Positions 1 through 36,253 of a stretch of DNA of 36,253 nucleotides are shown here, in pieces. A program made the translations under genes and the position numbers. This DNA comes from Gammaproteobacteria bacterium (GTDB lineage Bacteria > Pseudomonadota > Gammaproteobacteria > Pseudomonadales > Azotimanducaceae), in contig PBRC01000046.1 in assembly GCA_002725285.1 (NCBI GenBank), forward strand, positions 1-36,253. The letters run 5' to 3'. How positions within the stretch are numbered: the first letter of the stretch is position 1; every line of letters starts with the position of its first letter. Under the pieces are notes generated by a model. The model was given only the letters and a program-made list of their open reading frames with translations. It was not told where the DNA came from and did not search any database.

Positions 1-1
1 T

Positions 2-178
2 GGTATGACGGCGGACACCGATGATGATGGCGACGGCGTGTTGGACGATGCCGATGCGTACCCAACCATTAGTGTGACAGGTGAAACGGACACGGATGCA
101 GATGGTGCACCGGATGCTTGTGATAGCGACTGCATTGCAACGGGTATGACGGCGGACACCGATGATGATGGCGACGGC
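2..178 (+). repeat. Two exact 36-nt copies (2-37 and 143-178) with 141-bp (47-codon) period inside the DxDxDG protein
   Basis: ggtatgacggcggacaccgatgatgatggcgacggc occurs identically at both positions. Confidence 0.9.
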
Positions 179-274
179 ATTGAAGACAGTGTAGATTCTA
201 ATCCGATGGTTGCAAGAGATAGCACCTCTTATACGCTACCCGAAAACGTTACCGTTATTGAGACGGAGGAGTGA
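2..274 (+). CDS. C-terminal end of a secreted/surface protein with Ca-binding thrombospondin type-3-like DxDxDG repeats (5' truncated by window edge)
   Basis: Frame is open to the window start; repeated TADTDDDGDGxxDDxD motifs; stop TGA at 272-274. Confidence 0.75.
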   Translation, partial: GMTADTDDDGDGVLDDADAYPTISVTGETDTDADGAPDACDSDCIATGMTADTDDDGDGIEDSVDSNPMVARDSTSYTLPENVTVIETEE

Positions 275-281
275 ATTAGAA

Positions 282-3200
282 ATGGGCAAAAGAAAATGGA
301 TAGTATTGTTCGCATCGCTTTTTTGCGCTACTTCGGTGTTTGGGACAGACTACGAGACGGACTCGCAGAACTTTTGGGTAACTGGCCAGGGCATTAACAG
401 CGCGTTGGGCTCAGTAAACAGAATGGTTTGTTATATGAAGAATATGCGGCCAGATGCCTTGCTGAACGACGGTGCGTACAAGGCGATTATCTACAAAGAA
501 GACTGCACGATGGGCAATGCCGATGCGAGCAGCGAGGAGTCTTCCGCGACGGCGACAAGCTCTCAGTCGTCGAGTACGGCTTCATCTTCGAGTAGTTCCG
601 ATGCAAAATCAAAAACTGCACAGACAGCCATCGTGAATGCCACGAAAGAAGGCGCAGACCTTCCGATGATCGGTAAAGTATGGGTTTCGATGATTGCACA
701 AGATCAGTACGACTTCGATAAGAAAGTGTATGTCCGGAGTGAACAAACAGCCAGCCCTACTGCTGACGCACCGTACGGTGATTTTGAGATGAGTTGGACC
801 ATATATTCAAACGAAGATAAAGAAATGCCTTGGGGGGAAGGAATTGTAGCAGGCATGGAATTAGGCAGGGGATATCTCACGGCCAGCGGCAGCAAAGTGG
901 GGTTTTTAGAGTTCTCGATGGGTGGCGAGGGCAATATCTCGGCTAACTTCGATCCGGATGGCAATGTGGAAGGCGTATATGCCGAGTTCATTTATGTTAT
1001 GCCTGAAGGGGGTGAAGAGGCTGGCCACAGCGACATCCTGGTGTACTATGAATTCGGGATGGACGCAGCGACAAAGGTTTATTGTCGGAACTTCCTCAGC
1101 GCGGACACAATGAGTTTCGATAGCTTTGACGAAGAAACAGGCGCGCCCGTTCGAGAGCCGTATCTGGAGGAAGATTGGAGCGATCAGGTGGCGGCAGCTA
1201 TTACGTCGGAAGAGGAGTGTTTTTCGGTGGACCGCTCAACGGCGATTCGCAACGTATACCGTTATGGCGTATACAATTCGGACGGATCTAGGGTGGAGAT
1301 GAGCAATCCCGGGTTTCCTATTCGCGCCGAGGTGACGCTGGAGACCGATGAAGATGAAGACGGCGTTCTAGATGTTGTGAACGTATTTGGCTATGCCGAC
1401 TATTGGGGTGTGTGGATCGACACCATAAACAGAGGACTTATTGATGGTGATACGGTATTCACGAAAGAAACATTTGGAAATCAGGAGGCGTCGTCAACGA
1501 CTTATCGGGTGAATCCGGTCACCGTACGAATGCAAAAAAGGGAAAAATCGTTCGTCACCCTCAACAGCTTAGATGGTTTATCGCTTGGGTTGTGGGTGGG
1601 TGACCAAGAGTGGTCAGAGCAATACGGGCTACTTGGTTTTACAGATTTAGTTACCTTTAACGAATATAAGGGCTCGTTTGATTCTGAGACGTGCAGCTTT
1701 ACGTTTACCCAAGGTGTGTCCTTCGCCGGAGGCTACACTGAGACGGACTTGGCGGACCCGGTGACAGTTACCTGCGCCAATTGGAAGCTACACATGAAGC
1801 GCATCTGGGACGAAGGGGAGGATTGGGCACATACTCAGAGGCGGGGGATGGGAGTTTGGTCGCAAGATACCAATCAGTGGTACGACATTAACCATACCAG
1901 CATGACCTATCCGGATACTCTTGCCCCAGTAGACGCCGATGGCCTGCCGATACTAGGCGATGATGGCACCACCCCGTTGAACTCAGGGATTATAGTTCAG
2001 ACTGAAACGTTTATTCCGCTTGATGCAGATGAACTAGCAGGTGGTCTCAACTGCATTGGGGACTGTCCGACCGCTGCAACGATGGAGACAACGTTTAACG
2101 CTGCTACGGTCCTGGCTGGGGTTGCTCAGAACGAACGTTTCAACGAAGATGGTAGCCCCATATATGTGCCAAGTCCCTTCGACCCGGCGGTAGGCTCGTT
2201 CATTAAGGAAGAAGTCACCGATCAGTGGGGCAATGTTTGGGAGGCCGGCCAATTTATGGATGGCGTCTTGGCGACCGATGTCGCGGAATACACTTTTACG
2301 GGTGGTAACGCGCTCGATTCTTCAGGCACCATACTGTCACTCGGGGAGACTTTCCTTGCATACAGCGCTGGCGTGCCCAATCCAGAAATGGCGCTACAGG
2401 GAATCAGTTACCAGACCTCGCAAGGGTGGACTAATGATGTTGGCTGGGGTGTGCGCAGCGGTATATTAGTGACTGACGCCGTTCTAGATTCGCCGGAAAT
2501 GGAATGTCGTAAGAGTGGAGGTGGTCTAGAGACGCCAAGCTATGATGACCATCCGTCGTATACCGGAGCTGACGAAACGGCACTTCGATTATGCGAATAT
2601 AATCTTTATGGCCCTGATGGTCCCGATACGACCTATCAACTGGTGTTTGAGGTACGTCCTCAGTACAAACTCACTGATCAAGACGACACTCTAATCACCT
2701 TCGGTCTACCCAAGAAGATGTACTACGATATTCCGGAGGATGCAACGCTTTACGGTGCTGACGCGGGAAAAAGAGTTTCATTAGACTATCAGGGACACGG
2801 CGAACTACACGGCATACCCGGGTATGTCCTTAACACAGCGACTGGGGAAAATATAGGTGAGTTCGTAAACGAGTGGCAAGACACGTATCGTTACATTCCT
2901 CGGTTTACGATTCCTGATGGCGGGGCACTTACCGGAAAAGATGCTGAAGGCGCTGACGTTTCTTACAAAGTAAAGGCTTTGGAGGGGGAAGAATGGTTGG
3001 CTTCAGCGGAAGGCTCGATAGGCAACCTGACCTATTCCGGGTCGGTTGACGAGCTTCTGACACCCACAGTATTGCGGAACAGAGGACCTGTTAATACTGA
3101 AATGGGGGAATATGAAAGAGATCCCCAGCTGGGGTTTTCCATAAACGCTATGCCGGCGGAGAATGATGGGGGCACCGCGACCCTCACCTTTACGGTCACC

Positions 3201-3758
3201 CAAGGAATAGACGCCACCCATGATTCGGGCGAGCGCAGGGTTGAGTCATCGATCGATTTGAACTGGGTGTCCGATGGATCGAGCTATGTGACCGTGACTG
3301 TCCCAGAACAGACCGCGACGCTGACGGTGTTAGACCCCTCGGGGGGTGCGGACGGGACTACCTTCGCCTTCGATTGGAACTTTGACATTGCCGCTCAGGA
3401 TTTCATTACCCTTTTGGACGGTATTGCGAGCCCTCCGAACGTGATAACGATCGAGATGTTGGACTTCCTGGAAATGAACGTCGAAAACACTGACACCATT
3501 TTTGTCTTCTTCGAACAATTCGTCCAAGCGAATACCGAGACTGACCGGGTAATAGGGTCTTACTTCCTGGACCTTTCGTTCAGCGATGATCTCGATATCA
3601 GCGTCTTGTCGGAAGTCGTTGTGGCGCTTGTGAAGGATGGAGAGCCGGAGCTAAGCTCTCTACTCACTGACTATATTGGTCCTGAACCGACGGAACTTCT
3701 GAATAATGGAGATCCATCTGTCGTACATGGGGAGATCATTTACGATCCGACACCCTGA
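282..3758 (+). CDS. Large secreted protein of unknown function (about 1158 aa) with signal peptide and Ser-rich low-complexity stretch
   Basis: The listed ORF starts at 210, but the internal ATG at 282 gives a signal peptide MGKRKWIVLFASLFCATSVFG and sits 7 nt after the upstream stop. Ser-rich tract SSEESSATATSSQSSSTASSSSSS. Confidence 0.8.
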   Translation: MGKRKWIVLFASLFCATSVFGTDYETDSQNFWVTGQGINSALGSVNRMVCYMKNMRPDALLNDGAYKAIIYKEDCTMGNADASSEESSATATSSQSSSTASSSSSSDAKSKTAQTAIVNATKEGADLPMIGKVWVSMIAQDQYDFDKKVYVRSEQTASPTADAPYGDFEMSWTIYSNEDKEMPWGEGIVAGMELGRGYLTASGSKVGFLEFSMGGEGNISANFDPDGNVEGVYAEFIYVMPEGGEEAGHSDILVYYEFGMDAATKVYCRNFLSADTMSFDSFDEETGAPVREPYLEEDWSDQVAAAITSEEECFSVDRSTAIRNVYRYGVYNSDGSRVEMSNPGFPIRAEVTLETDEDEDGVLDVVNVFGYADYWGVWIDTINRGLIDGDTVFTKETFGNQEASSTTYRVNPVTVRMQKREKSFVTLNSLDGLSLGLWVGDQEWSEQYGLLGFTDLVTFNEYKGSFDSETCSFTFTQGVSFAGGYTETDLADPVTVTCANWKLHMKRIWDEGEDWAHTQRRGMGVWSQDTNQWYDINHTSMTYPDTLAPVDADGLPILGDDGTTPLNSGIIVQTETFIPLDADELAGGLNCIGDCPTAATMETTFNAATVLAGVAQNERFNEDGSPIYVPSPFDPAVGSFIKEEVTDQWGNVWEAGQFMDGVLATDVAEYTFTGGNALDSSGTILSLGETFLAYSAGVPNPEMALQGISYQTSQGWTNDVGWGVRSGILVTDAVLDSPEMECRKSGGGLETPSYDDHPSYTGADETALRLCEYNLYGPDGPDTTYQLVFEVRPQYKLTDQDDTLITFGLPKKMYYDIPEDATLYGADAGKRVSLDYQGHGELHGIPGYVLNTATGENIGEFVNEWQDTYRYIPRFTIPDGGALTGKDAEGADVSYKVKALEGEEWLASAEGSIGNLTYSGSVDELLTPTVLRNRGPVNTEMGEYERDPQLGFSINAMPAENDGGTATLTFTVTQGIDATHDSGERRVESSIDLNWVSDGSSYVTVTVPEQTATLTVLDPSGGADGTTFAFDWNFDIAAQDFITLLDGIASPPNVITIEMLDFLEMNVENTDTIFVFFEQFVQANTETDRVIGSYFLDLSFSDDLDISVLSEVVVALVKDGEPELSSLLTDYIGPEPTELLNNGDPSVVHGEIIYDPTP

Positions 3759-3834
3759 AAATAACGGTCGATCTGAATCGTCGATGGAACTAAATCGTTA
3801 GTGGCTTAGAGCTTCGATGTGGAACTATGAAAGG

Positions 3835-4130
3835 ATGAAAGGGTTCTGGCAAGTTAACTCAGCCCGCCACAGGTAATGCTGCTTGCCATTGTTCTTTACG
3901 AATACTTCATCGATGTAAAAGGTATCGCCGCATCCCTGATATTTTCGCTTCAATCGGTGTGTATAAATGGCTCCGAATTTGATGCAGCAGAGGCGAATCG
4001 CTTCGCGGCTTACTGTGATGCCTGGTTCGGCTAGGAGATCCTCTATATCGCGGTGGCTCAAGTCGAATCGAAAATAGAGCCAGACGGTCCACGAAATGAT
4101 GTCTGGCGGGAATCAGTGGCGTTTATATAT
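3835..4130 (-). pseudogene. IS6-family transposase remnant (truncated, with in-frame stop)
   Basis: Minus-strand translation YKRH*FPPDIISWTVWLYFRFDLSHRDIEDLLAEPGITVSREAIRLCCIKFGAIYTHRLKRKYQGCGDTFYIDEVFVKNNGKQHYLWRAEL matches the IS6 transposase N-terminal and first DDE Asp (hxIDEVFv..nG..hYLWRA) pattern. TGA at 4115-4113; the protein breaks off after YLWRA. Confidence 0.85.
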
Positions 4131-4200
4131 ATTCAACCGTCGATTCCAGCAATTTCTGACAGTTAAGTTAGCAGTACCGCTTATGGCGTTCTCTCTCCCC

Positions 4201-4233
4201 GCCAAAAGCCAAGGGGCTTTTGGCCCTTTTTTT
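4201..4233 (+). terminator. Rho-independent terminator
   Basis: gccaaaagcc-aagg-ggcttttggc (perfect 10-bp stem) followed by cctttttttc. Confidence 0.9.
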
Positions 4234-4343
4234 CGTAGGTCTTGCCAAAGAGAATCGACATTCGTGGCAAGATGTCTTACATTCCTGAGCTGGTCATCAC
4301 TAGTATGGATCTAAAAGAACAACAGAATTAGGGGAATTAAGAG

Positions 4344-4643
4344 ATGGAATTAAAACCAGGTCTAAGATTGAAGAGCACCGTATGCGATGCCGAGATCATG
4401 GTCATTAAGGCAACAGATGGGGACTCACTCACCTGTGGTGGTATGGAGTTAGCCGCGGAAGCGCCAGCTGAAAAAGCATCAGGTGATCCGGACCACATGA
4501 ACGCCTGTGTGATTGGGAAACGTTATGTCAATGAAGGGCAAACGGTTGAAGTGCTGTGCGTAAAGAGTGGAGACGGTTCGCTTTACTACAACGGTGATGA
4601 ATTGATGACCAAAGACACTAAAAAGCTGCCCTCATCGGATTAA
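4344..4643 (+). CDS. Small conserved hypothetical protein (99 aa, Cys-containing) upstream of acyl-CoA synthetase
   Basis: ORF 5 nt upstream of the next CDS; contains LKSTVCDAE, DSLTCGG, VEVLCVKSGDGSLYYNGDEL. I recall similar small proteins beside acyl-CoA ligases in actinobacteria, but this is not verified. Confidence 0.7.
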   Translation: MELKPGLRLKSTVCDAEIMVIKATDGDSLTCGGMELAAEAPAEKASGDPDHMNACVIGKRYVNEGQTVEVLCVKSGDGSLYYNGDELMTKDTKKLPSSD

Positions 4644-4647
4644 TTTC

Positions 4648-6141
4648 ATGAATATCGCTCTGTTTCTGCAGATGGCGGCGGAAGCTTGTCCTGATCGTTC
4701 AGCGTTAACCCATGATGGCAAGCATTACACCTATCTGGAGTTGTTTGAATCGGCAAACAAGGTTGCTGAAAGGTTTTCACACAGTGGATGCCAATTTGTT
4801 TCGGTTCTTGATGTCAGTAGCCCTGCTGTTCCCATTGCGCTGATGGGTGCGGCAATGGCTGGTATCCCTTACGTTCCACTCAATTATCGCCTGAGCACCG
4901 AGCAGCTCAGTGAACTGCTGGCTCGTATTGAACCGGCTTTCCTCATCGTTGACGACAGCAGGACAAACGATTTTGATGAAGTCGAGGCGACTGTGCTGGG
5001 CAGACAGGCTCTACTCGATGATCTCCTGTCTTCCCCGGAAGTGTCGGTCGCCTGGAAGGAAGATCCTTCAGCAGTTGCGATTCAGCTGTTTACCAGTGGC
5101 ACGACCGGTACCCCCAAGGCTGCTATTTTGAGGCATGAGCACCTTGTATCCTATATTCTCGGTTCAGTTGAATTCATGGGAGCTTCAGAGGAGCAATCAA
5201 CTCTGGTCTCCGTTCCTCCCTATCACATTGCCGGGATCTCGGCGGTGATGAGTTCAATATATGCGTGTCGCAGGATAGTGCAGCTTCCTGACTTTGATCC
5301 TGCTGAATGGTTGAGTTTGTGTGCGAATGAAAGGGTGACCAACGCCTTCGTTGTACCAACTATGTTGAAACGTATCATCGAGGAACTGGATGAGTCCAGC
5401 TTCGACCCGGCGACTCTGATGTCGCTGGAGGCTCTTGCCTACGGCGGGGGCAAGATGCCCGTGCCGGTCATCGAGCGAGCACTTGAACTGCTGCCGGAAA
5501 TCAACTTCACCAATGCTTATGGTCTTACTGAAACCAGTTCGACGATTACCTTGCTGGATCCGGATGATCATCGACAGGCGCTTGATCATGACGATCTCGT
5601 CATTCGTGCAAGGCTGGGTTCTGTTGGCAAGGCGTTACCTTCGGTCGAAATCCAGATTCGAGATGATGAGGGGAACGAGCTGGGTCCTTTTGAAGCCGGG
5701 GAAATCTATGTGCGCGGCCCGCAGGTGTCAGGAGAATACCTTGAGCGCAACGCCCTGGTTGATGAGGGTTGGTTTCCAACCCGGGATGCCGGATACCTGG
5801 ATGATCACGATTACCTCTATCTGTCCGGGCGTGCTGATGATGTCATTGTGAGAGGTGGTGAGAATATATCGCCAGCCGAAATTGAAGATCTGCTGCACGC
5901 CCACAATGCGATCGACGATGCAGCAGCTGTAGGAATACCTTCTGAAGAATGGGGTGAGGCTGTTGCACTGGCAGTTGTACTGAAAAACAGTGCTGAGCTC
6001 TCGGAAGATGAGATAGTGTCATTGATACGGACCAGTCTGCGTTCCTCGAGAGTGCCGGAAGTGATCAGGTTCACCAGCGAATTACCATACAGTGACACAG
6101 GTAAGCTGTTGCGCCGGGTCGTTAAAACCTGGTTCGACTAA
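4648..6141 (+). CDS. AMP-dependent acyl-CoA synthetase / ligase (class I adenylate-forming)
   Basis: P-loop-like LFTSGTTGTPKAAILRHEHL, NAYGLTETSSTITLL, GWFPTRDAGYLDDHDYLYLSGRADDVIVRGGENISPAEIE, catalytic Lys in SDTGKLLRR. Confidence 0.95.
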   Translation: MNIALFLQMAAEACPDRSALTHDGKHYTYLELFESANKVAERFSHSGCQFVSVLDVSSPAVPIALMGAAMAGIPYVPLNYRLSTEQLSELLARIEPAFLIVDDSRTNDFDEVEATVLGRQALLDDLLSSPEVSVAWKEDPSAVAIQLFTSGTTGTPKAAILRHEHLVSYILGSVEFMGASEEQSTLVSVPPYHIAGISAVMSSIYACRRIVQLPDFDPAEWLSLCANERVTNAFVVPTMLKRIIEELDESSFDPATLMSLEALAYGGGKMPVPVIERALELLPEINFTNAYGLTETSSTITLLDPDDHRQALDHDDLVIRARLGSVGKALPSVEIQIRDDEGNELGPFEAGEIYVRGPQVSGEYLERNALVDEGWFPTRDAGYLDDHDYLYLSGRADDVIVRGGENISPAEIEDLLHAHNAIDDAAAVGIPSEEWGEAVALAVVLKNSAELSEDEIVSLIRTSLRSSRVPEVIRFTSELPYSDTGKLLRRVVKTWFD

Positions 6142-6162
6142 GCCGCTAAGTGGTCGCTTGCT

Positions 6163-7596
6163 ATGTTAATAAGCAATGCTGAGTGCCTCGAATTAAAACC
6201 GGACCATAGTCTTTCACTGAGCTATCAGGATGTACGGATCGAGCAGAATATTATAGTCGCCGTTGGAGCTCTCGAACCCCGGTATGGCGAGTCGGTACTG
6301 GATGCGACTGGTGCGGCTCTGCTGCCGGGATTACACGATCACCATGTGCACTTTGCCTCATATGCAGCAGCCTTAAGGTCCGTTGCCTGTGGTCCCCCCA
6401 CCGTTCACTCCGAGAAAGATCTGATAGAACAACTTAATCTGGCTGCCGGTGGTCACGGCTGGCTTCGTGGAATCAACTACCATGAGAGTGTCGCTGGCGA
6501 TATCGATCGTTACTGGCTGGACAGGTACGGTCCGAAACGACCCATCCGAATCCAGCATCGCTCGGGCAGATTGTGGATCCTGAATTCAAATGCGCTGGAA
6601 GTAATAAGAAATAGCCCACCAGATAAATTATCCCGGGAACATCATGCAAGGTTGGATACTGAAGACGGACGCCTGTATGACGTTGACAACTTTCTGTGGG
6701 AGTTGACCGGAGATTCCCCTCTGTCAGTTGCTGCTGCCAGTCAGAATCTCGCTTCCTTTGGTGTAACCGGCATTAATGATATGACACCCAGCAACAATGT
6801 GAGTACCTGTAACTGGTTTGTCGAGATGCAGGCAAAGGCTGCTCTCCGGCAGAAAGTGCGGCTCTCGGGATCCAGAGAGCTGTCTGAAGTCACCGGGAGT
6901 GTCGGTGGGAAATTGAAAATCGGTGAATGCAAATTGCACCTCCATGAATCAGACCTGCCGGACTTTTATGATCTTTGCCGGGTTATCAGAGACTCTCACG
7001 ATGAGAATCGTGCGGTGGCTGTTCATTGCGTTACTGAAGCAGCGCTCGTTTTTGCCCTGGCGGCTCTGCAGGATTCCGGTATCCGCTCGGGAGACCGAAT
7101 TGAACATGCCTCGGTAGTGTCTCCCGCCACATTGGAGTTACTGTGTGAGACCGGCCTTGGCGTTGTAACCCAGCCAAATTTTGTGCTCGAACGCGGCGAC
7201 ACCTACCTGAACGAAATACCGGAGCACGAGCATGCCTGGTTGTATCGGTGCAGAACTCTACTTCAAAATTCCGTTCCACTCGCCTTTGGCACCGATCTGC
7301 CGTTTGGTCATCCAGATCCCTGGATCGCCATGCAGGCAGCGACCCGGCGGCAGACAAGCTCCGGACGATCACTGGGTGAGGATGAAACCTTGACACCGGA
7401 ATCAGCTTTGGCAGGCTTTTTAGGGGAACTCGATAACCCGGCGGAGCCCCGATCAATCACGGTCGGAGAACCTGCTGATCTTTGTTTACTCAAATCACCC
7501 TGGCATATCGCCCGGCTTGAGTTATCGAGTTCCGATGTCAGGGCGACCATTCTGGATGGTGAGAAGATCTACGATAGTCAATTGTTTTCGTGCTAG
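6163..7596 (+). CDS. Metal-dependent amidohydrolase (Amidohydro_3/YtcJ-like)
   Basis: LLPGLHDHHVHFASYAAAL (HxH), AVHCVTEAAL, DRIEHASVVS, AFGTDLPFGHPDPWIAM. Confidence 0.88.
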   Translation: MLISNAECLELKPDHSLSLSYQDVRIEQNIIVAVGALEPRYGESVLDATGAALLPGLHDHHVHFASYAAALRSVACGPPTVHSEKDLIEQLNLAAGGHGWLRGINYHESVAGDIDRYWLDRYGPKRPIRIQHRSGRLWILNSNALEVIRNSPPDKLSREHHARLDTEDGRLYDVDNFLWELTGDSPLSVAAASQNLASFGVTGINDMTPSNNVSTCNWFVEMQAKAALRQKVRLSGSRELSEVTGSVGGKLKIGECKLHLHESDLPDFYDLCRVIRDSHDENRAVAVHCVTEAALVFALAALQDSGIRSGDRIEHASVVSPATLELLCETGLGVVTQPNFVLERGDTYLNEIPEHEHAWLYRCRTLLQNSVPLAFGTDLPFGHPDPWIAMQAATRRQTSSGRSLGEDETLTPESALAGFLGELDNPAEPRSITVGEPADLCLLKSPWHIARLELSSSDVRATILDGEKIYDSQLFSC

Positions 7597-7611
7597 GAGC
7601 CAACGTGTACT

Positions 7612-7713
7612 ATGGCTTAGAGTATGGAATGGCTTAGAGTATGGAATGGCTTAGAGTATGGAATGGCTTAGAGTATGGAATGGCTTAGAGTATGGAATGG
7701 CTTAGAGTATGGG
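7612..7713 (+). repeat. 17-bp tandem repeat, 6 copies (atggcttagagtatgga)
   Basis: Copies start at 7612, 7629, 7646, 7663, 7680 and 7697 with no spacers; essentially perfect, last base differs. Confidence 0.97.
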
Positions 7714-7774
7714 GCTCAGTTTCCGTTAAGACTAAATGGTGTGACGCTGCCTGTTGGCCGTAAGGAGCCGCCGA

Positions 7775-10213
7775 ATGTTACTAAAACCTTATCGCGTTCT
7801 GGACCTGACCAGTCGGCACGGTATGTTATGCGCGCAGATTCTTGGCGATCTGGGTGCAGATGTCATTCAGATCGAACCACCCGGTGGCGCGGCAGGAAGA
7901 GAGCAGGGTCCTTTCTTTGAAGGACGGGTCGACCCGGAGTTTTCGTTGAATTGGTGGGGATATGCGCGAGGTAAACGCAGCATCGAATTGGACATTGATG
8001 CCGAAAGAGAGGTCTTTCTGCGTCTTGTCGCGCGTGCTGATTTCCTCGTTGAGTCTGAGCCGGTTGGCAGCCTTGTGGCACGGGGTATAGGTCACGATGT
8101 GCTGGCTCAACATAATCCCGCCCTGATTCATGTCTCGATGACACCCTTCGGTAGCAGTGGTCCCAAGGCCGGTTGGGCAGCAACTGATCTGACCCTGTTG
8201 GCCAGTGCAGGTCCGCTGGCACTTACAGGTGATGATGATCGCCCGCCTGTGCGTGTTTCTGTGGATCAGGCATGGAATCATGTCGCTGCAGAAGGGGCAG
8301 CGGGTGCGCTGGTGGCGCTGCACGATAGAGCCGGTTCTGGTCTGGGGCAGCATGTAGAGGTGTCAGTACAACAGGCGCTTACCATAGCGACTCAGGGGTA
8401 TGTTCTATCAGCAGCGGTGAATGAGGAGACCGCGACACGGACCGCAGGTGGTATGAAAGCGGGTGATCTGATGATTCGTCTGACCTTCCCAGCCAAAGAC
8501 GGGCAGGTTTCCATCACTTTATTGTTCGGCGCCACAATTGGACCCGCCACCAGGCGCCTGATGGAATATGTCTGTGAGCAGGGTTTCTGTGATGAGGCAA
8601 CCCGCGATAAAGACTGGCTTGAATACGGGTTGTTAATCACCAACGGCGATGAGCCAATGTCAGAATGGGAGCGGGTCAAGGATTGTGTCGCTGCATGCAC
8701 TGCCTCAAAAACCAAAGCCGAACTCCTTGAGGTCGCGATGCAGCGTCGCCTGCTGCTGGCACCCATGTCGACGGTAGCTGATGTCGTCGATAGTGAACAG
8801 TTTGCCAGTCGTCAGTATTTTAGATGTCCGGACGGCGATGGACCCTCAGCATCAGTCAACTACCCTGGTGCGTTTGCAAAGTTCAGTGAAACGCCCTTTC
8901 AGGCAGGTCGCAGGCCACCGCGTGTCGGTGAACATTCGTCAGAGGTTTTGGCTGAGCTTGCCAGTGTGCCCCCGATTTCTCTTCCAGGCGTTGAAAGCAA
9001 GGCTGGTGAATTGCCGCTTAAAGGTGTCAAGGTGCTGGATTTGATGTGGGCTCTGGCAGGTCCCGCTGCGACCAGAATGCTGGCGGATTATGGTGCGACG
9101 GTCGTACGAGTTGAATCCACTTCGCGGCTTGATGTTTGCCGGACGATCCGCCCTTTTATCGACAGTGATGAGTCGCCAGAGAAATCCGCAATCTTCCATA
9201 GCACCAATGCCGGGAAATGCATGTTAACGGTTGACCTGACGAAACCTGAAGGGCGTGAAGTTATCCTTGATCTTGTTCGCTGGGCTGATGTTGTAGCGGA
9301 ATCATTCTCTCCCAGAGCAATGCAGGGACTGGGTCTCGATTATGCCACTCTGCGAAAGGTCAATTCGAAGATCATTATGTTAAGCACGTGTTTAATGGGT
9401 CAGACCGGACCGCTTTCCATGTTTGCCGGTTACGGTAATCTTTCTGCGGCTATCTCGGGATTCTATGAGATCACGGGATGGCCGGATCGAGAACCCGCTG
9501 GTCCCTTTGGCGCCTATACTGATTACATTGCACCTCGGTTCAATGCTGCCGCAATACTGGCTGCGTTGGATTATCGCAAGCGCACAGGCAAGGGTCAGTA
9601 CATCGACCTGGCTCAGAGCGAGGCAGCGTTACACTTTCTGACGCCAGCAATTCTTGATTACACTGCAAACAATGTTATTCAGTCGCGAAGAGGTAATCGG
9701 GACCCTCATGCTGCTCCACACGGCGTATATGCTACATCCGGTCAAGATAATCGTATTGCCATTGGCTGTGAAACCGAGGTGCACTGGCAGGCGCTATGCA
9801 GTGTGTTGACTTGTCTTGATGTAAATGATGCTCGCTTCAAAGATCTGAACGCAAGACTGACCAATGAGGATGAACTGGATTCCCTGGTTGCTGCCGCGAT
9901 AGCTGATCTCGACGCAACAGATCTGGAAACTGCATTACAATCCGTCGGTGTGCCCGCTTCAGTCGTACTCAACAGCCCCGAGTTGTGGCTAGATCCACAA
10001 CTTGCTCACCAGGGGCATTTCATCAGACTGCCACATCCGGAAGGAGGTGAAACGGTAATTGAAGCCTCACGGATCCACCTGTCACGTTCAGCGACCTTTG
10101 TTGATTCGAGTGCACCGACATTTTCGAGAGATATGGCTGATGTACTGAATAATCTGCTGGGATACGATGATGAGAAGTTCGGTCAGTTACTTGTTGCCGG
10201 CGCTCTTGAGTAG
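7775..10213 (+). CDS. Fused two-domain CaiB/BaiF (family III) CoA-transferase, about 812 aa
   Basis: AAGGAG Shine-Dalgarno at 7762 and ATG at 7775. Two N-terminal signatures: VLDLTSRHGMLCAQILGDLGADVIQIEPPGG and VLDLMWALAGPAATRMLADYGATVVRVEST. GLGQHVEVSVQQA and GKGQYIDLAQSEA motifs. Confidence 0.93.
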   Translation: MLLKPYRVLDLTSRHGMLCAQILGDLGADVIQIEPPGGAAGREQGPFFEGRVDPEFSLNWWGYARGKRSIELDIDAEREVFLRLVARADFLVESEPVGSLVARGIGHDVLAQHNPALIHVSMTPFGSSGPKAGWAATDLTLLASAGPLALTGDDDRPPVRVSVDQAWNHVAAEGAAGALVALHDRAGSGLGQHVEVSVQQALTIATQGYVLSAAVNEETATRTAGGMKAGDLMIRLTFPAKDGQVSITLLFGATIGPATRRLMEYVCEQGFCDEATRDKDWLEYGLLITNGDEPMSEWERVKDCVAACTASKTKAELLEVAMQRRLLLAPMSTVADVVDSEQFASRQYFRCPDGDGPSASVNYPGAFAKFSETPFQAGRRPPRVGEHSSEVLAELASVPPISLPGVESKAGELPLKGVKVLDLMWALAGPAATRMLADYGATVVRVESTSRLDVCRTIRPFIDSDESPEKSAIFHSTNAGKCMLTVDLTKPEGREVILDLVRWADVVAESFSPRAMQGLGLDYATLRKVNSKIIMLSTCLMGQTGPLSMFAGYGNLSAAISGFYEITGWPDREPAGPFGAYTDYIAPRFNAAAILAALDYRKRTGKGQYIDLAQSEAALHFLTPAILDYTANNVIQSRRGNRDPHAAPHGVYATSGQDNRIAIGCETEVHWQALCSVLTCLDVNDARFKDLNARLTNEDELDSLVAAAIADLDATDLETALQSVGVPASVVLNSPELWLDPQLAHQGHFIRLPHPEGGETVIEASRIHLSRSATFVDSSAPTFSRDMADVLNNLLGYDDEKFGQLLVAGALE

Positions 10214-10237
10214 GTACTGGCATAGAAGAGTCATGAA

Positions 10238-11350
10238 ATGAGTTCGGCACTAAGCGGATTACGCGTTATAGATATCAGCGGAACGGTTGCCACCAGCTAT
10301 TGCGCGAAACTCTTCACTGACTATGGTGCAGAGGTCATCAACCTCGAACCTGGAGAAGGATTTCAGACCCGACGCTTGCATCCTTTCCTTGAGCACACGT
10401 CTGAGGCTGACAAGAGTGCAATGCACGCTTATCTGAGTACCAACAAGCTGAGTCTCAACAGGGAACAGCTGAGCCACAGTAAACTCACCAGTCTGATCAA
10501 GAGTGCCGATCTGATCCTGGATGATGGTACTGAAACTGAATTAACGTCGTACAGCAGAAATGTCCGGGCCAGTATTAGCTGGTACGGCAGAACAGGTGAA
10601 TATGCTGATTTTACAGGTTCGGATGCTCAGTGCTTTGCATTGAATGGCATGTTGCGAAGTATCGGTCGGGTAGAGGGACCACCACTTATCCCTACCGGCT
10701 ACCAGGCGCAGATCGTTGGCGGGCTGTCTGCATTTATTGGTGCAATGGTCCATGTGCTTGCGGCTGAATTGGGCAACAGACAGGAATTGGTAGAACTTGA
10801 AACCAGCATCTTTGAGGCTTGCCTGTGTTTTACAGATGTTGGTGCTGTCAGCTCTCACAATACCAATATTGAAGTACCTCGCCTTGGTATCAACCGTTTT
10901 CCCCCGACCTACCCACTCGGTATATTCCCCTGCCGGGATGGTTGGATTGGATTGACTGTACTGACACCGTCACAGTGGGATGCGTTCTGCAAGATTCTTG
11001 AGATCGATGAGTATGCTGATGTCGAGCTTTTCCAGACAGCCGTGGGTCGTCTGCAGTCAATTGATATCCTGGAACCGATCATCATGGAAAAGTTGCTTGA
11101 GCACTCGGCTGAAGAACTCTTCTACCGCGGTCAGGAAAATGCGGTGCCCTTAGCCAGGGTACCGACCATGGAGGAACTGTTCGGGGTTGATCAGTTTGTG
11201 CACCGCCATGCCTTTGCACAGGCCAGTCTGCCCGATAACAGGAAGCTGCAGGTACCGACCGTGCCGTTTCGATTGTATGCCACACCGCCATCATTTGGCG
11301 GTACGGTCGCATCGCTGGGAGCACACACCGGGGAATTTGCGAATGTCTGA
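10238..11350 (+). CDS. CaiB/BaiF CoA-transferase family protein (single divergent domain, lacks catalytic Asp)
   Basis: LRVIDISGTVATSYCAKLFTDYGAEVINLEPGEGF; C-terminal PTVPFRLYATPPSFGGTVASLGAHTGE. Confidence 0.88.
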   Translation: MSSALSGLRVIDISGTVATSYCAKLFTDYGAEVINLEPGEGFQTRRLHPFLEHTSEADKSAMHAYLSTNKLSLNREQLSHSKLTSLIKSADLILDDGTETELTSYSRNVRASISWYGRTGEYADFTGSDAQCFALNGMLRSIGRVEGPPLIPTGYQAQIVGGLSAFIGAMVHVLAAELGNRQELVELETSIFEACLCFTDVGAVSSHNTNIEVPRLGINRFPPTYPLGIFPCRDGWIGLTVLTPSQWDAFCKILEIDEYADVELFQTAVGRLQSIDILEPIIMEKLLEHSAEELFYRGQENAVPLARVPTMEELFGVDQFVHRHAFAQASLPDNRKLQVPTVPFRLYATPPSFGGTVASLGAHTGEFANV

Positions 11351-12593
11351 TACCCGCACGCCTGGCATGGCACCACTTAAAGGGGTACGTATTGTTGATC
11401 TGTGCATGGGTTGGGCAGGACCACTCGCCACCAGGCATATGGCTGACATGGGTGCCGATGTCATTAAGGTTGAGAGTTGTGAGCGGTTCGACTGGTGGCG
11501 GAGTTGGGAGGCGACACCTGAGTGGATTGAAGACGATGGTGCGGAGAAGTCAGTGGCATTCAATACCGTAAACCGTAACAAGCGCGACATAACGCTGGAT
11601 CTTGAACATCCGGAAGGCAGACAACTGCTGCTTCAACTCGTTGGTACAGCCAACGCGGTCGTGGAGAACTACTCCGGGGGGGTCTTGCCAAAATTGAACC
11701 TCGGTTTCGAGGAGTTTAAACAGGCGAAAGAAGATATCATTCTCCTGTCAATGCCCGCATTTGGCTCAAATGGACCCTGGAAGAATTTCCGCGCTTATGG
11801 CTCAACTGTTGAGCAGGCCTCGGGATTGCCACACCTGAATGGTGAAAGCGATGATCCACCCACAATGCACCACGTGGCTTATGGTGATGCTAACGGTGGA
11901 TTGAATGGGGCTGCTGCACTGCTCGTTGCACTTCGTCACCAGAATCGCACAGGTGAAGGTCAGTTCGTTGATTTGTCCCAGGTTGAGTCGATGTTTGCAC
12001 TGGCAGTTCATGGCATCCTTGAATATGCGGCAACAGAGACTGCTCCCGCCAGAACCGGTAATGCCTCGCAATCAATGGCTCCCCACGGTACATATCCGTG
12101 CAAAGAGGAAGACAGCTGGGTTGTGATCCAGATTATGGATGAGAACCAATGGCAAAGACTCCAGCAACTTGTGGGAAATCCTCTGCAGCAGTTTGGTGTG
12201 CTTGCCGACCGAATCAAAAAGCGTGAACGACTTGACCAGACGATTTCAATATGGACGCAGGATCAGGATGCCCGGGAACTCATGTTCAGGTTGCAACAAA
12301 GTGGCGTTCCTGCCGCAGCGACTCATACTTCAGCAGGTCTGCTTGGTGATGAGCATCTGAGATCTCGTGGCTATTGGCAGTGGCTGGAACGGGCTGTGGT
12401 TGGCAGGCAACCGAATCCTTCTCCCCCTTACAGGCAAGGCCCCGATCCCTACGCAATTTCTTCTCCTGCACCGACGCTGGGACAACACAATGAAGAGGTA
12501 CTGGGAGATATTCTCGGACTGGATGCGAGTGAGCTGGCACGCCTGGAGGCCATGGGTATTATTGGGAAACGACCCCGAATGCGAACCGGTTGA
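11343..12593 (+). CDS. CaiB/BaiF CoA-transferase (catalytic Asp present)
   Basis: VRIVDLCMGWAGPLATRHMADMGADVIKVES; AYGDANGGLNG; GEGQFVDLSQVES; APHGTYPC. ATG at 11343 overlaps the previous stop by 8 nt; the listed ORF start at 11187 is over-extended. Confidence 0.92.
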   Translation: MSDTRTPGMAPLKGVRIVDLCMGWAGPLATRHMADMGADVIKVESCERFDWWRSWEATPEWIEDDGAEKSVAFNTVNRNKRDITLDLEHPEGRQLLLQLVGTANAVVENYSGGVLPKLNLGFEEFKQAKEDIILLSMPAFGSNGPWKNFRAYGSTVEQASGLPHLNGESDDPPTMHHVAYGDANGGLNGAAALLVALRHQNRTGEGQFVDLSQVESMFALAVHGILEYAATETAPARTGNASQSMAPHGTYPCKEEDSWVVIQIMDENQWQRLQQLVGNPLQQFGVLADRIKKRERLDQTISIWTQDQDARELMFRLQQSGVPAAATHTSAGLLGDEHLRSRGYWQWLERAVVGRQPNPSPPYRQGPDPYAISSPAPTLGQHNEEVLGDILGLDASELARLEAMGIIGKRPRMRTG

Positions 12594-12749
12594 TTCTGGA
12601 GACGCCACAGCCATGGAAAGGATATTTCTTGAGACTAAGTGAATCAGGTATATTCGTACTGTTTTATTACCCCAATCGTATTTGCCTGAACGGCGTGATG
12701 GAATCGGACAGCCGAACTACAAATTGAGATAAAGGAGCCAGGAGAATTT

Positions 12750-12776
12750 ATGACTCAGCTGACATTTTCTTGCTGA
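12750..12776 (+). CDS. Candidate 8-aa leader peptide MTQLTFSC
   Basis: ggag at 12741-12744 spaced 5 nt from ATG; TGA at 12774-12776; not in frame with the CDS at 12799. Confidence 0.3.
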   Translation: MTQLTFSC

Positions 12777-12798
12777 TTTTCGACAGGAATCAGAAAAC

Positions 12799-14055
12799 AT
12801 GCCCGGCCCCTTAAGTCACATTAAAGTCCTGGAAATGACACTCGCCATCCAGGGTCCTGCGGCGGGAGTTTATCTTCGTGATATGGGTGCAGATGTTATC
12901 AAGGTGGAACCCCCGCTGGGAGATGCAAGCCGGTACAGTCGAGGGATCAACAATGACCTGCCTTTGGAAGCACCTGGTTCGCAGTTTGTTTCCATGAACA
13001 GAGGTAAGAAATCCGTATGTCTGGATGCCCATACACCACTCGGTCTGGAGGCAGTCAAGGCAATGCTTAAAGAGGCAGATATTTTCCTGAGTAATTATCG
13101 TGCCCCTGCACTTGAAAAAATGGGACTCGATTACGAATCAGTCAGATCTCTGAACCCGAAACTCATTTACGCGACCGCCAGTGGTTTCGGTCCTATCGGA
13201 CCCGATAAGAATAAACCCATGCTGGACGGTGCTGCTATTGCTCGTGGTGGCCTGGCCAGCGTGACGGGGATGAGGGGAGATGGACCCATTATCCCGGGAG
13301 CGATGATTGCCGATGGTGCCGGAGGGATGCAGCTCTCTCTCGGAATTGTCACGGCCCTTGCCGCTCGCGAACATACTGGCCTGGGCCAGTGGGTGCAAAC
13401 CTCTGCATTAGGGGCGCAATTGTCGATACAGAGTTGGGAGCTTTGCCATGTCTGGATGACAGGTAAACAGTTAAAAAGAAGCGGCGCTCATTACACCAAT
13501 GTCTACGCGCCCTACGGTATCTACGAGACTGCCGATGGGGGGCACTTCCTGCTTGCGGTGGCAATGACAAATGAAGCCTGGGACGCATTCTGGGTTTTCG
13601 CGGATAACCCGATCGAAGCGATAAATCCGACCTGGGACACTCCAAGTAAGCGATTTGGGGCAGGCGCGACAGAGGAAGATGCGATGTTGATCCAGGAGAA
13701 GATGCGAACTGCTTTTAAGAACAGGACCACAGCTGAATGGGAAGAATTCCTGGCAACCCAGCACGAGATGATTTACCAACGGATACAGAACTATGATGAG
13801 GTTCGAACCGATGCGCAGATCCTCGCCAACAGTTACGTTGAGACGATTGAGGTGAAAAACATTGGCGAGACATCAGTGGTTGGCAATCTCATATCGTTCA
13901 GCGGAACCCCGGCTTCCATCAAGGGACCACCCCCGGATCTTGGTGCAGACACAGAATCAGTACTGATCGAGCTTGGCTTCACTGATGAAGAAATTAAGTC
14001 GCTAATAGATCATGCCGATAGCGAAAGACGACGTGAATTGGCAAAGCGGTCTTGA
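12799..14055 (+). CDS. CaiB/BaiF CoA-transferase (stand-alone, catalytic Asp present)
   Basis: IKVLEMTLAIQGPAAGVYLRDMGADVIKVEPPLGD; MIADGAGGMQLSLG; GLGQWVQTSALGA. Confidence 0.93.
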   Translation: MPGPLSHIKVLEMTLAIQGPAAGVYLRDMGADVIKVEPPLGDASRYSRGINNDLPLEAPGSQFVSMNRGKKSVCLDAHTPLGLEAVKAMLKEADIFLSNYRAPALEKMGLDYESVRSLNPKLIYATASGFGPIGPDKNKPMLDGAAIARGGLASVTGMRGDGPIIPGAMIADGAGGMQLSLGIVTALAAREHTGLGQWVQTSALGAQLSIQSWELCHVWMTGKQLKRSGAHYTNVYAPYGIYETADGGHFLLAVAMTNEAWDAFWVFADNPIEAINPTWDTPSKRFGAGATEEDAMLIQEKMRTAFKNRTTAEWEEFLATQHEMIYQRIQNYDEVRTDAQILANSYVETIEVKNIGETSVVGNLISFSGTPASIKGPPPDLGADTESVLIELGFTDEEIKSLIDHADSERRRELAKRS

Positions 14056-14062
14056 GTAGGGA

Positions 14063-16474
14063 TTACCTGGCGGCCATAGGCACGGTGCCGACGACATCAT
14101 CAATGACAAGTTCAACGATCTCCTCGGCGCTCAGCCCGGCGACTTCTGTTAACACTTCTTCGATATGTTCGCCAAGTAATGGTGCACGCCGACCTTGAAC
14201 AGATTCAGCAAAACGATATCGATAGGGTTGATTGGGGTAGTGTTTGATGCCAATGCCTGGACGATCCTGGGCAATGAAGCTACCCCGGGCAGCAAGCTGA
14301 GGATCGTCGAGCAACTCAGGTCCACGCATGACGGCGCCAGCCGGGACTCCCTTGCGCTGCAATCGTTTCATAAGCTCTAAATGATTTTGCGATCTCGTCC
14401 AGCTGGTAATGGCGTTATCAATTTCGTGTTGGTGTTTGCGACGATCTGCCGGTTGGTAGCTGCTCATATTGTTTGGGATGCCAATCTCTGCGCACAGGGC
14501 TTGCCAGTGTTCGTCCGTTTTGCAGGTGATACCGATCCAGGTATCTTCAGCACACTGGTAGATACCCTGGGGGGAGTAGTTGCGGTGAAGGTTGCCAGTC
14601 CGGCCAGGATCATCCCTGGCCAGCGACCAACCTGTCATTACATCACCTACATAAAGATTGCAGGCCTCCAGCTGGCTTAAATTAACGTATTGACCCTCTC
14701 CGGTTGAATGCCTGTGATGCAGAGCCGCGATCAAAGCGTTTGCCCCCATCACACCGGCGAATAGGTCGCCGCCGGTCATGCCGGTAAACAGGGGTTCACC
14801 ATCTTCGTATCCTGTTAAATGAGAAATGCCGGACATCTGCTCGGTTGACATCCCGAAAGCCACATAGTCCCGCCATGAGGTTTCCTGGCCGAATCCAGAC
14901 AGAGAGATCATAATAAGTCCGGGGTTGATTTCTCTCAGTACCTCATATGACAGGCCAAAGTTCTTCATCACCCTGGGTGTGTAGTTTTCAATCAATACAT
15001 CGACACTGCCAACCATTGCCTTGATTGCATCTCGGCCACGCGGGTCTTTTAAGTTGAGTGTGACAGCACGCTTACCTCGATTAACCCAGTTGAAGTAGGG
15101 TGAAGCTTCCCAACTTGGTACGCCCTCCTGGCCTCCTGCCGTGCCAGAACCTCGCCAGCCGTCGATGTGTTGAACCGATTCAACCTTGATCACCTCGGCA
15201 CCGGCATCTGCGGCAATTTGTGCTGCAACGGGACCGGCAAAAAACATTGACAGATCCAGTATTCGGATCCCGTGAAGGGGTGCTGTGGGCTTACTTGCGG
15301 TCTTACTGTCCTCTGTTTCTTCAGCGTCGAGTTCTGCAAAAACCTCTTCATTATGTTCGCCCAGCAGGGGAGGTCTGTAGGGTTTTGGCGTTGTCACTGT
15401 CGATTTAAACGGGATGCCTGGAACATCTACAGCACCTGCTTCCGGGTGATCAAGGGTGATGAAATACTTCCTCTCTAGATGGGGTTCCAATTCAAAGATC
15501 TCTTTCATGCTGGGGATCAGTCCAAAAGGCACCCGGGCAGCCTCAGCCTCGTGAAAAAGCTGTGTGGCAGTTTTTCCTTTTAATGCTTCAGCGAAAGCGA
15601 CCCGTACTTCCTCGATTTTCTCGCTGGGATTGGTCCATGAAAGACCCTGGTATCGGGGATTAGCCGCAATATCACCCCGGTTGAGAAAATCACAGAGCAG
15701 TTGCCACTGAGCCAGGGTCAGTGCATTCAGACCGATATAGCCTTCTTCGGTCGGCAGAATGAAAGCAGCCCCGGCGCCTGAACCGATACTTGAATATCTG
15801 CCGGGGGTTATGCCGAGATATTCATAGAGGAGAGTGGGTAGCTGCGCTCCTGTCAGCACCGCCTCCTGTGCACTCACATCGATATGCTCACCATTTCCAT
15901 GATGGGCACGACCAAAGGCTGCCATTGATGTGGCAACGGCCGCAAAGGCCCCGGTCAGTGTTTCAGCAATCGCACCCCCTGCCTGTAGTGGTTCCCGATC
16001 TGGTGTTCCGCACAAGTTCGCCCAGCCACCGACCGCACAGGCAATCAGATGTGAGGACTCGTAATCTGAATGAGGACCAAAGGAACCAAAGCCCGAAATC
16101 GTCGTCAGGATGCAGGCGGGATTCCACTTCTTGAAACTCTCGTAGCCCAGCCCCTTTCTGTCCAGTGATTCAATAGTTTCGGATGCAATAACGATATCGT
16201 AGCGGGCGACGAGTCTGCTGAGCTGCTTGTGACCGTCCTCCGTTGTGAGATCCAGCACGATACTTCGTTTACTGGTATTCAGAAAAAAGAAAGATGCGCT
16301 GGCTTCAGGATTGCTGATGCCACCCGGGAACGGGCCCTGACGACGCGTTTCGTCTCCTTCCGGACTTTCAACTTTTACCACGCTTGCGCCAAGATCACCC
16401 AGCAGCTTCGAACAGAAGGGTCCTGCAGTTCCTGTGGAAATGTCGAGTATTTTAAGATGGCTCAACGGCTGCAT
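14063..16474 (-). CDS. Fused two-domain CaiB/BaiF (family III) CoA-transferase, about 803 aa
   Basis: Start at MQPLSHLKILDISTGTAGPFCSKLLGDLGASVVKVESPEG (the listed ORF start at 16597 is over-extended); second domain IRILDLSMFFAGPVAAQIAADAGAEVIKVESVQ; GEGQYVNLSQLEA. Confidence 0.93.
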   Translation of the reverse strand: MQPLSHLKILDISTGTAGPFCSKLLGDLGASVVKVESPEGDETRRQGPFPGGISNPEASASFFFLNTSKRSIVLDLTTEDGHKQLSRLVARYDIVIASETIESLDRKGLGYESFKKWNPACILTTISGFGSFGPHSDYESSHLIACAVGGWANLCGTPDREPLQAGGAIAETLTGAFAAVATSMAAFGRAHHGNGEHIDVSAQEAVLTGAQLPTLLYEYLGITPGRYSSIGSGAGAAFILPTEEGYIGLNALTLAQWQLLCDFLNRGDIAANPRYQGLSWTNPSEKIEEVRVAFAEALKGKTATQLFHEAEAARVPFGLIPSMKEIFELEPHLERKYFITLDHPEAGAVDVPGIPFKSTVTTPKPYRPPLLGEHNEEVFAELDAEETEDSKTASKPTAPLHGIRILDLSMFFAGPVAAQIAADAGAEVIKVESVQHIDGWRGSGTAGGQEGVPSWEASPYFNWVNRGKRAVTLNLKDPRGRDAIKAMVGSVDVLIENYTPRVMKNFGLSYEVLREINPGLIMISLSGFGQETSWRDYVAFGMSTEQMSGISHLTGYEDGEPLFTGMTGGDLFAGVMGANALIAALHHRHSTGEGQYVNLSQLEACNLYVGDVMTGWSLARDDPGRTGNLHRNYSPQGIYQCAEDTWIGITCKTDEHWQALCAEIGIPNNMSSYQPADRRKHQHEIDNAITSWTRSQNHLELMKRLQRKGVPAGAVMRGPELLDDPQLAARGSFIAQDRPGIGIKHYPNQPYRYRFAESVQGRRAPLLGEHIEEVLTEVAGLSAEEIVELVIDDVVGTVPMAAR

Positions 16475-16502
16475 GGGTTGGCCCTCTTTCTCACTTATAG
16501 TC

Positions 16503-17438
16503 TCACTTATGGTTTCCAACCATTTCCTGGGTAAAAACTTTAGGTACAGGCACTGGCACGATGCCGTCAACACCCAGACGTAGTAATCTCGGGGCAAGTA
16601 TGTTCAACTCCGATTCCCTGATAACAACAGAGACACTTCGCCAGGATTTGTCCACCACGGGGCTGACCGTTGGTGAAACTACCGCAGGCAGTAGTTGTTC
16701 CACTTCAAGCAGGACGCTGGTTGGCACGTCCATAAAGACCATATAGACAGGTTCCTTCTCGGCACTTAACACGGCATTGATGCAGATGCACAGATCTTCG
16801 ATTTTTTCCCGTCTGGGTGGATCAGCCACTGCATCGTTGTTGGCGATGAGTTGCGGATTGGATGTAAAGATCTCCGCAATGAGATTGTTTCCATTGGCTC
16901 TCAGTGTTTCGCCGGTTTCGGTGATATCGGTAAATGCGTCAGATTCTCCCATGACTACCTTGGCTTCAGTCTTGCCTTCCGAGTGAAGAATCTCGATGTC
17001 TTCAATGCCGTAGAGTTCTTTCATTCTGCGACGGGTCAGGTTGGGTAATTCGGTGGCGATGATCTTGCCCTCACAGTCTTCAGGCTTTTCTATGCCATTC
17101 TCAGGACGCGAGGCCAGGACGACTCGGGATGGTTGATTAGTGCGTTTTGAGAAGATGAAGTCGCCGATAACTTCAACCTCAGACTCCAGCCCGGCTTCAA
17201 AGATGTAGTCTTTGCCGGTGATGCCGCAGTCAACGATTCCTTTACTGACTTTATCGGCCATCTCTTTTCGATCCAGTATCCTGAATACGACAGATTGATC
17301 GAAGGGTGTTGTGAGTTCGTACTGCCGACTCTTTGTTAAGGGGTATCCGGCCTTGTCCAGAATCCTGAGTACCTGGTCGTAAAGACTACCGGATGGAATA
17401 CCGAAATATAGAGCACCTTTTTGTTTGCCAAAGTTCAT
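16503..17438 (-). CDS. hisG: ATP phosphoribosyltransferase, long form with C-terminal regulatory-type domain
   Basis: GIPSGSLYDQVLRILDKAGYPL; KGIVDCGITGKDYIFE; TELPNLTRRRMKELYGI; SDAFTDITETGETLRANG (PRPP-binding type motif); C-terminal LLPAVVSPTVSPVVDKSWRSVSVVI...LGVDGIVPVPVPKVF. Confidence 0.9.
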   Translation of the reverse strand: MNFGKQKGALYFGIPSGSLYDQVLRILDKAGYPLTKSRQYELTTPFDQSVVFRILDRKEMADKVSKGIVDCGITGKDYIFEAGLESEVEVIGDFIFSKRTNQPSRVVLASRPENGIEKPEDCEGKIIATELPNLTRRRMKELYGIEDIEILHSEGKTEAKVVMGESDAFTDITETGETLRANGNNLIAEIFTSNPQLIANNDAVADPPRREKIEDLCICINAVLSAEKEPVYMVFMDVPTSVLLEVEQLLPAVVSPTVSPVVDKSWRSVSVVIRESELNILAPRLLRLGVDGIVPVPVPKVFTQEMVGNHK

Positions 17439-17616
17439 TTTTACTTACCTGTTTCAATCCATGCCTGTCAGAAACGGAGGTGGGTAACTACCATGCCAAT
17501 GGTGGCTGTCTCTCGCACCTCTAATTAAGCCGCTATTCTAAACCATCCGGCTTACAATTCCTGTAATGTTGTTGCAAAGCGGTGACCGGCTAATATGTGA
17601 TGCAGGGCCCCATCGT

Positions 17617-18378
17617 CTATTTGTTGGGCCATTCGACCTTCCGTTTCTCCAGAAAAGCCTTGCTCCCTTCTTTGCGATCCTCGGAATTCATCACCCGGGT
17701 TTGTACATAATCGGTAATGTGATCGACTGCTGCATAATCGAGCGAAGAAGCACGAATCATGGATTCCTTCATGCCTTGTACAGCAACGGGGCTGAGCTCG
17801 CAAAAACGTTCAGCAATCTTTTCAGCTTCTGCCATTAGCTGATCGTCCGGAACGATTTTGTTTATCATGCCAACATCGTAGGCTCTCTTTGCGCTTACAC
17901 GCTCTGCCAGAAGGAGTAATTCTGAAGCGATCGCCCAGGGCATGATTTTTGGAAACCATGCGCAGGGAATAGTCGCAATACCCCATTGTGGTTCCGGTAA
18001 CCAGAAGGAGGTATCTTCCGTTGCAATCCTGATGTCGGTATCAAGGGCGATCCACAGACCATAGCCAACCACGTGACTGTGAAGGGCGGCGATAATGGGT
18101 TTATAGACTTTCTGTGTCTGACTGATATCAGGGAATTCACCGGTGTATGTATAAGTCTCCGGAGCACCGCCTGACAAGTCTGCACCAGCACTGAAGCATC
18201 GACCCTTGCCGGAGAGTATCGCTACTCTGAGATCATCGTCATCACGAAAGTCAGCCCAGGCTTCACCCAATTCTCGGTGCATGACATCATTCATGGCATT
18301 GAGTTTGTCAGTCCGGTCAAGGGTGACGTAAGCGACCTGACCTCTCTTTTCGTAAATAATCGTTTCCATATTTGCCAT
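17617..18378 (-). CDS. Enoyl-CoA hydratase/isomerase family protein
   Basis: VTLDRTDKLNAMND; GKGRCFSAGADLSG; KPIIAALHSHVVGYGLWIALDTDIRIAT; WLPEPQWGI. Confidence 0.92.
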   Translation of the reverse strand: MANMETIIYEKRGQVAYVTLDRTDKLNAMNDVMHRELGEAWADFRDDDDLRVAILSGKGRCFSAGADLSGGAPETYTYTGEFPDISQTQKVYKPIIAALHSHVVGYGLWIALDTDIRIATEDTSFWLPEPQWGIATIPCAWFPKIMPWAIASELLLLAERVSAKRAYDVGMINKIVPDDQLMAEAEKIAERFCELSPVAVQGMKESMIRASSLDYAAVDHITDYVQTRVMNSEDRKEGSKAFLEKRKVEWPNK

Positions 18379-18699
18379 CTCGAATATGTGATTTCCCTAG
18401 TCTATCAACATAAAAAAGAAAAAGGGGCAGACTGACACACCTGACTCTGGCAGCTGGCTAGATTCGTTTTATACTCAAGCACCCGTCAGATCACCAGGGT
18501 GTCTAAAGGTCGATGAAGATCGATCGAATCTATACGTTTAGTCCAAACGAAGCAGATGACAGAGTCTTCACCTGCAAATGTGGGCCTGAAGCCAGAACTC
18601 AACTTCGTCAGACCTGCAACACGCAATGAGAAAACTGTCAGTGAGTTCTCCAGCACGTCAGGATAGAGCAAACAATGAGAAGTTGAAGCAATCCCGCAT

Positions 18700-19983
18700 T
18701 CATTGATGCGAATTGTCCAGCCTGGCTTTAATGAGTTGAGGTTGAGTGATTAGAATCATGCCGACGACGGTCACCGTGAGTGCCGCCAGAATGGGAAACA
18801 ACACCGGCAGAGTGAGCCACTGACCGAGAATGGCGACTGGCATTGTCATCAGCTGAGCAAAGCCCATATTGAGCTGAAGGATACTCATGATTCGACCTCG
18901 TACCTCGTTGGGCACAATGTGTTGTATGAGAATGGTGCTGGACACCGTCGTGATGGTAACGCCTGCGCCAAGTCCCAGATTGCCGATGACTGCGTTGACT
19001 ACCTTGTGATCGATCACGAATATCATGAATGACAGGCTGAACAAAATAGCCCCTCCTGCAATCAGAGCACCCCGGCGCTCAACTGAAGAAAAGTATGTCA
19101 GAAGTAGTGCAGCAATTAGCGAACCGATACCCCAATTCATGGCCACGATACCAACATGTGAGATTTTGACGCCAACCACCGTGGTGAGCCAGGTAGGACC
19201 CAGATTCGCCGTTGCTGGAAATCCAAGCCCCATCATGCAGACCAGCAACATAATGGTCCAAAAAACAACTGAATGATGGCGTGCATACTTCAGTCCGTAC
19301 CTGACGTCTTTGATCGTATCCATGAAACCGTAGCTGTTTCTCTCGAGGTTGTTTTCCCTTTTAGTTGACCGGTGTGTCATCAGTGCAAGACATACGATCA
19401 TGATGAGATTGCCGATGACGCTGAACAGATAGGCCCCACTGAATCCAAGACCTTCGATGATAAAACCGGTCCCAAAAAGAGCGACTGGCATGGCAAGCTG
19501 ACCAGCGACCTGATTGAGTGAAAGTCCTGCTGGAGTGAGTGATGGGCCCAGAATGTCTGGTACAAGCGCCAGTCGGGTCGGCGCATCGATGCTATGCAGA
19601 CCCGCAGAAATAAAGGTCACAGCAAAAAACAATATGAAGGTCAGGGCACTGCCATCGGAGAAATAGAGCACCGCTGAGATCACGAGTGTTGTCAGTATCA
19701 ATAGGATCTGGGTGACGAGCAGCAACCACCGGCGATCGAAACGATCCGCCAGAGCGCCTCCGTATAAACCAAATGTAAGTGCACCAACGCCACGACTTGC
19801 ACCAATCAGTGCGACCAGGATCAGCCAGACATTTTTTGGTGCATATTCCTGCACCCAGAGGATCTGAGTGAAGAATTGCAGGGGCATCAGCATCTGGCCC
19901 ATGGCGAACCCAACGATCAGCAGACGGAAGTCCCGATTGTAGAGTGGTGCAATACCTCTTGATTTAGTACTGGTCGAATTCAC
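18700..19983 (-). CDS. MFS transporter (MFS_3/EntS-like exporter type)
   Basis: Multiple hydrophobic helices; LYGGALADRFDRRWLLLVTQ; SMLQ-type IVPNEVRGRIMSILQL motif. Confidence 0.9.
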   Translation of the reverse strand: MNSTSTKSRGIAPLYNRDFRLLIVGFAMGQMLMPLQFFTQILWVQEYAPKNVWLILVALIGASRGVGALTFGLYGGALADRFDRRWLLLVTQILLILTTLVISAVLYFSDGSALTFILFFAVTFISAGLHSIDAPTRLALVPDILGPSLTPAGLSLNQVAGQLAMPVALFGTGFIIEGLGFSGAYLFSVIGNLIMIVCLALMTHRSTKRENNLERNSYGFMDTIKDVRYGLKYARHHSVVFWTIMLLVCMMGLGFPATANLGPTWLTTVVGVKISHVGIVAMNWGIGSLIAALLLTYFSSVERRGALIAGGAILFSLSFMIFVIDHKVVNAVIGNLGLGAGVTITTVSSTILIQHIVPNEVRGRIMSILQLNMGFAQLMTMPVAILGQWLTLPVLFPILAALTVTVVGMILITQPQLIKARLDNSHQ

Positions 19984-20117
19984 TACAGTATTCTATTCCC
20001 TGAACTTAAATGAGACAGCCTTTTAGCGTCGGCCCTGTTCAACGTCAGCCTGGTTTTTCTTTCACCGCAGGCCATGCATCGAAGCGTGACCGTTAAGGTG
20101 TATCAACTGGTTTGCTT

Positions 20118-21353
20118 CTAAGAAAGATCTCTCAGCGATGCCATGATTTCTTCGGTGTGTTCACCCAGGTGTGGGGCACGACGACTGATCGACCAGGGAT
20201 TCAGCGGCAAATTATAGGGTGCACCGGGGTAGGTAAGTGTCCTTCCGAGATCGTCATGGTCTACCTCAACGGGGAATCCGCGTTCCTTGAAATGCTCATC
20301 TTCAAATGCTTCTTCCGGGGAATAGATTACCCCGACGGATAAACCTGCTCTTTGACAACCCGTAAAGAATTCATAGGCGCTGACAGAAGCGGCGATGAGC
20401 AGCAGGGCTTCTCGACCCGCCATAAATATTGCAGTAATCGTTTCATCCTCGCCGATTCTGGAGAGATCAAATGGTCCATCCCAGGCTGCTCCCATCTCCA
20501 GAAAAACCGCCTCAGGAAAATCTTCTGCAAGACCTGTTTCAGTCATCCAGGTTATTAACTTCTGAAATTCTGCAGGAAAGCGCGGTGGTACACCTGTGTT
20601 GACATAGCGACCGTCAGCACACAATACCTGACTTTCAGCAGTCATCACGATTTGGGCATGGCGACCTGTCTGGCGTTGTACTGTAGATTGATTCACCAGC
20701 CAGGAATAGCTGGCAGCCTCAGTCGTGACATTCAGGGCTGCAGTAATGGAGACGTCAATAAATTGCCCAATCCCCGAGATATTCCGATGAAGCAGGGCTG
20801 TCAGGATAGACATGAAGGCATAATGACACCCCGTCTGGAATCCCTGGTTACCCCAGCCACGAACTGGTGGAAGTGAGTGATCGTCGTATCCGCAGCTCCA
20901 GGGTGGACCTCCAGCCGCCATTAAAGTGAGATCTGTGGCCGGTAAATCGCTTGAAGGTTCATTCCGACCATAAGGCGTGACCGCAACATGGATGAGGTTG
21001 GGTTGGATTTTAACAAGGTCTGCATAATCAAGTGAAAGATCTGCCAGACGGGTGATTGGTTCTGATTCAATGAGTACATCGGCTGTTTTGATTAGATTAC
21101 AAAATACTGACTGACCGTTTGTAGAATCCAGATCCAGTACGACACTTCGTTTACTGGTGTTGTAGTGCATGAAATGCAGGCTGCGGTTGTCACCCGGTTC
21201 ATCATCTACAAAAGGTGGGAAACTCCTGCTCGGGTCACCGCTTGTGGGTTCAATCAGAATAACATCGGCACCCATATCACCCAGTAGTTTTCCAGCCATT
21301 GCGATCTTTTCACTGGCGATCTCGATTACCCGAATACCATCAAGTGCACTCAT
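20118..21353 (-). CDS. CaiB/BaiF CoA-transferase family protein (lacks catalytic Asp)
   Basis: IRVIEIASEKIAMAGKLLGDMGADVILIEPTSGDPSRSFPPF; GIGQFIDVSITAA; RRAPHLGEHTEEIM. Confidence 0.9.
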   Translation of the reverse strand: MSALDGIRVIEIASEKIAMAGKLLGDMGADVILIEPTSGDPSRSFPPFVDDEPGDNRSLHFMHYNTSKRSVVLDLDSTNGQSVFCNLIKTADVLIESEPITRLADLSLDYADLVKIQPNLIHVAVTPYGRNEPSSDLPATDLTLMAAGGPPWSCGYDDHSLPPVRGWGNQGFQTGCHYAFMSILTALLHRNISGIGQFIDVSITAALNVTTEAASYSWLVNQSTVQRQTGRHAQIVMTAESQVLCADGRYVNTGVPPRFPAEFQKLITWMTETGLAEDFPEAVFLEMGAAWDGPFDLSRIGEDETITAIFMAGREALLLIAASVSAYEFFTGCQRAGLSVGVIYSPEEAFEDEHFKERGFPVEVDHDDLGRTLTYPGAPYNLPLNPWSISRRAPHLGEHTEEIMASLRDLS

Positions 21354-22579
21354 ATAACACCTTCCTCACGCAACTTAACAACCTCGCCTGAGGTCATTCC
21401 CAGAAGTTCAACAAGCACCTCCTCAGTGTGTTCGCTGAGGCAGGGTCCCCCGGCGGTCATTTCCCAGTCGGTCTCTGAGAAATGCACTGGCAGACCGTCA
21501 ACCCTGACATCACCCATCTCTGAATGAGTCACGGTTGGCCAGAGAGCAAAGTTCCCGGTGGTAGGGTCATGGTCGATTCGCTCTCCGGGTTTTTGCACGG
21601 CAGCCACTGGTATGCTTAGCTGACGTAAACGATCCTGCAGGTCGAATTTTTCCTTCTGCTTCGTCCAGTTTTCAATACTTTCATCCAACTCATCTTGGCG
21701 ATCGAGTCTGTTTTCCAGGCTTGAATAGTCACCACACCAGACTTCATTTATGAAAGATGCCAGCACCTGCCAGTCATTGTCATCACGGCAGGCAATGGCA
21801 ATCCACTCATCGTCGCCAGAGCATGGATACATCCCATGAGGTGCCATGAGCGAATACTGACTGCGATTGGAACTGAACCCGTCTGGTTGCCGCATGGGGC
21901 GATTATTTACCGTCCAGTCCAGTAATGCCGGACCGTTTAAACTTAGGCCTGCTTCAGTACAGGCAAGGTCCACCCACTGACCTTCACCACTTTTGTCGCG
22001 TTCCAGCAGCGCCAGCATAATTGCCATTGCCATGTAGTAACCACCGGTATGATCCATGTAAGAATATCCCCAGCCAGCAGGTGGTTGTCCCGGTAGTGCC
22101 GATGAGAAGGTCAGCCCGGACACGGCCTGCACAATGGGGCCCCAGGTTTTAAATGAGCTATAGGGGCCCTTGTGACCAAAACCGCAATTTGAAACATAGA
22201 CAATGTCAGGTTTGATGGCTTTCAGCGACTCGTAACCGAATCCCCACTTGTTGAGCACCCCCTCAGCAAAATTCTCAGTCACGGCGTCTGATATTTTAAT
22301 AAGCTCAGTCAGAATCTCCTTACCTTTACTAGTTCGGAGATTCAAAGTGATGCCCTTTTTATTGGTATTGTGGTTGTTGAATGCACCGCCCATGTCTATG
22401 CCGCGTCGGTCATCAATAAATGGTCCCGTACCTCGCAGAATATCCCAGCGTCCCTGCTTTACCGGATCTTCGATCCTGATGACGTTTGCACCAAAAGCAG
22501 CAAGCCATTTGGTTGCCCCTGCCCCTGCCAGTTGCCCGGTGAAATCACATATTCGAAAATGTGAGAGTGCGCCTGTCAT
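21350..22579 (-). CDS. CaiB/BaiF CoA-transferase (catalytic Asp present)
   Basis: FRICDFTGQLAGAGATKWLAAFGANVIRIEDPV; YSYMDHTGGYYMAMAIMLALLERDKSGEGQWVDLACTEA; stop overlaps the next gene start (ATGA). Confidence 0.92.
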   Translation of the reverse strand: MTGALSHFRICDFTGQLAGAGATKWLAAFGANVIRIEDPVKQGRWDILRGTGPFIDDRRGIDMGGAFNNHNTNKKGITLNLRTSKGKEILTELIKISDAVTENFAEGVLNKWGFGYESLKAIKPDIVYVSNCGFGHKGPYSSFKTWGPIVQAVSGLTFSSALPGQPPAGWGYSYMDHTGGYYMAMAIMLALLERDKSGEGQWVDLACTEAGLSLNGPALLDWTVNNRPMRQPDGFSSNRSQYSLMAPHGMYPCSGDDEWIAIACRDDNDWQVLASFINEVWCGDYSSLENRLDRQDELDESIENWTKQKEKFDLQDRLRQLSIPVAAVQKPGERIDHDPTTGNFALWPTVTHSEMGDVRVDGLPVHFSETDWEMTAGGPCLSEHTEEVLVELLGMTSGEVVKLREEGVI

Positions 22580-22666
22580 AGTTGCCCCCGCTTTTTGGTT
22601 CGCAATTCACTTGAATAAGGCGGACAGAACGCCTCTAGCCGTTGCCGGATGTTAATTGTCATCTGC

Positions 22667-23680
22667 TCACTTGGCAATTTCATCAACAAGACCCCATTCC
22701 AGCGCTTCTTCTGCTGAGAGGCGCTGACCCGTTATTGCAAGGAAGTTCATTCTCTGTCTGCCTATTCTTCGTGGAATACTGACGCATCCCCCGGCACCCG
22801 GAACCAGACCCATGCCGACTTCTGGCAAGTGAAAAAACGTATCCGAAGACGCAACCAGTCTTCCGGCAAATGCCGGCATTTCAATGCCGGCTCCTATGCA
22901 GGCGCCGTGCAGGTGAAAGGTGTAACGGGACGCTTCCGGGGCAAGATACTGAGCAGGCATTCGCAACAGTCGGATTTGATGTGCCAGGGCCTGATCGGTT
23001 GTCGCGCCAAATTCCGACAGATCACCACCGGCGCTGAAGCAGGGGCCGTTGCCGGAAACGTGCACCTGCTCTATGGATGGGTCCATGGATACCAGCTTGA
23101 AAGCGTCAGTCAGGGCATCCCGCATTGGAACCGATAATGCGTTTCTGTTTTCCGGCGTATTGAGGATAATTTCAAGTTGACTGTCACGTCTTTGAACCAG
23201 CACGGCAGGTTCACTAATCTGTACTGGTGACTTGTCGCCCCGGTTTGAACGGTAGTCCTGCAACCAGCGGGCAAACTCTTCACCTCCCTGCAGCGTGGAG
23301 TAGGCGAGGGATTCCAGTGCGAGTGCCTGCGGGATTGATAGTGCTTGGGTCGAGCGACTGACCTGCACCAGGACAGAGGAAGCCTGCGGATTAAGCGCAA
23401 TTTTCTCAAGCAAGAAGGTTTTTTCTTCATCGTTTGATACGACGATATCCAAACTATTCTTAAGCCCCGGGGTACAGCCATCCTCTGCAATACCGATCAC
23501 GGGTACCGGTTGGCGAAAGATCCAGTTTCGTATATCCAGGGCTTCAGCTTCTGTCACTGAATTTCCCGGGAGATTAACGGCAAGGGCGATATGACTGGAT
23601 GGATTCACGTCCGCCCAGTTTGGCTCCAGCATCAAGGCAGATAGCTGCTCAAAATCAATCTCTGGTATCAGTTTAGACAT
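22667..23680 (-). CDS. Enoyl-CoA hydratase with about 150-aa N-terminal extension
   Basis: C-terminal NTPENRNALSVPMRDAL; GNGPCFSAGGDLSEFG; GACIGAGIEMPAFAGRLVASSDTFFHLPEVGMGLVPGAGGCVSIPRRIG. Confidence 0.9.
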   Translation of the reverse strand: MSKLIPEIDFEQLSALMLEPNWADVNPSSHIALAVNLPGNSVTEAEALDIRNWIFRQPVPVIGIAEDGCTPGLKNSLDIVVSNDEEKTFLLEKIALNPQASSVLVQVSRSTQALSIPQALALESLAYSTLQGGEEFARWLQDYRSNRGDKSPVQISEPAVLVQRRDSQLEIILNTPENRNALSVPMRDALTDAFKLVSMDPSIEQVHVSGNGPCFSAGGDLSEFGATTDQALAHQIRLLRMPAQYLAPEASRYTFHLHGACIGAGIEMPAFAGRLVASSDTFFHLPEVGMGLVPGAGGCVSIPRRIGRQRMNFLAITGQRLSAEEALEWGLVDEIAK

Positions 23681-23898
23681 AACAAGCTCTTAAGACCGTA
23701 AGCCATTTAGAAATAGATGATCTCGACATGCAAGCCTGGCGTAACAAAAAGAAGTTTTTTTTTAATCTAACACGTTTTTTAGCTGACTGGCTTGTGTAAA
23801 GGTTGTTATTAGCCATCCTGCAATGTTGGCTGATACTATCGTGCTTAATCAGTCTCCTGCTCAATGAATCGAAACGCACCTAAGAGAGGTCATGAAAA

Positions 23899-24252
23899 AT
23901 GCAACTCAATGAAATTCATCATGTTTCAATCAACGTTAAGGATGTAGAGGCCGCGGAACAGTTTTACGTCGGCGTGCTGGGTTTACAGGCGCTCGAGAGG
24001 CCTGATCTTGGTTTTCCCGGCATCTGGCTCCAGGTTGGCAGGCAGCAGATACACCTCATGAAGTTAGATTTCGATGTACCGGTAAAGGAGCAGCATTTTG
24101 CGTTTCATGTGGACGATATAGAAGCGATCAGAGCAGAACTGAAACAGTCGGGAGTGCCACTGACCGAGTCAAGAGAGATTCCTGGTGCCTGTCTGCAGGC
24201 CTTTACTCATGACCCAAGTGGAAACATGATTGAGTTTAATCAACCTCTCTGA
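23899..24252 (+). CDS. VOC/glyoxalase family protein
   Basis: LNEIHHVSINVKDVEAAEQFYVGVLGLQALERPDLGFPGIWL; HFAFHVDDIEAIRAEL; AFTHDPSGNMIEFNQ. Confidence 0.9.
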   Translation: MQLNEIHHVSINVKDVEAAEQFYVGVLGLQALERPDLGFPGIWLQVGRQQIHLMKLDFDVPVKEQHFAFHVDDIEAIRAELKQSGVPLTESREIPGACLQAFTHDPSGNMIEFNQPL

Positions 24253-24282
24253 ATTGGAATTTGCTTTGATCAGGAGCATAAC

Positions 24283-25413
24283 GTGAAGATAGTTGAGCTC
24301 AAAACAATAGTCATTGAAAACATTAAGCCCTACCGGGGTGGCACCAAATGGTTGTTTATTCAACTGGTGACGGACCAGGGAATTGTTGGTCTCGGTGAGA
24401 GACCAACGGCACATGCTACAAACCTTGCGCCTCAGATAACACTGTTCCATGAACTTGCCGAGGCCTTCTTGATTGGTGAGAATCCATTCAATATCGAAAA
24501 GTTGTGGCAGAAGATATACGCATCACGTCACGATTTCAGGCACCCATCGTTATTTTATACCCCAGCATTGTCTGCCATCGAGATTGCCTGCTGGGACATC
24601 ATAGGCAAAGCGACGAATCAACCGATATACAATCTTCTGGGCGGGAAATATCACGAAAAATTACGTGCTTATGCGTATATGCCTGCTGAAGGTGTCTGGG
24701 AGAATCCGGCCAGAGCTGGTGAAATTGCTGAAAAGCTGGTTGAAGAAGGCAATACGGCGTGCAAGCTGGATCCCTTCATGCCCTTGTTTCCGCTACCGCG
24801 TGATATTCCCCTTAAAACACTAAATCATGCTGCGAAGATATTTCGTGCTATTCGGGATGCTGTCGGTGATGAACTAGAGATTGGCATCGGTACTCATGGT
24901 CAGTTCAGTACTGCGGGTGCGATTCGTGTCGCAAGGATATTCGAAGAATTTAATCCTTTTTGGTTTGAAGAACCGGTTCCACCAGAAAATATTAATGAGA
25001 TGGCTCGTGTGGCTAAACAAACCAGTATTCCCATCGCCTCAGGTGAGCGCCTGGTTACCAAGTATGAGTTTACTGAGCTGCTCGAAAAACAAGCAGCGCA
25101 GATTATTCAGCTGGACGTCGCCCAGTGCGGTGGGATACTGGAGTCAAAGAAGATCGCTGCAATTGCAGATGCACACTTTGCTATGATTGCACCGCACATG
25201 TATGTCGGGCCGATTGCTGCAGCTGCTGCCGTACAACTCGATACCTGTTCATCGAATTTCCTGATTCAGGAATACAATGTAAATGACCTGCACAGTGAGA
25301 TATTTGTTGAACCTATCCGGTTTGAAAACGGATTTATCACACCGCCGAGTGCGCCAGGACTTGGCGTTGAGCTCGATGATGAAGTGGTCAGACGGTATCA
25401 GGTTGATGTTTAA
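24283..25413 (+). CDS. Mandelate racemase/muconate lactonizing enzyme (enolase superfamily) protein
   Basis: PALSAIEIACWDIIGKATNQPIYNLLGGK; FWFEEPVPPENINEMARVAKQTSIPIASGERL; QLDVAQCGGILESKKIAAIADAH. Confidence 0.92.
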   Translation: MKIVELKTIVIENIKPYRGGTKWLFIQLVTDQGIVGLGERPTAHATNLAPQITLFHELAEAFLIGENPFNIEKLWQKIYASRHDFRHPSLFYTPALSAIEIACWDIIGKATNQPIYNLLGGKYHEKLRAYAYMPAEGVWENPARAGEIAEKLVEEGNTACKLDPFMPLFPLPRDIPLKTLNHAAKIFRAIRDAVGDELEIGIGTHGQFSTAGAIRVARIFEEFNPFWFEEPVPPENINEMARVAKQTSIPIASGERLVTKYEFTELLEKQAAQIIQLDVAQCGGILESKKIAAIADAHFAMIAPHMYVGPIAAAAAVQLDTCSSNFLIQEYNVNDLHSEIFVEPIRFENGFITPPSAPGLGVELDDEVVRRYQVDV

Positions 25414-25448
25414 ACCAGCTATGATGACCCCAAAATTGGAGTGAGCCA

Positions 25449-26471
25449 TTGCTCAGCACGCTGATACCTGTCGTTGTCGCCCTTACTGCCATTCTTCTGC
25501 TTTGGTACCTGGCAGAGCGAGCCAGTCGCAGAACTCGAGCCATGCCTGCGGGTCTTGATGAGTCGATTACCCTGCCCCATGAAGAGGAGTTCGAGCTTTA
25601 TCACAATGCACTTTCACTTTGTTCAAAAAAGTGTCGGGTTTGTCTGGATGAGTTGGGTATCAAATACAAGAGTCATCATATTGACCTGATTGAAACCGGC
25701 TCGTATGAGAATATCAGTAGGCATTTTCTGAAAATCAACCCGGGGGCCACCGTCCCCGTACTGTTACATAATGGACATCCCGTCTATGAATCCCATGAAC
25801 AGATCCGTTATGCCGCCGTACAAGCTCGTACTGGCGTAAAACTGATTCCCGATGATCCTGAGAAAGCAAAAGAAATGCAGCAATGGATCGATAATTCTTC
25901 AATTGTCGGTGATGATCCAATTGCGCGAATGGCGGAGAGTGCTGGCAATTGTATACCTGGATTAACGTTGCCTCTTTTCTCGGCCATGCTGGAGGAAATC
26001 GCAGTGTATAAAATTGTTGAAGGATTGCTCTTCCATCGCCTAAAAATTCGCCCTCTGTTATTCCTGGCCATGAAGTTCAGGGGACTGGCAGGCGTAAAAA
26101 GCGGTCCACCAAACAGGATCATCCATAAGAGTCAGATTCAATTATATTCTTTTTTTAACCAACTTGAGTCTCAATTGGCAAACAGCGGTGGTCCCAATAT
26201 TCTGGGGAGTTTTTTCTCCTTAGCCGATGTGAGTTGGATGGTTATTTTTCATCGCCTGCGGGAGGCAGACTGGCTCAAAATTCTATTGACAGAGAAATAC
26301 CCGTTGATTAATAAATATTGGCGGGAACTGCAAACCAGAGACAGTTATCAGTCTGGCATACTTGATTATTCACATCCGAGTGTTGAAAAAGGCACGGCGC
26401 GTATTCAAACCATGAAAGATTCCGATCCGGATTTTACACAGGCGATTAGTGCCATCGGCGCCTCACATTAA
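25449..26471 (+). CDS. Membrane-anchored glutathione S-transferase-like protein
   Basis: N-terminal TM helix LIPVVVALTAILLLWYLAERA; thioredoxin-like GST N-domain ELYHNALSLCSKKCRVCLDELGI...LKINPGATVPVLLHNGHPVYESHEQIRY. Confidence 0.8.
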   Translation: MLSTLIPVVVALTAILLLWYLAERASRRTRAMPAGLDESITLPHEEEFELYHNALSLCSKKCRVCLDELGIKYKSHHIDLIETGSYENISRHFLKINPGATVPVLLHNGHPVYESHEQIRYAAVQARTGVKLIPDDPEKAKEMQQWIDNSSIVGDDPIARMAESAGNCIPGLTLPLFSAMLEEIAVYKIVEGLLFHRLKIRPLLFLAMKFRGLAGVKSGPPNRIIHKSQIQLYSFFNQLESQLANSGGPNILGSFFSLADVSWMVIFHRLREADWLKILLTEKYPLINKYWRELQTRDSYQSGILDYSHPSVEKGTARIQTMKDSDPDFTQAISAIGASH

Positions 26472-26494
26472 ATGCGCAAGATTAAATGCGCAAG
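26467..26494 (+). repeat. Perfect 14-bp tandem duplication (attaaatgcgcaag x2)
   Basis: 26467-26480 and 26481-26494 are identical; the first copy contains the GST-like stop codon. Confidence 0.95.
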
Positions 26495-26536
26495 TACGAT
26501 AGCAAGTACAGTAAATAGCTCATAGAGAGGGTGAAA

Positions 26537-27718
26537 ATGACAGAGATGACAAGGGAAGAACTGGTTGCAAAGGCTCGTGCACTCGCACCGGGAATCGCCG
26601 AACGAGCGCAGCAGTGTGAAAATCTTCGTCGAGTCCCCGATGAGACTATCGAGGAGTTTAAGCGCGAGGGACTCTTTCGGGTATTCGTACCCACCGAGTA
26701 CGATGGCTATTCCATGGAACTCAAGACAGTCATTGAAACTTCTCGAGAGATCGGGCGTGTCTGCGGAAATAGTGCCTGGTGTCTGGCGATCTGCACACTC
26801 CACAGCCATATCGTAACTGGCTTTCCAGAGGCTGGTGTGAAGAAGGTTTTCGCCAACGGCCCCGATGCTGTGATCTGTGGTGTCTTCATGCCTGGCGGGG
26901 TTGCTACCAGGGTCGACGGGGCATATAGCCTCAAGGGGAGCTGGGATTTTGCCAGCAACAGCGATCATGCCGATTACGCGGTCCTGGCTGCTTTCATTGC
27001 GGATAAACCGGGCGGAGAAACAACCGGTATGGGCAGCTTTCTTATCAAACGGTCAGACTTTTCGCTCGAAGATAACTGGTATGTTTCCGGGCTCGCGGGA
27101 ACGGGCAGCAAGCGTGTTCTGGTTGATGACGTGATAGTCGATCCAGACCTGATGATGCCAACGGTGCTGGATATGGCCGTGACGGGTGATCGCGACACGA
27201 CAGCAAGAGGTCGATTGGCTGATGGCGTTCCGGGATCGTCGATCGCGACGCTGGGTCTGGTGGGTGTTGGTCTGGGTATCGCAACGGGTGCGCTGGAGCG
27301 CTTCAGGGAACGGCTAACAGGTAAATTGAGAGTGGCTACCGAGAAGACGGGGGAACAGCAGATTGGCGCTCAGTTACGCTACGCAGAATCTGCGGCTCAG
27401 GTCGACGCCGCTGAACTGATGGTGATGCGAGATCTGGAGCAGATGATGGATGATGCAACGTCAGGCAGAGTAGCCACGATAGAGCAACGGGGACGCTATC
27501 GACGGGATGCGGCCTGGTGCATCAGAACCTGTACCGAAGCAGTAGCCAGACTCGCCCCGGCGGCCGGTGGACACGCGATATTCCTGGACGATCCTATGCA
27601 ACGTGCGCTTCGCGACAGTCAGGCTCTGGCCTCTCATGTGGTGGCTGACTGGGATACGGCAGGTGAATCCTATTCGCGTGCGATGCTGGGATTACCGAAG
27701 GTAGATCCACTTTGTTGA
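26537..27718 (+). CDS. Acyl-CoA dehydrogenase-fold flavin monooxygenase (class D, HsaA/HpaB-like oxygenase component)
   Basis: ENLRRVPDETIEEFKREGLFRVFVPTEYDGYSMEL; FASNSDHADYAVLAAF; DNWYVSGLAGTGSKRVLVDDVIV; HAIFLDDPMQRALRDSQALASHVVADWDTAGESYSRAMLGL. GTG at 26531 is an alternative start. Confidence 0.85.
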   Translation: MTEMTREELVAKARALAPGIAERAQQCENLRRVPDETIEEFKREGLFRVFVPTEYDGYSMELKTVIETSREIGRVCGNSAWCLAICTLHSHIVTGFPEAGVKKVFANGPDAVICGVFMPGGVATRVDGAYSLKGSWDFASNSDHADYAVLAAFIADKPGGETTGMGSFLIKRSDFSLEDNWYVSGLAGTGSKRVLVDDVIVDPDLMMPTVLDMAVTGDRDTTARGRLADGVPGSSIATLGLVGVGLGIATGALERFRERLTGKLRVATEKTGEQQIGAQLRYAESAAQVDAAELMVMRDLEQMMDDATSGRVATIEQRGRYRRDAAWCIRTCTEAVARLAPAAGGHAIFLDDPMQRALRDSQALASHVVADWDTAGESYSRAMLGLPKVDPLC

Positions 27719-27840
27719 ATGACCGGGTAGCTGATCCTTGCTTGTTAATGACCCTGGCCAATCCATACTTGTTGGTCAGTCATTGTCAGTATCGGTAAAT
27801 ACTAAGAGTCTGCCCTTTGATTGCACTTGTGCATAAGATT

Positions 27841-28404
27841 TTATTCACTCCACCTGTTGGACAGGCGTTGTGCCCACTCATCCGTCCAGGCCCCCATCGA
27901 CTTAAAATCCGGTGTCGACTTATATGATTCCTCGGTTTGCGCCAGTATTTCATCGTCAGAAAGCGACAGATCGAGGGGATCAACGACCGGTTGGCGGACA
28001 TGCCATGGCGTGTCAACAAAACACTCAATATTGTTTCCTTCCGGGTCAGGAAAATATATGGACCAGCCGCGACCGTGTGAAATTGGCATAAATTGAGTAA
28101 CACCGGCGTCCTCTGCCGCAGCCTTCATTTCTCGCAGCTCAGCAAGATTGTTTACATGAAAGGAAATCTGATTGAGTATACCGCCTTCAATCCCTCCATC
28201 CTGGCGACCCTCGACAAGAGCAATCTGATGATGCTCACTGAGATCTGAGCTAAGAAATACAATCTGCGGTTCACCGGGCAGCGGCAACTGGCCACGATCT
28301 GTGACTTCCAGGCTGAGTATTTTGGTGTAGAAATCCTCCATAACCTTCATATCGTGAACATGCAAACCAATATGGCTAAAGTGAATACGTGGTATCTCGC
28401 TCAT
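27841..28404 (-). CDS. VOC family / type I extradiol dioxygenase-like protein
   Basis: RIHFSHIGLHVHDMKVMEDFYTKIL; NQISFHVNNLAELREM; GWSIYFPDPEGNNIECFVDTPWHV (H, H, E metal-site positions). Confidence 0.85.
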   Translation of the reverse strand: MSEIPRIHFSHIGLHVHDMKVMEDFYTKILSLEVTDRGQLPLPGEPQIVFLSSDLSEHHQIALVEGRQDGGIEGGILNQISFHVNNLAELREMKAAAEDAGVTQFMPISHGRGWSIYFPDPEGNNIECFVDTPWHVRQPVVDPLDLSLSDDEILAQTEESYKSTPDFKSMGAWTDEWAQRLSNRWSE

Positions 28405-28650
28405 GGGCCTCACTCCTTTCTCTTTCCATCGGGGTTAGTCGAACATCATCATAACGATGCTGACGACCTGTTCGCAATTAAAAAGGTTTCATCCAGGAAG
28501 GGCAAGAGCCCCCAGGATACGCCCAGTGGTAACTGGCGACAGCCTGATTACATAACACAAGTGATAAGTCTTACAGGTCACTTTTATTTAACAGGAATTG
28601 CTATCTGGGCCAGCCAGTGATCCAATCCCTTTAATCAACAATGAACCAGG

Positions 28651-29439
28651 ATGTATGAAATGACACCAAAAACCGTTCTTGTAACCGGGGGCGCCAGAGG
28701 CATAGGTAAGGGCATCGCAAGGGCGTTTTTAGAGGCCAATCACAGGGTCATGATTGCAGACCTGGGTGATGATACCGAATGGAATTATAATCTTGCTTCA
28801 AGCAGCACGATGAAAGAGACCGTGGATGAACTCAAAGAATTTGGTGAAATAGCCTGCGTCCCTCTCGATGTAACCGACAGATCATCATGCGAAAACGCCG
28901 TTGCAGTAACTTGTGACACCTTTGACGGGCTGGATATTCTGGCCAACAACGCTGGCGTGGTTGCGAGCGGCCCAATAGAGGATTTTGCCGGATCCGACTG
29001 GGACCGTGTTTTCGATGTTAATGTCAAAGGCATATACCACATGATCTCAGCAGCACTGCCATCGTTAAAGACATCAACAGACGCCGCAATTGTCAATACG
29101 GCATCAATTGCGGGTAAGAAAGGCAGTGCAAACCTGTCGGTCTATTGTGCGTCAAAATTTGCTGTGATTGGCTTGACCCAGTCTCTGGCCCTCGAGTTTG
29201 CTCCATCCGGTATCAGGGTGAACGCTCTTTGTCCTGGCATAGTTGGCACTGCAATGTGGCTGGATCATCTGATGGCGAACCAGGGTGAGTCTGCGTTCGA
29301 GCAGCGCATGCAGCAGATGATCCCACTCAGCCGTCCTCAAACTGAGATGGACATGGGAGAAGCGGCTCTGTATCTGGCTACGGCAGCCAACGTCACGGGC
29401 GTTTCACTCTCCGTGGCAGGTGGATTGGAGATGAATTAG
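28651..29439 (+). CDS. Short-chain dehydrogenase/reductase (SDR)
   Basis: [76 protein letters not shown]. Confidence 0.96.
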
Positions 29440-29516
29440 GGTGAATTAACTACTGGCAAAATAGAATGCCGCACCAGATATTATCTGTTAGGTGTGCTTT
29501 AGCAGTTCGTGACCTG

Positions 29517-30317
29517 TTATTCCCCGGAAAATTTGGGTTCTCGTTTCTCATTGAAGGCGGAGACGGCTTCTTTGAAATCCTCACGACCATAAACATAATC
29601 CTGAGCGAAATTTTCAAAATGTCTGGCAGCATAGATGTCGCTTCCAACGCCCAGGTATCCAAGTCGCTTGGTGAGCATCAATGCCGTAGGTGCGTTTTTG
29701 GCAATCTCTGCGGCAAGATCATTGGCCGCCTCCATCAATTCAGCAGCAGGGACCACTTTGTTGACCAGACCGATCTCCAGAGCTTCGTCGGATTCGATAA
29801 AGCGGCTGGTAAACCACAGCTCGAACGCCTTTCCCAGACCAATCAACCTTGGTAGGTAGTAGGTGGAGAATGCCTCGGGGGTCTGTCCCAGTGAGGTGAA
29901 CGGAAGCCTGATCCTGGCCGTATCTGCCATGATTCGAATATCGCACTGCAAGGTGTAGTTGAATCCCACTCCGATCGCAAAACCGTTGATTGCTGCGATC
30001 AGGGGTTGGCGGACGCTTGTCAGATCTGTATTTCCTGCGGGATAGCGAGGCAACTTGTGAGTGATATTGGACTGGCCGCTGGCGTGACTGTCCACTTCAG
30101 CCTGAAAACGCTGCTTGAAATCGGCACCCGCTGAGAAGGCCCGACCATTCCCGGTCAGAATACCGACTCGAATCTCATCATCGTTGCTGACATCCGCTGC
30201 AGCCTCTGCCAGTTCCTGATACATCTGCGGGTTAAAGGAATTGAGTTTCTCAGGGCGATCGAGCGTGATGGTGGCAATCTGTTCTTTTTTCTCCAACTGG
30301 ATAAATTCGTAAGACAT
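29517..30317 (-). CDS. Enoyl-CoA hydratase/isomerase family protein (delta3,delta2-enoyl isomerase-like active site)
   Basis: ITLDRPEKLNSFNPQMYQEL; GNGRAFSAGADFK; QPLIAAINGFAIGVGFNYTLQCDIRI; FTSLGQTPEAFSTYYLPRLIG. Confidence 0.92.
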   Translation of the reverse strand: MSYEFIQLEKKEQIATITLDRPEKLNSFNPQMYQELAEAAADVSNDDEIRVGILTGNGRAFSAGADFKQRFQAEVDSHASGQSNITHKLPRYPAGNTDLTSVRQPLIAAINGFAIGVGFNYTLQCDIRIMADTARIRLPFTSLGQTPEAFSTYYLPRLIGLGKAFELWFTSRFIESDEALEIGLVNKVVPAAELMEAANDLAAEIAKNAPTALMLTKRLGYLGVGSDIYAARHFENFAQDYVYGREDFKEAVSAFNEKREPKFSGE

Positions 30318-30341
30318 GGGTATTCCTTTCTTTTACCATTT

Positions 30342-30358
30342 GGTTACCGATCGGTTAC
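30342..30358. promoter_or_regulatory. Candidate TetR-type operator (ggttACCGATCGGTtac)
   Basis: 10-bp perfect palindrome accgatcggt 28 nt upstream of the ATG of the 29517-30317 crotonase. Confidence 0.35.
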
Positions 30359-30493
30359 ACAAGTATAAGTCCTTGTTGCTTTGCTTGGATAGAAGAACCA
30401 GGGGGTACCTGGCAATACTCTGAGTCATTGCTGTAATCAAGAAACTGCTGCCATGGTTACCCTCTGGTTAGGGCACAGGAGCTGAGCAGTCCC

Positions 30494-31315
30494 TCAACGA
30501 CCCTTGAAATTGGCATCTCGCCTTTCCCGAAATGCCCGCACTCCCTCGCCGAAGTCCTGTGACATGTCCACGAGCGGGATCGCTGTCTCCGACCACGCCA
30601 TCGCGGCGTCGAATTCCATTGCGGAGGTTCTGTAGGCAAGCACCTTACCTATTTTCTGTGCGATAGGTGGCCCCGCTTCAATTTCAAGCGCATAGTCCAT
30701 GAGTTTCTCTTCAAATTCATCAGGCGTCACAAGGAAGTTGGTCAGGCCTGATTCATGGGCTTCTTCAGCGCTCATGAAGCGGCCGGTCATCATCAGGTCC
30801 ATTGCCTTACGCCAGCCGAGGATTTTCGGGATAGACCAGAATCCACCGAGGTCTGCATAGAGCCCACGCCTGACGTAGGCGACCTGATATCGCGCAGCCG
30901 TTGAGCCTACTGCCAGATCGCAGTGGCAGGCAAGATCAAACCCAGCTCCCACAGCCGGTCCGTTGATGCCTGCAATCACGGGTACTTCCAGTCTCTTGAG
31001 GGCAATGTAGGCTTCAACCTCATTACGCATATTGAGCCGTCGGCCTTCGGGATCAGGATGATCATCAACCGGAGCTGGCGCATCGGGATTTGCACCACCC
31101 GTCATATCCATACCTGCACAAAACCCTCGACCGGCGCCGGTAATCACAACGCAGCGGAGTGAACGATCATTGCGGGCATCAACACAGATGTCACGCATTT
31201 CGTGCAGTAAGGGAAAGGTCAGCGCATTCAGTTTTTCTGGTCGATTCAGCGTGATCCAGAGTATGCCATTCTGGTTACCGCGTCGTTCAGTGAGTATCGG
31301 GTGCTCGTCTGCCAT
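30494..31315 (-). CDS. Enoyl-CoA hydratase/isomerase family protein (dienoyl-CoA isomerase-like residues)
   Basis: ITLNRPEKLNALTFPLLHEM; GAGRGFCAGMDMTGG; PAVGAGFDLACHCDLAVGS; RGLYADLGGFWSIPKILG. Confidence 0.92.
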   Translation of the reverse strand: MADEHPILTERRGNQNGILWITLNRPEKLNALTFPLLHEMRDICVDARNDRSLRCVVITGAGRGFCAGMDMTGGANPDAPAPVDDHPDPEGRRLNMRNEVEAYIALKRLEVPVIAGINGPAVGAGFDLACHCDLAVGSTAARYQVAYVRRGLYADLGGFWSIPKILGWRKAMDLMMTGRFMSAEEAHESGLTNFLVTPDEFEEKLMDYALEIEAGPPIAQKIGKVLAYRTSAMEFDAAMAWSETAIPLVDMSQDFGEGVRAFRERRDANFKGR

Positions 31316-31444
31316 GGTATTACCTCATCATTTCTAAGGATCTAGGGAGTAGGGAGGATAACGCAGCTGCAGGGTGTACGATAGGAGGGCGATTTTCGTT
31401 TAGCCGGTAGTGAAGTAACATAGCTGGAAATTTGGAAGTAATCA

Positions 31445-32146
31445 GTGGCCAGAAGCGAATATATCCTGCTCGATGATGTACACCGGACCTACCAGGAGGC
31501 AGGGCGAAGCCACGCCGTATTGAAGGGTCTGTCATTAGCAATGAACAGCGGTGAAATCATTGCGCTGCTGGGTCGGAGCGGTTCAGGCAAATCAACCCTG
31601 CTGAATGTAATCAGCGGCATCGACAAACCGGATCAGGGGCAGGTGGTTGTCAATGGGATTGATTTGACGGCGTTATCTGAACGTGAGTTGACACTGTTTC
31701 GTCGCGAGCATATCGGTTTTATCTATCAGTTCTTCAATCTCATCCCGACGCTGACAGCGCGTGAGAATATTGCGCTTGTACTCGAACTGAATGGATACAG
31801 TCCGACTGCCGTCCGGGAAATATCTCAAACCATGCTGGCGGCTGTAGACCTGTCGCAGGCAGCTGATCGATTTCCAGATCGAATGTCTGGAGGTGAGCAA
31901 CAGCGAGTGGCTATCGCAAGGGCGCTTGCTCATTCGCCAGGGCTTGTTCTGGCCGATGAACTGACAGGTACGCTGGATGCTGAGACAGGTCAGCTTGTAT
32001 TGAAATTATTGCAGAAACTTGTTTCCGATCAGGGTGGCACATTGCTGCTCGTGACCCACAGTCTGGCGGTCGCCAAAACTGCTGATCGTGTCCTCACCCT
32101 TGAGGATGGTCAGCTGGCTGAACAGGAGGGATCTTTTGCCTGGTAG
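31445..32146 (+). CDS. ABC transporter ATP-binding protein (LolD/MacB-like)
   Basis: LLGRSGSGKSTLLNVISGIDKPDQG (Walker A), FIYQFFNLIPTLTARENI, MSGGEQQRVAIARALAHSPGLVLADELTGTLD. Confidence 0.96.
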   Translation: MARSEYILLDDVHRTYQEAGRSHAVLKGLSLAMNSGEIIALLGRSGSGKSTLLNVISGIDKPDQGQVVVNGIDLTALSERELTLFRREHIGFIYQFFNLIPTLTARENIALVLELNGYSPTAVREISQTMLAAVDLSQAADRFPDRMSGGEQQRVAIARALAHSPGLVLADELTGTLDAETGQLVLKLLQKLVSDQGGTLLLVTHSLAVAKTADRVLTLEDGQLAEQEGSFAW

Positions 32147-34649
32147 CTTACCGATTTCGCTTCTTCAGCGCAGCAGCCTGCGTTTCATGGCTCATCACAA
32201 ACGGCAAAGCTGGCTGACGTTCACAGGCATCATGTTGGGCGTTACCATGGTTGTCGCGGTTGACCTGGCCAACAGCAGTGCCCGTCGCGCCTTCGCGCTA
32301 TCGCTCACGTCAGTGGCAGGGAACGTGACACACCAGATAGTAGGTGGTCCGCTGGGAATTGATGAGCATGTCTATTCCCGTATACGAACAGAACTTGCTA
32401 TTCGCAACAGTGCGCCAATGGTTACCGGGGTGGTTCGGATTAAGGGTCAGAATTTCAGATTGATCGGCAGTGATCCGATAAGCGAAGCCACCATTGGTCG
32501 TCATGTGCTTGGCCTTCATCGCGGTGAGTTGAAAGAAGCGTTGCTTAATCCAAATGCCGTGGTTCTGTCCGAGCGGGGTGCAAACAGACTTGAACTTTCG
32601 CTGAATCAGACATTTAGTCTGCAAGTTACAGGCAGAGAGCCTGAGGTCAAACTGGTTGCTACCTTCGCAGCGGATAATCCGGCAGCAACTGAGGGGCTAA
32701 TCTTCACCGATATCGCCAATGCTCAGACATTGCTGCAACGCTGGGGCAGGCTGGACAGAATTGATCTTGTAATCGACAGAGACGATCAACTTCGTTTGGA
32801 AGCCTGGCTGCCAGACGAACTCAAACTGGTCGAAAGTGACAGTCGAAATCAGTCGATGCAACAGATGAGTGATGCATTTCACATCAATCTCACTGCCATG
32901 AGTCTGCTGGCACTTCTGGTGGCGACACTTCTTATATACAACACGATGACACTGTCTGTCATACAAAGACGCCGGACGCTCGGGATCTACCGTACGCTCG
33001 GTGTGAGCCGGGGAGAGATATTCAATCTGGTTTTAAGTGAATCCCTGGCACTGGCGGTAATCGCCAGTGCCGCCGGTCTGGTTGCTGGTCTTTTGCTTGG
33101 ACAGTTGCTTGTCCAGCTGGTGACTAGAACGATCAACGACCTGTATTTCAGTCTGCATGTCAGTGCCTTTTTGATCGACCCATGGTCCCTGTTGAAGGGA
33201 TTCTCACTTGGTATAGTGATGACGCTGATCTCTGCTTTTTTACCAGCCTGGGAGGCTAATCGAACCGAACCCATTGCTGTTCAGCAACGTTCTGCGCTGG
33301 AGGAACAATGGCGCAGTCGCCTGCCATTCTTCGTGACGGTTGGACTTGTCTTCTTGCTGCTCGGAATGCTCCTGGTAAACCGGGAGCATGGTTCACTGCT
33401 AGAGGGATTTGCTGCTCTCACAATGATAGTTATGGGTTTCTGCCTGGTGATACCAAGTATTGTTGTGGTACTGAGTCGAGCAACAATACTGGTCATCGCA
33501 CCCCTGCCGTATCAGATTGTTCGCATCGCGATTCGCGGCATAAGCTCAGGAATAAGTCGGACTGGTCTAGCAGTCGCTGCCTTGACGGTTGCCGTGTCTG
33601 TTACCGTCGGCGTTGGCATCATGGTGGGGAGCTTCCGACATACAGTAGCGGTCTGGCTGGACCAGGCCTTAGTTGGTGATGTCTACATTTCACCCACAGG
33701 TCTGGTCAGTGACGACGCCCTGCGTCGTGTGAAGCAGCAATTGACCGGCGTGGATGGGATAAAACACGTTGTGGGTAGTCGAGTGTTAAATGCTGAATCT
33801 GAATTCGGTCCATTGCGCCTCATGGCGAGAACCTTAACTGATGTTGATACAGGTATGCCCATGAAAGAGGCTGTGCCTGGCGCAGAACAACTATTTCTTG
33901 AAGGGCAAGGTGTGCTGGTCTCGGAACCCCTGGCCTATCACCGGCAGCGTGGTCCGGGAGATACGATATCGCTGCATACCAGCGAAGGTCCGAGGCAGTT
34001 CCCAATTGTTGGTGTGTACTTTGACTACACATCTTCCCAGGGGATGGTTGTCATGCAGCATGAGCTTTACCGTCATTGGTGGAGTGACGACAGCCTTACC
34101 GGACTGACCGTAGTTGGTAAACAGGGAGTGACCGCAGACAAGCTGCTCAGCGAAACCCGGAGAGCTATCGGTTTAGACCTGGAACATTTTACAGTCATTT
34201 CAAACGGAGAAATAAGGCAAGTCGCCCTGAGTGTATTCGACCGTACTTTCGTCATCACTGATGTGATGAGATTACTCGCCATCCTGGTCGCCGCGGTCAG
34301 TGTATTAAGCGCTTTGATCGCGTTACAGCTGGAACGCACACGTGAGTTCGGGATTCTGAGAGCGACAGGTATGACACCTGGTCAGATCAGGTTAATGATT
34401 ATTGTGCAGACATTGCTGATTGGACTGTTCGCGGGTTTGCTGGCGATTCCCCTGGGATTGCTGATGGCCGAGGTTTTAATTGAGGTGATCAATCGTCGTG
34501 CCTTTGGCTGGAGTATGCAGCAGACGCTGCCGGTGGATGTGCTGATTCAGGCAATGGTACTGGCGCTGGGTTCGGCCTTTCTGGCCGGGCTTTACCCGGC
34601 TCACAAGGCAGCGACCATATCGCCATCTATGGCGTTGCGGGAGGAGTAG
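32136..34649 (+). CDS. ABC transporter permease, FtsX/MacB-like (two FtsX domains)
   Basis: TTG at 32136 with aggaggg 5 nt upstream, overlapping the ATPase gene. N-terminal LTFTGIMLGVTMVVAVDLANSSARRAF; YNTMTLSVIQRRRTLGIYRTLGVSRGEIF and LERTREFGILRATGMTPGQIR loops. Confidence 0.9.
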   Translation: MPGSLPISLLQRSSLRFMAHHKRQSWLTFTGIMLGVTMVVAVDLANSSARRAFALSLTSVAGNVTHQIVGGPLGIDEHVYSRIRTELAIRNSAPMVTGVVRIKGQNFRLIGSDPISEATIGRHVLGLHRGELKEALLNPNAVVLSERGANRLELSLNQTFSLQVTGREPEVKLVATFAADNPAATEGLIFTDIANAQTLLQRWGRLDRIDLVIDRDDQLRLEAWLPDELKLVESDSRNQSMQQMSDAFHINLTAMSLLALLVATLLIYNTMTLSVIQRRRTLGIYRTLGVSRGEIFNLVLSESLALAVIASAAGLVAGLLLGQLLVQLVTRTINDLYFSLHVSAFLIDPWSLLKGFSLGIVMTLISAFLPAWEANRTEPIAVQQRSALEEQWRSRLPFFVTVGLVFLLLGMLLVNREHGSLLEGFAALTMIVMGFCLVIPSIVVVLSRATILVIAPLPYQIVRIAIRGISSGISRTGLAVAALTVAVSVTVGVGIMVGSFRHTVAVWLDQALVGDVYISPTGLVSDDALRRVKQQLTGVDGIKHVVGSRVLNAESEFGPLRLMARTLTDVDTGMPMKEAVPGAEQLFLEGQGVLVSEPLAYHRQRGPGDTISLHTSEGPRQFPIVGVYFDYTSSQGMVVMQHELYRHWWSDDSLTGLTVVGKQGVTADKLLSETRRAIGLDLEHFTVISNGEIRQVALSVFDRTFVITDVMRLLAILVAAVSVLSALIALQLERTREFGILRATGMTPGQIRLMIIVQTLLIGLFAGLLAIPLGLLMAEVLIEVINRRAFGWSMQQTLPVDVLIQAMVLALGSAFLAGLYPAHKAATISPSMALREE

Positions 34650-34653
34650 TCCA

Positions 34654-35784
34654 ATGTCCTTTAGATCTGGTTCTCTGCTATTGGCATTTATCGTGTTACT
34701 GCCGGCCTGCGAGGGTAGAGACAGTCAGATCGGGACGCTGGATCTAACGGATATTCTGGGTGGTGAAGCGGCGGAAGGGTTTGAACAGGCCGTTGATATC
34801 AGGCAGTTTCATTTCCCGGGAGATCACGGCTCACATCCGGGGTTTCGGAATGAATGGTGGTATTTCACCGGCAACCTGAATACCGAGGATGATAGGCACT
34901 TCGGTTACCAGATCACTTTTTTTAGAACCTCACTCAAACCAGGCCGTACATCAGATCCGAAATCAAAATGGATGATTCAGGATATCTGGATGGCACATGT
35001 TGCAGTGACCGATATCCAGACTGAAAAGCACTATTCGAAGCAGAGGTTTTCCCGCGGGGGTCCATCGCTTGCAGGGGTCAGTCTGGATCCTGTCAAAATG
35101 TGGCTTGATGACTGGCAGGTCGTTGGACGAGGGAATGATTTTCCATGGCAGGTCTCAGTCAGGACCGATGAGTTTTCACTTCAATTAAGCCTGACTGCAG
35201 CGAAACCACCGGTCTTACAAGGTGATCAGGGGCTGAGCCGGAAGAGCACCGCTCCCGGTAATGCTTCGTACTATTACAGTTATTCAAGATTACATACAAA
35301 AGGAAAGGTGCGGATCGGAAACAGAGATCATGCGGTCACTGGTTCCAGCTGGTTTGATCGTGAATGGAGTACCAGTTCGCTGGATGCCGGGCAAACCGGC
35401 TGGGACTGGTTTTCACTGCAGTTCGAGAGCGGTGAGGATCTGATGTACTACCAGTTGCGCGATAAAAAGGGTTTTGCTGATGGGAACAGTCAGGGCAGTT
35501 GGATTGATGGCATGGGTATCAAAACCAGGATTGAAGAGAATCACATGCAACTTGAGGTGTTAAAAGAATGGCAGACGGCGGCTGGGCAGCAGTACCCGAC
35601 CCGCTGGCAAATGGATTATCTGGACCAGCGCTGGATTATTCAAGCTGCGGTAGAAGATCAGTTTATGGATCTTGCGGTCCCCTACTGGGAAGGCGCGGTC
35701 GAAATCTATGATCCGGAGTCTTTGGATCTGGTGGGTCGAGGTTACCTTGAAATGACCCGTATTAATGCCAGGAGTCGGCGATAA
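34654..35784 (+). CDS. Lipoprotein of the CrtC/AttH lipocalin-like hydrolase family (carotenoid 1,2-hydratase-like)
   Basis: Lipobox LLPAC; FPGDHGSHPGFRNEWWYFTGNL; HAVTGSSWFDREWSTSSLDAGQTGWDWFSLQFESGEDLMYYQLRDKKG. Confidence 0.88.
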   Translation: MSFRSGSLLLAFIVLLPACEGRDSQIGTLDLTDILGGEAAEGFEQAVDIRQFHFPGDHGSHPGFRNEWWYFTGNLNTEDDRHFGYQITFFRTSLKPGRTSDPKSKWMIQDIWMAHVAVTDIQTEKHYSKQRFSRGGPSLAGVSLDPVKMWLDDWQVVGRGNDFPWQVSVRTDEFSLQLSLTAAKPPVLQGDQGLSRKSTAPGNASYYYSYSRLHTKGKVRIGNRDHAVTGSSWFDREWSTSSLDAGQTGWDWFSLQFESGEDLMYYQLRDKKGFADGNSQGSWIDGMGIKTRIEENHMQLEVLKEWQTAAGQQYPTRWQMDYLDQRWIIQAAVEDQFMDLAVPYWEGAVEIYDPESLDLVGRGYLEMTRINARSRR

Positions 35785-35903
35785 AGGGGCCTTCAGGGAC
35801 AGGATTATTCTACGGAAGGTCAAGTTGCGCCAGGTCATTGACACTGGCCAGCAGGTTCTCATACTCTTCTGTTCATGCTTTATCAAGTCCATGCAGTCGA
35901 CGA

Positions 35904-36253
35904 ATGAGGATCCTACAGCTAGTTGCACTCGGATGGGCACTTGTCGCAGCCCCATGCGAGGCCAGAGAAGTGCCCGCTGCATCAATTGTGTTTGGCAGCT
36001 TCAGTAGTCGTGGTGTGGCGGAAAATGCGTTAGCCAGGTTCCAGACCCAGATCGATCTTCAGCTGCGGATTCATGAAGTCGAAATAAACAAAAGAACCTG
36101 GTTCAGGGTAACGAGCCATATGGATACAGCCCTGAATGACGTTGAGAGTACTCTTAGGGTCGTTAGAGAAACAATCATTCCCGGCGCCTGGGTACTGAGG
36201 TCCACCCTTGAAGTCAGCGGTGAGCTGGCGGTTCGGGAACTGGCTGCAAAAGT
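35904..36253 (+). CDS. Exported SPOR-domain-like protein (3' truncated by window edge)
   Basis: Open frame to window end: MRILQLVALGWALVAAPCEAREVPAASIVFGSFSSRGVAENALARFQTQIDLQLRIHEVEINKRTWFRVTSHMDTALNDVEST...; signal peptide and SPOR-like FGSFSSRxxAENAL...TWFRV. Confidence 0.6.
   Translation, partial: MRILQLVALGWALVAAPCEAREVPAASIVFGSFSSRGVAENALARFQTQIDLQLRIHEVEINKRTWFRVTSHMDTALNDVESTLRVVRETIIPGAWVLRSTLEVSGELAVRELAAK

Follow-up and report, generated by a model that had tools for sequence, protein, structure and literature searches.

Four probable hetero-paired family III CoA-transferases of the BbsEF type, clustered in an Azotimanducaceae genome

The window, i.e. the whole stretch of 36,253 nucleotides that was analysed (contig PBRC01000046.1), holds nine family III CoA-transferase (CaiB/BaiF) domains, all of which exceed the gathering score of the Pfam model PF02515. 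Two genes are fusions of two domains, the others encode one domain each, and the residue at the position of the catalytic nucleophile divides the domains into those with Asp and those without it (Asp-less). The genes and the decisive codons are as follows.

7775..10213, plus strand: fused two-domain family III CoA-transferase 7775, matching PF02515 twice
8273-8275, plus strand: codon TGG, Trp167 of the Asp-less N-domain of 7775 (codon read)
9521-9523, plus strand: codon GAT, Asp583 of the catalytic C-domain of 7775 (codon read)
10238..11350, plus strand: Asp-less partner gene 10238, Gln at codon 10709-10711, CAG (codon, alignment, tree)
11343..12593, plus strand: catalytic partner gene 11343, Asp at codon 11886-11888, GAT (codon, alignment, tree)
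12799..14055, plus strand: unpaired single-domain family III CoA-transferase 12799, Asp at codon 13312-13314, GAT (codon, alignment, trees)
14063..16474, minus strand: fused two-domain CoA-transferase 14063 (PF02515, alignment, tree, codons)
15964-15962, minus strand: codon GAA, Glu of the Asp-less N-domain of 14063 (codon read)
14767-14765, minus strand: codon GAC, Asp of the C-domain of 14063 (codon read)
20118..21353, minus strand: Asp-less partner gene 20118, Phe at codon 20840-20838, TTC (codon, alignment, orthologues)
21350..22579, minus strand: catalytic partner gene 21350, Asp at codon 22054-22052, GAT (codon, alignment, orthologues)

All nine residues that an earlier note on this DNA had assigned to the position (W, D, Q, D, D, E, D, D and F) were read back from their codons, and the spacing of +9 from a conserved Pro, which it had described as free of gaps, is exact in every domain. 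In a MAFFT alignment of the genome's PF02515 domains with five PDB chains, this column is where SUGCT, YfdE, 4ED9 and BbsF have their Asp and BbsE its Tyr171, so that its identification as the nucleophile position of the family holds. Neither the alignment nor the codons place an Asp there in the W, Q, E and F domains, and eight of the nine domains do form four adjacent or fused pairs of one Asp-less and one Asp-bearing member, as had been proposed. The motif (A/S)P(H/Q)G(x)Y is likewise restricted as described: all four catalytic partners have it (APHGVY, APHGTY, SPQGIY and APHGMY), and none of the Asp-less domains does; its counterpart in the singleton 12799, which the trees place outside both paired clades, is APYGIY. 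The genes of the split pairs overlap: the start of 11343 overlaps the stop of 10238, and 21350, which lies upstream of 20118, shares 4 bases with it. For 14063 the ATG at 16474 is the probable start; the open frame itself begins earlier, with a TTG at 16597, and overlaps the upstream gene.

The orthologue of 7775 in a genome of the same family is 70% identical and keeps the W/D combination, and Asp583 is invariant across 46 fusions. The orthologue of 14063 at L161 is 64% identical and keeps E/D, with Glu at the N-domain column also in relatives down to 36% identity, and the orthologues of 20118 have Phe or Tyr.

The CoA-transferase genes are surrounded by an acyl-CoA ligase, enoyl-CoA hydratases, an HsaA-like monooxygenase, an SDR and an enolase-family gene, which suggests a context of cyclic or aromatic acid catabolism. 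The pairs travel without most of these neighbours: in those loci of relatives that were compared, only the CoA-transferases and one enoyl-CoA hydratase match at 45% identity or more. Inside this catabolic cluster and directly upstream of the fused gene 14063 lies a long-form HisG (ATP phosphoribosyltransferase; 16503-17438, minus strand), the only full hisG match in the assembly, where a further fragment of 42 positions occurs on C42; hisG is not adjacent to the 14063 orthologue at L161. Near the beginning of the window, an open frame of 1182 amino acids (210-3758, plus strand) looks secreted and has no Pfam match at 1e-5.

The association between an Asp-less and an Asp-bearing domain extends to the entire genome. 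Its domains were collected by the Pfam model and thus form an unselected sample: 80 contigs with 3.8 Mb contain 54 matches to PF02515, and the nucleophile column is readable in 53 of them. The RpoB of this genome has its highest scores against PDB chains of gammaproteobacteria, so that the organism probably belongs to that class. Fifteen of the 53 domains are Asp-less, and all 15 adjoin or are fused to an Asp-bearing PF02515 domain on the same strand, whereas only 18 of the 38 Asp-bearing domains have a PF02515 domain beside them in this way (Fisher p=2.8e-4). Asp is present in all 20 isolated domains; no Asp-less domain stands alone. The genome holds 14 such pairs, one of them with Asp in both halves. 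Two CoA-transferase places in it, C40:90399-91190 and C40:105995-107062, contain an internal stop (TAG and TGA, respectively) and are pseudogenes or assembly errors.

Beyond this genome, GTDB was scanned with an alignment of four close Asp-less/Asp-bearing fusions, an alignment of eight sequences being too divergent as a seed; the resulting 80 loci are consequently not a blind sample. The pairs obtained from GTDB come from seven phyla (Chloroflexota, Actinomycetota, Pseudomonadota, Binatota, Acidobacteriota, Myxococcota and Thermodesulfobacteriota). Together, the genome, the GTDB loci and BbsEF contain 57 pairs with halves in both of the clades described below, of which 53 are Asp-less/Asp and four Asp/Asp, and a further 22 pairs, taken from relatives within the same order or closer still, obey the rule without exception (22/22). 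Thus, in all 79 pairs the catalytic partner has the Asp, and the other half has it in four (4/79). The Asp-less domain comes first in every Asp-less/Asp-bearing fusion surveyed, those of the window's own genome included; among split pairs both gene orders occur. The four Asp-bearing members of the partner clade are C10:87409, L068, L069 and L077; these exceptions speak against the rule and possibly represent a regain of Asp or pairs with two sites. The first of them (C10:87409-88398, L032) belongs to the degenerate clade, comes from the window's own genome, has Asp at the nucleophile column and lies beside an Asp-bearing partner.

The phylogeny that the earlier note had suggested as a test came out in favour of its proposal. 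In a tree of the genome's own domains, built with the nucleophile column removed, the Asp-less domains, with two exceptions treated below and with the four of the window among them, form one clade with BbsE (SH-aLRT 98; 100 in a FastTree of 189 domains), and the Asp-bearing partners form another with BbsF (99 in both trees). The two clades may be sisters (support 56). Gene 10238, despite its weak similarity to the PDB chains, belongs to the BbsE-like clade, where it groups with the N-domains of Bradyrhizobium fusions; 11343 belongs to the BbsF-like clade and has BbsF as its best PDB match (9fn0_B, E 9e-60). Separately built trees of the two partners mirror each other across 57 pairs (Mantel r=0.785) and across the 14 pairs of the window's own genome (r=0.811; p<=0.0002 in both cases). 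Since those 14 pairs are all paralogous within one genome, species history cannot explain the mirroring. Two clades, mirrored trees and genome-wide pairing support the idea of a radiation of hetero-paired CoA-transferases, and pairing with one dead domain is a real, ancient design. No description of the co-diversification of the two halves was found in the literature searched, of which subscription papers make up only a minor part.

BbsEF is the benzylsuccinate CoA-transferase of toluene degradation. The precedent that the earlier note had seen in it, Asp in one subunit only, is correct: like the pairs of the window it is made up of a family III chain with the nucleophile, Asp178 of BbsF, and a second family III chain, BbsE, that has Tyr171 in its place, and the structure 9FOL is titled as the D178-CoA adduct of BbsEF, Asp178 being also the BbsF residue that aligns with the nucleophile column. 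The proposed single-chain AlphaFold2 model of the fusion 7775, calculated from an alignment of 46 fusions after a four-sequence input had been discarded (pLDDT 51.7), is a single confident unit, with pLDDT 93.6 and pTM 0.95 over 812 residues. It predicts with confidence how the two domains are placed relative to each other in one chain; from the family fold they would also be expected to interlock. The best fold match of the model is BbsEF, with a TM-score of 0.97 by target length (9FN0 chain D), and BbsEF is likewise the best PDB match by sequence. The window domains share the BbsE and BbsF clades, respectively, but the identity between the window pairs and BbsEF is about 32%, two of the pairs (7775 and 14063) are fused, unlike the split BbsEF, and no toluene-pathway genes were recognised among the neighbours in the window, so that the substrate of the window pairs may differ from that of BbsEF.

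Three other groups of enzymes are instructive for comparison, the first two being fused precedents that the earlier note did not name. First, in PtmU4 two domains are fused in tandem and the conserved catalytic Asp is confined to the C-terminal one; mutagenesis supports the role of that Asp (PMC6006322). The fusions 7775 and 14063 have the same layout, whereas 10238/11343 and 21350/20118 are split genes, the latter in reverse order; PtmU4 makes thiocarboxylic acids. Second, DddD, a DMSP CoA-transferase/lyase, is a fused precedent for which a position outside all other two-domain enzymes, as their outgroup, has been described, and it implies no lyase role for the window pairs; in SAR202, CaiB/BaiF proteins are known to have expanded, and some of these are closest to DddD (PMC5395668). 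Third, the homodimeric FRC, YfdW, YfdE, SUGCT and CaiB match the catalytic domains of the window in fold and in the nucleophile column, but consist of identical chains with Asp on both, and in the window only 12799 resembles this type.

Taken together, the four pairs of the window are very probably hetero-paired (pseudo-heterodimeric) family III CoA-transferases of the BbsEF type, in which the Asp-less half would be a structural partner and probably a determinant of specificity. This reading rests on the residue pattern, the pairing rule, the clades, the mirrored trees, the similar constraint on both halves and the fold of 7775, and from it we infer that the two halves interlock, that each pair has a single live site and that the partner tunes specificity. 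The Asp-less domain would be an ancient duplicate that has lost the Asp and kept the fold and the Arg and Lys of the CoA site, and its small domain would help to wall the live active site. The mechanism through an Asp anhydride and an aspartyl-CoA thioester is established for family III. In the pairs, a mixed anhydride would accordingly arise when the catalytic Asp attacks the donor acyl-CoA; CoA would then form the aspartyl-CoA thioester and finally pass to the acceptor acid, presumably in order to charge carboxylic acids for a catabolism of the beta-oxidation type.

One aspect of the pairs does not fit easily into this picture. In the YfdE homodimer, the Asp and the GNxH loop that faces it come from different subunits (PMC3720670). 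Across the 79 pairs, the Asp (100%) is kept on the catalytic chain together with residues of the loop (N226 85%, P233 94%, W243 91%), and the partner chain retains N226 in 11%, P233 in 44% and W243 in 22%. This conservation of Asp and loop on the same chain is left unexplained by a simple interlocked heterodimer: in a plain N:C arrangement the Asp would face the variable loop of the partner, and the conserved loop would face the Asp-less pocket. Either the partner loop would set specificity and the second pocket be non-catalytic, or the catalytic chains would pair together. The latter possibility, a segregated packing of C with C and N with N in an alpha2beta2 complex or in a dimer of fusions, with live sites built by catalytic chains only and the partner as a scaffold, would account for both elements being kept on one chain and lost from the other. 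In addition, 9FN0 contains chains A, B and D at the least and 9FOL includes A, C and D, so that each entry has some chain in multiple copies. However, the pTM of 0.95 over both domains in the single-chain model of 7775 favours pairing of N and C within the chain, and we regard the segregated arrangement as unlikely. As with co-diversification, no description of this loop puzzle was found in the literature searched, to which subscription papers contribute only a minor part.

The hetero-paired reading with one live site has also to be weighed against the idea that the Asp-less domains are enzymes in their own right, acting through another residue such as Glu or through a chemistry without a covalent adduct. 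The Glu of 14063, shared with its distant relatives, would agree with this. However, the nucleophile column, which never varies in the catalytic clade (zero entropy), contains 13 residue types in the partner clade and is more variable there than 87% of columns, with aromatic residues frequent in the BbsE-like part. Over the 79 pairs, the partner domains keep R41 (94%) and K66 (95%), which are CoA contacts in FRC, and they mostly lack N95 (kept in 9%), P16 (16%) and the GN loop (3%), companions of the nucleophile in the active site. No D or E is conserved within 8 columns of the nucleophile position in the Asp-less domains, and a shifted acid nearby was rejected as the nucleophile. Furthermore, changing Asp430 of PtmU4 to Glu, Ala or Asn cuts activity 125-400-fold (PMC6006322). 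An independent activity of the Asp-less domains is therefore very improbable.

The earlier note had named unrelated losses of Asp, without pairwise association, as the result that would speak against its proposal. For the four pairs of the window this is rejected on the clade support of 98-100 and the mirrored trees, and we consider it highly improbable as an explanation. What stands is that Asp was lost more than once in the family as a whole: the Asp-less domains C51:116222 (Ile) and C9:52176 (Glu) lie outside the BbsE-like clade, and a single clade of all Asp-less domains is rejected (AU p=6e-7). C51:116222-121114 (L049) holds two fused CoA-transferases in convergent, tail-to-tail orientation. 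One of them (Ile/Asp) is very divergent and lies outside the BbsE and BbsF clades, and the paired design may have originated independently in it; a plasmid search with it matched only records named CoA transferase or without a name. At C9:50953-53351 (L055), tandem Asp-bearing and Glu-bearing copies, in this order and outside the paired clades, apparently reflect a separate loss of Asp.

Although the nucleophile and several active-site residues are gone, decay of the Asp-less domains into functionless duplicates is rejected and has next to no probability, since the Asp-less halves of orthologous pairs are conserved similarly to the Asp-bearing ones (71.8/71.4, 62/69 and 70/69; ranges of 62-72% vs 65-71% identity), which places the partner under real constraint, and since pairing persists in seven phyla and in the 22 pairs from relatives.

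The four pairs of the window are further examples of a design known from BbsEF; what is new is the evidence for co-diversification and the loop puzzle. A possible answer to the latter, which we put forward tentatively, is that the degenerate partner enables the radiation: with the Asp and the facing loop on different chains, the partner loop would be free to adapt to new acids without any change in the catalytic chain. The conserved loop of the latter would then lie over an Asp-less pocket, a dedicated non-catalytic site to which CoA or another ligand still binds but where no chemistry takes place. On a broader scale, isolated precedents such as BbsEF and the PtmU4 type are joined into one pattern of dead duplicates and live partners that have diversified together in at least seven phyla. 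Many genes that carry no other annotation than 'CoA transferase' can thereby be recognised as halves of a single enzyme, a simple rule is gained for telling which half is catalytic, and the possibility that the dead half sets substrate specificity becomes testable.
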